64,000 nt of DNA, taken from positions 31,332-95,331 of the forward strand of contig JAACZV010000023.1 of assembly GCA_009996515.1 (NCBI GenBank), written 5' to 3'. Positions 1 to 64,000 of the stretch are shown here, piece by piece. The position numbers and the translations under genes were made by a program. How positions within the stretch are numbered: the first letter of the stretch is position 1; the number at the start of each line of letters is the position of its first letter. A model generated the notes under the pieces. It was not told the origin of the DNA, searched no databases, and saw only the letters and a program-made list of their open reading frames with translations. The DNA is from Comamonadaceae bacterium. Lineage in GTDB: Bacteria > Pseudomonadota > Gammaproteobacteria > Burkholderiales > Burkholderiaceae_C.

Positions 1-1
1 C

Positions 2-604
2 GGCAACTACGACATCGCCTACACGCGCTGCATTCCCAACATGGCGGTGCTGACGCCGGCCGACGAGGACGAGTGCCGCCAGGCGCTGTACACCGGCTTC
101 CTGCACGATGGCCCGGTGACGGTGCGCTATCCGCGCGGTGCCGGCATGGGCGTGGTGCCCGTCAAGACCATGACGGCCCAGCCCTGGGGCAAGGGCGAGA
201 TCCGCCGCAAGGGCCAGCGCATCGCCATCCTGGCCTTCGGCACGCTGCTCTATCCGGCGCTGGAAGTCGCCGAGCGCCTGGACGCCACGGTGGCCAACAT
301 GCGCTTCGTGAAGCCGCTGGACGCCGAACTGGTGGCCGAGCTGGCGCGCACGCACGAGGCCCTGGTCACCGTGGAGGACGGCTGCGTGATGGGCGGCGCC
401 GGCAGCGCCGTCGCCGAGGCGCTGAATGCCGCCGGGCTGAGCCTGCCGGTGCTGCAGCTGGGCCTGCCCGACGAGTTCATCGAGCATGGCGACCCGGCCA
501 AGCTGATGAGCTTGTGCGGCCTGGACGCGGCCGGCATCGAGGCCAGCATCGTCAAGCGCTTCGGCGCGAAGCCGACCGTGGTGCGCTCGACCGCAGCGCG
601 TTGA
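2..604 (+). CDS. dxs: 1-deoxy-D-xylulose-5-phosphate synthase, C-terminal part (5' end outside window)
   Basis: The reading frame is open from base 2 and gives 200 residues up to the TGA at 602-604. It starts inside the conserved stretch [14 protein letters not shown], followed by VRYPRGAG and a transketolase C-terminal domain, as in Dxs. Full-length Dxs is about 620 residues, so roughly the first two thirds lie upstream. The enzyme is cytoplasmic, uses thiamine diphosphate, and condenses pyruvate with glyceraldehyde 3-phosphate in the first step of the MEP isoprenoid pathway. Its last 53 bases overlap the 3' end of the convergent lysR gene. Identification is strong although the catalytic N-terminal half is not visible. 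Confidence 0.93.
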
Positions 605-1460
605 GCAGGGCGTCGACCAGCGGCTGCGCGGGTCGATGCAAGGGAATCAGCGCGCTGACCCGGTAGGGAATCGACACCGTCAAGGGCCGCACCACCAGGC
701 CCTGGCTGGCGCAGGCCGCCGCCGTCAGCGGGTTGATGATGGCGATGCCCAGCCGGGCCCGCACCAGTTCGCAGACCGCCACGGCGCTGTGGGTCTGCAC
801 GCGCAGGCGCCGCGCCACGCCGGCCGACCCGAAGCGCGCATCGATCTCGCGCCGGTAAGGGTCGTCCTCGGCCAGGCTGATGAAGTCCTGGCCTTCGAAA
901 TCCTTCAGGGCCAGCCGCTTGCGTGCGGCGAGCGGATGGTCGCCCGGCAGCACGGCCACTTCGTCGGCCTCCAGCACCGGCTCGATGCGCACACCGGCCA
1001 GCGGCGTGGCCTGTTCGGCGAGGCCCAGGTCGAAGCGCTGTTCGCTGATCCAGGCATCCAGCAGCGGCGGCTCGGCCGGGGTGATGGAGACACGCGCCGA
1101 CGGATGGGCGGCTAGCAGTTGCTGCAGCGCGCCGGGCAGCAGCGCGTGGCTCAGCGCCGGCAGGCTCAGCAGGCTCAGCTCCGCATCCTCCGAGCGGCCC
1201 AGGGCCCGGGCGCGCTCGATGACCCGGGCCAGTCCCTGGAAGCTGCGCTCCACCTCATCGAACAAGGCCCGCGCCCGCGCTGTGGCCTTGAGCCGGCCGC
1301 GCTCGCGCTCGAACAGGGCGTAGCCCAGCAACTGCTCCAGCCGCGCCAGGTCGCGCGACAGCGTGGGCTGCGAGGTGTGCAGCAGCGCCGCCGCGCCGGT
1401 GACGCTGCCGGCCGTCATGACGGCGCGAAAGACCTCGATGTGGCGGTGCTGGATATCCAT
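552..1460 (-). CDS. lysR: LysR, transcriptional regulator of lysA
   Basis: A 302-residue LysR-type regulator with an N-terminal winged helix-turn-helix ([19 protein letters not shown], then [17 protein letters not shown]) and a C-terminal effector domain. Similarity to E. coli LysR runs through the whole protein ([28 protein letters not shown]-like QTHSA, GLVVRPL), and the gene is divergent from lysA, so this is probably the true LysR that senses diaminopimelate and activates lysA. The frame stays open upstream to 1520, but the ATG at 1460 matches the family start and leaves the shared operator region free. The 3' end overlaps convergent dxs. Confidence 0.88.
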
Positions 1461-1470
1461 ATCAGGCCTG

Positions 1471-1503
1471 AATTGTCGCTGCACAATTTTCAATTTGATT
1501 GAA
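1471..1503. promoter_or_regulatory. Shared lysR-lysA operator region with two palindromes
   Basis: The gap between the divergent genes holds two perfect inverted repeats. AATTGT-N6-ACAATT lies at 1471-1488 and TTCAAT-N3-ATTGAA at 1489-1503. The second contains the T-N11-A spacing typical of LysR-type sites. The block is AT-rich against a GC-rich background. Assignment as LysR binding sites is inference from position and symmetry. Confidence 0.6.
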
Positions 1504-1530
1504 TAGATGGCGCCGGGCATCCTTCAGGTC

Positions 1531-2853
1531 ATGACCAAGCCCCTGCCCAGCGCCCTGACGCCCGCCCGCCTGCAAGCCCTCGCCGCCGAACACGGCACGC
1601 CGCTGTGGGTCTACGACGCCGCCACCATCCGCGCGCGCGCCGCGTCGCTGAAGCGCTTCGACGTCGTGCGCTTCGCGCAGAAGGCCTGCTCCAACATCCA
1701 CATCCTGAAGCTGCTGCGCGAGGCCGGCGTCAAGGTCGATTCGGTGTCGCGCGGCGAGATCCTGCGCGCGCTGGCCGCCGGGTATCGCAGCCCCTCGGCT
1801 GCGGGTGCCCAGCCGGTCCCCCGAGAGGACGCGGTCGCCCTCGGGAGCGGCCCGTCGGACGACCAGCCGGACGGCGACGAGATCGTCTTCACCGCCGACC
1901 TGCTGGACCACGCCACGCTGGCCACCGTCGTCGAGCACCGCATCCCGGTCAACGCCGGCTCCATCGACATGCTGCACCAGCTGGGCGCGGCCTCGCCCGG
2001 CCATGCCGTGTGGCTGCGCATCAACCCCGGTTTCGGCCACGGCCACAGCCACAAGACCAACACCGGCGGCGAGCACAGCAAGCACGGCATCTGGCATGCG
2101 GACCTGCCCGACGCGCTGGCCGCCATCCGCCGCCACGGCCTGAAGCTGGTGGGGCTGCACATGCACATCGGCTCCGGCGTGGACTATGGCCACCTCGCGC
2201 AGGTGGGCCAGGCCATGGTGGGTCTGGTGCGCGAGACGGTGGCGGCCGGCCATGACCTGCACGCCATCTCCGCGGGCGGCGGCCTGTCCATTCCCTATCG
2301 CGACGGCGATGCGCGCATCGACGTGGAGCACTACTTCGGCCTCTGGGACGCCGCGCGCCGCGAGGCCGAGGCGCTGGTGGGCCACCCGCTGACGCTGGAG
2401 CTGGAGCCGGGCCGCTACCTGGTTGCCGAGAGCGCCGTGCTGCTGGCCGAGGTGAGGGCGGTGAAGAACGCCGGCGCCAACCGCTTCGTGTTGGTGGACG
2501 CCGGCTTCAACGAGCTGATGCGCCCGGCCATGTACGGCAGCTTCCACGCCATGACGCTGCTGCCGCAGGACGGCGCGACGCGGCCCGTGCGTGAGACGGT
2601 GGTGGCCGGCCCGCTGTGCGAGTCGGGCGACGTGTTCACCCAGGCGGCCGGCGGCGAGGTGCTGACGCGTGCGCTGCCCGAGGCCCAGGTCGGCGACCTG
2701 CTGGTCATCCACGACGCCGGCGCCTATGGCGCGTCCATGTCCAGCAACTACAACAGCCGGCCGCTGGCGGCCGAGGTGCTGGTGGACGGCGATGCGAGCC
2801 GGCTGATCCGGCGCCGCCAGACGGTGGAAGAGCTGCTGGCGCTGGAGGCCTGA
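1531..2853 (+). CDS. lysA: Diaminopimelate decarboxylase with an in-frame repeat insertion
   Basis: A PLP-dependent fold type III decarboxylase of 440 residues that converts meso-diaminopimelate to lysine, the last step of lysine synthesis. Visible family features include GTPLWVYDAATIRARA, the PLP-lysine segment VVRFAQKACSNIHILK, HMHIGSG, the glycine-rich ISAGGGLSIPY, ELEPGRYLVA and GPLCESGD. The ATG at 1531 is preferred because family members begin close before this sequence; an in-frame ATG at 1507 would add eight residues and directly abut the operator. Residues about 86-112 (1786-1866) are an Ala/Pro/Gly-rich insert absent from typical LysA, which makes the protein longer than usual and looks repeat-derived. 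Divergent LysR suggests lysine-responsive control. Confidence 0.92.
   Translation: MTKPLPSALTPARLQALAAEHGTPLWVYDAATIRARAASLKRFDVVRFAQKACSNIHILKLLREAGVKVDSVSRGEILRALAAGYRSPSAAGAQPVPREDAVALGSGPSDDQPDGDEIVFTADLLDHATLATVVEHRIPVNAGSIDMLHQLGAASPGHAVWLRINPGFGHGHSHKTNTGGEHSKHGIWHADLPDALAAIRRHGLKLVGLHMHIGSGVDYGHLAQVGQAMVGLVRETVAAGHDLHAISAGGGLSIPYRDGDARIDVEHYFGLWDAARREAEALVGHPLTLELEPGRYLVAESAVLLAEVRAVKNAGANRFVLVDAGFNELMRPAMYGSFHAMTLLPQDGATRPVRETVVAGPLCESGDVFTQAAGGEVLTRALPEAQVGDLLVIHDAGAYGASMSSNYNSRPLAAEVLVDGDASRLIRRRQTVEELLALEA
1786..1866. repeat. Degenerate C/G-rich repeat inserted in frame in lysA
   Basis: About 81 bases encode a low-complexity segment containing VPREDAVALGSG between AAGY and PDGDEIVFT, which are close together in ordinary LysA. 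The core, near 1816-1860, can be aligned by eye with the insert in the aminotransferase gene at 5043-5120. Both encode PR-x4-ALG in the same phase. It is more degenerate than that copy, so probably older. Confidence 0.6.
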
Positions 2854-2892
2854 GCTCGCGGGACAATGCGGGCCTTGCTTCCCGCCTTGCCC

Positions 2893-3963
2893 ATGCCTTC
2901 CAAACGCCCCCCCGTCCATGGCCGTCAGGTCCGCTTCGCGCTGATCGGCTGCGGCCGCATCGCGCAGAACCACATCCAGGCCGTGGAGCGCCACGCCGAT
3001 CGGGCCACGCTGGTGGCGGTGTGCGACACCGACCCCGCGGCGCTGGCGGCCGCCGTCGCCCGCACGGGCGCACGCGGCTTCGCGTCGCTGACCGAGCTGC
3101 TGGCGGCGCAGCCCGAGCTGCAGGCCGACTGCGTGGTGCTGACCACGCCCAGCGGCCTGCACCCGCGCCAGGCCATTGAAGCCGCCGCGGCCGGCGTCGA
3201 CGTGATGACCGAGAAGCCCATGGCCACGCGCTGGCAGGACGGGCTGGCCATGGTCAAGGCCTGCGACGACGCCGGCGTGCGCCTGTTCGTCGTCAAGCAG
3301 AACCGCCGCAACCCGACGCTGCAGCTCTTGAAGCGCGCCGTCGCCGAGGGCCGCTTCGGGCGGCTCTACAACGTCGCCGTCAACGTGTTCTGGACCCGGC
3401 CGCAGAGCTATTACGACAGCGCCGACTGGCGCGGCACCTGGGAGTTCGACGGCGGCGCGTTCATGAACCAGGCCAGCCACTACGTCGACCTGCTGGACTG
3501 GATCGTCGGCCCGGTGGAGAGCGTGATGGCCTACACCGGCACGCTGGCGCGCAACATCGAGGTCGAGGACAGCGGCGTGGCGGCGCTGAAGTGGCGCAAC
3601 GGCGCCATGGGCACGGTCAACGTCAGCATGCTGACCTACCCCAAGAACCTCGAGGGCTCCATCACGCTGCTGGGCGAGAAGGGCTCGGTGCGCGTGGGGG
3701 GCCTGGCCGTCAACGAGATCCAGCACTGGGAGTTCGACGCGCCGCACGAGATGGACGCCCTGATCCAGGACGCCAGCTACCAGACCACCTCGGTCTACGG
3801 CTTCGGCCACCCGCTCTACTACGACAACGTCATCCGCACGCTGCGCGGCGAGGCCCAGCCCGAGACCGACGGCCGCGAGGGCCTGAAGTCGCTGGAGCTG
3901 CTGATCGCGATGTACATGAGCGCGCGCGACGGCCGCCGCGTCAACCTGCCGCTGAGCTATTGA
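2893..3963 (+). CDS. wbpB: Gfo/Idh/MocA oxidoreductase, WbpB/WlbA-type UDP-GlcNAcA 3-dehydrogenase
   Basis: A 356-residue NAD-dependent oxidoreductase. The N-terminal Rossmann motif is [13 protein letters not shown], followed by [10 protein letters not shown], the catalytic-lysine motif EKPMA, and a C-terminal GFO/IDH substrate domain containing [17 protein letters not shown]. Together with the next two genes it matches the WbpB-WbpD-WbpE set, where it oxidises C3 of UDP-N-acetylglucosaminuronic acid. The ATG at 2893 is chosen; the ATG at 2866 lies in a promoter-like GACAATGC context. The stop overlaps the next start by one base, so translation is probably coupled. The cassette function is stronger than the assignment of this gene alone. 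Confidence 0.82.
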
Positions 3964-4544
3964 TGAGCACCACCATCCACCCCAGCGCCATCGTCGACGA
4001 AGGCGCCCAGCTGGGCGACGGCTGCCGCGTCTGGCATTTCGTGCACATCAGCGCCGGCGCGCGCATCGGTGCACGCTGCTCCTTCGGCCAGAACGTGTTC
4101 GTGGCCAACGACGTCGTCATCGGCGACAACGTCAAGATCCAGAACAACGTCTCCGTCTACGACGCGGTGACGCTGGAGGACGACGTGTTCTGCGGCCCCA
4201 GCATGGTGTTCACCAACGTCTACAACCCGCGCGCGGCCGTCGCCCGCAAGGACGAGTACCGCCGCACGCGGGTGAAGCAGGGCGCGACGCTGGGCGCCAA
4301 CTCCACCATCGTCTGCGGCATCACCGTGGGCCACCACGCCTTCATCGGCGCCGGCGCCGTCGTCAACCGCGACGTGCCCGACTTCGCGCTCATGGTGGGC
4401 GTGCCGGCGCGGCAGATCGGCTGGATGAGCCGCTTCGGCGAGAAGCTGGACCTGCCGCTGCACAGCGCTCAGCCCGTCGAGACCACCTGCCCCCACACGG
4501 GCGACCGCTACCGCCTCAGCGGCCACCAACTCGAACTGATCTGA
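3963..4544 (+). CDS. wbpD: Hexapeptide-repeat N-acetyltransferase, WbpD/WlbB type
   Basis: A 193-residue left-handed beta-helix acyltransferase. Hexapeptide repeats run through most of the protein (for example [54 protein letters not shown]) and a C-terminal [14 protein letters not shown] segment follows. The family acetylates the 3-amino group of UDP-2-acetamido-3-amino-2,3-dideoxyglucuronate with acetyl-CoA. The frame is open far upstream, but the ATG at 3963 sits in a TGATG junction with the oxidoreductase stop and begins exactly at the first repeat. The aminotransferase follows after three bases. Confidence 0.86.
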
Positions 4545-4547
4545 AGC

Positions 4548-5723
4548 ATGGACTTCATCGACCTCAAGAGCCAGTACGCGGCGCTGCGCGACAACATCAA
4601 CGCCCGCATCCAGAAGGTGCTGGACCATGGCCAGTACATCCTCGGCCCCGAGGTTCGCGAGATGGAGGAGGCCCTGGCCGCCTACACCGGTGCGAAGCAT
4701 TGCATCAGCGTGGCCAGCGGCACCGAGGCGCTGCTGATCTGCCTGATGGCGCTGGAGCTGCGGCCCGGCGACGAGGTCATCACCAGCCCCTTCACCTTCG
4801 CGGCCACGGCCGAGATGATCGTGCTGGCCGGCGGCGTGCCGGTCTTCGTGGACATCGAGCCGGGCACCGCCAACCTCGACGCGACGCTGATCGAGGCGGC
4901 CATCACGGCCAAGACCCGCGCCATCATGCCGGTCAGCCTGTACGGCCAGGTGGCGGACATGGACGCCATCAACGCCATCGCGGCCCGGCATGGTCTAGCC
5001 GTCATCGAGGATGCCGCCCAGAGCTTCGGGGCCACGTATTACGGAGCCCCCGCGCCGCCGAGTGCGGCGGCTGCCCCCCGAGGGGGCTCGCCCGCCTTGG
5101 GGCGGCCCGGCGGCGAGCGAGGCCGCAAGAGCTGCAACCTCTCCACCTTCGGCTGCACCAGCTTCTTCCCCAGCAAGCCGTTGGGCTGCTATGGCGACGG
5201 CGGCGCCATCTTCACCAGCGACGACGCCCTGGCCCAGGCCTGCCGCGAGATCCGCACCCATGGCCAGAGCCAGCGCTATCTGCACACCCGCGTGGGCGTC
5301 GGCGGGCGCATGGACACGCTGCAATGCGCCGTCGTGCTGGGCAAGCTGGAGCGCTTCGAGTGGGAGGTGAGCCGCCGGCTGGCGCTGGGCGAGGCCTACG
5401 GCGCCAAGCTCAAGGCCGCGGTGCCGGGCCTGCAGCTGCTGCAGGTCAAGGCCGACCGCGACTGCGTGTGGGCGCAATACACCGTGTTCGTGGACGACCG
5501 CGAGGCGGTGCAGGCGCGGCTCAAGGCCGCGGGCATCCCGACGGCCGTGCACTACCCGCGGCCGCTGCACCACCAGCCGGCCTATGCGCGCTACGCCGCG
5601 GCCGACGCCTGCCCGCACAGCCTCGCGGCGGCGGCGCGCGTGCTGAGCCTGCCCATGAGCGCCGATCTCACCGAGGCCCAGCAGGACCAGGTCGTCGCCG
5701 CCCTGGCCGCCGCCCTGGGCTGA
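4548..5723 (+). CDS. wbpE: DegT/DnrJ/EryC1/StrS aminotransferase, WbpE/WlbC type, with in-frame repeat insertion
   Basis: A 391-residue PLP-dependent sugar aminotransferase, expected to convert the UDP-3-keto-uronic acid to the 3-amino sugar. Visible features are the start MDFIDLKSQYAAL, SVASGTEALLICL, ITSPFTFAATAEMI, EDAAQSFGA and the PLP-lysine region FFPSKPLGCYGDGGA. Residues 166-191 (5043-5120) interrupt the expected ATY-GRKSCNLST junction with a Gly/Ala/Pro/Arg-rich segment. Without it the protein would have the usual length of about 365 residues. The insert lies before the PLP lysine, so effects on activity are uncertain. It is the last gene of the wbpB-D-E cassette. Confidence 0.87.
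   Translation: MDFIDLKSQYAALRDNINARIQKVLDHGQYILGPEVREMEEALAAYTGAKHCISVASGTEALLICLMALELRPGDEVITSPFTFAATAEMIVLAGGVPVFVDIEPGTANLDATLIEAAITAKTRAIMPVSLYGQVADMDAINAIAARHGLAVIEDAAQSFGATYYGAPAPPSAAAAPRGGSPALGRPGGERGRKSCNLSTFGCTSFFPSKPLGCYGDGGAIFTSDDALAQACREIRTHGQSQRYLHTRVGVGGRMDTLQCAVVLGKLERFEWEVSRRLALGEAYGAKLKAAVPGLQLLQVKADRDCVWAQYTVFVDDREAVQARLKAAGIPTAVHYPRPLHHQPAYARYAAADACPHSLAAAARVLSLPMSADLTEAQQDQVVAALAAALG
5043..5120. repeat. C/G-rich palindromic repeat inserted in frame in the wbpE-type gene
   Basis: Seventy-eight bases (a multiple of three) with nested symmetry: CCCCCCGAGGGGG near the middle, and GCCGCCGAGTGCGGCGG before it. It encodes 26 low-complexity residues containing PRGGSPALGRPGG. The style matches intergenic REP-like elements of Burkholderiales. 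The homologous segment in lysA (1786-1866) is in the same orientation and phase. Confidence 0.75.
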
Positions 5724-5770
5724 CGCCGCCCGGCAGACCCCCGTCGATAGGCTGGCTCAATATCGCCCAT

Positions 5771-5799
5771 TTGATTAATGTTTTCAACCGATTAATCAA
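5771..5799. promoter_or_regulatory. AT-rich ahpC promoter region with 9-bp inverted repeat
   Basis: The 133 bases before ahpC are distinctly AT-rich. They contain a perfect inverted repeat TTGATTAAT-N11-ATTAATCAA at 5771-5799. ATAG at 5747-5750 and ATAG-N6-CTAT near 5807-5820 resemble parts of an OxyR site, but the spacing does not fit the full consensus. A peroxide-responsive regulator is plausible for ahpC and is not proved. Confidence 0.45.
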
Positions 5800-5856
5800 G
5801 TTCGATATAGTTATGGCTATCCCTTCAACCCCAGCCCTCACTGGAGATCCATCACC

Positions 5857-6420
5857 ATGTCCCTGATCAACACCCAAGTCCAGCCCTTCAAGACCGAAGC
5901 CTTCCACAACGGCAAGTTCGTCACCGTGACCGAGGAATCCCTGAAGGGCAAGTGGTCCGTGCTGATCTTCATGCCGGCCGCCTTCACCTTCAACTGCCCG
6001 ACCGAAGTCGAGGACGCGGCCGAGCACTACGCCGAGTTCCAGAAGCTGGAGACCGAGGTCTACATCGTCACGACCGACACGCATTTCTCGCACAAGGTGT
6101 GGCACGAGACCTCGCCGGCCGTCGGCAAGGCCAAGTTCCCGCTGGTGGGCGACCCGACCCACACGCTGACCAACGCCTTCGGCGTGCACATCCCCGAGGA
6201 AGGCCTGGCACTGCGCGGCACCTTCGTCATCAACCCCGAGGGCGTCATCAAGACGGCCGAAGTGCACTCCAACGAGATCGCCCGCGACGTCAAGGAAACG
6301 CTGCGCAAGCTGAAGGCCGCCCAGTACACCGCCAAGAACCCCGGCCAGGTCTGCCCGGCCAAGTGGAACGAAGGTGCGGCCACCATCGCCCCGTCGCTGG
6401 ACCTGGTCGGCAAGATCTAA
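5857..6420 (+). CDS. ahpC: Alkyl hydroperoxide reductase subunit C (2-Cys peroxiredoxin)
   Basis: A 187-residue typical 2-Cys peroxiredoxin, the normal AhpC length. The peroxidatic cysteine is Cys47 in FTFNCPTEVED and the resolving cysteine is Cys166 in GQVCPAKW. It reduces hydrogen peroxide, organic peroxides and peroxynitrite in the cytoplasm and is re-reduced by AhpF, encoded downstream. The start MSLINTQVQPFKTEAF is the classic AhpC start, preceded by a GGAG ribosome site. An AT-rich regulatory region lies upstream and three hairpins separate it from ahpF. Confidence 0.97.
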   Translation: MSLINTQVQPFKTEAFHNGKFVTVTEESLKGKWSVLIFMPAAFTFNCPTEVEDAAEHYAEFQKLETEVYIVTTDTHFSHKVWHETSPAVGKAKFPLVGDPTHTLTNAFGVHIPEEGLALRGTFVINPEGVIKTAEVHSNEIARDVKETLRKLKAAQYTAKNPGQVCPAKWNEGAATIAPSLDLVGKI

Positions 6421-6435
6421 GTCCATGACGACAAA

Positions 6436-6520
6436 CAGGAACCCGGGAGGGTTCCTGCCTTGCGCAGAGCCCATCAGGCTCTGCTGAAAGAGCCTCCACG
6501 CCTGGGGACTCTTTCAGCAG
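6436..6520 (+). promoter_or_regulatory. Three consecutive stem-loops between ahpC and ahpF
   Basis: Three perfect inverted repeats follow the ahpC stop. CAGGAACCC/GGGTTCCTG (6436-6457) has a GGGA loop. GCAGAGCC/GGCTCTGC (6464-6484) has a 5-base loop. CTGCTGAAAGAG/CTCTTTCAGCAG (6481-6520) has a 12-bp stem. The second and third share bases 6481-6484 and cannot both form completely. None has a long T tract. They could stabilise the ahpC message or reduce read-through into ahpF. Confidence 0.7.
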
Positions 6521-6558
6521 TGGCCCGCCCCGCCACGCCTCACTGAAAGGAAGTCACC

Positions 6559-8112
6559 ATGTTGGACGCCGCACTGAAGACCCAGCTCCAGGGCTACCTG
6601 GACCACGTCAAGCTCCCCTTCGAGATCGTCGCCTCGCTGGACGATTCGGCCAGCAGCGCCGAGATGCGCGAGCTGCTGCAAGAGATCGCCGGCATGTGCG
6701 ACAGGATCACGCTGCGCACCGACGGCAGCGACGCCCGCAAGCCGTCCTTCCTGCTGCGCCGCACGGGCAGCGAGCAGAGCCTGCGCTTTGCCGCCATCCC
6801 GCTGGGCCATGAGTTCACGTCGCTGGTGCTGGCGCTGCTGTGGACGGGCGGCCATCCGCCCAAGGTCGAGGCCGCCCAGATCGACGCCGTGAAGGCGCTC
6901 GACGGCGATTTCGACTTCGAGGTCTACATGAGCCTGAGCTGCCACAACTGCCCGGACGTGGTGCAGGCGCTGTCGCTGATGGCCATCCAGAACCCGCGCA
7001 TCCGCACCACCGTCATCGACGGCGGCCTGTTCCAGGCCGAGGTCGAATCGCGCGAGATCATGGCCGTGCCCAGCGTGTGGCTGAATGGCCAGCCGTTCGC
7101 GTCGGGCCGCATGAGCCTGGAGGAGATCGTCGCCAAGCTGGACACCGGTGCTGCGGCCCGCGAGGCCAAGAAGCTGGATGCCGAGGCGCCTTATGACGTG
7201 CTCATCATCGGTGGTGGCCCGGCCGGCGCGGCCGCGGCCGTCTACGCGGCCCGCAAGGGCATACGCACCGCCGTCGCGGCCGAGCGCTTCGGCGGCCAGG
7301 TCAACGACACGCTGGGCATAGAGAACTACATCTCCGTGTCCAAGACCGACGGCCCCAAGTTCGTCGCGGCGCTGGAAGCCCATGTGAAGGACTATGCGGT
7401 CGACATCCACAACCTGCAGCGCGCCGAGAAGCTCGTTCCGGCCACCGAGCCGGGCGGCCTCATCCAGGTGCAGCTCGCCAACGGCGCCACGCTGAAGGGC
7501 AAGACCGTCATCCTGTCCACCGGCGCGCGCTGGCGCAATGTCGGCGTGCCCGGCGAGGTCGAGTACAAGAACAAGGGCGTGGCCTACTGCCCGCACTGCG
7601 ACGGCCCGCTGTTCAAGGGCAAGCCGGTGGCCGTCATCGGCGGCGGCAACTCGGGCGTCGAGGCCGCGATCGACCTGGCCGGCATCGTCAAGCATGTGAC
7701 GCTGCTGGAGTTTGGCGCCGAGCTGCGCGCCGATGCGGTGCTGGTCAAGAAGCTGGAGAGCCTGCCCAACGTCACCATCATCAAGAACGCCCAGACCACC
7801 GAGTTCACCGGCACGGCCGGCAAGCTGGACGGCCTGAACTACACCGACCGTGTCAGCGGTGCCGCCAAGCGCGTCGATGTCGAGGGCTGCTTCGTGCAGA
7901 TCGGCCTGGTGCCCAACACCGAATGGCTGCGCGGCACGGTGGAACTCAGCCGCCATGGCGAGATCATCGTGGACGCCAAGGGCGCCACCTCGGTGCCCGG
8001 CGTGTTCGCCGCGGGTGACGTGACGACCGTGCCCTTCAAGCAGATCGTCATTGCCGCGGGCGACGGCGCGAAGGCGGCGCTGGGCGCCTTCGACCATCTG
8101 ATGCGCAGCTGA
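6559..8112 (+). CDS. ahpF: Alkyl hydroperoxide reductase subunit F
   Basis: A 517-residue flavoprotein that passes electrons from NAD(P)H to AhpC. The N-terminal double-thioredoxin domain holds the redox pair CHNC (Cys128/Cys131). The thioredoxin-reductase-like part has the FAD motif [17 protein letters not shown], the redox pair CPHC (Cys344/Cys347), the nucleotide motif [16 protein letters not shown] and the C-terminal FAAGDVTT. Length is standard for AhpF. The ATG is preceded by GAAAGGAAG. It lies 138 bases after ahpC, behind the hairpin cluster. Confidence 0.97.
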
Positions 8113-8166
8113 GCCGGCCGAGGCTCAGGCTCGCGCCTTGCAGGGCGCGGGCCTTCGCGCCGTGTG

Positions 8167-8188
8167 GGACGGGACGCAGGTCCCGTCC
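8167..8188. terminator. Stem-loop between convergent ahpF and the 8200-8625 gene
   Basis: GGACGGGA/TCCCGTCC forms a perfect 8-bp stem with a 6-base loop, between two convergent genes. There is no T tract, so it is at most an imperfect intrinsic terminator. Confidence 0.4.
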
Positions 8189-8199
8189 GCGTGGCGTGC

Positions 8200-8625
8200 T
8201 CAGCGCAGCGTGTAGCCGCGCCCGTCCATGCAGGCGTCCACGGCGCGGTTGAAGACGCTGCTGTCTGCCATCGCCGCCGGCTGGGTGGTGGCCCAGCGGT
8301 TGCATTCGCGCTGGTCGAATTCGATCTGCGCCTGGCTCTGGCCGTTGCGCGGGTAGATGACCGGCGCGGGGCGGCTCGGCACATAGGCCGGGGCGGGCGG
8401 CAGCGGCGGGGGCGGCACATAGACCACGTCGGGCGCCCGGTCGGCCTGGCTGGCCAGCGCGATCAGCGGCACCGCCAGCGCCAGGCCCAGCACCAGCCCG
8501 CCCAGCCCCGCGCCGCCGTGATGGTGATAGCGCGGCCCCGGGCCGTAGCCACGCGGGCCTGCACTGGCCAGCCCGGTGGCGGCCACCAAGGTGGAAACGA
8601 TCAGCGTGCGGACAAGTGGTTTCAC
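8200..8625 (-). CDS. Exported Pro/Gly-rich small protein of unknown function
   Basis: A 141-residue protein starting at GTG 8625. The N-terminus is a Sec-type signal (positive VKPLVRT, then LIVSTLVAATGLASAG). A Gly/His-rich stretch and a second hydrophobic segment GLGGLVLGLALAVPLIALA follow, then a proline-rich linker (PPPPLPPAP) and a conserved-looking C-terminus IEFDQRECNRWAT...AVDACMDGRGYTLR with two cysteines. Similar exported proteins with a glycine-zipper-like segment are common in beta-proteobacteria, without known function. Reading the frame on to 9795 would only cover antisense sequence of rarD, so the upstream extension is rejected. Confidence 0.65.
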   Translation of the reverse strand: MKPLVRTLIVSTLVAATGLASAGPRGYGPGPRYHHHGGAGLGGLVLGLALAVPLIALASQADRAPDVVYVPPPPLPPAPAYVPSRPAPVIYPRNGQSQAQIEFDQRECNRWATTQPAAMADSSVFNRAVDACMDGRGYTLR

Positions 8626-8723
8626 GGCGGACTCACTGGAGAGGTCTGGCCCGCAGCCAACGCCGGGCGGACGGCTGCCGTTGACGCCGGCGGCCCCGTC
8701 CGCTTGTAAAGACGCGGCGCCGC

Positions 8724-9608
8724 TCAGAGCGGCCGGAGCGCCAGCGCCCGGCGGGTCTGCCACAGGCCCTCCGCGCTGTACACCGCCAGCGCGCCCCAGA
8801 TGAAACCGAAGGCCACCAGCCGGCTCGCGTCCATGCTCTCCTTGAACAGGAACACCCCCAGCAGGAACTGCAGCGACGGCGACGCGTACTGCACGATGCC
8901 CAGCGTGGCCAGCGGAATGCGCCGTGCGCCGGCCGCGAACAGCAGCAGCGCGCCGGCCGTGACCGGCCCGGTGCCGATCAGCCAGGCCCAGTCCACGGCG
9001 GTCTGGCCGGCCATGCTGCCGTCCTGGCTCCACCAGATCAGGCCGGCCGCCGCCAGCGGCGCGAGGATCAGCGTCTCCAGCGTCAGGCCCTCGATGGCGC
9101 CCAGCGCCGCGGTCTTGCGCATCAGGCCGTAGAGGCCGAAGCTGATCGCCAGCACCAGCGCCACCCAGGGCAGGCGCCCGGCCGCCAGCGTCAGCCAGAC
9201 CACGCCCAGGGTCGCCAGCCCCACGGCCAGCCACTGCACGGGCCGCGGCCGCTCCTGCAGCACCGCAAAACCCAGCGCCACGTTGACCAGCGGGTTGATG
9301 AAATAGCCCAGGCTGGCGTCGATGACATGGCCGTGGCCCACCGCCCAGACATAGGTCAGCCAGTTGACGGCGATCAGCGCGGCCGACAGCGCGAAGCGCC
9401 GCCAGGTCGCCGCGCTCACCCCGCGCAGCCATTTCAGATGACCCGTCGCCAGCAGCACGATGGCGACAAAGACCAGCGACCACAGCGTGCGATGGGCCAC
9501 GATCTGCAGCGCCGGGATGGTGGCGATCTGGCGGAAGTAAAGCGGGAACAGCCCCCAGCTCAGATAGGCGCCGAGGGCATAGAAGACACCGGAATTCATC
9601 GCCGGCAT
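8724..9608 (-). CDS. rarD: RarD-type EamA family transporter
   Basis: A 294-residue inner membrane protein with about ten hydrophobic segments, the usual size for RarD. Diagnostic parts are GAYLSWGLFPLYF near the start, EASLGYFINPLVN-like DASLGYFINPLVN, GLYGLMRKTAALG and TLGIVQYASPSLQFLLGVFLF. It is a drug/metabolite-superfamily permease whose substrate is not established. The start could be ATG 9608 or ATG 9599; GAGA directly precedes 9608. It stands alone on the minus strand. Confidence 0.9.
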   Translation of the reverse strand: MPAMNSGVFYALGAYLSWGLFPLYFRQIATIPALQIVAHRTLWSLVFVAIVLLATGHLKWLRGVSAATWRRFALSAALIAVNWLTYVWAVGHGHVIDASLGYFINPLVNVALGFAVLQERPRPVQWLAVGLATLGVVWLTLAAGRLPWVALVLAISFGLYGLMRKTAALGAIEGLTLETLILAPLAAAGLIWWSQDGSMAGQTAVDWAWLIGTGPVTAGALLLFAAGARRIPLATLGIVQYASPSLQFLLGVFLFKESMDASRLVAFGFIWGALAVYSAEGLWQTRRALALRPL

Positions 9609-9685
9609 TCTCGGTGCGGGTAATCCCCGCTGCTGTCGCGAGGGCTTCGCCGTCGAATCGGCCCCGCCTCGTTCGTCGTACCGCC

Positions 9686-9955
9686 ATGGCCCTGATCGAA
9701 TTCACGCCCCAGCTGCACCGCTTTGTCGACACCCCCCGGGTCGAGACCCCGGCGTCCGTGCTCGGCGAGGGCCTGGATGCCGCCTTCGCGATCAACCCCA
9801 GGTTGCGCGGCTACATCCTCGACGACCAGGGCCATCTGCGGCCCAACGTGGTCGTCTTCATCGACGGCCGGCGCGCGCGCGACCTGCGTGGCCTGACCGA
9901 CCCGCTGGGCCCGCACAGCCGGGTCCATGTCCTGCAAGCACTCTCCGGAGGTTGA
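9686..9955 (+). CDS. MoaD/ThiS-family ubiquitin-like small protein
   Basis: An 89-residue protein beginning MALIEFTPQLHRFVDTP and ending in ALSGG. The segment PNVVVFIDGRRARDLRGL followed by a terminal Gly-Gly matches the beta-grasp sulfur-carrier/ubiquitin-like family, in which the C-terminal glycine is adenylated and can become a thiocarboxylate. No E1-like ThiF/MoeB or molybdopterin gene is nearby, so the pathway is unknown. The next gene starts one base after the stop and its ribosome site lies inside this gene, so translation is coupled. Confidence 0.75.
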   Translation: MALIEFTPQLHRFVDTPRVETPASVLGEGLDAAFAINPRLRGYILDDQGHLRPNVVVFIDGRRARDLRGLTDPLGPHSRVHVLQALSGG

Positions 9956-9956
9956 G

Positions 9957-11039
9957 ATGGCAACTGACCGTGCCTGGGCCGCGACCCGCAAAGGCCTGTT
10001 CGAACTGCGTCGCCGCGGCGGCCCGAATGGCCGCTGGCAGGTGGAGCGGCTCAGCTTCGTCGCCGACCCGGTCACCATGCTGCTGCCGCCCGACGCCTCG
10101 GGCCATATGCTGGCCGGCCTCAACCTCGGCCACTTCGGCCCCAAGCTGCACGCCAGCGACGACGCCGGCCAGAGCTGGCGCGAGGTGGCCGCGCCCAGCT
10201 TCCCCCCGCAGCCGCCCGAGGCCGAGGGGCCGGCGTGGAAGCTGGAGCAGGTGTTCGCGCTGGAGCGCGCCGGCGACGCGATCTGGTGCGGCAGCATGCC
10301 CGGCGGGCTGTTCGTCAGCCGCGACCGCGGCGAGTCCTGGCGGCTGGACGAGACGCTGTGGCGCGACCCGCGGCGCCTGCAATGGGTGGGCGGCGGCACG
10401 GCGGTGCCGGCCCTGCATTCCATCTGCCCCCACCCGACCCGGCCGCAGGAGCTGCTGGTCGGCGTCTCCTGCGGCGGCGCCTGGCGCACCACCGATGGCG
10501 GCCAGACCTGGGGCCTGCGCGCCAAGGGCATGCGCGCCGACTTCATGCCGCCCGAGCTGGCGGGCGACGAGAACTCGCAAGACCCCCACCTCATCGTGCG
10601 CTGCCGCGACGCGCCCGACGTGCTCTGGTGCCAGCATCACTGCGGCATCTTCCGCTCGGTCGACAACGGCGCCAGCTGGCAGGCGGTGGTGGCCCAGCCG
10701 TCCAGCTTCGGCTTCGCCGTCGCGGCCCATCCCGCCGACGCGCAGACGGCCTGGTTCGTGCCGGCCGTGAAGGACGAGCGCCGCATCCCGGTCGACGCCG
10801 CGCTGTGCGTGACCCGCACCCGCGACGGCGGCCAGACCTTCGAGACCTTGCGAGACGGCCTGCCGCAACAGCATTGCTACGACCTGGTGTTCCGCCATGG
10901 GCTGGCGGTGGACGAGGCCGGCGAGCAGCTGATGATGGGCTCGACGACCGGCGGCCTCTGGGCCAGCGGCGACGCGGGCGACAGCTGGCAGGCCATCCCG
11001 GCCCGCCTGCCGCCGGTTTACGCCGTCAAGTTCGGCTGA
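9957..11039 (+). CDS. Asp-box (BNR) beta-propeller protein, sialidase/sortilin-like fold
   Basis: A 360-residue protein with six Asp-box-like repeats: ASDDAGQSWRE, SRDRGESWRL, TTDGGQTWGL, SVDNGASWQA, TRDGGQTFET and SGDAGDSWQA. This predicts a beta-propeller of the kind seen in sialidases and VPS10 domains. No signal peptide is seen, so a cytoplasmic location is likely, and sialidase catalytic residues cannot be confirmed. The ATG at 9957 has a strong GGAGG site and is coupled to the MoaD-like gene. Its 3' end overlaps convergent ppk2 by 14 bases. The enzymatic role is unknown. Confidence 0.75.
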   Translation: MATDRAWAATRKGLFELRRRGGPNGRWQVERLSFVADPVTMLLPPDASGHMLAGLNLGHFGPKLHASDDAGQSWREVAAPSFPPQPPEAEGPAWKLEQVFALERAGDAIWCGSMPGGLFVSRDRGESWRLDETLWRDPRRLQWVGGGTAVPALHSICPHPTRPQELLVGVSCGGAWRTTDGGQTWGLRAKGMRADFMPPELAGDENSQDPHLIVRCRDAPDVLWCQHHCGIFRSVDNGASWQAVVAQPSSFGFAVAAHPADAQTAWFVPAVKDERRIPVDAALCVTRTRDGGQTFETLRDGLPQQHCYDLVFRHGLAVDEAGEQLMMGSTTGGLWASGDAGDSWQAIPARLPPVYAVKFG

Positions 11040-11895
11040 GCTTGTTGCGGATGGCGGCCAGTTCGCCGGCGTCCAGCGCAGGCGGCGGGTAGCTCAGCTT
11101 CAGCGCCGTCAGCGCGTCGACGATGACCTGCGACACGATGAGGCGGGCATTGCGCTTGTCGTCGGCCGGCACGGCGTACCAGGGCGCATGCGCGCTGCTG
11201 GTGGCGGCCAGCGCCTCGCCATAGGCCCGCATGTACTGGGGCCACAGCTCGCGCTCGGCCATGTCGTCGGCGCTGAACTTCCAGTTCTTGGCCGGGTCGT
11301 CCAGCCGTGCGAGCAGGCGGCGGCGCTGCTCCTGCTTGGACAGGTGCAGGAAGAACTTGATGACCCGCGTGCCGTTGCGATGCAGGTGCCGTTCCAGGCC
11401 GTTGATGGACTCGTAGCGCTCGGCCCAGATCCTGGGCGCCTTCGCCGCCTCCCGGGGCAGCGACTGCGCCTTCAGGATCTCGGGGTGGGCGCGCACGATC
11501 AGCACCTCTTCGTAATAGGAGCGGTTGAAGATGCCGATGCGGCCGCGCTCGGGCAGGCATTGGGTGGTGCGCCACAGGAAGTCATGGTCCAGCTCCTGGG
11601 CGCTGGGATGCTTGAAGCTGAACACCTGGCAGCCCTGCGGGTTCACGCCCGACATCACGTGCTTGATGATGCCGTCCTTGCCGGCCGCATCCATGGCCTG
11701 GAAGATCAGCAGCAGCGCGTAGCGGTTGTGGGCATAGAGCAGGTCTTGCAGCCGGCTCAGGTGCTGCACCTGGGCGTCCAGCTGCTGGCGATAGTCGGCC
11801 TCGTCGCGGTACAGCGGCGCGACGGCCGTGGGCCGGTGCTTGAGCTGCAGCTTCTGGCCGGGCTCGATGCGGTAGGGGCGGGTGTCGATGTCCAT
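11026..11895 (-). CDS. ppk2: Polyphosphate kinase 2 family protein
   Basis: A 289-residue PPK2 protein. Walker A is at residues about 66-76 (FQAMDAAGKDG), followed by KHVMSGVNPQG, the conserved GRIGIFNRSYYEEVL and FFLHLSKQEQRRR. PPK2 enzymes use polyphosphate to phosphorylate nucleoside mono- or diphosphates in the cytoplasm; the substrate class cannot be decided here. The ATG at 11895 follows a GGGAG site. The open frame up to 12054 overlaps truC and is not used. The 3' end overlaps the convergent propeller gene. Confidence 0.9.
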   Translation of the reverse strand: MDIDTRPYRIEPGQKLQLKHRPTAVAPLYRDEADYRQQLDAQVQHLSRLQDLLYAHNRYALLLIFQAMDAAGKDGIIKHVMSGVNPQGCQVFSFKHPSAQELDHDFLWRTTQCLPERGRIGIFNRSYYEEVLIVRAHPEILKAQSLPREAAKAPRIWAERYESINGLERHLHRNGTRVIKFFLHLSKQEQRRRLLARLDDPAKNWKFSADDMAERELWPQYMRAYGEALAATSSAHAPWYAVPADDKRNARLIVSQVIVDALTALKLSYPPPALDAGELAAIRNKLSRT

Positions 11896-11956
11896 GGGGG
11901 CGGGCTCCCGATGCAGGCTCAGGCGCAGCCTAGCGCCAGCGGGCGGGGCTTGGCCG

Positions 11957-12652
11957 TCATGACCGGCGATCCTCCTCCCAACCGGCGCCCGGCGGCGCTT
12001 CCAGCGCCAGCGTCGAACCCAGCAACGGATGCCGGAACTGCAGCCGGTGGGCATGCAACCACAGCCGCTGCCGGCCCAGAAAGGCCGCGACGGCGCGGTT
12101 CAGCGGGCCCTTGCCATGGGTGGCGTCGCCCAGGATGGGGTGGGCCAGATGCTTGAGGTGGCGGCGGATCTGGTGGCGGCGGCCCTGCAGCGGCTCGGCC
12201 TCCAGCAGCGCGACGCGGGTCGTCGCGAAGCGCGGATCGGTGACGAGCGGCCATTCGCGGCGCGCCAGCACGCGCCAGCGCGTCCGCGCCTCCAGCAGCG
12301 GCTGGCCGGTGGACGGCAGCTCCGGGTCGCGCGCCAGCGGATGGTCGACGAGGCCTTCATCCCCGGCCGGCCAGCCGCGCACCCACGCCAGGTAGCGCTT
12401 GTGCATCCGGCCCTGCTCGAACATCGCGCCCAGCAGCGCGGCGACCTCGGGCGACAGCGCGAACAGCAGCACGCCGGAGGTGCCGCGGTCCAGCCGGTGC
12501 ACGGGCCACACCGGCCGGCCGAGCTGGTCGCGCAGTTGCTGCAGCGCGGCCTCGTCCTCATGTGCCGCGAGCTGGGTGCGGTGGACCAGCAGGCCCGGCG
12601 GCTTGTCGATGGCGACGAGGTGCTCGTCCAGATGCAGCAGGGCCAGCGTCAA
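11957..12652 (-). CDS. truC: RluA-family tRNA pseudouridine synthase, TruC type
   Basis: A 231-residue pseudouridine synthase. It has VAIDKPPGLLVHRTQL, the catalytic-aspartate motif HRLDRGTSGVLLFAL, KRYLAWVRGW and QGRRHQIRRHLKHLAHPILGD, all close to E. coli TruC, which modifies U65 of certain tRNAs. The start codon is TTG at 12652, overlapping the upstream stop as TTGA, so translation should be coupled to the YchJ-family gene. A broader RluA assignment is the alternative. Confidence 0.85.
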   Translation of the reverse strand: MTLALLHLDEHLVAIDKPPGLLVHRTQLAAHEDEAALQQLRDQLGRPVWPVHRLDRGTSGVLLFALSPEVAALLGAMFEQGRMHKRYLAWVRGWPAGDEGLVDHPLARDPELPSTGQPLLEARTRWRVLARREWPLVTDPRFATTRVALLEAEPLQGRRHQIRRHLKHLAHPILGDATHGKGPLNRAVAAFLGRQRLWLHAHRLQFRHPLLGSTLALEAPPGAGWEEDRRS

Positions 12653-13047
12653 GCGAGCTCACCGTCCACGTAGAACCATTCGCCGTTCTCGCGCACGAAG
12701 CGGCTGACCTCGTGCAGCCGGTGGGCCCGTCCGCCCAGCTTGCTGCGTGCGACGAACTCGACGCTGCCGTGGTCGGCGTCCTGCAGGGCGCTGCGCTTCA
12801 CGTCCAGGCCCAGCCATTTCAGGCCCGGCTCGGGCGGCTCCAGCTCGGCGGGGCGGGTGCTGGCGTGCCAGCTGGCGAGCAGGTAGTCGCGCCGGTCGAG
12901 CACGAAGGCGGCATAGCGCGAGCGCATCAGCGCCTCGGGCGTGGGGGCGGTCAGTCCCAGGCCGGCGGCATGCGCGGCGTGCAGCGCGCCGCAGCAGCCG
13001 GCGTAGGTGGCCGATCGGCCGCAGGGGCAGGGGGAGTCGGTGGACAT
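12649..13047 (-). CDS. ychJ: YchJ/UPF0225 family protein with SEC-C zinc motif
   Basis: A 132-residue protein with an N-terminal cysteine cluster, CPCGRSATYAGCCG, typical of SEC-C-type zinc binding. The conserved LMRSRYAAFVLDRRDYLLASWH and the C-terminal VSRFVRENGEWFYVDG match the UPF0225/YchJ family (NTF2-like fold). The biochemical role is unknown. The ATG at 13047 begins the family sequence; the longer frame to 13122 adds unconserved residues. The stop overlaps the truC start. Confidence 0.88.
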   Translation of the reverse strand: MSTDSPCPCGRSATYAGCCGALHAAHAAGLGLTAPTPEALMRSRYAAFVLDRRDYLLASWHASTRPAELEPPEPGLKWLGLDVKRSALQDADHGSVEFVARSKLGGRAHRLHEVSRFVRENGEWFYVDGELA

Positions 13048-13160
13048 GGCCGGCACTGTAAGCCGCGGCGGTTTGATCCGCCTCAAGGCGGGCCGGCCGC
13101 CGCGGCGCAAGCATGGACGCACGGGGCGCCATCGCGTCCCGTCCAGAAAGGAGTCCGTCC

Positions 13161-13589
13161 ATGAGTGACTTGCCTTCCGTGCGCAGCAGCTTGTTCGATG
13201 ACTTGCTGCGCGATTTCGCGCCGGGCTATTTCGTGCGCCCGCTGCATGGTGACCCGCTGCCCCAGCAGATCAAGGTCGATGTGAAGGAGAACGCCGACGG
13301 CTTCGTCGTGCATGCCGAGATCGCCGGCGTGGCCAAGGACGACATCCATGTCGCCATCGACGGTCCCGTCGTGTCCGTCAGCGCCGAGGTCAGGCAGCAT
13401 GACGAGAAAAGCGAGGACGACCGCGTGCTGCGCAGCGAGCGCTACTTCGGCTCGGTGTCGCGCAGCCTCAGGCTGCCGGCCGACGTGGATGAAGCGCGCG
13501 CCGTCGCGAAGTACAGCGATGGCGTGCTGACGCTGACGCTGCCCAAGAAGGCGCCGGCCCAGGGCGCCCGCAGGCTGCGCATCGACTGA
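13161..13589 (+). CDS. Hsp20/alpha-crystallin small heat-shock protein
   Basis: A 142-residue small heat-shock chaperone. The alpha-crystallin domain spans residues about 36-130 (IKVDVKENADGFVVHAEIAG to YSDGVLTLTLPKK). The motif GVLTLTLPK and the following short tail are typical. It holds unfolding proteins in the cytoplasm during stress. AAGGAG lies eight bases before the ATG at 13161. No clear heat-shock sigma-factor promoter was recognised upstream. Confidence 0.92.
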   Translation: MSDLPSVRSSLFDDLLRDFAPGYFVRPLHGDPLPQQIKVDVKENADGFVVHAEIAGVAKDDIHVAIDGPVVSVSAEVRQHDEKSEDDRVLRSERYFGSVSRSLRLPADVDEARAVAKYSDGVLTLTLPKKAPAQGARRLRID

Positions 13590-13715
13590 GTCTGGCCGTG
13601 CCTATCCAGGGCCGGCACCGGGCCGGGCATCGCCCCGTTGAGGGCGGGTGATCGCTTTCGGCCGTCTTGTCGCCAGGCGGCTACGCTGCGGGCTTCATCG
13701 CAACGGAGGTGTGGC

Positions 13716-13985
13716 TTGGGCATCGTGGTGTATTGGCTGGAAGGCCAGGGCGAGGCGGCCGGTCCGGTCTGCCAGCTCTTCGGCAGCGCGGAGCTGACGC
13801 AGGCCCTGGCCTGCGCCGAGGACAGGCGCAGGCAGGGGCATCGTCACGTCAGCATCTCCACCGAGCTGGAAGACCATGTCGGCGCACCCGGCGTGGCGGC
13901 GGTGGAAGGCGGCAGGACGCCGGACGGCCAGCCCTATGACTGGTCCAAGGCCGGGCGGGCCGGCAAGGTGCGCCGCGGCCGTTGA
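13716..13985 (+). CDS. Small protein of unknown function (TTG start)
   Basis: An 89-residue protein starting at TTG 13716, six bases after a perfect GGAGG ribosome site at 13705-13709. There is no ATG in a suitable place. The sequence begins GIVVYWLEGQGEAAGP and contains an acidic/Arg middle (ACAEDRRRQGHRHVSIS) and a basic tail GRAGKVRRGR. No signal, membrane segment or known domain is recognised. It lies between hsp20 and the convergent DUF481 gene and is likely its own unit. Confidence 0.6.
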   Translation: MGIVVYWLEGQGEAAGPVCQLFGSAELTQALACAEDRRRQGHRHVSISTELEDHVGAPGVAAVEGGRTPDGQPYDWSKAGRAGKVRRGR

Positions 13986-14111
13986 GACTGGCGCGCGCCG
14001 GTCGACGCATGGCGGGTCGAGCGCCGGGCCGCCCCAGGCCGGCCCGTCCGGGCGATGTGCTGGCCGGTCAACCCGGCCAGCAGGGCAAGACTGGGCGAGG
14101 GGCGCCGTTCC

Positions 14112-14855
14112 TCAGAACTTGTAGCCGAAACCCACGGTCAGCAGGTTCTCGGTCTTCTTCAGGCCCTCGGGCACCTCGCTGTTGTAGCGGCTGGACAGGC
14201 CGGTGTTGAGCGTCCAGCCGCCGCTGATCTGCGTGGCCAGGCCGGCGTCGAAGTTCACCCGCGTGCCGAGGTCGCCGCTGCCGGGGTAGTAGGTCAGGCG
14301 CTGGTTCAGCGTCGTGGTCTCGCTGAGCTTGTGCCTGGACTCCTCGCCCAGCAGTGCCTGCGCGCCGTTGTCCCGCGTGCCGTCGATGAAACGGGTGTCG
14401 GTGTAGCCCACGCCACCGAACAGCTTGACGCTGTGGTGCTCGTCGCGCAGCAGGTGATAGCCCAGGCCGCCGTTCAGGTTGTAGCGGTCGCGCACGCCGG
14501 CGCCGGCCCGGTCGGTCTCGCCCTCCGCGGCGCCGAGGGCGAACCAGTCGGTGCCGAGGTTGAATTCGTAGCGGCCGCCCAGGCGCAGCAGGTCGGCGGT
14601 GGTGGTCTTCACGCCGTCCACCTTGGCGCGGCCGTAGTTGCCGACGCCGTAAAGGCTGATCTTGTCCTGCGCGGTGGCGCGGCTGGTGTTGGCGTTGGCC
14701 GACAGCGTCATACTGTCGTGGTTGCCGCTGGACAGGGCGCCGCCCAGGCTGGCATCGCCATGCCACAGGCCGTCCGGCTGGTCCTGGGCCAGGGCCGCCA
14801 GCGGCGCGGCGAGGGCGAGGGCGGCCGCTGCCGCGGCGAGGGAGTTTCGATACAT
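14112..14855 (-). CDS. DUF481 outer membrane beta-barrel protein
   Basis: A 247-residue protein with a clear Sec signal (MYRNSLAAAAAALALAAP, cleavage after LAQ or nearby). Alternating beta-strand segments follow and the last residue is phenylalanine (VGFGYKF), typical of outer membrane barrels. The pattern GALSSGNHDSMTLSANAN and the YGRAKVDGVKTTTADL stretch fit the DUF481 (YdiY-like) family. AGGAG precedes the ATG at 14855. The frame continues to 17354 only as antisense of the helicase gene and is not used. Function is unknown. Confidence 0.8.
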   Translation of the reverse strand: MYRNSLAAAAAALALAAPLAALAQDQPDGLWHGDASLGGALSSGNHDSMTLSANANTSRATAQDKISLYGVGNYGRAKVDGVKTTTADLLRLGGRYEFNLGTDWFALGAAEGETDRAGAGVRDRYNLNGGLGYHLLRDEHHSVKLFGGVGYTDTRFIDGTRDNGAQALLGEESRHKLSETTTLNQRLTYYPGSGDLGTRVNFDAGLATQISGGWTLNTGLSSRYNSEVPEGLKKTENLLTVGFGYKF

Positions 14856-15026
14856 GGGAGTACTCCTGGTGCAAAGAGAAATCCCCAACGGGTGGCGTCG
14901 GGGATGGGTGACCGTGCCGCGGGCCAGTGGCCCGGCCGTCACGCGGCCATGCTGCCATGAAACTAGGGTTTCCACCCGGTAAAGACCGGTGCGGCGGGCC
15001 GGGCGGGGGCCGAAGAGGCGGCTCCT

Positions 15027-15032
15027 TAAAAT
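15027..15032 (+). promoter_or_regulatory. Candidate -10 element of the uvrD-type gene
   Basis: TAAAAT lies seven bases before the start codon at 15039 in an otherwise GC-rich region. No convincing -35 box is visible. If real, transcription would begin at or next to the ATG and the message would be nearly leaderless, which fits the absence of a ribosome binding site. Confidence 0.35.
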
Positions 15033-15038
15033 GCGTCG

Positions 15039-17405
15039 ATGACCCCCGCGCCAGACGCTGCTGCACTGCACAGTCCCCTTCTCAAGAATCTCAATCCCGA
15101 GCAGCTCGCCGCCGTCACGGCGGCCCCGGAACCCGCGCTGATCCTGGCCGGCGCCGGCTCGGGCAAGACCCGCGTGCTGACCACCCGCATCGCCTGGCTG
15201 CTGCAGACGGGCCAGGTCAGCCCCGGCGGCATCATGGCCGTCACGTTCACGAACAAGGCCGCCAAGGAGATGCTGGCGCGGCTGTCCACCATGCTGCCCT
15301 TCAATGTGCGCGGCATGTGGATAGGCACCTTCCACGGCCTGTGCAACCGCTTCCTGCGCGCGCACTGGAAGCTCGCCAACCTGCCGCAGGCCTTCCAGAT
15401 CCTGGACGCCAGCGACACCACCTCGGCCGTGAAGCGCGTCATCAAGGCCATGAACCTGGACGAGGAGCGCTTCGTGCCCAAGCAGGTCGGCTGGTTCATC
15501 GCCGGCTGCAAGGAAGAGGCCTTGCGACCCGGCGACGTGGAGCAGCGCGACGACCAGACGAAGAAGCTGGTCGAGATCTACGCCAACTACGAGGACCAGT
15601 GCCAGCGCGAGGGCGTGGTGGACTTCGCCGAGCTGATGCTGCGCTCTTACGAGCTGCTGCGCGACCACCCGGCCGTGCGCGAGCACTATCAGCAGCGCTT
15701 CCGCCACATCCTCGTCGACGAGTTCCAGGACACCAACAAGCTGCAGTACGCCTGGCTGAAGATGTTCGCGCCGCCGGGCCGCGATCAAGGGCAGAGCATC
15801 CTGGCCGTGGGCGACGACGACCAGAGCATCTACGCCTTCCGCGGCGCGCGCGTCGGCAACATGGCCGACTTCGAGCGCGAGTACCGCGTCAAGAAGGTCA
15901 TCAAGCTGGAGCAGAACTACCGCAGCTTCGGCCACATCCTGGACGCCGCCAACGAGCTGATCAGCCGCAACACGCAGCGCCTGGGCAAGACGCTGCGCAC
16001 CGAGGCCGGCCAGGGCGAGCCCATCCGCGTGCAGGAGGCGCCCAGCGACTTCGCCGAGGCGCAGTGGCTGATCGAGGAGATCCAGCAACTGCACCGCGGC
16101 GGGCTGGACCGCCAGGAGATCGCTGTGCTGTACCGCAGCAATGCCCAGTCGCGCGTCATCGAGTCGGCGCTGTTCAACTCGGGCATCCCTTACCGCGTCT
16201 ACGGCGGCCTGCGCTTCTTCGAGCGCGCCGAGGTCAAGCATGCGCTGGCCTATCTGCGATTGCTGGAGAACCCCAACGACGACACCAGCTTCCTGCGCGT
16301 CGTCAACTTTCCGACGCGCGGCATCGGCGCCAAGACGCTGGAGAACCTGCAGGACGCCGCCAAGGCCTCCGGCCGCAGCCTCTACCAGAGCGTGAGCGCG
16401 ATCCCGGGCAAGGGCGGTGCCAACCTGCTGGCGTTCACCCACCTCATCGACTCCACGCGCAACCTGACCCAGGGCATGACGCTGCGCGAGATCATCGAGC
16501 AGGTGCTGGAGACCTCGGGCCTGCTGGACTTCTACCGCACCGACAAGGACGGCGCCGAGCGGCTGGAGAACCTGGACGAGCTGGTCAACGCGGCCGAGGC
16601 CTTCGTCATGCAGGAGGGCTTCGGCAAGAACGCCGTGGGCCTGCCGGTCGACGAGGTGGCCCCGCCGCTGACCGCCGCGGGTGCACCCGGCGCCGTGCCC
16701 GATGCCGAAACCGGCGAGATCATGTCGCCGCTGGTGGCCTTCCTGACGCATGCCTCGCTGGAGGCGGGCGACAACCAGGCCCAGGCCGGCCAGGACGCCG
16801 TGCAGCTGATGACCGTGCACTCGGCCAAGGGCCTGGAGTTCGACGCGGTCTTCATCACGGGCCTGGAAGAGGGTCTGTTCCCGCACGAGAACGCGATGTC
16901 CGACCACGACGGGCTGGAGGAGGAGCGGCGGCTGATGTATGTCGCTATCACGCGGGCGCGCAAGAAGCTGTCCCTGAGCTTCTGCCAGACCCGCATGCTG
17001 CACGGCCAGACGCGCTACCACGTCAAGAGCCGCTTCCTCGACGAGCTGCCGGAGGACAGCCTGAAGTGGCTGACGCCGCGCAACCAGGGTTTCGGCTCGG
17101 GCTATGCGCGCGAGTACCAGCAGGCCTGGGAGCGCGGCACCGGCCTCAAGGGCATGGTAGGCGCAGGCCGCGTCGAGAAAGCGGCCTGGGTGGAGCCGCC
17201 GGTGCCGGCCAGCATGCGGCAGAAAGTCTCCGAGGAGCATGGCGGCCTGCGCGTCGGCAAGGGCGTGTTCCACAACAAGTTCGGCGAAGGCGTGCTGCTG
17301 ACGCTGGAGGGCACGGGCACGGACGCGCGCGCGCAGGTGAACTTCGGCCGCCACGGCACCAAGTGGCTGGCGCTGTCGGTGGCCAAGCTCACGCCCATCG
17401 ACTGA
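15039..17405 (+). CDS. uvrD: UvrD/PcrA-type superfamily 1 DNA helicase
   Basis: A 788-residue 3'-5' DNA helicase with all SF1A motifs in order: Walker A GAGSGKT (residues 38-44), FTNKAAKEM, motif II VDEFQDTN, motif III GDDDQSIYAFRGA, LEQNYRS, motif V TVHSAKGLEFD and motif VI YVAITRARKKL. The C-terminus has a Tudor-like segment (GVFHNKFGEGVLLTLEG). Such enzymes act in nucleotide excision and mismatch repair and in removing recombination intermediates. No Shine-Dalgarno sequence is seen. Whether it is UvrD or PcrA-like in detail is left open. Confidence 0.92.
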   Translation: MTPAPDAAALHSPLLKNLNPEQLAAVTAAPEPALILAGAGSGKTRVLTTRIAWLLQTGQVSPGGIMAVTFTNKAAKEMLARLSTMLPFNVRGMWIGTFHGLCNRFLRAHWKLANLPQAFQILDASDTTSAVKRVIKAMNLDEERFVPKQVGWFIAGCKEEALRPGDVEQRDDQTKKLVEIYANYEDQCQREGVVDFAELMLRSYELLRDHPAVREHYQQRFRHILVDEFQDTNKLQYAWLKMFAPPGRDQGQSILAVGDDDQSIYAFRGARVGNMADFEREYRVKKVIKLEQNYRSFGHILDAANELISRNTQRLGKTLRTEAGQGEPIRVQEAPSDFAEAQWLIEEIQQLHRGGLDRQEIAVLYRSNAQSRVIESALFNSGIPYRVYGGLRFFERAEVKHALAYLRLLENPNDDTSFLRVVNFPTRGIGAKTLENLQDAAKASGRSLYQSVSAIPGKGGANLLAFTHLIDSTRNLTQGMTLREIIEQVLETSGLLDFYRTDKDGAERLENLDELVNAAEAFVMQEGFGKNAVGLPVDEVAPPLTAAGAPGAVPDAETGEIMSPLVAFLTHASLEAGDNQAQAGQDAVQLMTVHSAKGLEFDAVFITGLEEGLFPHENAMSDHDGLEEERRLMYVAITRARKKLSLSFCQTRMLHGQTRYHVKSRFLDELPEDSLKWLTPRNQGFGSGYAREYQQAWERGTGLKGMVGAGRVEKAAWVEPPVPASMRQKVSEEHGGLRVGKGVFHNKFGEGVLLTLEGTGTDARAQVNFGRHGTKWLALSVAKLTPID

Positions 17406-17490
17406 GCATCGCCCGCCCCTCGGGCAGCGACCGGACCCGCCGGCGTTCAGCGCGGCGGGGTGGGGCGAAGCGGGGCGAGGGGAAGCGTTC

Positions 17491-18303
17491 TCAGCGACCG
17501 ACGATGATGATGTGGGCCTGCATCAGCGTGTCGATGGCGCCGGCGCCGAAGCGCTCGCTGATGGCCTGGGCGACATGGGCCGTCAGCGCCGCCAGGCGGC
17601 CGGGCGCGCGGGCCTCGATCTCGCCGCGCAGCGGCGTGCCCTGGCAATAGCCCAGGGCCGGGCCGGCCGGCGACTCGGCGCAGGCCCGCAGCGGCAGCGT
17701 GATGAGGTCGGCCTCGTGCGCGAAGCCGCCCAGTGCCAGGTCGGCGCGGATCTGCTCGACCTCGTGATAGCCGTGCGGCGTGCGGGCCATGAAGCGCGGC
17801 GGGTCGTCCGGGAAGGCCTGGGCCAGCGCATCGGTGACCGTCGCGGCCAGCTCGTTGCTGTCGATATGGTCCCAGACGTTGAACAGCAAGAAGCCGTCCG
17901 GCTTGAGCACGCGGCGGATCTCGGCGTAAGCCTGCGGCCGGTCGGGGAAGAACATCGCGCCGAACTGGCAGGCCACCAGGTCGAAGCTGGCGTCGGCGAA
18001 GGGCAGGGCCATGGCGTCGGCCTGCCGCCACTGCACGGGCCGGGCGGTGTCCAGCGCCATGGCCAGCTCCAGCATGGCGGGGTTCAGGTCGGTCGCGACG
18101 AGGCGGGCCGGGGCCGGCAGCTCGGCCGCCAGGCGGCGCGTCAGCACGCCGGTGCCGGCGGCGATCTCCAGCACCGCGCCCGGCTGCAGCGCGGCCGCGC
18201 GCGCCGCCAGGTCCACCGCGTAGGGCTGGAAGATCAGCGGCACCATGTAGCGCTCGTAGAGCTGGGGGATGGAGCCCGTGAACCCCCGGTCGGCTGCGTC
18301 CAT
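17491..18303 (-). CDS. Class I SAM-dependent methyltransferase
   Basis: A 270-residue methyltransferase. Motif I is VLEIAAGTGVLTRRLA, followed by the acidic LVATDLNPAML and QADAMALPFADASFDLVACQ, typical of the type 11 (UbiE/COQ5-like) fold. The substrate cannot be told from the sequence. The ATG at 18303 matches the domain start; the longer open frame runs into the divergent thioesterase gene. It shares a short divergent promoter region with that gene. Confidence 0.82.
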   Translation of the reverse strand: MDAADRGFTGSIPQLYERYMVPLIFQPYAVDLAARAAALQPGAVLEIAAGTGVLTRRLAAELPAPARLVATDLNPAMLELAMALDTARPVQWRQADAMALPFADASFDLVACQFGAMFFPDRPQAYAEIRRVLKPDGFLLFNVWDHIDSNELAATVTDALAQAFPDDPPRFMARTPHGYHEVEQIRADLALGGFAHEADLITLPLRACAESPAGPALGYCQGTPLRGEIEARAPGRLAALTAHVAQAISERFGAGAIDTLMQAHIIIVGR

Positions 18304-18366
18304 GGGCCGATTCTGCGGCGGTGCTAGGCTCGCCGCCGCCTGCTTCGCAAATCCTTGCAAACCGCC

Positions 18367-18789
18367 ATGACCGAACCCCGCCCCACGCTGGCCCAGTTGA
18401 CCGACTTCCTGAGGACCGAGTTTCCGCAGACGCGCTGCACGCTGGAGGAGCTGGATGGCGATGGCAGCGTCGTCGTCGCCCATCCGGTGGGCGAGGCCGA
18501 GCTGCGGCCGGGCGGCACGGTGTCGGGCCCGGTCATGATGACGCTGGCCGACGTGGCGCTTTACGTCGCCATCCTGGCCCAGATCGGCATCGTGCCGCTG
18601 GCGGTGACGACCCACCTGTCCATCAACTTCCTGCGCAAGCCGCGCGCCGACCGGCGCGTCGTGGCGCGCTGCCGGTTGCTGAAGCTGGGCCGGGCGCTGG
18701 CGGTGGGCGAGGTCTACATCTACTCCGAGGGCGAGGACGTGCCGGTCGCCCATGCGACCGGCACGTACTCCATTCCCAGGGACCGTTGA
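18367..18789 (+). CDS. PaaI-family hotdog-fold thioesterase
   Basis: A 140-residue protein with the hotdog motifs LRPGGTVSGPVMMTLADVALY and a following TTHLSINFLRKPRADR. This is the normal size for a PaaI/YbgC-like acyl-CoA thioesterase. The enzyme would hydrolyse an acyl- or aryl-CoA in the cytoplasm; the substrate is unknown. The ATG at 18367 is chosen over an upstream TTG. It is divergent from the methyltransferase and convergent with phoX. Confidence 0.8.
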   Translation: MTEPRPTLAQLTDFLRTEFPQTRCTLEELDGDGSVVVAHPVGEAELRPGGTVSGPVMMTLADVALYVAILAQIGIVPLAVTTHLSINFLRKPRADRRVVARCRLLKLGRALAVGEVYIYSEGEDVPVAHATGTYSIPRDR

Positions 18790-18810
18790 CGCGCCGCCCG
18801 GGCGGGTTGG

Positions 18811-21024
18811 TCAGACGCCGATCTCGCCGCCGTCCTTGCGCGTGACGACCACGGTCGCAGAGCGAGGGCGCTTCTTTGCGGTGGCGTCGGTCTGGCTGGC
18901 CGGCCAGTAGCTGCCGAAGGTCTTGCCGGCCCAGTCCGGCGTGCTGTCCTCGCCCGGGTGCTGGACGTTGAAGAACAGCGTCTTGTTGTCCGGCGTGATC
19001 GCGATGCCGGTGATCTCGCACTCCTTGGGGCCGACCAGGAAGCGGCGCAGCGTGTCCGCCGTCGCGTTGGCGCCCTTGATTGTGCTGGTGCCGCCGGCCG
19101 CGTTGGCGCGGCCGCCGTCGCCCACCTTGCCCGGCACGGCGGCCAGCATCATGCAGTTGGTGACGTCGGTGTAGGCGCCGTCGTCGGTCTGCACCCACAG
19201 CATGCCGCGCTTGTCGAAGTACAGGCCGTCGGGGCTGGAGAAGTCGTTGACGTCGGTCAGGCCCGACAGGTTCACGTCCGCCGGCGCGCCGGCCTCGGCA
19301 GCGAACAGGTAGATGTCCCACGTGAACTTGGCGACGTTGGTCGCGTCCTCGCGCCAGCGGATGATGTGACCGTTGGGGTTGCCCTTCTGGGACGTCGTGC
19401 CGTTCTTTAGGTCCTCGTAGTAGCGCGGGTTGGCCGCATCGGGCTTGAGCTGGCTGCCGGTCGGCGTGGCGGTGGTGGCGACGCGGTTGCTGTTGTTGGT
19501 CAGGGTCATGTAGACCTCGCCGTTCAGCGGGTTCACCGCGCCCCACTCGGGGCGGTCCATCTTGGTCGCGCCGAGCTTGTCGGCGGCCAGGCGCGGGTGG
19601 ATGACGACATCGGCCTGGTCCGCGAAGGGGTAGGCGGCGTTCGTTGCATCCAGGCCGTTCTTGCCAAAGCTCAGCTCCAGCCAGTCGCCCGTGCCGTCGG
19701 CGTTGAAGCGGGCGACGTACAGCGTGCCCTCGTCCAGGTATTTGGCGCCGGCCGTCAGACCCTTGCCGACGTCGGCGGCGTCCCAGACGGCCTTGGAGAC
19801 GAATTTGTAGATGTACTCGTTGCGCGCGTCGTCACCCTGGTAGATGACGATGGGCTTGCCGGCCACGGCCGGCGCGGGCCAGGCGCCCTCGTGGTTGAAG
19901 CGGCCCAGCGCCGTGCGCTTGGCCGGCACCGAGTCGGGCGCGAACGGGTCGATCTCGACGACCCAGCCGAAGGTGTTGATGGTGTTGCGGTAGTCGTCCG
20001 CGGCGGTCGTGCCGGTCACCGACGAATCCCAGCGCGCGAACAGGTCGACCGTGCCGGCCGTCTCCCACTGGTAGGGGCTCTTGCGGTTCTGCGGCAGGCC
20101 GTAGCGGTTCAGCGCGGCGACTTCCTTGGCGCTGCGCTTGGCGTCGTCGCCCGCGGCGCGCGAGATCACGTTGAGGAAGTTCTCCTCGCAGGTCAGATAG
20201 GTGCCCCAGGGCGTGTAGCCGTTGGCGCAGTTGTTGTTCGTGCCGCGCGTCTGCGTGGCGCCGGCCGAGAATTTCGTCGCCAGCAGTGCAGAGCCGCGCG
20301 CCGGGCCGCTGATGTTCATGACGGTGGCCGAGGTGATGCGGCGGTTGAAGCGCGAGCCGCGCACCATGGCCACGCCGCTGCTGTCACGCCTGACCTCGGC
20401 GACGCTGACGCCGTGCGCGTAGATCTCCTTCTCGACCTCGGTCGCGTTGCGCGTGCTGCCCGCGGCGCGGCCGGCCGGATGCAGGCCGTAGGGCGCGACG
20501 ACGTACTCGTGGTTCACGCACAGCAGGCCGCGGTCCGAGCGGTCGGCCTGGTAGGCGCCGGCGTCGCTGAGGCCGAAGTAGTACATGCCGTCGTGGCCGT
20601 CGCCGATGCGGCGTTGGTAGGAGTCGGCGCTCTCGCTGCCGTCGTCCTTCCAGGACTCGTCGCCCCAGTGCAGCGGGTCGCCCAGCGCATGCAGGATGCT
20701 GACCTGGTAGCCGTCGGGCACGGTGACGATGTCGTTCTTGTTCTTGGCCACCGCCGCGAAGCCCAGCTTGGGCGCTGCGGCGGGTGCGGGGGCCGGCGCG
20801 GGCGTGGGGGCGGGGCTGGCATCGTCGTCCGACGAGCAGGCCGTCAGGCCCGCGCCACCCAGCAGTGCGGCGGCGGTGACGCTCATGCCGCCGCGCAGCG
20901 TCTGACGGCGGCTCAGGCGCGCCGCCAGCACGTCTGCCATATGCGGGTTGGCCGAGTGGTTGACGATGGCGTCATCGTCGTAGGCGTTGGGGGCGGGCGG
21001 GCAGGACGGGCTGGGCTTGTTCAA
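18811..21024 (-). CDS. phoX: PhoX-family alkaline phosphatase, Tat-exported
   Basis: A 737-residue PhoX/DUF839 protein. It has a twin-arginine signal (LSRRQTLRGGMSVTAAALLGG), an apparent lipoprotein-like TACSS, an Ala/Pro linker, then the conserved propeller with DGMYYFGL, CVNHEYV, TPWGTYLTCEENF, GRFNHEGAW and FSSPDGLYFD. PhoX enzymes are Ca/Fe-dependent phosphomonoesterases that release phosphate in the periplasm. The TTG at 21024 has AGGAG six bases upstream; an ATG at 21054 would add ten residues. No Pho box was identified. Confidence 0.88.
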   Translation of the reverse strand: MNKPSPSCPPAPNAYDDDAIVNHSANPHMADVLAARLSRRQTLRGGMSVTAAALLGGAGLTACSSDDDASPAPTPAPAPAPAAAPKLGFAAVAKNKNDIVTVPDGYQVSILHALGDPLHWGDESWKDDGSESADSYQRRIGDGHDGMYYFGLSDAGAYQADRSDRGLLCVNHEYVVAPYGLHPAGRAAGSTRNATEVEKEIYAHGVSVAEVRRDSSGVAMVRGSRFNRRITSATVMNISGPARGSALLATKFSAGATQTRGTNNNCANGYTPWGTYLTCEENFLNVISRAAGDDAKRSAKEVAALNRYGLPQNRKSPYQWETAGTVDLFARWDSSVTGTTAADDYRNTINTFGWVVEIDPFAPDSVPAKRTALGRFNHEGAWPAPAVAGKPIVIYQGDDARNEYIYKFVSKAVWDAADVGKGLTAGAKYLDEGTLYVARFNADGTGDWLELSFGKNGLDATNAAYPFADQADVVIHPRLAADKLGATKMDRPEWGAVNPLNGEVYMTLTNNSNRVATTATPTGSQLKPDAANPRYYEDLKNGTTSQKGNPNGHIIRWREDATNVAKFTWDIYLFAAEAGAPADVNLSGLTDVNDFSSPDGLYFDKRGMLWVQTDDGAYTDVTNCMMLAAVPGKVGDGGRANAAGGTSTIKGANATADTLRRFLVGPKECEITGIAITPDNKTLFFNVQHPGEDSTPDWAGKTFGSYWPASQTDATAKKRPRSATVVVTRKDGGEIGV

Positions 21025-21095
21025 GAGGGGCTCCTGGTGGCTGGAGCCCGTCATTCTTGAAACCCGTCATGTCATGGCGATGAAAGTGCCAGCCG

Positions 21096-21938
21096 TCAGC
21101 CGCCCGCGTCGGTGTGCGGCTCGCTGAGCACGCCGGCCGGCGCGCCGAACATGAAGCAGTCGACGAAGCTGAAGTACAGCGAGGCGTAGAACACCGTCGA
21201 CAGCATCAGGCCGATGGCCATCAGCACGATGGGGGCCACCTGGGCCAGGCCGATCAGCGCGAACACCAGGCTGACGGCACTGGCCACGCCCATCATCAGC
21301 CCGCCCCACAGCAGCATGTTGAGCGCGAACGCCGCCTTGTTGCGCCACAGCGCCAGCGTGCTGGAGAACAAGGCCTGGGCCACGCCCTGGCCGCCCCAGT
21401 GCACCAGCGCGGGCGCATGCCAGTAGGGCACCGACAGCAGCCCCATCAGGCCCATGCGGGTGGCCAGGCCCCAGAACAGGCGCGGGTCGGTGGCCGCGTT
21501 GGCGATGGCCTCGTTGTCGGCGTTCTCGGCGATGAGCTTCTGTAGGTCGCGCGTGCTGCCGCCGTCTATCCAGTCGGCCAGCAGGCCGATGACGAGGATG
21601 GCAGCGGCATAACCCAGGCACAGCAGCAGCTGGCTGCGCCGGCGCTCGGCGGTCAGCTTCAGCGGCGCGACGAAGACGCCGGCCGTGGGCGTCTTCTTCT
21701 GCAGCACCAGATGGGTGGCCAGCATGAAGCCCAGCGACAGCAGCGGCAGCGAGGCCATGACCAGCAGCAGGCCCAGGCCGGGGATCAGCATGGCGACGAA
21801 GCCGGCGAACAGGAACAGGCCGAACAGGCCGGCCAGCGCCAGCGGCTGGCGCTGGAAGACCTTGAAGCCGTGGCGTATCCACAGCCGGCCGTTGCGGGCC
21901 GGCACGTTCTGCAGATGCAGTTGCATGGTGGTGCTCAT
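21096..21938 (-). CDS. BPSS1780-family integral membrane protein
   Basis: A 280-residue protein with several long hydrophobic segments (LALAGLFGLFLFAGFVAMLIPG, QLLLCLGYAAAILVIGLLAD, then two near the C-terminus). The N-terminus PARNGRLWIRHGFKVFQRQPL resembles membrane proteins found beside thrB in many Burkholderiales. Its function is unknown. The ATG at 21938 overlaps the thrB stop by four bases (ATGA), so the two are translationally coupled. Confidence 0.75.
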   Translation of the reverse strand: MSTTMQLHLQNVPARNGRLWIRHGFKVFQRQPLALAGLFGLFLFAGFVAMLIPGLGLLLVMASLPLLSLGFMLATHLVLQKKTPTAGVFVAPLKLTAERRRSQLLLCLGYAAAILVIGLLADWIDGGSTRDLQKLIAENADNEAIANAATDPRLFWGLATRMGLMGLLSVPYWHAPALVHWGGQGVAQALFSSTLALWRNKAAFALNMLLWGGLMMGVASAVSLVFALIGLAQVAPIVLMAIGLMLSTVFYASLYFSFVDCFMFGAPAGVLSEPHTDAGG

Positions 21939-22948
21939 GCGTCGGTCCTCTCCGGCATGGCGTGCCAGGGCTTGGCGATGCGCTGGCGCAGCACCCTCTC
22001 GAAGTGGCGCGGGTCGTGGGCCTTGAGCAGACTGGCCTCGCGCGGCAGGTGCAGGTCGTACAGCCGCGACAGCCAGAAGCGCAGCGCCGCGGCGCGCAGC
22101 AGCGCCGGCAGCAGCCGGTGCTCGGCGCCGGACAGCGGCCGCACGCTCTCATAGGCCGCGACGAAGACGGCCGCGCGCTCCTCGATGAGGCGACCGTCGC
22201 TCAGGTCTATGCACCAGTCGTTCAGGCAGACGGCCAGGTCGAACAGCCAGGTGTCGCAGCCGGCGAAGTAGAAGTCGAAGAAGCCGGTCAGCCGCTCGCG
22301 GCCCGGTCGCTCGCCCGGCTCGAACATGACGTTGTCGCGGAACAGGTCGGCGTGGATGGGGCCCGAGTGATGCTTCAGCAGGTCGGCGTAGCGGGGCGAC
22401 GCGGCCAGCTGCTCCTGGTAGGCCAGCTCGCTTCGCAGCAGCTCGGACTCGGCCGCGTCCAGGAAGGGCAGCAGCTGCGGCGCGACCTCGCGCCACCAGG
22501 CCAGGCCGCGCAGGTTGGGCTGGTGCAGCGGGAAGTCCCGGCCGGCCAGGTGCATGCGGGCCAGCGTGGCGCCGACCTGCTCGCAGTGGAAGGCGTCGGG
22601 CGCCAGCTGGTGGCCGCCGTGCAGGCGGTCGACGATGGCCGCGGGCTTGCCGGCCACCTCGAACAGGATCTCGCCGCCGGCGTCGGCATGCGGCTCGGGC
22701 ACCGGCACGCCGCGCTGGGCCAGGTGTTGCATCAGCCGCAGGTAGAAGGGCAGCTGCTGGGCCGTCAGGCGCTCGAACAGCGTCAGCACGTAGCGGTGCA
22801 GGTGGCCGTCCTCGCCGGTGCAGTCGACGAAGTAGTTGGTGTTCTCGATGCCGGCGCCTATGCCGCGCAGCGAGGCGAGCTGCCCCAGGTGGAGGTGGTC
22901 CAGCAGGGCTTGCGCCTGCGCGGGGCTGACTTCGGTGAAAACGGCCAT
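21935..22948 (-). CDS. thrB: Homoserine kinase, aminoglycoside-phosphotransferase-like type
   Basis: A 337-residue kinase of the ThrB type II family. It begins MAVFTEVSPAQAQALLDH and has GIENTNYFVD, LTLFERL, the catalytic HADLFRDNVMF (Brenner-type loop) and FFDFYFAGCDTWLFDLAVCLNDW. It phosphorylates homoserine for threonine synthesis in the cytoplasm. The threonine synthase and homoserine dehydrogenase genes are not in the window. It lies between the DUF2782 gene and the coupled membrane protein gene. Confidence 0.92.
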   Translation of the reverse strand: MAVFTEVSPAQAQALLDHLHLGQLASLRGIGAGIENTNYFVDCTGEDGHLHRYVLTLFERLTAQQLPFYLRLMQHLAQRGVPVPEPHADAGGEILFEVAGKPAAIVDRLHGGHQLAPDAFHCEQVGATLARMHLAGRDFPLHQPNLRGLAWWREVAPQLLPFLDAAESELLRSELAYQEQLAASPRYADLLKHHSGPIHADLFRDNVMFEPGERPGRERLTGFFDFYFAGCDTWLFDLAVCLNDWCIDLSDGRLIEERAAVFVAAYESVRPLSGAEHRLLPALLRAAALRFWLSRLYDLHLPREASLLKAHDPRHFERVLRQRIAKPWHAMPERTDA

Positions 22949-22985
22949 GTAGAGGTCGTGCAGGCGACCCGAGGGCCGCGCGGAA

Positions 22986-23279
22986 TCAGAAGTTGAGGAC
23001 TCGCCAGACCCGCGTGCCCGAGCCGCTCTTGGGCATGCCGGTGCCCGTGCCGCCGGCCGATTCGCGGCCCGCGTCGTTGACGATGATTTCGTAGTCCGGC
23101 GCCTTGGAATTCTTGTTCTTGACCGTGACCTTCTTGGTCTCGCCGCGCACCTTCAGCTCCTCGATGCGGACCTGGTCGTCCTCCGACACGGTGCGCTCGA
23201 CCTTGGGTTCGGGCGGCGGGTCGGCCAGGGCGGTGGCCGCCACGGCGGCCAGCAGCAGGAGGGCGATGGGGCGAAGCAT
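22986..23279 (-). CDS. DUF2782 exported small protein
   Basis: A 97-residue protein with a short signal peptide (MLRPIALLLLAAVAATALAD) and a mature part VSEDDQVRIEELKVRGETKKVTV that ends RVWRVLNF. This fits DUF2782, a family often located between polA and thrB in beta-proteobacteria, as here. The role is unknown; a periplasmic location is inferred. The ATG at 23279 is chosen; the same frame stays open far upstream only as antisense of polA. Confidence 0.82.
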   Translation of the reverse strand: MLRPIALLLLAAVAATALADPPPEPKVERTVSEDDQVRIEELKVRGETKKVTVKNKNSKAPDYEIIVNDAGRESAGGTGTGMPKSGSGTRVWRVLNF

Positions 23280-23324
23280 GATGCTGCCGATTCTAGGCGG
23301 CGGTGTGCCGGACAATCTTGCGCC

Positions 23325-26084
<2,760 letters not shown>

Positions 26085-26205
26085 TGGCCCACCCCCGTTG
26101 CGCTTCGCGCTCCCCCTCAAGGGGGCGCACCCAGTGGCCCGGCAAAGCCGGTTCCACGGGTGCTGCTCGAGTTGTCGCGGCTGGCGCCGCTTCATTGCAT
26201 GGGGT
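26085..26205. repeat. Intergenic REP-like palindromic element downstream of polA
   Basis: This stretch holds the palindromes GCGCTTCGCGC, CCCCC-TCAA-GGGGG (26112-26125) and CCGGC-AAA-GCCGG (26139-26151). Elements of this style recur between genes in Rubrivivax-like genomes. It may also act as the polA transcript end. It belongs to the same broad class as the inserts in lysA and wbpE. Confidence 0.6.
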
Positions 26206-26225
26206 GGGTGGAGTGTTTTATGTAA

Positions 26226-26251
26226 TTTGCCGAAAAATGGCAAAATATATA
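26226..26251 (+). promoter_or_regulatory. Operator and -10 region of the antitoxin-toxin-like operon
   Basis: An island of AT-rich sequence before the antitoxin gene contains TTTGCC-N7-GGCAAA (26226-26244) and a TATATA -10-like hexamer (26246-26251). A palindrome overlapping the promoter is typical of autoregulated toxin-antitoxin operons. No strong -35 is visible. Confidence 0.55.
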
Positions 26252-26268
26252 AATTCCTGGAGAACGCC

Positions 26269-26634
26269 ATGTCTGCCGTCCTCGAACCCGCCATCGCCGA
26301 CCAGTTGCCCAGCGTCTCGGCCACCCAGCTCGTGGCCGGCATCCAGAAGGTGGGCCGCGCCGTGGCGGCGCACGGCGCCGTGCTCATCACCAAGCATGAC
26401 CAGCCGGCCTTCGTGCTGATGTCGGTGGAGCGCTACCGCGAGCTGCAGCGCGCGGCGGAGCCTGATCTTGGCGCGCTGGGCGGCGAATTCGACGCGATGC
26501 TGGCGCGCATGCAGGGCCAGGGCGACGCGATGGCGGATGCCTTCGCGATGGCGCCGGAGGTCCTGGGCGCGACGGCGATCAAGGCCGTCAAGCCCGCCAA
26601 GTCCGTCAAGTCCGCCCGGCGCAAGGCCGCCTGA
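26269..26634 (+). CDS. Phd/YefM-like antitoxin
   Basis: A 121-residue protein. The segment SVSATQLVAGIQKVGRAVAAHGAVLITKHDQPAFVLMSVERYREL matches the Phd/YefM fold, in which an N-terminal DNA-binding domain is followed by a toxin-binding tail. The tail here is long and ends in a lysine-rich stretch (KAVKPAKSVKSARRKAA). GGAG precedes the ATG at 26269. It probably represses its own operon through the palindrome upstream. The next gene starts three bases after its stop. Confidence 0.75.
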   Translation: MSAVLEPAIADQLPSVSATQLVAGIQKVGRAVAAHGAVLITKHDQPAFVLMSVERYRELQRAAEPDLGALGGEFDAMLARMQGQGDAMADAFAMAPEVLGATAIKAVKPAKSVKSARRKAA

Positions 26635-26637
26635 GCC

Positions 26638-27258
26638 TTGCCCGCCCGGCTGTTCGTGCTGGCCGGCGTCAACGGCGCCGGCAAGAGCTCCATCGGTGGT
26701 GCCGCCCTCCAGGCCAGCGGTGCCGAGTTCTTCAATCCCGACATCGCCGCCGCGCGCCTGCGCGAGCAGCAGCCTGGGTTGTCTGCCGAACAGGCCAACG
26801 GCCTGGCCTGGACCCTGGGCCGGCATGGCCTGGAGCGGGCGCTGGCCGAGGGGCTGACCTATGCCTTCGAGACCACGCTGGGCGGCGCCAGCATCGCCAA
26901 GCTGCTGCTGGAGGGCGCGCGGGCCGGCGCCCAGGTGCATGTCTGGTTCGCCGGGCTGGCCACGCCGGAGCTGCATCTGCGCCGCATCGCCGCGCGGGTG
27001 GCGGCGGGCGGGCACGACATTCCCGAGGCCAAGGTGCGCGAGCGCTTCGACGCCAGCCGCAGCAACCTGGTCAGGCTGATGCCTCACCTCGCCAGCTTGC
27101 GCGTCTACGACAACAGCTTCGAGGCCGACCCGCGCGCCGGCCGCCGGCCGCAACCCGTGCTGCTGCTGCAGATGCAGGCCGGCCGCGTCGTCGCCCATGC
27201 GCCGCTGCGCAGCGTGCCCGCCTGGGCCAAGCCGCTATTGGCCGCCGCGCTGCGTTGA
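26638..27258 (+). CDS. Zeta-toxin-like P-loop protein
   Basis: A 206-residue protein with a P-loop at residues 10-18 (GVNGAGKSS), a FFNPDIAA segment and YAFETTLGG, the arrangement seen in zeta-toxin-like kinases. Zeta toxins phosphorylate UDP-N-acetyl sugars, but the substrate here is unproved. It begins with TTG at 26638, three bases after the antitoxin stop, so the genes are co-transcribed and probably co-translated. A non-toxic P-loop kinase is an alternative. Confidence 0.7.
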   Translation: MPARLFVLAGVNGAGKSSIGGAALQASGAEFFNPDIAAARLREQQPGLSAEQANGLAWTLGRHGLERALAEGLTYAFETTLGGASIAKLLLEGARAGAQVHVWFAGLATPELHLRRIAARVAAGGHDIPEAKVRERFDASRSNLVRLMPHLASLRVYDNSFEADPRAGRRPQPVLLLQMQAGRVVAHAPLRSVPAWAKPLLAAALR

Positions 27259-27289
27259 CTATCATCGACGCCCTAACGGGAGAGTCGTG

Positions 27290-27916
27290 ATGCAGGTGCT
27301 GCTGGTCGATGCTTTTCCGATGGTGCGCGCGGCGCTCACCGGCCTGGTCGAGCAGCATTTCGCCGGCGCCCGAGTGCAGGGCGTGGACAGCGTCGCCGCC
27401 GCGCGTGCCGCGCTGGCCGAGCGAATTCCCCGTCTGGTGTTGCTGGACCTGCGCATGGACGGCGGTTTCGAGCTGCTGCAGCAGATCCATCGCGAGCATC
27501 TGCTGCTGCCCGTTGTCGTCATCTCGGGCAGCGACGACACCGAGGAGGCGCTGCAGGCGCTGGGTGCCGGCGCGATGGGCTATGTGCCCGAGCGCAGCGA
27601 CCTGGACACGCTGGTGCAGGCCTTGCACCTGGTGCTGGCCGGCGGCACCTATGTGCCGCCGCTGAGGCCGCGCGCCGAGGCTACGCCCGCCGCCGCCGCG
27701 GCGCCACTGCCCGACTGGGGCGGGCTGCCGCTGACGCCGCGCCAGAAGCATGTGCTGCAGCTGCTGACGCAAGGCCTGTCCAACAAGCTGATTGCGCGCG
27801 AACTGGGCGTCAGCGTGGATACCGTCAAGGACCATGTCGCCGCGGTGCTCCGGGCGCTGGGCGCCAGCTCGCGCACCCAGGCCGTGCTGATCGCGACGCA
27901 GAAGACGCGCGGCTAG
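27290..27916 (+). CDS. NarL/FixJ-type response regulator
   Basis: A 208-residue regulator. The receiver domain is N-terminal with the probable phospho-aspartate Asp53 (VLLDLRMDGG), and an Ala/Pro linker leads to a LuxR helix-turn-helix (LTPRQKHVLQLLTQGLSNK and VSVDTVKDHVAAVLRALG). No histidine kinase gene is adjacent, so it is an orphan. The ATG at 27290 follows GGGAGAG. The stop TAG overlaps the stop of the convergent amidase gene in the shared CTAG. Confidence 0.88.
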   Translation: MQVLLVDAFPMVRAALTGLVEQHFAGARVQGVDSVAAARAALAERIPRLVLLDLRMDGGFELLQQIHREHLLLPVVVISGSDDTEEALQALGAGAMGYVPERSDLDTLVQALHLVLAGGTYVPPLRPRAEATPAAAAAPLPDWGGLPLTPRQKHVLQLLTQGLSNKLIARELGVSVDTVKDHVAAVLRALGASSRTQAVLIATQKTRG

Positions 27917-28494
27917 AGCCGTTTGGCCACCTCGGCCCTGAACCAGCCGGTCGCCAGGTAGGCGTCGTAGAAGTTCTTGCCCGGGCACAGCGTCTGGCGG
28001 CTGAAGTCCTTGTGGCTGGCGATGGCGTCCACGCCCAGGCCATGGGCGCGCGCCAGCCAGGCGGTCAACTCGACGGCCGCGTTCAGCTGCTCCGGCGTGG
28101 GCTGCTGTTCCTCGAAGTTGCCCAGCAGCATGACCAGTGCATGGCCGCGCGGGTCGTACTCGGTGTTGGTGTCGCCGGCCTGGGCCAGCGGCCGCGCCGC
28201 ATAGATGCGGCCGTCGGGCGCAATGATGTAGTGGTAGGGGATGTCGGCCCAGCGCTTGGTCAGGCGTGACCATTGCTGCAGCCGGCGCAGGTAGGCTGCG
28301 GGGTCCGCATCCGGTTTCCAGATCTCGCCCTGGTGGTGCAGGGTGATCTTGCTGATCTGCTGGGCCGGCGCCTGGGTGGCGGACGAAGTGCCGCCCCAGG
28401 TGTCGATGCTGATGATCTGGGGGGCGGCCGGCTTGACGCTGGCGCAGCCCGCGAGGGCCAGCAGGAGGGCGGCGGTGCAGAAGGCGAATTTCAT
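27913..28494 (-). CDS. N-acetylmuramoyl-L-alanine amidase/PGRP-type lipoprotein
   Basis: A 193-residue protein with a lipoprotein signal (MKFAFCTAALLLALAGC, lipobox LAGC). The amidase type 2/PGRP domain has LHHQG, PYHYIIAPDGRIYAARP and the zinc-site ending SHKDFSRQTLCPGKNFYD. It should cleave the stem peptide from muramic acid at the outer membrane or in the periplasm. The ATG at 28494 overlaps the xdhB stop by four bases, so it is read as the last gene of the xdhA-xdhB unit, an unusual partner. Confidence 0.85.
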   Translation of the reverse strand: MKFAFCTAALLLALAGCASVKPAAPQIISIDTWGGTSSATQAPAQQISKITLHHQGEIWKPDADPAAYLRRLQQWSRLTKRWADIPYHYIIAPDGRIYAARPLAQAGDTNTEYDPRGHALVMLLGNFEEQQPTPEQLNAAVELTAWLARAHGLGVDAIASHKDFSRQTLCPGKNFYDAYLATGWFRAEVAKRL

Positions 28495-30809
28495 CGCACC
28501 GAGTCTAGGGCGCGCAGTACGGCTTCCGCCGTCGCCGGGGCCTGTAGCGGCGGATCGCAGCGCTCGGGCCCGCAGGCCGCGCAGGCGTCCTTGATGGCCA
28601 GCAGTGCCGCAAAGCCCAGCAGCAGCGGCGGCTCGCCCACGGCCTTGCTGCGGTGGATGGTCTCGCTGGCATTGGCCACGCCGAACAGCTCGGTGCGGAA
28701 CTCGGGCGGGCAGTCGTTGGCGGTCGGGATCTTGTAGGTGCTGGGCGCGTGCGTGGTCAGCAGCCCCGTGACGGGATGCCACACCAGCTCTTCCATCGTC
28801 AGCCAGCCCATGCCCTGGATGAAGCCGCCCTCGATCTGGCCGATGTCCAGGGCCGGGTTCAGGCTCTGACCCACGTCGTGCAGGATGTCGGCACGCAGGA
28901 TGCGGCTCTCGCCGGTCAGCGTGTCGACCAGGGCCTCGCAGACGGCGCCGCCCCAGGCGTAGTAGTAGAACGGGTGGCCTTGCAGCCGGGTCTTGTCCCA
29001 GTGCAGGCCGGGCGTGGCATAGAAGCCGTCGCTCCACAGCTGGATGCGCTTCAGATAGGCGTCGGCGACCAGCTGCCCGAAGGCAACGCTCTGGCCGCCA
29101 CCGCTGACCTGGCCGCCCTCGAAGGCCACCAGCTCGGGCGTGCAGCCGAAGCGCTCGGCCGCGAACGCCGCCAGCCGCGCCTTGATCTTGCGCGCCGCGT
29201 CCTGGGCGGCCTTGCCGTTCAGGTCGCTGCCGGTGGAGGCAGCGGTGGCCGAGGTGTTGGCGACCTTGCTGGTGTCGGTGGCCGAGCAGCGCACCTGCTG
29301 CAGCGGCAGGCCCAGCTCATGCGCGACGACCTGGGCCACCTTGGTGTTCAGCCCCTGGCCCATCTCCGTGCCGCCATGGTTCACCAGCACCGAGCCGTCG
29401 GTGTAGACATGCACCAGCGCGCCGGCCTGGTTCAGGTGGGCCACGTTGAAGGAGATGCCGAACTTGACCGGCGTGAAGGCCAGGCCCTTCTTCAGCACCG
29501 GGCTGGCCGCGTTGAAGGCGGCGATCTCGGCGCGGCGCTCGGCATAGCGGCTGCTGGCCAGCAGCTGCGCCGTCAGCGCTTGCGCGTGCAGTTCCTCGAC
29601 CCGCTGGCCGTAGGGCGTCACGTCTCGGCCGGCGGCGTAGAAGTTGCGCTGGCGCACCTCGGCCGGGTCCAGCCCCAGCCGGCGCGCAATGCCGTCCAGG
29701 ATCATCTCGATGGCGATGGCGCCCTGCGGCCCGCCGAAGCCGCGGAAGGCGGTGTTGCTCTGCGTGTTGGTCTTCGCGCAATAGCCGTGCATGGCCACGT
29801 GCGGCAGCCAGTAGGCATTGTCGAAGTGGCAGAGCGCGCGCGCCATCACCGGCGCGGACAGGTCGGCGCTGTGGCCGGCGTTGGAGACCAGCTCGATGTC
29901 GGCGGCCAGGATGCGGCCGTCGGCGTCGAAGCCCACGTCCCAACGGTAGTCGAAGCCATGGCGCCGGCCGGTGATGAGGAAGTCGTCGTCGCGATCCACG
30001 CGCAGCTTGACCGGCTTCTTCAGCTTCAGCGCGGCTATTGCCGCCACGCAGGCGAACAGCGCCGACTGCGATTCCTTGCCGCCGAAGCCGCCGCCCATGC
30101 GCCGGCACTGCACGGCCACGCGGTGCGCCTGCCAGCCCAGGCAATGCGCGACCAGCTGCTGCATCTCGCTGGGGTGCTGCGTGGAGCAGTGCAGCAGCAG
30201 GCCCTCGCCGCCTTCCTGCGGCAGGGCCAGGCTGATCTGGCCTTCCAGATAGAACTGCTCCTGGCCGCCCAGGCTCCACGTGCCCTGCAGCCGGTGCGGC
30301 GCGCTGGCCAGGTGTTCGGCTGGCTCGCCGCGCGTCAGGTGCATGGGCGGCAGCACGTACTGGCCCTTGGCGTGCGCATCGAGTGCCGTCAGCACCGGCG
30401 GCAGCGGCTGGGCCTGGATGGCCTGCCTGGCCAGTGCCGCGGCGCGGCGGGCCAGCTCGCGATGCGTCGCGATGACGGCGAACACGGGCTGGCCCACATA
30501 GCGCAGCTCAGCGTCGGCCAGGATGGGGTCGTCGTGCAGCAGCGGGCCGCAGTTGTTCTCGGCCGGGATGTCGGCGGCGCTGAGCACGGCGACGACGCCG
30601 GGCTGCTTGCGAACGAGCTCCAGATCGAGGCCGGTCAGCTTGCCATGGGCGATGGGCGACAGGCCCAGCGCCGCATGCAGCGTGCCGGCGGGCTCGGGCA
30701 GGTCGTCGGTATAGGGCGCGGCGCCGCTGACGTGCAGATGCGCCGATTCGTGCGGCAGCGACTGGCCCACCACCGCGGGCGGCGCGGGCAGGGTTTCGGG
30801 CTTGTTCAT
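28491..30809 (-). CDS. xdhB: Xanthine dehydrogenase, molybdopterin-binding subunit
   Basis: A 772-residue molybdenum subunit. It has the family segments GGQEQFYLEGQ, MGGGFGGKESQ, NTAFRGFGGPQG, the GTEMGQGLNTK motif and the catalytic glutamate in KAVGEPPLLLG. With XdhA it oxidises hypoxanthine to xanthine and urate in the cytoplasm. The start ATG 30809 overlaps the xdhA stop by four bases. The frame is open to 32171 but that extension lies over xdhA. No xdhC chaperone gene is adjacent. Confidence 0.95.
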   Translation of the reverse strand: MNKPETLPAPPAVVGQSLPHESAHLHVSGAAPYTDDLPEPAGTLHAALGLSPIAHGKLTGLDLELVRKQPGVVAVLSAADIPAENNCGPLLHDDPILADAELRYVGQPVFAVIATHRELARRAAALARQAIQAQPLPPVLTALDAHAKGQYVLPPMHLTRGEPAEHLASAPHRLQGTWSLGGQEQFYLEGQISLALPQEGGEGLLLHCSTQHPSEMQQLVAHCLGWQAHRVAVQCRRMGGGFGGKESQSALFACVAAIAALKLKKPVKLRVDRDDDFLITGRRHGFDYRWDVGFDADGRILAADIELVSNAGHSADLSAPVMARALCHFDNAYWLPHVAMHGYCAKTNTQSNTAFRGFGGPQGAIAIEMILDGIARRLGLDPAEVRQRNFYAAGRDVTPYGQRVEELHAQALTAQLLASSRYAERRAEIAAFNAASPVLKKGLAFTPVKFGISFNVAHLNQAGALVHVYTDGSVLVNHGGTEMGQGLNTKVAQVVAHELGLPLQQVRCSATDTSKVANTSATAASTGSDLNGKAAQDAARKIKARLAAFAAERFGCTPELVAFEGGQVSGGGQSVAFGQLVADAYLKRIQLWSDGFYATPGLHWDKTRLQGHPFYYYAWGGAVCEALVDTLTGESRILRADILHDVGQSLNPALDIGQIEGGFIQGMGWLTMEELVWHPVTGLLTTHAPSTYKIPTANDCPPEFRTELFGVANASETIHRSKAVGEPPLLLGFAALLAIKDACAACGPERCDPPLQAPATAEAVLRALDSVR

Positions 30810-32275
30810 GCCGGCACCTCCTGCAGCGACGGCCAGATGCCGACGGGCGGCCCACCGGACGTTTCCAGCCACAGCTTGGTGAACAGGTTCTGCGCCACCT
30901 TGAGCCGGTAGCCGGCCGAGGCGCGCATGTCGGTCATGGGCTTGAAGTCCTGGGGCAGGGCGGCCGCGGCGGCTTGCGCCGTGGCCTCGCTCCAGGGCTG
31001 GCCGACGACGGCGGCCTCGGCGGCGGCCGCGCGCTTGGACGTGGCCGCCATGCCGCCGAAGGCAAAGCGGGCCTCGCGCACGACGCCGGCGTCCAGCCTG
31101 ACGGCCAGCACGGCGCAGACGGCCGAGATGTCGCTGTCGTGGCGCTTGGCGATCTTGTGCGCGCTGAGGCGCCAGTCGCCCGCGGGCGCCGGCACCCACA
31201 GCGCCTCGACGAACTCGCCGGGCTGCAAGTCCTTCTTCATGTAGTCCAGGTAGAAGTCCTGCAGCTTCAGGCGCCGCTGCTGGCTGCCGCGGCGCAGGAC
31301 GACGTCGGCGCCCAGCGCGATCAGCGCCGGCGTGCCGTCGCCTATGGGCGAACCGTTGGCGATGTTGCCGCCCAGCGTGCCGGCATGGCGCACCGGCGGC
31401 GACGCGAAGCGCAGCCACAGCTCGCGCAGCCGCGGCTGCGCGGCGGTCAGCGCGGCCCAGCTGTCTTCCAGCGAGGCGGCCGCGCCTATCCACAGGCCGC
31501 CGTCTTGGGCGCGGATCTCGCGCAGCGCCGCGACCCGGCCCGTGTAGATGATGTCGCCCAGGTCGCGGAACTGCTTGTTGACCCACAGGCCCACGTCGGT
31601 GGAGCCGGCCAGCAGCGTGGCCTGCGGATGGGCCTCGCGCAGGCTGGCCAGCTGGGCCAGGTCCTGCGGCGCATGGAAGCGTGCCCCCGTGGGGCCGTAG
31701 GCCAGCGGTGCGTCGGCGGCCAGGGCCTGCAGGGCCGCCGCCATGGGCGCGCGGTCCAGGCGGCGGGCGGGGCCGTCGAACATGCGCTCGCCGGCATCCA
31801 GGATGGGCCGGTAGCCGGTGCAGCGGCACAGGTTGCCCGCCAGCGCATCGGCCAGCTGCTGGCGCGTGGGCGTCGTGCCGGCGGCCTGGTGCTGCTCGTA
31901 GCAGGCCGTCAGGCTCATGACGAAGCCCGGCGTGCAGAACCCGCATTGCGAGCCATGGCAGTCCACCAGCGCCTGCTGGGCGGGGTTGAGCGCGCCGGGG
32001 CTGCCCAGATCCTCCACCGTCAGCAGCGCCCGCCCGTCCAGCGTCGGCAGGAACTGGGTGCAGGCGTTGACGTTGCGCAGCGCCACCCGGCCCTCGGCGT
32101 CCAGTTCGCCCTGGATGATGGTGCAGGCGCCGCAGTCGCCCTCGGCGCAGCCTTCCTTGGTGCCGGTGCAATGGGCATGCTCGCGCAGGTACTGCAGCAC
32201 CGTCGTCGTCGGGGGCAGGTGGGCCACCTCGACGACCTCGCCACGGTGGAAAAAGCGTATGGGTCGGGTATTCAT
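30806..32275 (-). CDS. xdhA: Xanthine dehydrogenase, FeS/FAD small subunit
   Basis: A 489-residue subunit combining an N-terminal 2Fe-2S domain (GTKEGCAEGDCGACTI), a second 2Fe-2S domain (GSQCGFCTPGFVMS and NLCRCTGYRP) and a FAD domain (ATLLAGSTDVGLW and GTLGGNIANGSPIGD). This is the bacterial two-subunit arrangement. It transfers electrons from the molybdenum centre to NAD. The ATG at 32275 is only 39 bases from the divergent guaD start, so both promoters must be compact or overlap coding DNA. Confidence 0.94.
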   Translation of the reverse strand: MNTRPIRFFHRGEVVEVAHLPPTTTVLQYLREHAHCTGTKEGCAEGDCGACTIIQGELDAEGRVALRNVNACTQFLPTLDGRALLTVEDLGSPGALNPAQQALVDCHGSQCGFCTPGFVMSLTACYEQHQAAGTTPTRQQLADALAGNLCRCTGYRPILDAGERMFDGPARRLDRAPMAAALQALAADAPLAYGPTGARFHAPQDLAQLASLREAHPQATLLAGSTDVGLWVNKQFRDLGDIIYTGRVAALREIRAQDGGLWIGAAASLEDSWAALTAAQPRLRELWLRFASPPVRHAGTLGGNIANGSPIGDGTPALIALGADVVLRRGSQQRRLKLQDFYLDYMKKDLQPGEFVEALWVPAPAGDWRLSAHKIAKRHDSDISAVCAVLAVRLDAGVVREARFAFGGMAATSKRAAAAEAAVVGQPWSEATAQAAAAALPQDFKPMTDMRASAGYRLKVAQNLFTKLWLETSGGPPVGIWPSLQEVPA

Positions 32276-32314
32276 GCTGACCCCGATTGTCGAACCTTGC
32301 CCCAGAATTGCCAT

Positions 32315-33622
32315 ATGAGTTTTACTAACCAGGAAAAATTCGCCGACAGCCCTAGGCGATGGGCGTTGCGGGGCGATCTGCTGGATTTCACGGCCGCGCC
32401 GCGCTGGGGCGATACCGAGTCGCCGGCGGTGCGCTTCGACCGCGACCACTGGCTGCTCATCGAGGACGGCCGCATCGTCGGCCGCCAGGCCGCCGCGCCG
32501 GACGACTCCTGGGTGCGCCGCGACCATGCCGGCCAGCTGGTGCTGCCGGGCTTCATTGACACCCATGTCCACTGCCCGCAGCTGGAGGTCATCGGTTCCT
32601 ACGGCACCGAGCTGCTGGACTGGCTGAAGCGCTACACCTTCCCCAGCGAGACGGCTTTTGCCGACCCGGCCCGCAGCCACGCGGGCGCCGAGGTCTTCCT
32701 GGACGCGCTGCTGGCCAGCGGCACGACCGCGGCCGTCGTCTTCCCGACGGTGCACAAGGTCTCGGCCGAGGCCTTGTTCGAGGGCGCGGCGGCGCGCGGC
32801 ATGCGCCTCGTCACCGGCAAGGTGCTGATGGACCGCCATGCCCCCGACGGCCTGCGCGACGACGTGGTGCAGGCCGAGCAGGACTGCATCGACCTGATCA
32901 GCCGCTTCCACGGCCGCGGCCGCAATGCCTACGCCGTGACCGTGCGCTTTGCGCCCACCAGCACGCCCGGGCAGCTGGCCATGGCCGGAGCGCTGTGCCG
33001 CGCCGACGCCAGCCTCTACATGCAGACCCATGTGGCCGAGAACCGCGCCGAGGTGGCCTGGGTGAGCGAGCTGTTTCCGCAGGCGCGCAGCTATCTGGAC
33101 GTCTACGACGGCGTGGGCCTGGTGCACGAGCGCTCGGTGCTGGCGCACGGCATCTATCTGGACCCGCGCGACCGCGTCGTCGTGGCGGACCGCGGGGCGC
33201 AGATCGCCCACTGCCCGTCCAGCAATCTCTTCCTCGGCAGCGGACTGTTCGACTGGCCCGGTGCCGGCTTCAACATCAGCCTGGCCTCGGACGTGGGCGG
33301 CGGCACCTCGCTGAGCCTGCCGCGCAACATGGCGGACGCCTACAAGGTGCAGGCCCTGCGCGGCGAGCGGCTGACGGCCTGGGCGGCCCTGCACGCGGCC
33401 ACGCGCGGCGCGGCCGAGGCGCTGCGCCTGGGCAGCGAGATCGGCGGCCTGTCGGCGGGCCAGACGGCGGACGTCTGCGTGTGGGACTGGGCCGTGGGCC
33501 CGGTGGCCGAGGCGCGCGACGGTGCGGCCCGCGAGCTGCACGAGCGCGTCTTTGCCTGGATGACGCTGGCCGACGAGCGCAACCTCGCCGCCTGCTACGT
33601 CGCGGGCCGTCGCAGGGTCTGA
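32315..33622 (+). CDS. guaD: Guanine deaminase (amidohydrolase family)
   Basis: A 435-residue zinc amidohydrolase. It has the metal motif GFIDTHVHCPQ, the GSYGTELLDWL segment, QTHVAEN, AHGIYL, IAHCPSSNLFLGSG and the aspartate in SLASDVGGGTS. This pattern is specific to guanine deaminases of the amidohydrolase type. It converts guanine to xanthine, the substrate of XdhAB encoded divergently, so the locus forms a purine degradation unit. The frame is open far upstream only through antisense of xdhA. Confidence 0.94.
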   Translation: MSFTNQEKFADSPRRWALRGDLLDFTAAPRWGDTESPAVRFDRDHWLLIEDGRIVGRQAAAPDDSWVRRDHAGQLVLPGFIDTHVHCPQLEVIGSYGTELLDWLKRYTFPSETAFADPARSHAGAEVFLDALLASGTTAAVVFPTVHKVSAEALFEGAAARGMRLVTGKVLMDRHAPDGLRDDVVQAEQDCIDLISRFHGRGRNAYAVTVRFAPTSTPGQLAMAGALCRADASLYMQTHVAENRAEVAWVSELFPQARSYLDVYDGVGLVHERSVLAHGIYLDPRDRVVVADRGAQIAHCPSSNLFLGSGLFDWPGAGFNISLASDVGGGTSLSLPRNMADAYKVQALRGERLTAWAALHAATRGAAEALRLGSEIGGLSAGQTADVCVWDWAVGPVAEARDGAARELHERVFAWMTLADERNLAACYVAGRRRV

Positions 33623-33734
33623 GCCGCCTGTCCTGCGAATCCGACGCTTCGTCACAACCCCGATGGGGAGGGTGATGGGGCTGGCTAGAGTCCGTCCATC
33701 TGTTCAAGTACCTCAAGCCCTGAAGGAGAACGCG

Positions 33735-33926
33735 ATGCTCGGCTTCCTGCTCTGGTGTCTGCTGTTCGTGCTCTGCTGGCCGCTGGCGATCCTGGCGCTG
33801 CTGCTGTGGCCGCTGGTCTGGCTGGTCACACTGCCCTTCAGGCTGCTGGGCATCGCGGTGGACGGCGCGTTCGGCCTGCTGCGCGCCCTCGTCATGCTGC
33901 CGGCGCGGGTGCTGGGCGGGCGTTAG
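33735..33926 (+). CDS. Small two-segment membrane protein of unknown function
   Basis: A 63-residue protein that is almost entirely hydrophobic. The first segment covers LGFLLWCLLFVLCWPLAIL and continues into LLLWPLVWLVTLPF; a second, GIAVDGAFGLLRALVML, follows, and the end is basic (RVLGGR). AAGGAG lies seven bases before the ATG at 33735. No family is recognised. It stands alone between guaD and the two-component genes. Confidence 0.6.
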   Translation: MLGFLLWCLLFVLCWPLAILALLLWPLVWLVTLPFRLLGIAVDGAFGLLRALVMLPARVLGGR

Positions 33927-34004
33927 GCGCGCGCCGGGCGGGCGGCGCCCCGGATCGGTGCAAGAATGCCCACCGGTCCCCAACGAAACTGACGCGCCGA
34001 CGCC

Positions 34005-34748
34005 GTGACGCCCCCGCACATTGCCGTAGTCGACGACGAATCCGCCATCACCGAGCTGCTGGCCCACTACCTCGCCACCCATGGCTTCCGCACCACCCAG
34101 CTGCGCTCAGGGCGGGAGCTGATGGAGCTGATGCCGGCCGACCCGCCCGAGCTGGTGCTGCTGGACCTGGGCCTGCCCGGCGAGGACGGTTTCGCCATCG
34201 CGCGCCAGCTGCGCGAGCACTGGCGCTGCGGCCTGGTCATCATCACCGGCCGCGGCGACGCGGTGGACAAGGTGGTGGGCCTGGAGGTGGGCGCCGACGA
34301 CTACGTCACCAAGCCCTTCGACCTGCGCGAGCTGGTGGCCCGCATCAAGGCCGTGCTGCGCCGCATCGAGCCCGCGCCGCCCGCCGTCGTGGCACCGCTT
34401 GCGGCGCCGCCACCGCCGGCCGCCGGGGCGAGCCTGGGCTTCCTGGGCTGGCGGCTGGACCTGGCCGCGCGCCGCCTGGACGACCCGGCCGGCGCCGAGG
34501 TCAGGCTGACGACCGGCGAGTTCGAGCTGCTGGCGACGCTGGCCCAGCATGCCGGGCGCGTGCTGTCGCGCGACTTCCTGCTGGAGCGCACGCGCGGCCG
34601 CGAGGCCGCGCCGTTCGACCGCACGATAGACGTGCAGGTGGGCCGCCTGCGCAAGAAGCTGGAGGCCGACGCGGAGAATCCGCAGATCATCAAGTCGGTG
34701 CGCGGCGCCGGCTACATCTTCATCCCGCCGGTGGAGCCGGTGTCCTAG
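34005..34748 (+). CDS. OmpR/PhoB-type response regulator
   Basis: A 247-residue response regulator with a receiver domain (IAVVDDESAITELL, phospho-aspartate Asp54 in LLDLGLPGEDG, and YVTKPFD) and a winged-helix domain (LTTGEFELLATLAQH, FDRTIDVQVGRLRKKLE and SVRGAGYIF). The start is GTG at 34005. A kinase gene begins right after its TAG stop, so the two form a two-component pair. Target genes are unknown. Confidence 0.92.
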   Translation: MTPPHIAVVDDESAITELLAHYLATHGFRTTQLRSGRELMELMPADPPELVLLDLGLPGEDGFAIARQLREHWRCGLVIITGRGDAVDKVVGLEVGADDYVTKPFDLRELVARIKAVLRRIEPAPPAVVAPLAAPPPPAAGASLGFLGWRLDLAARRLDDPAGAEVRLTTGEFELLATLAQHAGRVLSRDFLLERTRGREAAPFDRTIDVQVGRLRKKLEADAENPQIIKSVRGAGYIFIPPVEPVS

Positions 34749-36839
34749 ATGGAAGCCCCTCGCGTGCCCGCCGCGCCGCCGCCGGCCCTGGACGACCTGG
34801 GCGTCTACCGCTCGCTGTTCTCGGCCGCGGCCGACGGTCTGCTGCTGGTGGACGCCGAGGGGCAGATCGTGCTGGCCAACCCGGCGGCCGCGGCGCTGCT
34901 GGGCTATGCGCCGGACGAGCTGGTCGGCACCGCCGTCGATGCGCTGGTGCCCGACAGCATCCGCCCCCGCCACGCCGCCTACCGCAAGGCCTACGGCCTG
35001 GCGCCGCGCCCGCGCCCCATGGGCACGCAGATGGAGCTGGTGGCCCGGCGGCGCGACGGCAGCGAGGTGATGGTGGAGATCGCGCTGAGCCCGCTGCAGA
35101 GCCATGGCCTGCCCTATGTGGTGGCGGCCATCCGCGACATCGGCGCCTATCCGCGCGTCAAGCAGGCCTTGCAGCGCGCCCGCCACAGCGAGCACCTGGC
35201 CCAGCTGGGGCGCATGGCCGTCGACGAGCGCGACCCGCAGCAGCTGCTGATGCGGGTGCCCGAGCTGGCGGCCCAGGCGCTGGAGGCCGAGTTCTCCAGC
35301 GTGCTGCTGCTGGAGCCCGACCGGCTGCGGCTGCGCGTCGTCAGCCGCTTCGGCGACATCGCCTCGCTGCCTCTGGGCGCCCGGCTGCCGGCCTGCGCCG
35401 GCTCGGCCGCCGGCTATGTGCTGGTGCATGGCCAGCCGCTGGTGGTGGCCGACCTGGCCCGCGAGGACCGCTTCGAGGTGCCACAGGCCGATCTCGCCGC
35501 CGGCATGGCCAGCCTGCTGGCCGTGCCCTTGTCCGACCGCGGCCGGGCCATGGGCGTGCTGTGCGTGCGCTCGCGCGCGGCGGCGCATTTCGGCGACGAC
35601 GACACGCGCTTCCTGCAGTCGCTGGCCAATCTGCTGGCCACCTGCCTGCAGCGGGCCCAGAGCGAGGAGGCCCTCAACCATGCGCAGCGCCTGGAGAGCG
35701 TGGGCCAGCTGACCGGCGGCATCGCGCACGACTTCAACAACCTGCTCACCGTCATCCAGGGCAATCTGCAGGTGCTGGAGGAGTTGCCGCTGCTGGCCGG
35801 CCATGAGTTCGGCCAGCAGCTCGTCGGCGCGGCGACGCGGGCGGCGCGGCGCGGCGCCGAGCTGACCGGCAAGCTGCTGGCCTTCTCGCGCCGCCAGGTG
35901 CTGCAACCCACCGCGGTGGACCTGGGCGCGCTGCTGCAGTCACTGGCCGACATGCTGCGCCGCACGCTGGACCAGCGCATCGCCATCCGCGTCGAGCTGG
36001 TCGGCGATGCGACGGCCCCGCTGGCCGTGCTGGCCGACCCGGGGCAACTGGAGTCCGCGCTGCTCAACATCGCCATCAATGCGCGTGACGCCATGCCCGA
36101 CGGCGGCTTGCTGCGCTTCAGCGCCGGTCCGGCCGGCGTGCTGCCGGCCCAGGTGCGGCGCGAGATCGACGACCCCAGCGCGCAGGACGAGCGCTTCCTG
36201 CGCATCGCCATCACCGACACCGGCACCGGCATGCCCGAGGCGGTCAGGGAGCGGGCCTTCGAGCCCTTCTTCACGACCAAGCAGGCCGGGCGTGGCACGG
36301 GCCTGGGCCTGAGCACCGTGTACGGCTTTGCGAGGCAGTCGCGCGGCGCCGTGGCCATCGAGTCGGCGCCAGGCGCCGGTACGACGATCTCGCTCTACCT
36401 GCCGCGCCCCTGGGACAGCCAGCCCGCCCGCGACGAGCCGCTGGGCGAAGGCGGCGCACTGCTGCCGGGCCTGAAGGTGCTGATGGTGGAGGACGATGCT
36501 GAGGTGAGGGCGGTGGCGCGGCAGTTCCTGCATGCGCTGGGCTGCGAGGTCACGGCCTGCGCCAGTGGCGAGCAGGCCCTGCTGCTGCTGACGCCGGAGG
36601 CCCGCTTCGAGCTGTTGCTGACCGACATCGCGCTGGGCGCGGGCATGCGCGGCACCGAGCTGGCCAGCCGGGCGCAGCAGCGCCTGCCGGGCCTGGCGGT
36701 GCTGCTGATGTCGGGCTACTCGGCGGAGCTGCTGGAGGCCGACCAGGACGCGCCGCCCGGCTGGGAGCTGCTGCAAAAGCCTTATTCGCGCAGCGAGCTG
36801 GCCCGGGCCATCGCGCGCGCGCTGTCAGGCGGCGGCTGA
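34749..36839 (+). CDS. Hybrid sensor histidine kinase (PAS-GAF-HisKA-HATPase-REC)
   Basis: A 696-residue protein without obvious membrane segments, so likely cytoplasmic. Domains in order: PAS (residues about 20-135, GLLLVDAEGQIVLANPAA), GAF (about 160-300), HisKA with His327 in GGIAHDFNNLL, HATPase (NIAINARDAMPDGG and GRGTGLGLSTVYGF), and a C-terminal receiver with probable Asp626. The ATG abuts the stop of the response regulator, which is probably its partner. Its last 15 bases overlap the convergent GGDEF-EAL gene. Confidence 0.92.
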   Translation: MEAPRVPAAPPPALDDLGVYRSLFSAAADGLLLVDAEGQIVLANPAAAALLGYAPDELVGTAVDALVPDSIRPRHAAYRKAYGLAPRPRPMGTQMELVARRRDGSEVMVEIALSPLQSHGLPYVVAAIRDIGAYPRVKQALQRARHSEHLAQLGRMAVDERDPQQLLMRVPELAAQALEAEFSSVLLLEPDRLRLRVVSRFGDIASLPLGARLPACAGSAAGYVLVHGQPLVVADLAREDRFEVPQADLAAGMASLLAVPLSDRGRAMGVLCVRSRAAAHFGDDDTRFLQSLANLLATCLQRAQSEEALNHAQRLESVGQLTGGIAHDFNNLLTVIQGNLQVLEELPLLAGHEFGQQLVGAATRAARRGAELTGKLLAFSRRQVLQPTAVDLGALLQSLADMLRRTLDQRIAIRVELVGDATAPLAVLADPGQLESALLNIAINARDAMPDGGLLRFSAGPAGVLPAQVRREIDDPSAQDERFLRIAITDTGTGMPEAVRERAFEPFFTTKQAGRGTGLGLSTVYGFARQSRGAVAIESAPGAGTTISLYLPRPWDSQPARDEPLGEGGALLPGLKVLMVEDDAEVRAVARQFLHALGCEVTACASGEQALLLLTPEARFELLLTDIALGAGMRGTELASRAQQRLPGLAVLLMSGYSAELLEADQDAPPGWELLQKPYSRSELARAIARALSGGG

Positions 36840-39800
36840 GGCGGGCTGCCGGGTCAGCAGCGCCTGCAGCGCCTCGGCGGAGGCCGGGCGGCCGAAGTGG
36901 TAGCCCTGCATCTCGTCGCAGCCCTGGCGCAGCAGGTGCTCGCGCTGCGCCGCGGTCTCCACGCCCTCGGCCACCACGCGCAGGTGCAGGCGGTGGGCCA
37001 TGCCGATGATGGCGTCCACCAGGGCGGCGCCGTCGGGCTGCTCGCCGATGCGGCGCACGAAGGACTGGTCGATCTTCAGCGTGTCCAGCGGGAACTGCTG
37101 CAGATAGGCCAGGCTGGAGTAGCCGGTGCCGAAGTCGTCCAGCGAGACCTTGACGCCCAGGTCGCGCAGGCGCTGCAGCGCGGCGGCGCCGGCCTGCGGG
37201 TTGCTCATCAGCATGCCCTCGGTCAGCTCCAGCTCCAGGTGCCGGGCCGCGACGCCGTGGCGCCGCAGCGCGGCGGCCACCACGCCGTCCAGGTCGCCCG
37301 CGGCGAACTGCCGTGCCGCCACGTTGACGGCGATGCGCACGACGGGCTGGCCGGCATCCATCCAGCAGCGGATCTGCCGGCAGGCCTGGTCTATGACCCA
37401 GGCGCCGATGTCCAGGATCAGGCTGCTCTGCTCGGCCAGCGGGATGAACTGCCCCGGCGGCACCATGCCGACGTCGGCGCGCTGCCAGCGCAGCAGCGCC
37501 TCCGCACCCACGATGCGGCCGCTGCGTCCGGCCACCTTGGGCTGGTAGTGCAGCAGCAGCTCGTCGCGCTCGATGGCGCGGCTCAGCGCCGCCTCCACCT
37601 CCAGCTTGGCCATGGCCCTGGCGTGCATCTCGCCCTGGTAGAAGCACAGGCGGTTGCGGCCCAGCTCCTTGGCGCGATGCATGGCCGCGTCGGCGTTGCG
37701 CAGCAGCTCCACGGCGCTGACGCCGTCCGCGTCCGGGCATTGGCAGATGCCGATGCTGGCCGTCAGATAGGCGTCCTGGCCGCAGGACAGCGCAACCGGC
37801 TCGGCCACGGTGGCCAGCAGCCGGCGCGCCAGCGCGCTGATGTCATCGGCATCGGCGCCGTTCTCCAGGATGAGCAGGAACTCGTCGCCCCCGAGGCGGC
37901 CGAACGGCTCCTGGTCGCGCAGACCGGCGCGCAGCCGCTCGGCCACGCAGACCAGCAGCTCGTCGCCGGCCGGATGGCCCAGGCTGTCGTTGACGGTCTT
38001 GAAGCCGTCCAGCGCGATGACCAGCAGCGCCGGCCTGGCCTCGCGGTGGCGGGCCCGCGTCAGCACCTGCTCCAGCTGGCTGTGCAGCTGCGCCCGGTTG
38101 GGCAGCCGCGTCAGCGGGTCGTGGTGGGCCAGCCAGTCGGCCAGGGCCTCGCTGTCCTTGATGCGGCTGACGTCGGTGAACACGCCGACGTAATGGGTCA
38201 CCGGGCCGTCCTCGTCGCGCATGGCGCGTATGGTCAGCCATTCGGGGAAGATCTCGCCGTTCTTGCGCCGGTTCCAGATCTCGCCCTGCCAGCTGCCGTT
38301 CTGCCTGATCAGCGCCCACATCTGGTCGTAGAAGGCCTTGTCGTGGCGGCCGGACTGCAGCAGCTTCGGGCCGGCGCCCAGGGCCTCGTCGGGCTGGTAG
38401 CCGGTGATCTCGGTGAACGCGCGATTGATGGACTGGATGCGCCCCTGGGCATCCGTGACGATGATGCCGTCGCGCATGTCCTCGAAGGCGGTGCTCCACT
38501 GGCGCATGCGCTGCTGCAGCGCGCGCCGTGCGGTCAGGTCGCTGGAGACGCCGTAGGTGCCGATGACGCGGCCGTCGCCGTCGACCAGCCGGCCCTTGGT
38601 GCAGGCGTCATAGCGATCGCCATGGGCGGTGGTGTAGCGAACCTCGAAGCGCAGCGGCTCCGCGGAGCCCAGCGCGGCGAGGTCCTGCTCGAGAAACTCG
38701 CGCGCCTGCTCGGCCGGAAACAGGCTCGCCGCGTCCGCGCCGATCAGCTCCTGCGGGCTGCGCCCGAACAGGCGGCACATCTCGCTGTTGGCGAGCAGGT
38801 AGCGGCCCTGCAAGTCCTTGGCGAAGATCACGTCGGTCGAGCTGTTGGCGATCACCTCGGCGATCTTCCAGGCGCGCTCCTTCTCGCGCTGGTCGGCCGT
38901 CCGGCGCGCGGCCGCCTGCAGCTCGCGGCGGCGCAGCGCGGCGTAGACCGCGGCGCCCGTGGCCAGCACCGCCAGCACGTTGACCAGGGACAGGGTCGCC
39001 GCGCCCGCCGCCGCGCCCTCGCCGCGCAGCCGGCTGCGCGGCATCTGCACGGCCACATACCAGCCCGAGTCGGGCAGCGCCTTCGCCACGGCGGCCGTCG
39101 CCTGGGCCCCATCGGCGAGGCCGGCCAGCAGCTGGCCCGCGAGGCCGGGGTTGAGGGCCAGCGAGGCCAGCGACGCGGCGCCGGCGCCGGTGGGCCTCGC
39201 CACCGGCATGTCGGAGGCGTCCAGGCCCAGGGCGAGCAGCTCCTGCCTGCCGGGGCGCAGCAGCAGCGTCTCGGGATGACCGCCGCCCGAGCCGGCCAGC
39301 AGCTGGGGCAGCAGGGTCTGGCGCGGTGCGGTGCGCAGCAGCAGCACGGCGCCGGGCAGCGGCACGAACAGGTCGAAACGCAGGCTGGCCGGATCGCCCG
39401 CCTCGGCCTGGAAATCGCTGTTGGCGACCTCGCCCCGCCGCAATGCAGCGAGGGCGGCCTGCGCCAGCGCCGGGGTCAGCGCGGGCGCATCGGCGTCCCG
39501 GCCCAGCAGCGGACGGGCCTGCGCGTCGAGCAGCAGCGCGTCGGTGTAGGCGCCGGAGGCCCGCAGCATCTGCAGCTGCCGGTGCAGCTGCGCGCCGGCG
39601 TCGGCATCGGCGCGCTGGCGCCAGCGCTGCAGGCCGGCCAGCAGCGCCGGGTCGGAGGCCAGCTGCCGGGCCGCTTGCATGCGCCGCTGCGTCCAGCCGG
39701 TCACGAGGTCGGCTCGCAACTGCGCCTCGCGATGCAGGCGCTCCACCTGCTGCTGATGGATGCGCTGGGCCGACGTGGCGTAGCTGACCAGGCCGGCGAT

Positions 39801-40145
39801 GACGACGGCCGCGCACAGCAGCGCGAACACCCACATCAGGCCGGCCGAGCGGTCGGGGCGGGCCGGCGCGTCGGCGTCCCGCCGGCGCACCGCCACCAGG
39901 TAGACCAGCCCGCTGGTCACCAGCACGAAGGCCATGCCCTTGCCGCGGCCCAGCGCCGCCAGCGTCTCGGCGTCGGCCGTGATGGACTGCAGCAGCCGGT
40001 CGGACAGCAGGATCCAGGCCACGCCCAGCGCCGCATAGGCCAGGGCCAAGGCCAGCGGGCTGGTCAGCTGCTGCCGCAGGCCGGTGGCCTGGGGTTTCGG
40101 GGCGGTGTCGAGTTCGAGATTGCGGTGCCCCGCCGGATTCAACAT
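36825..40145 (-). CDS. Membrane-bound PAS-PAS-GGDEF-EAL protein (cyclic-di-GMP turnover)
   Basis: A 1106-residue protein. Three N-terminal membrane segments precede a long extracytoplasmic sensor region and a fourth segment near residue 390. Two PAS domains (VIANSSTDVIFAKD and DMRDGIIVTDAQGRIQSIN) are followed by GGDEF (intact GRLGGDEFLL, about residue 750) and EAL (GAEALLRW, about 880, plus LDDFGTGYSSLAYL and VVAEGVE). Both catalytic signatures are kept, so it could be bifunctional or biased by its sensors. AGGGAG precedes the ATG at 40145. Confidence 0.93.
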   Translation of the reverse strand: MLNPAGHRNLELDTAPKPQATGLRQQLTSPLALALAYAALGVAWILLSDRLLQSITADAETLAALGRGKGMAFVLVTSGLVYLVAVRRRDADAPARPDRSAGLMWVFALLCAAVVIAGLVSYATSAQRIHQQQVERLHREAQLRADLVTGWTQRRMQAARQLASDPALLAGLQRWRQRADADAGAQLHRQLQMLRASGAYTDALLLDAQARPLLGRDADAPALTPALAQAALAALRRGEVANSDFQAEAGDPASLRFDLFVPLPGAVLLLRTAPRQTLLPQLLAGSGGGHPETLLLRPGRQELLALGLDASDMPVARPTGAGAASLASLALNPGLAGQLLAGLADGAQATAAVAKALPDSGWYVAVQMPRSRLRGEGAAAGAATLSLVNVLAVLATGAAVYAALRRRELQAAARRTADQREKERAWKIAEVIANSSTDVIFAKDLQGRYLLANSEMCRLFGRSPQELIGADAASLFPAEQAREFLEQDLAALGSAEPLRFEVRYTTAHGDRYDACTKGRLVDGDGRVIGTYGVSSDLTARRALQQRMRQWSTAFEDMRDGIIVTDAQGRIQSINRAFTEITGYQPDEALGAGPKLLQSGRHDKAFYDQMWALIRQNGSWQGEIWNRRKNGEIFPEWLTIRAMRDEDGPVTHYVGVFTDVSRIKDSEALADWLAHHDPLTRLPNRAQLHSQLEQVLTRARHREARPALLVIALDGFKTVNDSLGHPAGDELLVCVAERLRAGLRDQEPFGRLGGDEFLLILENGADADDISALARRLLATVAEPVALSCGQDAYLTASIGICQCPDADGVSAVELLRNADAAMHRAKELGRNRLCFYQGEMHARAMAKLEVEAALSRAIERDELLLHYQPKVAGRSGRIVGAEALLRWQRADVGMVPPGQFIPLAEQSSLILDIGAWVIDQACRQIRCWMDAGQPVVRIAVNVAARQFAAGDLDGVVAAALRRHGVAARHLELELTEGMLMSNPQAGAAALQRLRDLGVKVSLDDFGTGYSSLAYLQQFPLDTLKIDQSFVRRIGEQPDGAALVDAIIGMAHRLHLRVVAEGVETAAQREHLLRQGCDEMQGYHFGRPASAEALQALLTRQPASAAA

Positions 40146-40179
40146 GGTCTCCCTGGTCGCATGGGTTGCAGCCGGCGCA

Positions 40180-40947
40180 TCAGTGCAGCCCGGTCCGCAG
40201 GTCGCGTCCCTCGACATAGGCCGCCAGCGCCGGGAAGTCCGGGATGCAGATGTCGCGGCGGCTCTTCTCGTTGAAGGCGATCAGCTCGGCGCGTGCGAGC
40301 CGCGACAGCACGCGGCTGACGGTCTCCAGCGTCAGGCCCAGGTAGTTGCCGATCTCGGCACGGGTCAGCCGCAGGCTGAACTGGTCGGCCCGCAGGCCGC
40401 GCATGGCCAGGGCCTGGGCCCAGTAGTGCAGGAAGGTCGCGACACGGGCATCGGCCGGCAGCGTGCAGATGGCCATCAGCGAATCGCGGTCGCGCATCAT
40501 CTCGCGGCTCATCGCCTCGTGGACGCTGATCATCAGCGCGGGGTGTTCGGCGCAGGCCTGCAGCAGCGCGTCGTAGCGCACCGTCCAGACCTCGGCGGTG
40601 TCCAGCGCGATCGCATCGCAGCCATAGCTGCCCTGGGCGATGGCGCTGAAGCCCAGCCAGTCGCCGCGCAGCCTCAGGCCCACGACCTGCTCGCGGCCGT
40701 CGCTGGACATGCTGACCAGCTTGAAGAAGCCCGAGTTCAGGATGTGCAGCTGGCTGAAGCGCTCGCCCGCCCGGTAGATGACCTCGCCCGCATGCACGAT
40801 GCGGCGCTTGGGCTCCAGAGCGGCGGCAATCAGCTTGAGCGTGTCGGCGATGCGCTGCTGCTCGTCGTTCCAGGCGTCGCACCGGCCATCGACGGCAGCC
40901 GGACGGGCAGGGACGCGGGGGGCGGTGTGCTGCGTGGCGGTCTGCAT
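40180..40947 (-). CDS. Crp/Fnr-family transcriptional regulator
   Basis: A 255-residue regulator. A cyclic-nucleotide-type sensor barrel (VIYRAGERFSQLHILNSGFF, GDWLGFSAIA) is followed by an Fnr-type helix-turn-helix (LTRAEIGNYLGLTLETVSR) whose ETVSR fits recognition of TTGAT half-sites. The cysteines that bind the Fnr iron-sulfur cluster are not found near the N-terminus, so the sensing mode is uncertain. AAGGAA precedes the ATG at 40947. It is divergent from the carbamoyltransferase-like gene, with an FNR box in between. Confidence 0.88.
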   Translation of the reverse strand: MQTATQHTAPRVPARPAAVDGRCDAWNDEQQRIADTLKLIAAALEPKRRIVHAGEVIYRAGERFSQLHILNSGFFKLVSMSSDGREQVVGLRLRGDWLGFSAIAQGSYGCDAIALDTAEVWTVRYDALLQACAEHPALMISVHEAMSREMMRDRDSLMAICTLPADARVATFLHYWAQALAMRGLRADQFSLRLTRAEIGNYLGLTLETVSRVLSRLARAELIAFNEKSRRDICIPDFPALAAYVEGRDLRTGLH

Positions 40948-41098
40948 ATGCGTTTCCTTGGGGGACGACTGGGATGCCATGCATGCTAGGCAGGGCCCGC
41001 CAACGCATGAGCAATGCGTGACATCGGTCGGTCGCGCTGCGTAACGTTGCGTGAACCGACGGTGACAGACGGCCCACATCAAAGCAGATCCTGCCGGG

Positions 41099-41112
41099 TT
41101 GACTTTCATCAA
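41099..41112. promoter_or_regulatory. FNR/ANR-type binding site
   Basis: TTGACTTTCATCAA differs by one base from the palindrome TTGAT-N4-ATCAA. It lies between the Crp/Fnr gene and the gene at 41148. A TACGCT -10-like sequence at 41134-41139 would put its centre near -41 of the rightward promoter, the class II activator position. Confidence 0.65.
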
Positions 41113-41147
41113 GGCCCGCGCAATTCGCTTCGCTACGCTGGCGATCC

Positions 41148-41642
41148 ATGTGTTCCGTAGACCGCGAGGGCGCCGCCGGCGTCGACCTGTCCAACCCCGT
41201 CGAGACGGCCGCGCTGTTGCGCCAGGCCAGGGCGTTAGCGCGTTCGGATGCGGCGGATCGGCAACTGATGGCGGGCAAGCAGCTGGCGCTGCTGTCGACC
41301 GACTGCGGCGACGAGGGCGCGCGCGAGTTCATCCAGGCGGCCCAGGCGCTGGGCGCTCATGTGTCCTTCGTGCAGGCCGGGCTGGACGAGGCCAGCAGCG
41401 AACCGCAGATCGCCGCCACGGCCCGCGTGCTGGGCCAGCTCTACGACGCGGTGGAATGCCAGCATCTGCCGGTGGAGCTGGTGCGGCGCATCGCGCGCGG
41501 CGCCGGTGTTCCCGTCTTCGCCGGCCTGGCCACGCCGGCACATCCGACGGCCACGCTGGTGGAGGCGCTGGAAGGCGACGCGAGCTGGCAGGCCAAGCGC
41601 CGCAGCATCCTGCAGGCGGCCCTGCTGGTCAGCCTGGGCTGA
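41148..41642 (+). CDS. Orphan carbamoyltransferase N-domain-like protein
   Basis: A 164-residue protein. The order LLRQARALAR, MAGKQLALLST, AREFIQAAQALGAHVSF, IAATARVLGQLYDAVE, VELVRRIARGAGVPVFAGLATPAHPTATLVEAL follows the carbamoyl-phosphate domain of ornithine/aspartate carbamoyltransferases. The phosphate-binding STRTR motif is missing (DCGDEGAR stands there) and the second domain is absent, so normal catalysis is unlikely. It may be a regulatory or binding remnant. It is transcribed away from the Crp/Fnr gene and has no clear ribosome binding site. Confidence 0.55.
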   Translation: MCSVDREGAAGVDLSNPVETAALLRQARALARSDAADRQLMAGKQLALLSTDCGDEGAREFIQAAQALGAHVSFVQAGLDEASSEPQIAATARVLGQLYDAVECQHLPVELVRRIARGAGVPVFAGLATPAHPTATLVEALEGDASWQAKRRSILQAALLVSLG

Positions 41643-41657
41643 GCCCGCGCGCGGGGC

Positions 41658-42212
41658 TCAGGGGATGTCGATCTCGTGCAGGCCGTAGCCGCGGCCGGCG
41701 CGGCGGTCCTCGAAGAAGCAGCGCAGCGTCTCGCGCGTCGTCTTGAAGGCGATGTCGTCCCAGGGAATCTCGGCCTCGGTGAAGAGCCGGGCCTCCAGCG
41801 ACTCCGGCCCCGGACTGAAGTCCGGCGAACGCAGCCGGGCGCGGTAGAAGAGGTGGACCTGGCCCACGCGCACGACGTTCAGCACCGTGTACAGCGGCCC
41901 CATGTCGACATCGGCGCCGGCCTCTTCCTGCGTCTCGCGCAGCGCCCCTGCGGCCGCCGTCTCGCCCAGTTCCATGAAGCCCGCCGGCAGCGTCCACAGG
42001 CCCTGGCGCGGCTCGATGGCGCGGCGGCACAGCAGCACGCGGCCATCGTCCTCCCACACCGGCAGCGTGCCCACCACGTTCAGCGGGTTCTGGTAGTGGA
42101 TGGCCGCGCAGGACGGGCAGACGGCGCGTTCGCGGTTGTCGTCGGCGGGGATGCGGTAGTCCACGGCGGTGCCGCAGTTGGGGCAGTGCTGGATGCGGGT
42201 CGGAAAGGGCAT
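41658..42212 (-). CDS. Nudix hydrolase with N-terminal zinc ribbon
   Basis: A 184-residue protein. Cysteines in CPNCG (10-13) and CPSC (32-35) form a zinc-ribbon-like unit, and the Nudix box occupies residues 78-99 ([14 protein letters not shown], then RETQEEAG). It should hydrolyse a nucleoside diphosphate linked to another moiety; the substrate is unknown. NADH-pyrophosphatase-like or ADP-ribose hydrolase roles are both possible. It is divergent from maiA with a 33-base gap. Confidence 0.87.
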
Positions 42213-42245
42213 GCGGCCAGTTTATAGAGGCGCAGAATCACGGCC

Positions 42246-42881
42246 ATGAAGCTCTACAACTACTTCCGTTCCTCGGCCTCCTGGCGCGTGCGCATCGGCC
42301 TCGCGCTCAAGGGCCTGGACTACGACTACGCGCCCATCCACCTGGCCAGGAACGAGCAGTTCGCCGAGCCCTTCGCCAACCAGCAGGTGTCCCACCTCGT
42401 GCCCGCGCTGGTGCTGGACGACGGCCACTGGCTGAGCCAGTCCATGGCCATCCTCGAGTATCTGGACGAGACCCATCCCGAGCCGCCGCTGCTGCCGCGC
42501 GACGCGCTGGCCCGGGCGCAGGTGCGGGCGCTGGCCCAGGACATTGGCTGCGACATCCACCCGCTGAACAACCTGCGCGTGCTGCGCTACCTGAAGAACG
42601 ACCTCGGCCAGGAGCAGGAGACGGTGGACCGCTGGTATCGCCACTGGATCGCCACGGGCCTGGCCGTCGTCGAGCAGCGCCTGGCGCGCACGGCCGGGCG
42701 CTTCAGCTATGGCGACGCGCCGGGCCTGGCGGACTGCCTGCTGGTGCCCCAGGTCTACAACGCGCAGCGCTTCGAATGCCCGCTGGACGACTACCCGACG
42801 CTGCTGCGCGTGAACGCGGCCTGCCTGGCACTGCCGGCCTTTGCGAACACCCATCCCAGCGCCTGCCCCGATGCGGCTTGA
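42246..42881 (+). CDS. maiA: Maleylacetoacetate isomerase (zeta-class GST)
   Basis: A 211-residue glutathione S-transferase family enzyme. The N-terminal thioredoxin-like domain has YNYFRSSASWRVRIGLALKG, including the zeta-class SSxSxRVRIAL-type motif, followed by QSMAILEYLDE. The helical domain has CDIHPLNNLRVLRYL. Length and motifs fit maleylacetoacetate isomerase of tyrosine breakdown. Neighbouring fahA or hmgA genes are absent, so substrate assignment rests on motif only. Its last 11 bases overlap pgeF. Confidence 0.86.
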   Translation: MKLYNYFRSSASWRVRIGLALKGLDYDYAPIHLARNEQFAEPFANQQVSHLVPALVLDDGHWLSQSMAILEYLDETHPEPPLLPRDALARAQVRALAQDIGCDIHPLNNLRVLRYLKNDLGQEQETVDRWYRHWIATGLAVVEQRLARTAGRFSYGDAPGLADCLLVPQVYNAQRFECPLDDYPTLLRVNAACLALPAFANTHPSACPDAA

Positions 42882-43596
42882 TCCGGACTGGCTGCGGCCC
42901 GACTGGCCGCAGGTGACGGCCTTCATGACGACGCGCGGCATCAATCTGGGCCGCAAGGCGGGCGATCCGGCCGAGGTCCGGGCCCACCGCGCCGGCCTGG
43001 CCGAGTTGCTGGGCGCCCGCCCCATCTTCCTCGACCAGGTCCACGGCGCCGACGTCGTGCGGTTGCGGCCCGACTGGCACGACGACAACGCGCCGCAGGC
43101 CGATGCCGCCGTGTCCACCGACGCCGGGCTGGCCGTGGCCATCCTGGTGGCCGACTGCCTGCCCGTGCTGTTCAGCGCGCCCGGCGGCGTGGCCGGCGCG
43201 CACGCGGGCTGGCGGGGCCTGGCGGCGGGCGTGCTGGAGAACACCGTGGCCGCGTTGTGCGAGGCCGCGGGCTGCGAGCCCCGCGAGGTGAAGGCCTGGC
43301 TGGGCGCCTGCATAGGCCCCACGGCCTTCGAGGTGGGGCCCGAGGTCGTCAAGGCCTTCGGCCGCGAGCCGCTGGAGCGCGACCAGCCCGGTTTCCTCTA
43401 CCGGCCCAACCCCCAGCCGCGCTGGCGCGCCAACCTGGCCTTGCTGGCTCGCGAACGCTTGAGCTCGGTGAATGTCACCCAAATCAGCGGCGGCCAGTGG
43501 TGCACGCTGACCGATGATTCACGCTTCTTCTCGTTCCGCGGCGAGGCCCTGGGCCGACCCCGCGGCCGCATGGCCGCCTGCATCAGCCTGCGCTGA
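42871..43596 (+). CDS. pgeF: Peptidoglycan editing factor PgeF (laccase-domain, YfiH family)
   Basis: A 241-residue polyphenol-oxidase-like protein. Metal-site motifs are DQVHGADVV, VADCLPVLF and AHAGWRGLAAGVL, followed by GACIGPTAFEVG and the end DSRFFSFRGE. YfiH/PgeF hydrolyses the bond of L-serine wrongly placed in peptidoglycan precursors; earlier it was labelled a laccase. The ATG at 42871 is inside maiA, 11 bases before its stop. The 3' end overlaps a convergent small gene by 78 bases. Confidence 0.9.
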   Translation: MRLDPDWLRPDWPQVTAFMTTRGINLGRKAGDPAEVRAHRAGLAELLGARPIFLDQVHGADVVRLRPDWHDDNAPQADAAVSTDAGLAVAILVADCLPVLFSAPGGVAGAHAGWRGLAAGVLENTVAALCEAAGCEPREVKAWLGACIGPTAFEVGPEVVKAFGREPLERDQPGFLYRPNPQPRWRANLALLARERLSSVNVTQISGGQWCTLTDDSRFFSFRGEALGRPRGRMAACISLR

Positions 43597-43785
43597 GGCC
43601 TCGGCGGCGCGGCGCCGCCGCTTGCGGCCCGGCGTGCCGAGGATGTAGAGCAACAGGCCCAGGGGGAGGACGCCGTAGAGCAGCAGCGTGATGAAGGCGC
43701 CCAGCAAGCTGCCCTGCGGGCTGGTGGCTTCGGCGGCGGCCATCATCAGCGCCACATAGGCCCAGGCGATCGCGACGAGATACAT
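43519..43785 (-). CDS. Small membrane protein overlapping pgeF
   Basis: An 88-residue protein with two membrane segments (MYLVAIAWAYVALMMAA and LLGAFITLLLYGVLPLGLLLYILG) followed by a basic patch GRKRRRRAAE and an Ala-rich hydrophilic tail. The last 26 codons lie antisense to the 3' end of pgeF. No domain is recognised. The hydrophobic part lies outside the overlap, which argues for a real gene. Confidence 0.6.
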   Translation of the reverse strand: MYLVAIAWAYVALMMAAAEATSPQGSLLGAFITLLLYGVLPLGLLLYILGTPGRKRRRRAAEASAQADAGGHAAAGSAQGLAAEREEA

Positions 43786-43843
43786 GGCGGCGGCGTGTCA
43801 TGGGCGCGTCAGCGCCCGAGGTTAAAAACCGGTCGGCGGAATG

Positions 43844-43859
43844 TGGCAAGCTTATTGCA
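43844..43859 (+). promoter_or_regulatory. Sigma-54 (-24/-12) promoter candidate upstream of phaC
   Basis: TGGCAAGCTTATTGCA matches the TGGCA-N6-TTGCA consensus almost perfectly, with GG and GC ten bases apart. It lies 45 bases before the phaC start, which leaves a leader of about 33 bases. No NtrC-type enhancer was recognised upstream. Confidence 0.7.
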
Positions 43860-43903
43860 ACGGACCGAGACAACACCGCCCTGGCGGGAGATCCGAGGAA
43901 GAC

Positions 43904-45577
43904 ATGGCCACTCGCAAGAAGAACGACGCGTCGCCCGGGATGGAGGCCTTGCCCTTCGCGGAGCTGATGCAGCAGATGGCGCATCTGCCGCAGATCTCGC
44001 CGGCGGCGCTGGCCGAACTGCAGGCCGACTACCTGAAGCAGGCCACGGCGCTGTGGAACGCGTCTCTGGGCCAGGGCGAGGCTGCGGCCATCGGTGACCG
44101 TCGCTTCGCCGCGCCCGAATGGCAGGCCAACCCGGCCGCCAGCTTCATGACCCGGCTCTACCTGCTCAACAGCCAGACGCTGGGCAAGATGGCGGCGGCC
44201 GTGGAGGCCGACGACAAGACCCAGGCGCGCATCCGCTTCGCCGTGCAGCAGTTCGTCGACGCGGCCTCGCCCAGCAACTTCCTGGCGCTGAACCCGGAGG
44301 CGCAGAAGCTGGCGCTGGACAGCCACGGCGAGACGCTGGCCCGCGGCCTGCAGCAGCTGTGGGGCGACCTGCAGCGCGGCCATGTGTCGCAGACCGACGA
44401 GAGCGCCTTCGAGGTCGGCAAGAACGTGGCCACCACGCCGGGCAGCATCGTGTTCGAGAACGAGCTGTTCCAGCTCATCGAGTACGCGCCGCTGACCGCG
44501 AAGGTGCATGCCCGGCCCTTTCTGCTGGTGCCGCCCTGCATCAACAAGTTCTACATCCTCGACCTGCAGCCGGACAACTCGCTGATCCGCTACGCCGTCG
44601 CGCAAGGCCACCGCGTCTTCGTCGTCAGCTGGCGCAACCCCGACGAGTCGATCAAGCACCTGACCTGGGACGACTACATCGAGCAGGGCGCCATCCAGGC
44701 CATCCAGGTGGTGCAGGAGATCGCTGGCCAGGACCAGATCAATGCGTTGGGCTTCTGCGTCGGCGGCACCATCCTCGCGACGGCGCTGGCCGTGCTGGCC
44801 GCGCGCGGCCAGCAGCCGGCGGCCAGCCTGACGCTGCTGACCACGCTGCTGGACTTCGCCGACAACGGCATCCTGGACATCTTCGTCGACGAGGCCAGCG
44901 TGCGCCTGCGCGAGGCCACGCTGGGCGCCGAGGCGCCTCAGGGCCCGCAGCTGCTGCACGGCCAGGAGCTGGCGACGACCTTCAGCTTCCTGCGGCCCAA
45001 CGACCTGGTGTGGAACTACGTCGTCGGCAACTATCTGAAGGGCGAGGCGCCGCCGGCCTTCGACCTGCTGTACTGGAACGGCGACTCGACGAATCTGCCC
45101 GGGCCCATGTACTGCTGGTATCTGCGCCACACCTATCTGCAGAACGAGCTGAAGCTGCCCGGCAAGCTGACCGTCTGCGGCGAGAAGCTGGACCTGGGGG
45201 CCATCCAGGCCCCGGTCTACATCTACGGCTCGCGCGAGGACCACATCGTGCCCTGGCAGGCCGCCTATCGCAGCACCCAGATCCTCAAGGGCCGAAAGCG
45301 CTTCGTGCTGGGCGCCTCGGGCCACATCGCCGGCGTCATCAACCCGCCGGCCAAGGGCAAGCGCAGCCACTGGATCGCCAAGAGCACGGCGCTGCCGGCC
45401 GACCCCGAGGCCTGGTTCAAGAGCGCGACCGAGCATCCGGGCAGCTGGTGGACGGACTGGTCCGCCTGGCTGGCCTCGCATGCCGGCCCCATGAAGCCCG
45501 CGCCCAAGGCGCCGGGCAGCCGCAAATACAAATCCATCGAGCCGGCGCCGGGCCGGTACGTCAAGGTCAAGGCCTGA
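43904..45577 (+). CDS. phaC: Class I poly(3-hydroxyalkanoate) synthase
   Basis: A 557-residue PHA synthase. The lipase-like box GFCVGG contains the catalytic Cys285. The Asp and His of the triad are expected in the [11 protein letters not shown] and [14 protein letters not shown] segments. [20 protein letters not shown] and [17 protein letters not shown] are family signatures. It polymerises (R)-3-hydroxyacyl-CoA on granule surfaces. GAGGAAG precedes the ATG at 43904; the ATG at 43841 overlaps the sigma-54 site and is rejected. phaA and phaB follow in an operon. Confidence 0.96.
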
Positions 45578-45590
45578 AAGGAAGCCCCCC

Positions 45591-46775
45591 ATGAGCAAGC
45601 AAGACATCGTCATCGTCGCCGCGGCCCGCACGGCCATCGGCAAATTCGGCGGCACGCTGGCCAAGACGCCGGCCAGCGAACTGGGGGCGGCCGTCATCCA
45701 GGACCTGCTGCGCCGCACCGGCCTGGCCGGTGACCAGATCGGCGAGGTCATCCTGGGCCAGGTGCTGACGGCGGGCGTGGGCCAGAACCCGGCCCGCCAG
45801 GCCGTCATCAAGGCCGGCCTGCCCCAGGCTGTGCCGGCCATGACCATCAACAAGGTCTGCGGCTCGGGCCTGAAGGCCGTCATGCTGGCGGCCCAGGCCA
45901 TCCGCGACGGCGACAGCGACATCATCATCGCCGGCGGCCAGGAGAGCATGAGCATGAGCCCGCACGTGCTGAACGGCTCGCGCGACGGCCAGCGCATGGG
46001 CGACTGGAAGATGGTCGATACCATGATCGTCGACGGCCTGTGGGACGTCTACAACCAGTACCACATGGGCATCACGGCCGAGAACGTGGCCAAGAAATAC
46101 GGCATCACGCGCGAGCAGCAGGATGCGCTGGCGCTGGGCAGCCAGCAGAAGGCCGCCGCGGCCCAGGACGCCGGCCGCTTCAAGGACGAGATCGTGCCCT
46201 TCACGATCCCGCAGAAGAAGGGCGACCCCGTCGTCTTCGCGGCCGACGAGTTCATCAACCGCAAGACCAACGCCGACGCGCTGGCGGGCCTGCGCCCCGC
46301 CTTCGACAAGGCCGGCAGCGTGACCGCCGGCAACGCCTCGGGCCTGAACGACGGCGCGGCCGGCGTGGTGGTCATGACGGCCGCCAAGGCCGCGGCGCTG
46401 GGCCTGACGCCGCTGGCGCGCATCGCCTCCTACGCGTCCGCCGCCCTGGACCCGGCCTACATGGGCATGGGCCCGGTGCCCGCCGCCCGCAAGGCGCTGG
46501 AGCGCGCCGGCTGGAAGCCCGCCGACCTGGACCTGCTGGAGATCAACGAGGCCTTCGCGGCCCAGGCCTGCGCCGTGCACAACGAGATGGGCTGGGATAC
46601 GTCCAAGGTCAACGTCAACGGCGGCGCCATCGCGCTGGGCCACCCCATCGGTGCCAGCGGCTGCCGCGTGCTGGTCACGCTGCTGCACGAGATGCTCAAG
46701 CGCGACGCCAAGAAGGGCATCGCGTCGCTGTGCATAGGCGGTGGCATGGGCGTGGCCCTGACCGTCGAGCGCTGA
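45591..46775 (+). CDS. phaA: Acetyl-CoA acetyltransferase (beta-ketothiolase)
   Basis: A 394-residue thiolase. The acylation cysteine is Cys90 in [11 protein letters not shown]. The downstream signatures [34 protein letters not shown] and CIGGGMG contain the other catalytic residues. It condenses two acetyl-CoA to acetoacetyl-CoA for PHB synthesis. A GGAAG ribosome site precedes the ATG, 13 bases after phaC. Location between phaC and phaB supports PhaA over a degradative thiolase. Confidence 0.95.
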
Positions 46776-46809
46776 AGTTTTCCCCACTCCAACCACGAGG
46801 AGACATCCA

Positions 46810-47547
46810 ATGAGCCAGAAGATTGCCTACGTGACCGGCGGCATGGGCGGCATCGGCACCGCCATCTGCCAGAAGCTGGCCAAGGCCGGCTTCAAGGTCA
46901 TCGCCGGTTGCGGCCCCAGCCGCGACTACCAGAAGTGGCTGGATGAGCAGAAGGCCCTGGGCTACAACTTCCATGCCTCGGTCGGCAACGTGGCCGACTG
47001 GGATTCGACGGTGGAGGCCTTCACCAAGGCCATCAGCGAACACGGCGTCATCGACGTGCTGGTCAACAACGCCGGCATCACGCGCGACCGCATGTTCCTG
47101 AAGATGACGCCCGAGGACTGGAAGGCCGTCATCGACACCAACCTGAACTCCATGTTCAACGTGACCAAGCAGGTCGTGCCGGGCATGGTGGAGAAGGGCT
47201 GGGGCCGCATCATCCAGATCTCGTCGGTCAACGGCGAGAAGGGCCAGGCCGGCCAGACCAACTACTCGGCCGCCAAGGCCGGCATGCACGGCTTCACGAT
47301 GGCGCTGGCGCAGGAGCTGGCCGCCAAGGGCGTCACCGTGAACACGGTGAGCCCCGGCTACATCGGCACCGACATGGTCAAGGCCATCAAGCCCGAGATC
47401 CTGGAGAAGATCGTCGCGACGATTCCGGTCAAGCGCCTGGGCACGCCGGAGGAAATCGGTTCGGTGGTGACCTGGCTGGCCGGCGAGGACAGCGGCTTCA
47501 CGACCGGCGCGGACTTCTCCTGCAACGGCGGCCTGCATATGGGCTGA
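46810..47547 (+). CDS. phaB: NADPH-dependent acetoacetyl-CoA reductase
   Basis: A 245-residue short-chain dehydrogenase. The cofactor motif is AYVTGGMGGIGTAIC, the NAG motif is VLVNNAGITRDRMF, and the catalytic Ser-Tyr-Lys lies in IIQISSVNGEKGQAGQTNYSAAKAG. It reduces acetoacetyl-CoA to (R)-3-hydroxybutyryl-CoA, the PhaC monomer. ACGAGGAGA precedes the ATG. Third gene of the PHA operon. Confidence 0.96.
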   Translation: MSQKIAYVTGGMGGIGTAICQKLAKAGFKVIAGCGPSRDYQKWLDEQKALGYNFHASVGNVADWDSTVEAFTKAISEHGVIDVLVNNAGITRDRMFLKMTPEDWKAVIDTNLNSMFNVTKQVVPGMVEKGWGRIIQISSVNGEKGQAGQTNYSAAKAGMHGFTMALAQELAAKGVTVNTVSPGYIGTDMVKAIKPEILEKIVATIPVKRLGTPEEIGSVVTWLAGEDSGFTTGADFSCNGGLHMG

Positions 47548-47670
47548 TGCGCGGGTGGGGATGGGCGGCGCTGACCCGCTTTCGCGCAAAGCTGCTGGGC
47601 CAGCGCGGGGCGGCGGACTAAATTGGTTGGAGTGCCGTTGCGGCACTTCAAGTCAGCCAAGGAGGTCGTC

Positions 47671-48141
47671 ATGTCCCATCCCATTCAATGCATGCTGCTC
47701 GCCGCCGGCCTGCTCGGCCCCGCGGCCGCCGCCCTGGCCCAGGTCAGTCTGCCGGCCGTCGGCATTACGGCCAAGCGCAGCGACGATGCACTGCCGCGGG
47801 TCGACGTCGCCACGGTCTGCCCGGGCTATGGCGAGCAATTGACGCAAGGCCTGGAGATGCCCGCGGTCGAGGCGCCCGTCGAGATGGTCGTGCTGTTCCG
47901 GCTCGAGGCCGGCGAGGTGAAGCAGCCCATGCTGCGTGGCGGGCCGTGGGATTACCGCCATCAGTCCGCACGCCAGGTCCGTGTCGCGATGCACCGGGTG
48001 GAAGGCTGCCACAGCGACGAGCAGGCCAACCAGCGCTTCGCCTTCCTGCTGCGGGTGCTGCCCGAGGCCCAGGGCGGCACGCAGACGGCCGCGCTGGCGC
48101 CGGATGCGCCGCAGCTGCTGGCGCTGCGGTCCGAGCGCTGA
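47671..48141 (+). CDS. Exported protein of unknown function
   Basis: A 156-residue protein with a Sec signal (MLLAAGLLGPAAAALAQ after MSHPIQC). The mature part has two cysteines (VCPGYGE and EGCHSDEQ) that could form a disulfide. LPAVGITAKRSDDALPRVDV resembles small periplasmic proteins of beta-proteobacteria, but no named family is recognised. AAGGAGG lies before the ATG at 47671. It stands between phaB and the AIM24-type gene. Confidence 0.65.
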   Translation: MSHPIQCMLLAAGLLGPAAAALAQVSLPAVGITAKRSDDALPRVDVATVCPGYGEQLTQGLEMPAVEAPVEMVVLFRLEAGEVKQPMLRGGPWDYRHQSARQVRVAMHRVEGCHSDEQANQRFAFLLRVLPEAQGGTQTAALAPDAPQLLALRSER

Positions 48142-48146
48142 ACCGG

Positions 48147-48163
48147 GCCGCCCTCGGGGCGGC
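48147..48163 (+). terminator. Stem-loop after the exported-protein gene
   Basis: GCCGCCC/GGGCGGC forms a 7-bp stem with a 3-base loop, six bases after the stop. The T-rich run at 48199-48205 is too far to be part of it, so termination is only suggested. Confidence 0.35.
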
Positions 48164-48220
48164 GTGCCTGCGCCGTCCGCTGGCTATCATGCGGCCCGTT
48201 TTTTTGACAGGAGCGGGCCG

Positions 48221-49033
48221 ATGGCGATGGACGTGGTGGACTACGAGATCAAGGGCGCGGAGATGCAGTTCGTCGAGGTCGAACTCGATCCCGGCGAGGC
48301 CGCCATCGGCGAGGCGGGTTCCATGATGTTCATGGATGCCGGCATCGGCATGGACACCGTCTTCGGCGACGGCTCGGCCAACCAGGGCGGCTTCCTCGGC
48401 AAGCTGCTGGGCGCGGGCAAGCGGCTGGTCACCGGCGAATCGCTGTTCACGACCATCTATACCAACCACGCCGGCAGCAAGCAGCGGGTGGCTTTTGCGG
48501 CCCCCTATCCGGGCAAGATCCTGCCCATGGATCTGGCGGCACTGGGCGGCACGCTGATCTGCCAGAAGGATGCCTTCCTGTGCGCCGCGCGCGGCGTGTC
48601 GCTGGGCATCGCGTTCCAGCGCAAGCTGTCCACCGGCTTCTTCGGCGGCGAGGGCTTCATCATGCAGAAGCTGGACGGCGACGGCCTGGCCTTCGTGCAT
48701 GCCGGCGGCACGGTGGTGCGGCGCACGCTGCAGCCCGGCCAGACCCTGCTGGTGGACACCGGCTGCGTGGTGGCCTACACGCCCGGCGTCAATTTCGAGA
48801 TCCAGTACGTGGGCAAGATCAAGACGGCGCTGTTCGGCGGCGAAGGGCTGTTCCTGGCCAAGCTGACCGGCCCCGGCGAGGTCTGGCTGCAGAGCCTGCC
48901 GTTCTCGCGCCTGGCGTCGCGCATCTTCGCCGCCGCGCCGCAGAATGGCGGCCGCCGGGAGGAGGGTTCGGTGCTGGGCGGTTTTGCCGCTGGCGGGCTG
49001 CTGGGCGGCGTGCTGGGCGGTGACGACGACTGA
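48221..49033 (+). CDS. AIM24/TIGR00266 family protein
   Basis: A 270-residue beta-sandwich protein. It has VELDPGEAAIGEAGSMMFMD, LFTTIYTNHAGSKQRVAFAA, PGKILPMDL and GFIMQKLDGDGLAFVHAGG, the features of the TIGR00266/AIM24 family. The C-terminus is glycine-rich (VLGGFAAGGLLGGVLGGDDD). Function is unknown; the fold is tryptophan-RNA-attenuator-like. AGGAG lies seven bases before the ATG at 48221. An intrinsic terminator follows. Confidence 0.85.
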   Translation: MAMDVVDYEIKGAEMQFVEVELDPGEAAIGEAGSMMFMDAGIGMDTVFGDGSANQGGFLGKLLGAGKRLVTGESLFTTIYTNHAGSKQRVAFAAPYPGKILPMDLAALGGTLICQKDAFLCAARGVSLGIAFQRKLSTGFFGGEGFIMQKLDGDGLAFVHAGGTVVRRTLQPGQTLLVDTGCVVAYTPGVNFEIQYVGKIKTALFGGEGLFLAKLTGPGEVWLQSLPFSRLASRIFAAAPQNGGRREEGSVLGGFAAGGLLGGVLGGDDD

Positions 49034-49098
49034 GCTTGGCTTGACCTGGCGCAGGATCTGAACAGCCCCCCCGGGTAAACTCGACACCAAAGCAGGCA

Positions 49099-49125
49099 GG
49101 GCGGCATGAAGCCGCCCTTTTCTTT
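49099..49125 (+). terminator. Intrinsic terminator after the AIM24-family gene
   Basis: GGGCGGC/GCCGCCC forms a 7-bp stem with a 5-base loop (ATGAA), directly followed by TTTTCTTT. This is a clear rho-independent terminator shape and separates the upstream gene from the operon beginning at 49141. Confidence 0.85.
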
Positions 49126-49140
49126 GATGGGAGTGCTGGC

Positions 49141-50127
49141 ATGTTGCGCAGTTGGGCGTTGGCCTTGGGATGGCTGGTGGCTTTGGGGGCTCAGGCCCAG
49201 CCGGCGCGTCCGCCCATCTTCGTGCTCAATTCCCTGGGGGCCAACATCGCGGTCGTCGACCCGGCCAGCTTTGACGTCGTCAAGCGCATCCCCACCGGCA
49301 AGGAGCCGCACCACCTCTATCTGTCGCCCGACGAGCGCTCGCTCATCGTCGCGAATGCGCTGGGCGACTCGCTGACCTTCATCGACCCGCGCACGGCCGA
49401 GGTGCAGCGCGTGGTGCGCGGCATCTCCGACCCCTACCACCTGCGCTTCTCGCCGGACATGAAGTGGTTTGTCACCGCGTCCAACCGGCTGGACCGCGTT
49501 GACCTCTACCACTGGCAGGGCAGCGTGGCGACCGAGCCACTGCAACTCGTCAAGCGCATCCCCGCGCCCAAGACGCCCAGCCACCTGAACATCGACACCA
49601 AGAGTACGACGCTCTACGTCAGCCTGCAGGACAGCGACGAGGTGCTGGCCGTCGACCTGGCGACCCAGGCCGTGAAGTGGAAGCAGCCGGTCGGCAAGAT
49701 GCCGGCCGATCTCTACCTGTCGCCCGACGACCGCCTGCTGCTGGTGGGCCTGACGGGCGACCGCTTTGTCGAGGCCTGGGACGTCAGCGGCGCCGCGCCG
49801 CGCCTGGTCAAGCGCATCCCCACCGGCGACGGCGCGCATTCCTTCCGCGCCTGGGGCGACAAGCGCCATGTGCTGGTCAGCAACCGCGCGGCCAACACCA
49901 TCAGCAAGATCGACCTGCAGACGCTGACCGTGGTCGACCAGTTCCCCGGCCCCGCCGGCCCCGACGACATGGAGTTGCTGACCGACGGCCGCACGCTGCT
50001 GTTCACGTCGCGCTGGGCCGGCAAGCTCACGCAGGTGGACACCGCCACCCGCAAGGTGGTGCGCCAGGTCAAGGTGGGCAAGTCGCCGCACGGCATTTGG
50101 ACGCTGGACCACCAACCCCGTCTATGA
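49141..50127 (+). CDS. YVTN-type beta-propeller protein, exported
   Basis: A 328-residue protein with a Sec signal (MLRSWALALGWLVALGAQAQ) and repeats of the YVTN/YncE type: GANIAVVDPASFDVVKRIPTG, PHHLYLSPDERSLIVAN, PADLYLSPDDRLLLVG, ANTISKIDLQTLTVVD. It predicts a periplasmic seven-bladed propeller with unknown ligand. It is the first of five tightly linked genes, and its stop overlaps the next start as ATGA. Confidence 0.82.
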   Translation: MLRSWALALGWLVALGAQAQPARPPIFVLNSLGANIAVVDPASFDVVKRIPTGKEPHHLYLSPDERSLIVANALGDSLTFIDPRTAEVQRVVRGISDPYHLRFSPDMKWFVTASNRLDRVDLYHWQGSVATEPLQLVKRIPAPKTPSHLNIDTKSTTLYVSLQDSDEVLAVDLATQAVKWKQPVGKMPADLYLSPDDRLLLVGLTGDRFVEAWDVSGAAPRLVKRIPTGDGAHSFRAWGDKRHVLVSNRAANTISKIDLQTLTVVDQFPGPAGPDDMELLTDGRTLLFTSRWAGKLTQVDTATRKVVRQVKVGKSPHGIWTLDHQPRL

Positions 50128-50912
50128 AGCGGCTGGCCCTGGCGCTCGTGGCCTCGATAGCCACGGCCTGTGCTCATGTGTCGGCGGCTTGCGACAAGCC
50201 GGTCTATCTCACCTTCGACACCGGCCACATGGGCGTGGCGCCGCTGATCGCCGAGACGCTGAAGAAGCACCACGCGCGCGCCACCTTCTTCCTTGCCAAC
50301 GAGCCCACCAAGACGGGCGGCACGACGCTGGACGACAGCTGGGCGCCCTGGTGGCGCGAGCGCGCCGCCGAGGGGCATGACTTCGGCGCCCATACCTGGG
50401 ACCACGACGTGTTCCTGGCGGACCTGCCCGACGCCGACGGCAAGGTCACGCGCTTCAGGTTCCGCACCCAGGCCGGCATCAACCCGCCCGTCGTGCGCGA
50501 GCTGACGGCCCAGCAGTACTGCGAGAGCCTGCGCAAGGTCGGCGCGCGCTTCACGGCCATGACCGGCCAGCCGCTGGCGCCCATCTTCCGCGCGCCGGCC
50601 GGGCGCACCTCGCCGGCGCTGCTGAACGCGGCCAAGGCCTGCGGCTTCACCCATGTGGGCTGGAGCAGCGCCGGCTTCCTGGGCGACGAGCTACCCAGCC
50701 AGAGCCACCCCAATGCCCGGCTGCTGGAGAAGGCGCTGCGCGACATCCGGCCCGGCGACATCCTGCTGGCCCACCTGGGTATCTGGGAGCGCCAAGACCC
50801 CTGGGCGCCGGCGGTGCTGGAGCCGTTGCTGACCGGGCTGGAGCAACGCGGCCTATGCTTCGCCCCGTTGCGCGAGCATCCCCGCTACGCGCCTTTGTTC
50901 GCCAAGCCGTGA
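50124..50912 (+). CDS. Polysaccharide deacetylase-like protein (NodB fold), exported
   Basis: A 262-residue protein with an N-terminal signal (MKRLALALVASIATACAHV). The NodB-type motifs are TFDTGHMG (residues 30-37), the zinc HxxxH in HTWDH, FRAPAGRTSPA and LLAHLG. The second Asp of the usual TFDDG is Thr, as in PdaA-like variants that have Asn there. A periplasmic peptidoglycan or glycan deacetylase is the likely role. The next gene begins at a GTGA overlap. Confidence 0.85.
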   Translation: MKRLALALVASIATACAHVSAACDKPVYLTFDTGHMGVAPLIAETLKKHHARATFFLANEPTKTGGTTLDDSWAPWWRERAAEGHDFGAHTWDHDVFLADLPDADGKVTRFRFRTQAGINPPVVRELTAQQYCESLRKVGARFTAMTGQPLAPIFRAPAGRTSPALLNAAKACGFTHVGWSSAGFLGDELPSQSHPNARLLEKALRDIRPGDILLAHLGIWERQDPWAPAVLEPLLTGLEQRGLCFAPLREHPRYAPLFAKP

Positions 50913-51886
50913 TCGACTGGATTTCCAACACCTTCGACAACCTCCAGCTGGCCTTGTACGAGGCCGTCGTGCAGCCGCTGGTCTTCGGCCTGGGCCTGGG
51001 CAATCTGCTGGAAGACGCCTTCGACGCGACCGGCTGGCTGCTGTGGGGCCTGATCCAGATCGCGGTGCTGCTGCTGGGCATAGGCCTGCTGGAGCGCCGC
51101 TGGCCCGTCGAGCCGGTCACCGACCGCGCCGCTGTGCGCACCGACGTCATCTACACGCTGATCCACCGCCTGGGCCTGGTCCGGCTGGCCATGTTCTTCA
51201 GCATCCAGCCGCTGTGGGACGGCGTCGCCGGGCAGTTGCGCCTGGCGGGCCTGCCGACCTGGCAGCTCGACGCGCTGTGGCCCGGCGTGACCGACGTGGC
51301 CTGGGTCAGCTTCCTGCTGTACCTGGTCGTGTTCGACTTCGTGAACTACTGGCTGCACCGCTGGCAGCATGGCTGGAACTGGTGGTGGGCCCTGCACAGC
51401 CTGCACCACAGCCAGCGCCAGATGACGATGTGGAGCGACAACCGCGTCCACCTGCTGGACGACGTCATCCTCGCCACCGCCTTCGCGCTGCTGGCCCGCC
51501 TCATCGGCGTGGAGCCGGGGCAGTTCGTCGCCATCGTCGTCGTCACGCAGCTGCACGAGAGCCTGCAGCATGCCAACGCCCGCATCAGCTTCGGCCGCCT
51601 CGGCGAGCGGCTCTTGATCAGCCCGCGCTTTCACCGCCTGCACCACAGCATAGGCATAGGCCACGAGTCCGGCGGCCGCGGCACGCTGGGCGGGCACAAC
51701 TTCGGCGTGCTGCTGCCGCTGTGGGACATGCTGTTCGGCACGGCCAATTTCGACAACCGCTTCGACGCCACCGGCGTGCGCGACCAGCTGCCGGAGGAGG
51801 GCGGCCGCGACTACGGCCGCGGCTTCTGGCGCCAGCAGTGGCTGGGGTTGGTTCGGCTGGCCACCTCTTTCCGAAAGCCCGCCTGA
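50909..51886 (+). CDS. Sterol desaturase/fatty acid hydroxylase family membrane protein
   Basis: A 325-residue membrane protein. Di-iron histidine motifs are in order: HRWQH, HSLHHS, then FHRLHHS, with membrane segments around LIQIAVLLLGIGLL and VSFLLYLVVFDFVNYWL. The family inserts oxygen into lipids; the substrate here is unknown. The GTG at 50909 overlaps the deacetylase stop. The stop overlaps the next ATG by one base (TGATG). Confidence 0.86.
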   Translation: MIDWISNTFDNLQLALYEAVVQPLVFGLGLGNLLEDAFDATGWLLWGLIQIAVLLLGIGLLERRWPVEPVTDRAAVRTDVIYTLIHRLGLVRLAMFFSIQPLWDGVAGQLRLAGLPTWQLDALWPGVTDVAWVSFLLYLVVFDFVNYWLHRWQHGWNWWWALHSLHHSQRQMTMWSDNRVHLLDDVILATAFALLARLIGVEPGQFVAIVVVTQLHESLQHANARISFGRLGERLLISPRFHRLHHSIGIGHESGGRGTLGGHNFGVLLPLWDMLFGTANFDNRFDATGVRDQLPEEGGRDYGRGFWRQQWLGLVRLATSFRKPA

Positions 51887-52716
51887 TGCAAGGTCTGGCC
51901 GACTCCTTCTGGCGCGCCGCCGCCTACTGCCTACACCCGCGCGTCATCGCGCTGTCGCTACTGCCGCTGCTGATCGCCGGCGTGCTGGTGTTCGGCTTCA
52001 TGTACTTCTTCTGGGAAGCCGCCATCGCCGGTGTGCGCGCCACGCTGGAGAGCTGGCTGCTCATCGAGAGCCTGCTGCAATGGCTGGACACCATGGGCCT
52101 GCAGAGTTTTCGCAGCGCGCTGTCGGCGCTGGTCGTGCTGGCCGGCGTGCTGCCCGTCGTCATCGTGCTGAGCCTGCTGCTGGTGGCGCTGTGCATGACG
52201 CCGGCCATCGTGGGCCTGGTCGCGCAGCGGCGCTTCCCGCTGCTGGAGAGGAAGCGCGGCGGCACGCTGCTGCAGAGCGTCGCGGCCTCGCTGGGCGCCA
52301 CGCTGGTGGCGTTGGTGCTCATCCTGCTGTCCATGCCGCTGTGGCTGATCCCGCCGCTGGTCATGGTGCTGCCGCCGCTGATCTGGGGCTGGCTGGCCTA
52401 CCGTGTGTTCGGCTTCGACGTGCTGGCCGAGCATGCCTCGGCCGACGAGCGCCGCGCGCTGCTGCGCGAGCACCGCATCCCCATGCTGACCATGGGCGTG
52501 ATCTGCGGTTACCTGGGCGCCGCGCCATCGCTGATCTGGGCCGTCAGCGCGATGACCATCGTGCTCGCCCCCTTCGTCGTGCTGCTGGCGATCTGGCTCT
52601 ACATGCTGGTCTTCGCCTTCTCGACCGCCTGGTTCACGCATTACGCGCTGGCGGCCCTGCAGGCCAGGCGGGCGGCCGAACCGGTGGCCGAGTCGGCCGT
52701 CCTCACGAAAGACTGA
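51886..52716 (+). CDS. EI24-domain (CysZ-like) membrane protein
   Basis: A 276-residue protein with about six hydrophobic segments, including VIALSLLPLLIAGVLVFGFMY near the N-terminus, SALVVLAGVLPVVIVLSLLLV and VLAPFVVLLAIWLYMLVFAF. It resembles the EI24/CysZ family, where CysZ is a sulfate-uptake protein; the function here is not set. The ATG at 51886 is fixed by the TGATG junction. The next gene starts three bases after the stop. Confidence 0.78.
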   Translation: MQGLADSFWRAAAYCLHPRVIALSLLPLLIAGVLVFGFMYFFWEAAIAGVRATLESWLLIESLLQWLDTMGLQSFRSALSALVVLAGVLPVVIVLSLLLVALCMTPAIVGLVAQRRFPLLERKRGGTLLQSVAASLGATLVALVLILLSMPLWLIPPLVMVLPPLIWGWLAYRVFGFDVLAEHASADERRALLREHRIPMLTMGVICGYLGAAPSLIWAVSAMTIVLAPFVVLLAIWLYMLVFAFSTAWFTHYALAALQARRAAEPVAESAVLTKD

Positions 52717-52719
52717 ACC

Positions 52720-53529
52720 ATGCAAGTCGGCCTGTTCATCATTGGCGACGAGATCCTGTCCGGCAAGCGCCAGGACTCGCACCTGGCCAAGTTCATCGAG
52801 CTGCTGTCCGCGCGCGGCATGCAGCTCGGCTGGGCGCAGTACCTGGGCGATGACCGCGAGCTGCTGACGGCGCGGCTGCGCGAGGCCTTTGCCGGCGGCG
52901 ACCTGGTGGTCAGCTGCGGCGGCATCGGCGCCACGCCCGACGACCACACCCGCCAGGCCGCGGCCGCCGCGCTGGGCCGGCCGCTGGCGCTGCACCCCGA
53001 GGCGCGCGAGCTGATCTGGCAGCGCGTGCAGCAGATGGCGGCGGAGCAGGGCGCGACGGCCGACCCCGACCACCCGGACACGCTGCGCCGCTTCCAGATG
53101 GGCGTCTTCCCCGACGGCGCCGGCCTGGTTCCCAACCCCTACAACAAGATCCCCGGCTTCTTCGTCGGCAACGTGCACTTCCTGCCGGGCTTCCCCGTCA
53201 TGGCCCACCCCATGATGGCCTGGGTGCTGGACCGCTACCCCCAGCTGCACCGCCAGCTGGGCATCCTCGAGCGCTCCCTGATCGTGCAGGGCGCGATGGA
53301 GGCCAGCCTGACGCCGCTGATGGAAGCCATCGAGGCCCGCTTCATGGGCGTCAAGGTCTTCAGCCTGCCCAGCGTGGACCACCCGCGCTGGGGGCGCTGC
53401 ATAGAGCTGGGCGTCAAGCTGGAGGCCCCGTCCGCGCTCGCGACGGACGCGCTCACGCCCGCCTACGACGCCCTGAAACAGGGCGTGATCCAGTTTGGTG
53501 CGTCGATCAGCACCGAGATGGTGCGATAA
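52720..53529 (+). CDS. CinA/MoaB-like molybdopterin-binding-fold protein
   Basis: A 269-residue protein with the MoCF-type fold. FIIGDEILSGKRQDSHLAKF, VVSCGGIGATPDDHTRQA and NKIPGFFVGNVHFLPGFPVM are characteristic of the stand-alone competence/damage-inducible CinA N-domain family. No CinA C-terminal nicotinamide amidase domain is present. The role in the cell is unclear. It is the last gene of the overlapped set starting at 49141. Confidence 0.84.
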   Translation: MQVGLFIIGDEILSGKRQDSHLAKFIELLSARGMQLGWAQYLGDDRELLTARLREAFAGGDLVVSCGGIGATPDDHTRQAAAAALGRPLALHPEARELIWQRVQQMAAEQGATADPDHPDTLRRFQMGVFPDGAGLVPNPYNKIPGFFVGNVHFLPGFPVMAHPMMAWVLDRYPQLHRQLGILERSLIVQGAMEASLTPLMEAIEARFMGVKVFSLPSVDHPRWGRCIELGVKLEAPSALATDALTPAYDALKQGVIQFGASISTEMVR

Positions 53530-53598
53530 CGCTCGCCCGACTCAGGGAGCCGTCCCATAATGCCCGTGTCGCGGGTCGGCAACCCATGTCGGTGCATC

Positions 53599-53614
53599 TG
53601 GCATGCAAACTGCT
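53599..53614 (+). promoter_or_regulatory. Sigma-54 promoter candidate upstream of glnA
   Basis: TGGCATGCAAACTGCT has GG and GC ten bases apart and matches TGGCA-N6-YTGC. It lies about 90 bases before glnA. A GGTGCA half-site of the NtrC type is at 53591-53596; the second half is not clear. CATAAT at about 53553-53558 could be part of a second, housekeeping promoter. Confidence 0.6.
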
Positions 53615-53688
53615 TTGAATCCCACCGTAGCCGCCGGTGCCCGCGCCGGCGGCGGCAACCACCCACTCGATCCCGCTAGGAGTTTTTG

Positions 53689-55104
53689 ATGGCCAAGACC
53701 GTCGCCGACGTGATGAACATGGTGAAGGAGAACGAAGTCAAGTTCGTCGACTTCCGCTTCACCGATACCCGTGGCAAGGAGCATCACGTCTCCGTGCCCG
53801 TCTCCCATTTCGACGAGGACAAGTTCACGTCGGGCCACGCCTTCGACGGTTCCTCCATCGCCGGCTGGAAGGGCATCGAGGCCTCGGACATGCTGCTGAT
53901 GCCCGACCCGAACACGGCCAACATCGACCCCTTCTTCGAAGAGCCGACGCTGATCCTGTCCTGCGACGTCGTCGACCCCGCCGACGGCAAGGCCTATGAG
54001 CGCGACCCGCGCTCGCTGGCCAAGCGCGCCGAGGCCTATCTGAAGAGCAGCGGCCTGGGCGACACCGCCTACTTCGGCCCCGAGCCCGAGTTCTTCATCT
54101 TCGACAGCGTGCGCTGGGGCAACGAGATGTCCGGCTCGTTCTTCAAGATCGAGTCGGAAGAGGGCGCCTGGAACACCGGCAAGGAATACGAGCACGGCAA
54201 CTCCGGCTACCGCCCCACCGTCAAGGGCGGCTACTTCCCCGTGCCCCCGGTCGACAGCGGCCAGGACATGCGCTCGGAGATGTGCCTGATCCTGGAGCAG
54301 ATGGGCATCCCGGTCGAGGTGCACCACCATGAGGTGGCCAACGCCGGCCAGATGGAGATCGGCACCAAGTTCAGCTCGCTGGTGCAGCGCGCCGACTGGA
54401 CCCAGCTGCAGAAGTACATCATCGCCAACGTCGCCCATGCCTATGGCAAGACGGCGACCTTCATGCCCAAGCCCATCGTCGGCGACAACGGCAGCGGCAT
54501 GCACGTGCACCAGTCCGTGTGGAAGGACGGCAAGAACCTGTTCGCCGGCGACGGCTATGCCGGCCTGAGCGAGTTCGCGCTGTACTACATCGGCGGCATC
54601 ATCAAGCACGCCCGCGCGCTGAACGCGATCACCAACCCCGGCACCAACAGCTACAAGCGCCTGGTGCCCGGCTTCGAGGCCCCGGTGAAGCTGGCCTACT
54701 CGGCCAAAAACCGCTCGGCCTCCATCCGCATCCCCTACGTGGCCAACCCCAAGGGCCGCCGCGTCGAGGCGCGCTTCCCCGATCCTTCGGCCAACCCCTA
54801 TCTGTGCTTCGCGGCCCTGCTGATGGCCGGCCTGGACGGCGTGGAGAACAAGATCCACCCGGGCGAGGCCGCCACCAAGGACCTGTACCACCTGCCGCCC
54901 GAGGAAGACGCGAAGATCCCGACCGTCTGCCACAGCCTGGACCAGGCGCTGGAGTACCTGGACAAGGACCGCGCCTTCCTGACCAAGGGCGGCGTGTTCA
55001 CCGATGCTTACATTGACGCCTACATCGAGCTGAAGATGCAGGAAGTGACGCGCTTCCGCATGGCGACCCATCCGGTCGAGTTCGACATGTACTACGCGCT
55101 GTGA
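53689..55104 (+). CDS. glnA: Glutamine synthetase, type I
   Basis: A 471-residue type I-beta glutamine synthetase. Motifs include [36 protein letters not shown], the [19 protein letters not shown] region and [10 protein letters not shown]. The adenylylation tyrosine is probably Tyr400 in [10 protein letters not shown], so activity should be tuned by GlnE. It assimilates ammonium in the cytoplasm. The gene begins at ATG 53689 after AGGAG. The ntrB-ntrC pair lies downstream. Confidence 0.98.
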
Positions 55105-55145
55105 TGGCCATGGGCAGCACGATCGCTGCCTGGCCAAGCCTGGAG

Positions 55146-55172
55146 AGGGGCCGCCCGCGCGGCCCCTTTTTT
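55146..55172 (+). terminator. Intrinsic terminator after glnA
   Basis: GGGGCCGC/GCGGCCCC forms an 8-bp stem with a CCGC loop, followed by six T. It separates the abundant glnA message from the genes starting at 55201, with possible read-through to ntrBC. Confidence 0.92.
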
Positions 55173-55200
55173 GTGGGCCCGTCTGGGCCACAATCCCCGC

Positions 55201-55692
55201 ATGCTGAATCGACTGCTGGCACCGCTGTTCGTCCTGGCCAGCCTGGGCGCCCAAGCCCAGGGCACGGTCTACCGCTGCCCGGGCCCGCCGGTGCTGTACA
55301 CCGACGCGCTGTCCGCCAAGGAGGCGCACGAGAAGGGCTGCCGCACGATAGAAGGCACGCCCATCACCGTGGTGCAGGCGACCAAGCCGCGCCCCAGCGT
55401 GACGGCCGCGCCCGCCTCGGACGGGGCCCGCGGTGCTGAGGGGCGCGTCGATGCCGGCCAGCAGCGCGCGCGCGACGACGAACGCCGCCGCGTGCTGCAG
55501 GCCGAGCTGCGCCAGGCCGAGGAGCGGCTGGCGAACGCGCAGCGCGACTTCGGCAACGGCCAGGGCGAGCGCCGCGGCGACGAGCGCAACTACCAGAAGT
55601 ACCTGGACCGCATGGCCGAGCTCAAGGACAACATCGCCCGCTACGAGGCCGATGTGCAGGCGCTCAAGCGCGAGATTGCCAAGCTACCTTGA
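55201..55692 (+). CDS. Exported protein with C-terminal coiled coil, between glnA and ntrB
   Basis: A 163-residue protein with a Sec signal (MLNRLLAPLFVLASLGAQAQ), a DUF4124-like start GTVYRCPGPPVLYTDALSA with two cysteines (CP and GC), an Ala/Pro spacer and a charged coiled coil (RRRVLQAELRQAEERLANAQ; YQKYLDRMAELKDNIARYEA). Its function is unknown. It lies downstream of the glnA terminator, with ntrB 23 bases after its stop, so it is probably co-transcribed with ntrBC. Confidence 0.75.
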   Translation: MLNRLLAPLFVLASLGAQAQGTVYRCPGPPVLYTDALSAKEAHEKGCRTIEGTPITVVQATKPRPSVTAAPASDGARGAEGRVDAGQQRARDDERRRVLQAELRQAEERLANAQRDFGNGQGERRGDERNYQKYLDRMAELKDNIARYEADVQALKREIAKLP

Positions 55693-55715
55693 GGCGCCCG
55701 GCGCCTCGCCGCGCC

Positions 55716-56813
55716 ATGACTGACGCCTCCCTGCTGCCGGCCGAGTTCGCCGGCCTGGACCTGCTGGCCACCATGGTGGTCGTGGTCGGCGCCGATGGCG
55801 AATGCCTGTTCGCCAATGCGGCCTTCGAGAACGGCATGCGGCTGTCGCGCCGCGCGGTGCAGAAGGCCCAGCTGCCCGACTGGTTCGACGATGCCCAGCG
55901 CCTCACCGAGACGCTGGCCGGCGTGGCCGCCAACCAGTACTCCAGCAGCCGCTTCGACGCCTTGCTGCGCCGCGGCGCCTGGGCCCATGAGGACGGCCTG
56001 CCCGTGCATGTCATCGTGTCGCAGCTGGATGCGGCGGCGGACGGCGCAGCGCGCCTGCTGGTGGAGCTCATCGAGATTTCCAGCCAGACCCGCCAGGACC
56101 GCGACGAGCGCAATCTCGACCAGGTGCAGGCGACCAAGGAGCTGACCCGCAACCTGGCGCACGAGATCAAGAACCCGCTGGGCGGCATACGCGGTGCGGC
56201 CCAGCTGCTGGCGCTGGAGCTGCAGGAGTCGAATGCGGAGCTGACCGAGTACACCCAGGTCATCGTGCACGAGGTCGACCGGCTGCAGAGCCTGGTCGAC
56301 CGGCTGCTGGCGCCGCACCGGCGCGCGCAGGTCGTCGGCGACGTGAACATCCACGAGATCTGCGAGCGCGTGCGCGCGCTGGTGCTCATCGAGCATCCCA
56401 AGGGCCTGGTCATCACGCGCGACTACGACACCTCGCTGCCCGACTTCCGCGGCGACCGCGAGCAGCTGATCCAGATGGTGCTCAACATCGTGCAGAACGC
56501 CGCTCAGGCGCTCAGTTCGCGCATCGCAGCCGGCGACGCGCAGATCGTGCTACGCACGCGCGTGGCCCGCCAGGTCACGATAGGCAAGCAGCGCTGGCGC
56601 TTGGCATTGGAATTGCATATCGAGGACAACGGTCCCGGCGTGCCCGCCGAGATCCGGGATCGCATCTTCTTCCCCCTGGTCTCGGGGCGGGAGGGCGGCT
56701 CGGGCCTCGGACTCACGCTCGCGCAGACGATCGCCCAGCAGCACCAGGGCATGATCGACTGCGAGAGCGAGCCGGGCCTGACCAATTTCCGTATCACGCT
56801 GCCGCTGCCCTAG
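55716..56813 (+). CDS. glnL: Nitrogen regulation sensor kinase NtrB
   Basis: A 365-residue cytoplasmic histidine kinase. An N-terminal PAS-like domain (GLDLLATMVVVVGADGECLF) is followed by the phospho-acceptor His149 in RNLAHEIKNPLGGIRGA and an ATPase domain with NIVQNAAQAL, EDNGPGVP and GSGLGLTLAQTI. It phosphorylates or dephosphorylates NtrC according to PII signals. The ATG at 55716 is preferred; a TTG at 55689 overlaps the upstream stop. ntrC follows after 33 bases. Confidence 0.95.
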   Translation: MTDASLLPAEFAGLDLLATMVVVVGADGECLFANAAFENGMRLSRRAVQKAQLPDWFDDAQRLTETLAGVAANQYSSSRFDALLRRGAWAHEDGLPVHVIVSQLDAAADGAARLLVELIEISSQTRQDRDERNLDQVQATKELTRNLAHEIKNPLGGIRGAAQLLALELQESNAELTEYTQVIVHEVDRLQSLVDRLLAPHRRAQVVGDVNIHEICERVRALVLIEHPKGLVITRDYDTSLPDFRGDREQLIQMVLNIVQNAAQALSSRIAAGDAQIVLRTRVARQVTIGKQRWRLALELHIEDNGPGVPAEIRDRIFFPLVSGREGGSGLGLTLAQTIAQQHQGMIDCESEPGLTNFRITLPLP

Positions 56814-56846
56814 CCCACGAGGCGACAGGCGTGGCCGAGGAAACGC

Positions 56847-58313
56847 ATGAAATCCATCTGGGTTGTTGACGACGACCACTCGATCCGCTTCGTGCTCGAG
56901 AAGGCCCTGGCCCGTGAGGGCCTGCCGGTGCGGTCTTTTAGCAATGCGCGCGACATGCTGGCCGCGCTGGACGACGACAGCCCGCAGGTGCTGGTCTCCG
57001 ACATCCGCATGCCGGGCGGCTCGGGGCTGGAACTGCTGGCCAAGGTGAAGGCCCGCCTGCCGGCCCTGCCCGTCATCATCATGACGGCCTACTCCGACCT
57101 GGACAGCGCCGTGTCGGCCTTCCAGGGCGGCGCCTTCGAATACCTGCCCAAGCCCTTCGATCTGCCGCGCGCCGTGGAGCTGATACGCCGCGCGCAGGAG
57201 GAGAGCCAGCGCGAGGCCGGCGAGCAGGAGGCCGCGGCGCAGATGCCCGAGATGCTGGGCCAGGCGCCGGCCATGCAGGACGTGTTCCGCGCCATCGGCC
57301 GGCTGTCGCAGAGCAACGTGACGGTGCTGATCACCGGCGAGAGCGGCTCGGGCAAGGAGCTGGTCGCCCGTGCGCTGCACAAGCACAGCCCGCGCGGCGA
57401 CGGCCCCTTCGTCGCGATCAACACGGCCGCCATCCCCAAGGACTTGCTGGAGAGCGAGCTGTTCGGCCACGAGCGCGGCGCCTTCACGGGCGCCCAGGCC
57501 TCGCGGCGCGGCCGCTTCGAGCAGGCCGACGGCGGCACACTGTTCCTGGACGAGATCGGCGACATGCCCTTCGAGCTGCAGACGCGGCTGCTGCGCGTGC
57601 TGTCCGACGGCCAGTTCTACCGCGTCGGCGGCCACAGCCCGCTGCGCAGCAATGTGCGCGTCATCGCCGCCACGCACCAGAACCTCGAGGAGCGCGTGCG
57701 CCAGGGCGCGTTCCGCGAAGACCTGTTCCACCGCCTCAACGTGATCCGGCTGCGCCTGCCGCCGTTGCGCGAGCGCCGCGAGGACGTGCCCGCGCTGGCC
57801 CGCCACTTTCTGCAGCGCAGCGCGACGGAACTGGGCGTCGAGCCCAAGCGGCTGTCCGACGCCGCGCTGGCCCAGCTGACCCGCTTCGACTTTCCCGGCA
57901 ACGTGCGCCAGCTGGAGAACATCTGCCACTGGCTCAGCGTCATGGCGCCCAGCCAGGTCGTCGAGCCCAAGGACCTGCCGGACGAGCTGCAGCCCGGCTA
58001 CGTCCCCGCGCCGTCGACGCTGGCGGGTGCAGCGCCGGCCCCGGCGGTAACCGCCCTGCTGCCGCCTGCCAGCGCGCCGGCCAGCACCAGCAGCGGCGAA
58101 GGCTGGCTGGCCGACATGGCCGTCGATGCCCGCGCGCGGCTGCTGGCCGGAGAGCCGGACGTGTGGGATGCGCTGACCCGGCGCTTCGAGGCCCAGCTCA
58201 TCCTGACGGCGCTGGACCTCACGCGCGGCCGCCGCATCGAGGCCGCGCAGAAGCTGGGCATAGGCCGCAACACCATCACGCGCAAGATCCAGGAGCTGGG
58301 CCTGGACGTCTGA
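56847..58313 (+). CDS. glnG: Nitrogen regulation response regulator NtrC
   Basis: A 488-residue enhancer-binding protein. The receiver domain has Asp52 (VSDIRMPGG). The AAA+ domain has Walker A GESGSGKELVARALH and the sigma-54 contact loop GAFTGA, plus LFLDEIGDMP. The C-terminal Fis-type helix-turn-helix is AAQKLGIGRNTITRKIQELG. It activates sigma-54 promoters such as glnA when nitrogen is limiting. It lies downstream of ntrB in the same direction, probably in one transcript. Confidence 0.97.
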   Translation: MKSIWVVDDDHSIRFVLEKALAREGLPVRSFSNARDMLAALDDDSPQVLVSDIRMPGGSGLELLAKVKARLPALPVIIMTAYSDLDSAVSAFQGGAFEYLPKPFDLPRAVELIRRAQEESQREAGEQEAAAQMPEMLGQAPAMQDVFRAIGRLSQSNVTVLITGESGSGKELVARALHKHSPRGDGPFVAINTAAIPKDLLESELFGHERGAFTGAQASRRGRFEQADGGTLFLDEIGDMPFELQTRLLRVLSDGQFYRVGGHSPLRSNVRVIAATHQNLEERVRQGAFREDLFHRLNVIRLRLPPLRERREDVPALARHFLQRSATELGVEPKRLSDAALAQLTRFDFPGNVRQLENICHWLSVMAPSQVVEPKDLPDELQPGYVPAPSTLAGAAPAPAVTALLPPASAPASTSSGEGWLADMAVDARARLLAGEPDVWDALTRRFEAQLILTALDLTRGRRIEAAQKLGIGRNTITRKIQELGLDV

Positions 58314-58325
58314 GCCGGCGACGCG

Positions 58326-59198
58326 TCAGGCCGGCTCGGCCGGCCCGCAGCGGGCCGCCAGCACGCCGGTCATCTGCGCCACCAGCTCGGCGACGGGCCC
58401 CGTGCCCTCCCAGGCGTAGAGCGAGACGGCAATGGACGGCTCCGCGCCGAACGGGGCATAAGGCCGCAGGCCATAGGCCGCCGCCGCGCGCCGCGGCAGC
58501 AGCGACAGGCCCAGCCCGGCCGCCACCGCCACGCAGACGTTGTGCAGGCCGCTGCCGACGAAGGCGACGTACCAGCGCTGCTGCTCCCGCTCGATGCGCT
58601 CGAACATCGTGTCGCGATACAGCCCGCCCGGCGGGAAGGCCACCAGCGGCAGCGGCTGCGGCCAGGCATGCGGCGCGCTGGCGCTCTCGAACCAGGCCAT
58701 GGCCTCGGGGAAGCTCGCACGGCTGTCGGGGCTGGCCTGGGCCTCCTTGACGATGACGATGTCGAACTCGCCGCCGCGGTAGCGGCGCGTCAGCTCGCGG
58801 CTGAGCCCGGCCGTGACATCCAGCCGGATCTCGCGGTGGCGCCGCGCGAAGGCGCCGAACATGGCCGCCATGTCGGCACTGACCAGGTCTTCCGCCAGGC
58901 CGATGCGCAGCGCCGCCGTGCCGGCCGGGTCGCCCAGCGCCGTCTCGGCCTCCTCGTGCAGCGCCAGGATGCGGCGGGCATAGCCCAGCAGGCGCTCGCC
59001 GGCCGGCGTCGGCGCGACCGGCCGCGCCGCGCGGTCCACCAGCGCGGCCCCTAGCAGTTCCTCCAGCCGGGCCAGCTGCTGGCTGATCGTGGACTGCGTC
59101 ATCGCCAGCCGCTGTGCGGCCAGCGTGAAGCCGCGCGCATCCACGATGGCGACGAAGGCGCGCAGCAGGCGGGAGTCCAGCATGGTGCCATTGTCCAT
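58326..59198 (-). CDS. LysR-family transcriptional regulator
   Basis: A 290-residue regulator with a winged helix-turn-helix (SRLLRAFVAIVDARGFTLAA, MTQSTISQQLARLE) and a LysR substrate domain (RIGLAEDLVSADMAAMF, GLGLSLLPRRAAAAYGL). It is divergent from a nucleoside deaminase and an MFS transporter gene, which are likely targets. Start may be ATG 59198 or ATG 59183; neither has a clear ribosome site. Effector unknown. Confidence 0.86.
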   Translation of the reverse strand: MDNGTMLDSRLLRAFVAIVDARGFTLAAQRLAMTQSTISQQLARLEELLGAALVDRAARPVAPTPAGERLLGYARRILALHEEAETALGDPAGTAALRIGLAEDLVSADMAAMFGAFARRHREIRLDVTAGLSRELTRRYRGGEFDIVIVKEAQASPDSRASFPEAMAWFESASAPHAWPQPLPLVAFPPGGLYRDTMFERIEREQQRWYVAFVGSGLHNVCVAVAAGLGLSLLPRRAAAAYGLRPYAPFGAEPSIAVSLYAWEGTGPVAELVAQMTGVLAARCGPAEPA

Positions 59199-59235
59199 CG
59201 TGAGAATGGATGGATGGCATCTGGATATTTAATTT

Positions 59236-59247
59236 CTCAATGTTGAG
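59236..59247. promoter_or_regulatory. Candidate LysR-type operator
   Basis: CTCAA-TG-TTGAG is a perfect palindrome in an AT-rich patch between the divergent LysR gene and the deaminase gene. Position and symmetry suggest an operator for the regulator. Confidence 0.4.
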
Positions 59248-59310
59248 GGTCTTCCCTAGCATGGCGAGTCGGTGGCCGCAGGCCACGTCCTCCCGGCACG
59301 GCCGGTCAGC

Positions 59311-59793
59311 ATGAACGACGAACAACGCTTTCTGCGCGAGGCCCTCGAGCTGGCCCGCGCCAATATCCGTACCGGCGGGCGGCCCTTCGGTGCCGTGGTG
59401 GTCCGCGACGGGGAGGTGATCGCCGCCGGCGTCAACGAGATCCACGTCAGCCACGATCCCACCGCGCATGCCGAGATGGTGGCGATACGCGCCGCTAGCC
59501 GCCGCTTCGCGTCGCCCGACCTGGCGGGCTGCGCCGTCTATGCCAGCGGCCATCCCTGCCCGATGTGCATGGCCGCGATGCGCATGGCCGGCGTGGCGCG
59601 GGTCGCCTATGCCTATTCCAACGCGGACGGCGCGCCGTTCGGGCTGTCGACGGCCGCGATCTACGACGAGCTCGCCCGGCCGCGCAGCGAGCAGTCCATG
59701 TCCATCGCCCATGTGCCGGCGCGGCTGGACGGGCTGGCGGGGCCGTCGGACCTTTACGCCGAATGGGCCCGGGCCGCGGCGGCGCGCCGCTAG
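59311..59793 (+). CDS. Cytidine/deoxycytidylate-type nucleoside or nucleobase deaminase
   Basis: A 160-residue zinc deaminase. The zinc motifs are THAEMV-like PTAHAEMVAI and HPCPMCMAAMR. GGRPFGAVVVRDGEVIAAG is typical of guanine and tRNA-adenosine deaminase relatives, and the AIYDEL region near the C-terminus fits the B. subtilis-type guanine deaminase. Substrate cannot be fixed. The ATG at 59311 is chosen over a frame start at 59272. The MFS gene follows three bases after its stop. Confidence 0.8.
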   Translation: MNDEQRFLREALELARANIRTGGRPFGAVVVRDGEVIAAGVNEIHVSHDPTAHAEMVAIRAASRRFASPDLAGCAVYASGHPCPMCMAAMRMAGVARVAYAYSNADGAPFGLSTAAIYDELARPRSEQSMSIAHVPARLDGLAGPSDLYAEWARAAAARR

Positions 59794-59796
59794 AGC

Positions 59797-60993
59797 ATGG
59801 CGGGCGCAGAGCCTTCCCGGGGTGCCCGCACGCGGCTGCTGGCCGTGGTGGTGCTGGCCGGGCTCAGCCTGCGGCCCTTTCTGACCGGCATAGGCCCGCT
59901 GGCGGCCGACATCGACGCGCAGACCGGCCTGGGCCTGAAGGGGCTGGCGCTGCTGACGCTGCTGCCCATGCTGCTGATGGGCTTGTTCGCCTTCGCCGGC
60001 CCCGCGCTGCAGGCCCGCTTCGGGGCCCGCCGCGTGGTCATGGCCGCGCTGGCCCTGCTCGCGCTGGGTGGGGTGCTGCGCCTGGGTGTTGCCAGCGGCT
60101 GGCAGATGCTGGCGACGGCGGCCCTGCTGGGCTTGGGCGCGGCGCTGGTGCAGGCGGTGCTGCCGGGCGTCGTCAAGCAGCGCTTTGCGCACCGTGCCGG
60201 CCTGGTCATGGGGCTGTACTCGGCCATGCTGATGGGCGGCGGCGCGCTGGGCGCCCAGCTGGCGCCGCTGATCGCTGCGGCCGCCGGGGACTGGCATGCC
60301 GGCCTGGCCTGGACGGCGCTGCCGGCCGCGCTGGCCCTGGCGCTGGCCGCGCGCCATCTGCCGCGCGATGCCGGCGCAGCGCGGCGCGGCAACGCGGCGG
60401 CGGGGTTGCTGGGCTGGCCGCGCACCTGGCTGCTGATGGCCTGCTTCGGCCTCGTCAACGGCGGCTACTCCACCGTGGTGGCCTGGCTGCCGCCGTTCTA
60501 CCGCGAGCTGGGCTGGACGCCCGTCGCCAGCGGCGGCCTGCTGGCCTGCCTGGCCGTCGCCCAGGCCGTGGCGGCGCTGCTGCTGCCGGCGCTGGCCGGT
60601 GCGAGCGGCGACCGCCGCCCCTGGCTGTGGCTGACGCTGGCCCTGCAGGCGCTGGGCTTCGCCGCGCTGGCCGGCTGGCCCGAGGCGGCGCCCGTCGCGT
60701 CGGTGCTGCTGCTGGGCGCCGGGCTGGGCGGCTGTTTCGCGCTGTCGCTGCTGGTCGCGCTGGAGCAGCTGGGCGACCCGGCACGGGCCGGTGCGCTGTC
60801 GGCGCTGATGCAGGGCGGCGGCTTTCTGATCGCCGCGCTGCCGCCCTGGATCGTCGCCGTGCTGCATGAGCGCACGGGCGGCTTCCAGGCCAGCTGGCTG
60901 CTGCACCTGGGCTGCGCCATCGTCGTTGCTGGGCTGTACCGGCGCGTCGCGCCGCGCAGCGATGGCGCGGCGCTGCCGGCTCAGGCGGGTTGA
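59797..60993 (+). CDS. MFS transporter, CynX/NimT type
   Basis: A 398-residue protein with about 12 hydrophobic segments. LLAVVVLAGLSLRPFLTGIGPLA and FARRVVMAAL-like GARRVVMAALALLALG, LVMGLYSAMLMGGGALGA, then VNGGYSTVVAWLPPFYRELGW fit the CynX/NimT branch. Relatives carry cyanate or nitroimidazole-like small solutes, but the location next to a nucleobase deaminase suggests a purine-related substrate. The 3' end overlaps the convergent MBL gene by 13 bases. Confidence 0.8.
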   Translation: MAGAEPSRGARTRLLAVVVLAGLSLRPFLTGIGPLAADIDAQTGLGLKGLALLTLLPMLLMGLFAFAGPALQARFGARRVVMAALALLALGGVLRLGVASGWQMLATAALLGLGAALVQAVLPGVVKQRFAHRAGLVMGLYSAMLMGGGALGAQLAPLIAAAAGDWHAGLAWTALPAALALALAARHLPRDAGAARRGNAAAGLLGWPRTWLLMACFGLVNGGYSTVVAWLPPFYRELGWTPVASGGLLACLAVAQAVAALLLPALAGASGDRRPWLWLTLALQALGFAALAGWPEAAPVASVLLLGAGLGGCFALSLLVALEQLGDPARAGALSALMQGGGFLIAALPPWIVAVLHERTGGFQASWLLHLGCAIVVAGLYRRVAPRSDGAALPAQAG

Positions 60994-61964
60994 GAAGCCT
61001 GGGCGGCCTGCGCCGTTTCGCGGTCCAGCCACACCGCCAGCCCCTGGGCGTTCAGCTCGGCGTCCAGCGCCAGCCAGTCGGCCGCCGCGGCATCGGCCGC
61101 ATGGCCGTGGGCGCGCAGCCGGGCCAGATAGCCGTCCAGCAGGCCGGCCTTGAGCTGCTCGTGGCGCTGCGGCGCCGTGCGCAGCGAGCGGGCCAGCGCC
61201 ACCATCTCGTCCACCTGCTCCAGCAGCAGCGCGGCCAGGCGCTGCACCTCGGCCACGCTGCCGCCGACGCGGCCGTAATGCGTGAGCTGCATGGCCAGCG
61301 GCTCGGCGGCCAGCAGGCGGGCGACGGTGGCCTTCAAGGCCTCGGGCTCGAACTGCACCGGCGTGGTGGTGGGCAGCACCCAGGCGCGGCCGTCGACGTC
61401 GAAGGCGCGGTAGGACAGGCCGAAGGTGTCGCCGGTGAACCAGCTGCGGCTGCGCGCGTCCCAGATCGCATGGTGGTGCTTGGCATGGCCGGGGCTGTCG
61501 ATGATGCGCAGCGGCCGGCCGGCCAGGTGGATCACCTGCTCGTCGTGGCTGGCCTCGGCGCGCTCGGCCGGCACCGGCACCAGCTTGCCGTAGCTGCGCT
61601 GCATCTCCGCCTCGCCGTAGACGGCCAGCGCGCCCAGCCACAAGGCCTTGGGGTCCACCATGTGGCGCAGGCCGCGCGGGTGGACCAGGGCCCGGGCCCG
61701 GGGCAGGGCCTCCATCAAGAGGCCCACGCCGCCGGCATGGTCCAGATGCACATGGGTGGGGATGACCCAGTCGACCGCGTCCGGCGCCAGGCCCAGCGCG
61801 TTCAGCGCCGCCAGCAGACGCGGCACGGCATGGTTGGTGCCGGTGTCGATGAAGGCGGCGCGGCCGTCCTCCACCATCAGGAAGGCCGCGTCGAAGCGCG
61901 GGCGCTGGAAGCCGGTGTCGATGGCGTAGATGCCGTGGCCGAGGTCTTCGATGAAATCAAGCAT
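60981..61964 (-). CDS. MBL-fold metallo-hydrolase
   Basis: A 327-residue hydrolase with the metal motif THVHLDHAG, AFIDTGTN before it and DSPGHAKHHHAI, FTGDTFG after it. The substrate is unknown. The C-terminal third is alpha-helical and Ala-rich. It stands alone, divergent from def. Start is ATG 61964, which is 51 bases from the def start. Confidence 0.85.
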   Translation of the reverse strand: MLDFIEDLGHGIYAIDTGFQRPRFDAAFLMVEDGRAAFIDTGTNHAVPRLLAALNALGLAPDAVDWVIPTHVHLDHAGGVGLLMEALPRARALVHPRGLRHMVDPKALWLGALAVYGEAEMQRSYGKLVPVPAERAEASHDEQVIHLAGRPLRIIDSPGHAKHHHAIWDARSRSWFTGDTFGLSYRAFDVDGRAWVLPTTTPVQFEPEALKATVARLLAAEPLAMQLTHYGRVGGSVAEVQRLAALLLEQVDEMVALARSLRTAPQRHEQLKAGLLDGYLARLRAHGHAADAAAADWLALDAELNAQGLAVWLDRETAQAAQASQPA

Positions 61965-62015
61965 GCAGAGAGGGCTTCCTAGAATCGCCGCTCACGATAG
62001 CCTAAGGAGGTCGCG

Positions 62016-62552
62016 GTGGCGGTGCACGAGATTCTGAAGATGGGCGACCCACGCTTGCTGCGTGTGGCCCAGCCCATCACCCGGTTCGGCACGCCCGAGC
62101 TCAAGGCCTTGATCGCCGACATGTTCGACACCATGGCCGCGGCCAACGGCGCGGGGCTGGCCGCGCCGCAGATCGGCGTGGACCTGCGCCTGGTCATCTT
62201 CGGCTACACGAAGAATCCGCGCTATCCGGACGCGCCGCCGGTGCCGCCCACCGTGCTGATCAACCCGGTCATCGAGGTGCTGGACGGCGGCCGCGTGGAG
62301 GGCTGGGAGGGCTGCCTGTCGGTGCCGGGGCTACGTGGCGTCGTCGAGCGCGACGAGCGCATCCGCTACCGGGGCTTCGATGCCGACGGCAACGCCATCG
62401 ACCGCATCGCCGAGGGCTTCCATGCCCGGGTGGTGCAGCATGAGTGCGACCATCTGGACGGCATCCTCTACCCGATGCGGATCCGGGACTTCACGCGCTT
62501 CGGCTTCACGTCGGTGCTGTTCCCGGAGCTGGACGCCAGCGCGGATGATTGA
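62016..62552 (+). CDS. def: Peptide deformylase
   Basis: A 178-residue metalloprotease. The three motifs are [18 protein letters not shown] and QHECDHLDG, which together bind the metal. It removes the formyl group from new proteins. The start is GTG 62016, five bases after AAGGAGG; a GTG at 62022 is possible. TAGAAT at 61979-61984 could be its -10 element. fmt is not adjacent, so this may be a second copy. An inverted repeat GCACCGG/CCGGTGC lies downstream at 62571-62592. Confidence 0.94.
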
Positions 62553-62570
62553 AACGTTTGTAAGCGTCGT

Positions 62571-62592
62571 GCACCGGCTGCGACACCGGTGC
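62571..62592. repeat. Inverted repeat before the DUF6600-type gene
   Basis: GCACCGG and CCGGTGC form a perfect 7-bp stem with an 8-base loop. It lies between def and the next gene, either a def transcript end or an operator. No T tract follows. Confidence 0.35.
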
Positions 62593-62622
62593 GTTAGGAC
62601 AGCGCAAAGGAGCCCCACGCAC

Positions 62623-64000
62623 ATGGCCACGTCCGTCGCCCCCTCGCTCGTCCTGACGCGCCGCGCCTGGCGCATTCTGGCGCTGACCCTGCTGGTCGCC
62701 CTGGCGCCCGGTGCTCGAGCCCAGGACATCGACCGCGACCCGCCGTCGCGCGCCGCGCGCGTCGTCAGCGTCGTCGGCGATGCCTGGCTGTTCGACCAGG
62801 ACAGCCGCGAGTGGACGCGCATCAGCCGCAACCAGACGGTGGGCGAGGGCGACCGGCTGCGCACCGACGAGCGCGCGCGCGTCAGCCTGCGCGTGGGCTC
62901 CACGACCATCTGGGTGGACGAGCGCAGCGACCTGGAACTGAGCCAGCTCGACGACGGCCAGACCCTGCTGCAGCTGGATCGCGGCGATGTGGCGCTGCGC
63001 CTGCGCTCGTCGCAGAACGCCACCGAGACCCGACTGCGCACCCGCGAGGGCACGGCCCTGCCGGAGCGCGAAGGCCTGTACCGCGTCGAGCAGCTGGACC
63101 GCGGCAGCAAGGTCTATGTCTGGCAGGGGCGCATGCGCTTCGAATGGGCGCGCGCCGCCGCGCCCGTGTCGCTGGGCACCGGCGAGCAGGTGGAGCTGTG
63201 GTGGCCCGACGGGCCGCGTGCCGAGCGCTCGCCGCTGTACAGCGACGGCTTCGGCGACTGGGTGCTGGCCGAGAACCGCGAGGAAGGCGACCGCCAGTAC
63301 GCCGATTCGGCCCGCTATGTCTCGCCCGAGATGACCGGGGCCGAGGACCTGGACCGCTATGGCCGCTGGGAAACCGCGCCCGACTACGGTGCCGTGTGGA
63401 TACCCACCACGCTGATCGTCGCCGACTGGGCGCCCTACCGCTACGGCCACTGGGCCTGGTCGCGCCTGTGGGGCTGGACCTGGGTGGATGACGCGCCCTG
63501 GGGCTTCGCGCCCTTCCACTACGGCCGCTGGGTCAACTGGCGCGGGCGCTGGTGCTGGGCACCGGGGCCTTATGTCCATCGCCCCGTCTATGCACCGGCC
63601 CTGGTGGGCTGGGTGGGCGGTGGCAGCGTCAGCGTGGGCATCAGCATCGGCAGCCGTCCGGCGCCGCCGCGCTTCGGCTGGTATCCGCTGGCACCGCGCG
63701 AGGTCTATGTGCCGGCCTATCGCCACAGCCCGCGCTACGTGAGCCGCGTCAACGACCCGCGCGACCTGCGCGACCCCGTCACGGTGCAGCGCCCCAACCG
63801 CTACCGCGACGTGCCGTCGGCCGTCAGCATGCTGCCCGCGCCGGGTGCGGCCATCCAGCCCATGCCGACGCGCGGCCCCGATCGCAAGGCCGAGCCCGGC
63901 TGGGCCCGGCCGCTGCCCGTCGCGCCGGGGCGCAACGACCTGGCCGCCGTGCTGCCCGCCGCGCCGACGCGCCCGGCCGAGGCCGAGCTGCCGCGCCGCG
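62623..64000 (+). CDS. Exported DUF6600-like/FecR-like protein (3' end outside window)
   Basis: The frame starts at ATG 62623 after AAAGGAG and stays open to the window end (459 codons). A signal (LALTLLVALAPGARAQ) is followed by a FecR-like beta domain (VVSVVGDAWLFDQDSREW, GEGDRLRTDERARVSLRVGS). Tyr/Trp-rich repeats come next (RYGRWETAPDYGAVW, YRYGHWAWSRLWGWTWVDD, FHYGRWVNWRGRWCW). The order matches DUF6600 proteins. The tail is Pro/Arg-rich. Function unknown; a periplasmic or surface location is likely. Confidence 0.75.
   Translation, partial: MATSVAPSLVLTRRAWRILALTLLVALAPGARAQDIDRDPPSRAARVVSVVGDAWLFDQDSREWTRISRNQTVGEGDRLRTDERARVSLRVGSTTIWVDERSDLELSQLDDGQTLLQLDRGDVALRLRSSQNATETRLRTREGTALPEREGLYRVEQLDRGSKVYVWQGRMRFEWARAAAPVSLGTGEQVELWWPDGPRAERSPLYSDGFGDWVLAENREEGDRQYADSARYVSPEMTGAEDLDRYGRWETAPDYGAVWIPTTLIVADWAPYRYGHWAWSRLWGWTWVDDAPWGFAPFHYGRWVNWRGRWCWAPGPYVHRPVYAPALVGWVGGGSVSVGISIGSRPAPPRFGWYPLAPREVYVPAYRHSPRYVSRVNDPRDLRDPVTVQRPNRYRDVPSAVSMLPAPGAAIQPMPTRGPDRKAEPGWARPLPVAPGRNDLAAVLPAAPTRPAEAELPRR

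Follow-up and report, generated by a model that had tools for sequence, protein, structure and literature searches.

A conserved -24/-12-like element and a Pho-box-like block in the gap upstream of class I phaC in Roseateles-group bacteria

The phaCAB locus and its upstream gap

We analyzed a 64,000-nucleotide stretch (hereafter the window) of a Comamonadaceae draft genome (4.58 Mb, 48 contigs) whose nearest named phaC relatives, among the best 80 of 565 confirmed loci, belong to Pelomonas and Roseateles. Profile matches above cut-off place the following genes in the window.

43904 to 45577, forward strand: phaC, class I PHA synthase (TIGR01838), with its ATG at 43904
45591 to 46775, forward strand: phaA-type acetyl-CoA C-acyltransferase (thiolase; TIGR01930)
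46810 to 47547, forward strand: phaB-type acetoacetyl-CoA reductase (TIGR01829)
53689 to 55104, forward strand: glnA (TIGR00653)
55689 to 56813, forward strand: ntrB (NF008293)
56847 to 58313, forward strand: ntrC (TIGR01818)

These matches confirm the class I phaCAB operon and the NtrB and NtrC genes that an initial annotation had assigned to the window, and add GlnA. A gap of 118 bp separates phaC from a small divergent ORF (43522 to 43785, reverse strand; 88 aa; start codon at 43783 to 43785). The N-terminal half of its product is hydrophobic, a Pfam search of the translation returned no matches, and DNA resembling this ORF also flanks phaC in relatives. We describe two elements in the gap, the first of which adjoins the small ORF.

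43797 to 43828, forward strand: element A, a predicted upstream phaC promoter (GTCA at 43797 to 43800, GTCA at 43808 to 43811, -10-like TAAAAA at 43823 to 43828)
43842 to 43853, forward strand: left core of element B, TGTGGCAAGCTT, from the alignment of relatives
43844 to 43859, forward strand: element B, sigma-54-like, TGGCAAGCTTATTGCA, from its consensus match and its conservation in relatives
43870, forward strand: predicted sigma-54 transcription start, placed by spacing

Two conserved elements upstream of phaC

The sigma-54 -24/-12 consensus, TGGCACGNNNNTTGCW, has 12 specified positions. Element B, which begins 60 nt before the phaC ATG, matches 11 of them with exact GG-N10-GC spacing; its sole mismatch is at position 6, where it has A instead of C. 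No other site in a scan of the 64-kb window has one mismatch or fewer. The predicted start at 43870 would leave a leader of 34 nt with GAGGA at 43895 to 43899. Across the genome, the pattern TGGCA-N6-TTGCW occurs at nine sites, versus three for the backwards control pattern; one of the nine falls within ntrB. The sigma-54-like TGGCATTGGAATTGCA at 56602 to 56617, inside the ntrB coding sequence, is probably a non-promoter match.

We then scored every upstream GG-N10-GC site, disregarding the spacer, in the named phaC loci that ranked as the best 80 of 565 confirmed, with a threshold of at least 10/12 and 20 rounds of dinucleotide shuffling as the null. Such a site lies upstream of phaC in 28 of these 80 loci (shuffles: mean, 1.0; maximum, 3). 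Positions 6 to 9 read AGCT in 27 of the 28 high-scoring sites; the exception, L080, is the sole locus among these best 80 with a comparably scoring site and a different spacer. Element B is missing from 50 of the 80, including four of the five labelled Paucibacter, whereas R. saccharophilus DSM 654 (L010) carries it exactly. A second selection, by TGGCAAGCT, fixes positions 1 to 9 by choice and was applied to 82 regions (the same best 80 of 565, the window, and locus L096); it recovered 32 regions, or 31 distinct rows, and left 50 without. In the 31 rows, GC is present at positions 14 and 15 in 29 and TTGC at positions 12 to 15 in 28, while nine finish in TGCC, off the consensus W. Two metagenome-assembled loci (L009 and L013) have lost the -12 half and retained TGTGGCAAGCTT. 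Between the Pelomonas and Mitsuaria groups, by eye, element B aligns and its flanks do not. The near-perfect -24/-12 site reported by the initial annotation is thus a real, conserved -24/-12-like element, correctly placed before the PHA operon.

Exact copies of the 15-base TGGCAAGCTTNTTGC occur in 16 of 120 family genomes, one each: 10 lie before phaC, 2 within phaC 3′ ends, and 3 within other ORFs. The 16th (L173, in G049) has AGCTTG as its spacer and stands 67 nt upstream of an ORF that looks, by eye, like the nitrogen gene glutamate synthase; it alone of the 16 precedes a gene that is not phaC. In L004, a metagenome-assembled contig under the label Methylotenera sp., the phaC locus shows 89% identity with that of the window and equals R. 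puraquae (L006) across 60 bases around element B; mislabelling or contamination is likely.

Element A came from aligning the gaps. Its pattern, GTCA-N7-GT(A/C)A-N11-TA(A/C/T)A with rigid spacing, is found in 50 of the 82 regions (80 of them the best of 565) and in none of each of 20 shuffle rounds; as some of these loci also supplied the pattern, this count describes the set and is not an independent test. A first regular expression had matched 37 of the 80 loci (best 80 of 565). By the strict patterns, 28 of these 80 loci (again the best of 565) carry both elements, 20 only A, 2 only B, and 30 neither; L008, one of the two B-only loci, has the element A block with one base changed. We also considered element A as a promoter of the small divergent ORF and rejected this, as that strand shows no recognised layout and the pattern has no reverse-strand match in the 82 regions.

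In element A, two GTCA-type half-sites form a direct repeat of 11 bp, and the -10 begins 26 bp after the first of them. Escherichia coli phoA and pstS share this geometry (GTCA-N7-GTCA-N11-TATAGT/TATAAC, same offset), and element A is in this respect like Pho-box promoters; ugpB has the repeat but lacks a -10 in the corresponding place, and phoB and phoE have neither. In 1.64 Mb (36%) of the genome, the pattern occurs only at phaC and there are no pst or pho genes; since the pst operon is absent from these 1.64 Mb, the assignment to PhoB is inferred from geometry. The best PhoB-like matches in the same 1.64 Mb include an OmpR above its NCBIfam cut-off (L147) and a PmrA/QseB-like protein below cut-off (L323). 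The window itself encodes an OmpR-family response regulator (34005 to 34745; NCBIfam OmpR, below cut-off), a candidate binder of element A. From this analysis, element A is probably a PhoB/OmpR-type promoter of phaC, and possibly the main one.

Sigma-54 promoter, operator, or NtrC target

As a positive control, we turned to glnA, where the window carries both parts of an NtrC-activated promoter.

53510 to 53524, forward strand: perfect, palindromic NtrC box, GCACC-N5-GGTGC, before glnA
53599 to 53614, forward strand: sigma-54-type glnA promoter, TGGCATGCAAACTGCT

This box is the only one in the window with no mismatch, and its center lies about 108 bp before the predicted sigma-54 start; it shares bases with the 3′ end of the preceding gene, and box and promoter recur in relatives. 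We collected 44 glnA upstream regions (19 from a genus search that included our own genome and 25 from named genomes). The counts leave aside L169, the glnA of G014, whose match begins at a different offset in the locus, and six other glutamine-synthetase-like genes (L170 and L214 to L218); L169 agrees with the set in its 9/12 site, C at base 6, and perfect NtrC box. All 44 regions have a sigma-54-type site of at least 9/12, in 15 versions, and base 6 is C or T in every one, though the scoring itself credits C there. The glnA-ntrBC promoter region (53510 to 53614) and the phaC gap, both in the window, each place a GG-N10-GC core ahead of a metabolic operon; they differ in that glnA regions combine NtrC boxes with a varying spacer and C or T at base 6, whereas phaC has no box, a fixed AGCTT, and A. 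In 15 genomes compared at both loci, positions 6 to 10 take six versions at glnA and are AGCTT in 15/15 at phaC.

We hold with moderate confidence that element B, a conserved feature of many genomes of Roseateles and Pelomonas, works as a sigma-54 promoter of phaCAB under an activator other than NtrC. The match of 11/12 is without equal in the window, sites of at least 10/12 far exceed the shuffles among the best 80 of 565 loci, and the -12 bases are mostly retained even in rows selected only by the left half. Exact copies occur once per genome, most of them before phaC. The genome encodes one RpoN (PF04552; E = 7.6e-64) and 13 PF00158 sigma-54 activator domains, 11 of them strong; among the 10 strong activators besides NtrC, one PEP-CTERM regulator and one PrpR exceed NCBIfam cut-offs. 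The distance between elements A and B varies from 14 to 63 bp, which fits an autonomous promoter. We took as the start the in-frame start codon nearest element B that has a Shine-Dalgarno sequence (our own rule); the distance from the element to it is 37 to 147 nt across 31 loci and never less than 37, about the least room for a Shine-Dalgarno sequence after a sigma-54 start, and this counts for a sigma-54 promoter; the argument is weakened by L009, where the distance is 38 nt and the -12 half is gone. Other features sit poorly with such a promoter. The spacer is unusually fixed (AGCT in 27 of 28 high-scoring sites), and we know of no requirement of sigma-54 for a fixed spacer at positions 6 to 10. 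Base 6 is A, against C or T in every glnA region; 9 of 31 rows end off consensus; two loci dropped the -12 half and held the left; 50 of the 80 loci (best 80 of 565) do without the element, with L080 alone offering a comparable site with another spacer; and no activator site was found at phaC. With its spacer fixed and base 6 off consensus, element B might also be read without sigma-54.

Element B might instead be the operator of a regulator dedicated to phaC, its likeness to sigma-54 promoters incidental, that represses or modulates the upstream promoter; we regard this as possible and somewhat doubtful. As part of the same tentative proposal, the operator would sit behind that promoter, at or close to the beginning of the transcript. 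In several relatives the element, TGGCAAGCTTCTTGCC, is the palindrome GGCAAG-CTT-CTTGCC with 6/6 arm pairs, which makes an operator a fair rival, and its invariant spacer and the survival of TGTGGCAAGCTT after loss of the -12 half point the same way. So does the company it keeps: the strict element A pattern is present in 28 of 30 loci with element B versus 20 of 50 without (best 80 of 565). However, the window's own version forms only 4/6 arm pairs, conservation is asymmetric (a fixed left half and a varied right half), and the window copy meets all sigma-54 positions but one at exact spacing. The exact element is single copy wherever present, so no regulon is seen, which also argues against an operator.

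Three further readings of the element B region were rejected. For an operator with many targets, GGCAAGNNNNTTGC across eight genomes gave many scattered sites among the matches listed; GGCAAGCTTCTTGC, among the matches listed for the same number of genomes, gave mostly one each and two in G143. An mRNA hairpin built on GGCAAG-CTT-CTTGCC would form only 4/6 arm pairs both in L044 and in the version carried by the window. For a sigma-70 promoter over element B, a consensus scan of 43550 to 44000 gave none, and the hexamers TATTGC, CAAGCT, and TTGCAA at the element are poor by eye.

The initial annotation had gone further, proposing a direct route through NtrC, here taken as activation of a sigma-54 promoter of phaC by phosphorylated NtrC at low nitrogen, and had suggested a search for NtrC sites upstream. 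We consider this route very unlikely. The ntrB and ntrC genes lie about 12 kb from phaC, the sigma-54-like core would suit NtrC, and PHB is usually produced when nitrogen, phosphate, or oxygen is scarce, according to the portions consulted of PMC5648810 and PMC7204398. Yet an NtrC box with one mismatch or fewer is present in 42 of the 44 glnA regions (20 perfect; shuffles: mean, 1.8; maximum, 5) and, within 330 bp upstream of element B, in none of the 31 phaC regions with element B (30 loci plus the window; shuffle mean, 1.1), which makes the NtrC link evident at glnA and not at phaC. Boxes with two mismatches occur in 5 of these 31 regions, below the shuffle mean of 12.6, and the window has none with two or fewer from -600 to +100 bp of the phaC start; an NtrC site that is weaker or lies farther off is possible. 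PHB moreover rises on ntrC deletion in Herbaspirillum seropedicae, another betaproteobacterium, and ntrC or ntrB mutants of H. seropedicae and Azospirillum brasilense make more PHB, as described in passages of PMC9049629 and PMC7204398. Given the missing box, any nitrogen control of phaC would probably pass through another activator. What stands of the earlier sigma-54/NtrC interpretation is therefore the conserved -24/-12-like element, together with rpoN and the 11 strong activator domains; the direct NtrC route is not supported.

A chance match is highly improbable: loose matches are common in the window (93 with three mismatches or fewer), but they are fewer than in shuffled sequence (mean, 138) and so uninformative, and the conservation above shuffles (28 of the best 80 of 565 loci versus a mean of 1.0), in sequence whose flanks fail to align by eye from group to group, disfavors chance.

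A candidate tandem arrangement for phaCAB

Taken together, these sequence features suggest that phaCAB probably has tandem promoters, a commoner one of PhoB/OmpR type and a sigma-54-like one of the Roseateles group. The sigma-54 holoenzyme would bind element B and start phaCAB transcription near 43870, driven by one of the ten non-NtrC activators bound elsewhere, and element A would give a second phaC start near 43835. The operon would thereby receive two inputs, one from a response regulator, shared more widely across the family, and one from sigma-54, found in the Roseateles group. The fullest version, in which Roseateles phaCAB stacks two promoters that answer nutrient limitation, one PhoB-like, phosphate-type, and widespread, the other a lineage-specific sigma-54 promoter whose spacer is fixed as AAGCTT and whose activator is new to PHB, so that PHB is made if either is on, is one we consider unlikely to hold in every part.

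If the tandem reading is true, it would account, at the level of transcripts, for PHB being triggered by phosphate limitation as well as by another limitation, and would give bioplastic producers handles. In the review portions consulted, accounts of nutrient sensing by class I phaC in Betaproteobacteria rest largely on the phenotypes of mutants. The 118-bp gap, with its two short conserved elements, supplies exact targets for mutation. The missing glnA-type box also cautions against presuming NtrC control of phaC.

Both elements have partial precedents. In Pseudomonas, RpoN affects PHA, with phaG and phaF named (Hoffmann and Rehm, as cited in passages of PMC7204398 and PMC9049629). Sigma-54 would bear on PHA accumulation in both cases; those genes belong to producers of mcl-PHA, whereas element B precedes class I phaC in a betaproteobacterium. 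In Halomonas, PMC13101641 links sigma-54 disruption with PHB. PMC5491218, which names a sigma-54/NtrC-dependent PHB depolymerase, and PMC5748707, which names a phasin and depolymerases under nitrogen starvation, do not mention phaC, and among the open-access papers searched, none reports, in its title or abstract opening, a mapped sigma-54 promoter on class I phaC of the Roseateles group. For element A, the Acinetobacter pha locus is activated by PhoB and has Pho-box promoters before its PHA synthesis genes (Schembri 1995, via a passage of PMC7204398); here GTAAG or GTCAG forms the second half-site, and any role of PhoB is putative. The H. seropedicae phaC genes are up at high, not low, phosphate in the part consulted of PMC8222739, which argues against extending a simple Pho reading to that species.

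We also considered a PhaR operator at phaC and rejected it, since by eye the TGCTGCA-type boxes that precede phaP and phaR of our own genome (L149 and L148), of the form TTGCTGCAC-N-GCACA, do not recur in the phaC gap. Those boxes are probable PhaR operators and, like the phaC elements, cis-elements of PHA genes.
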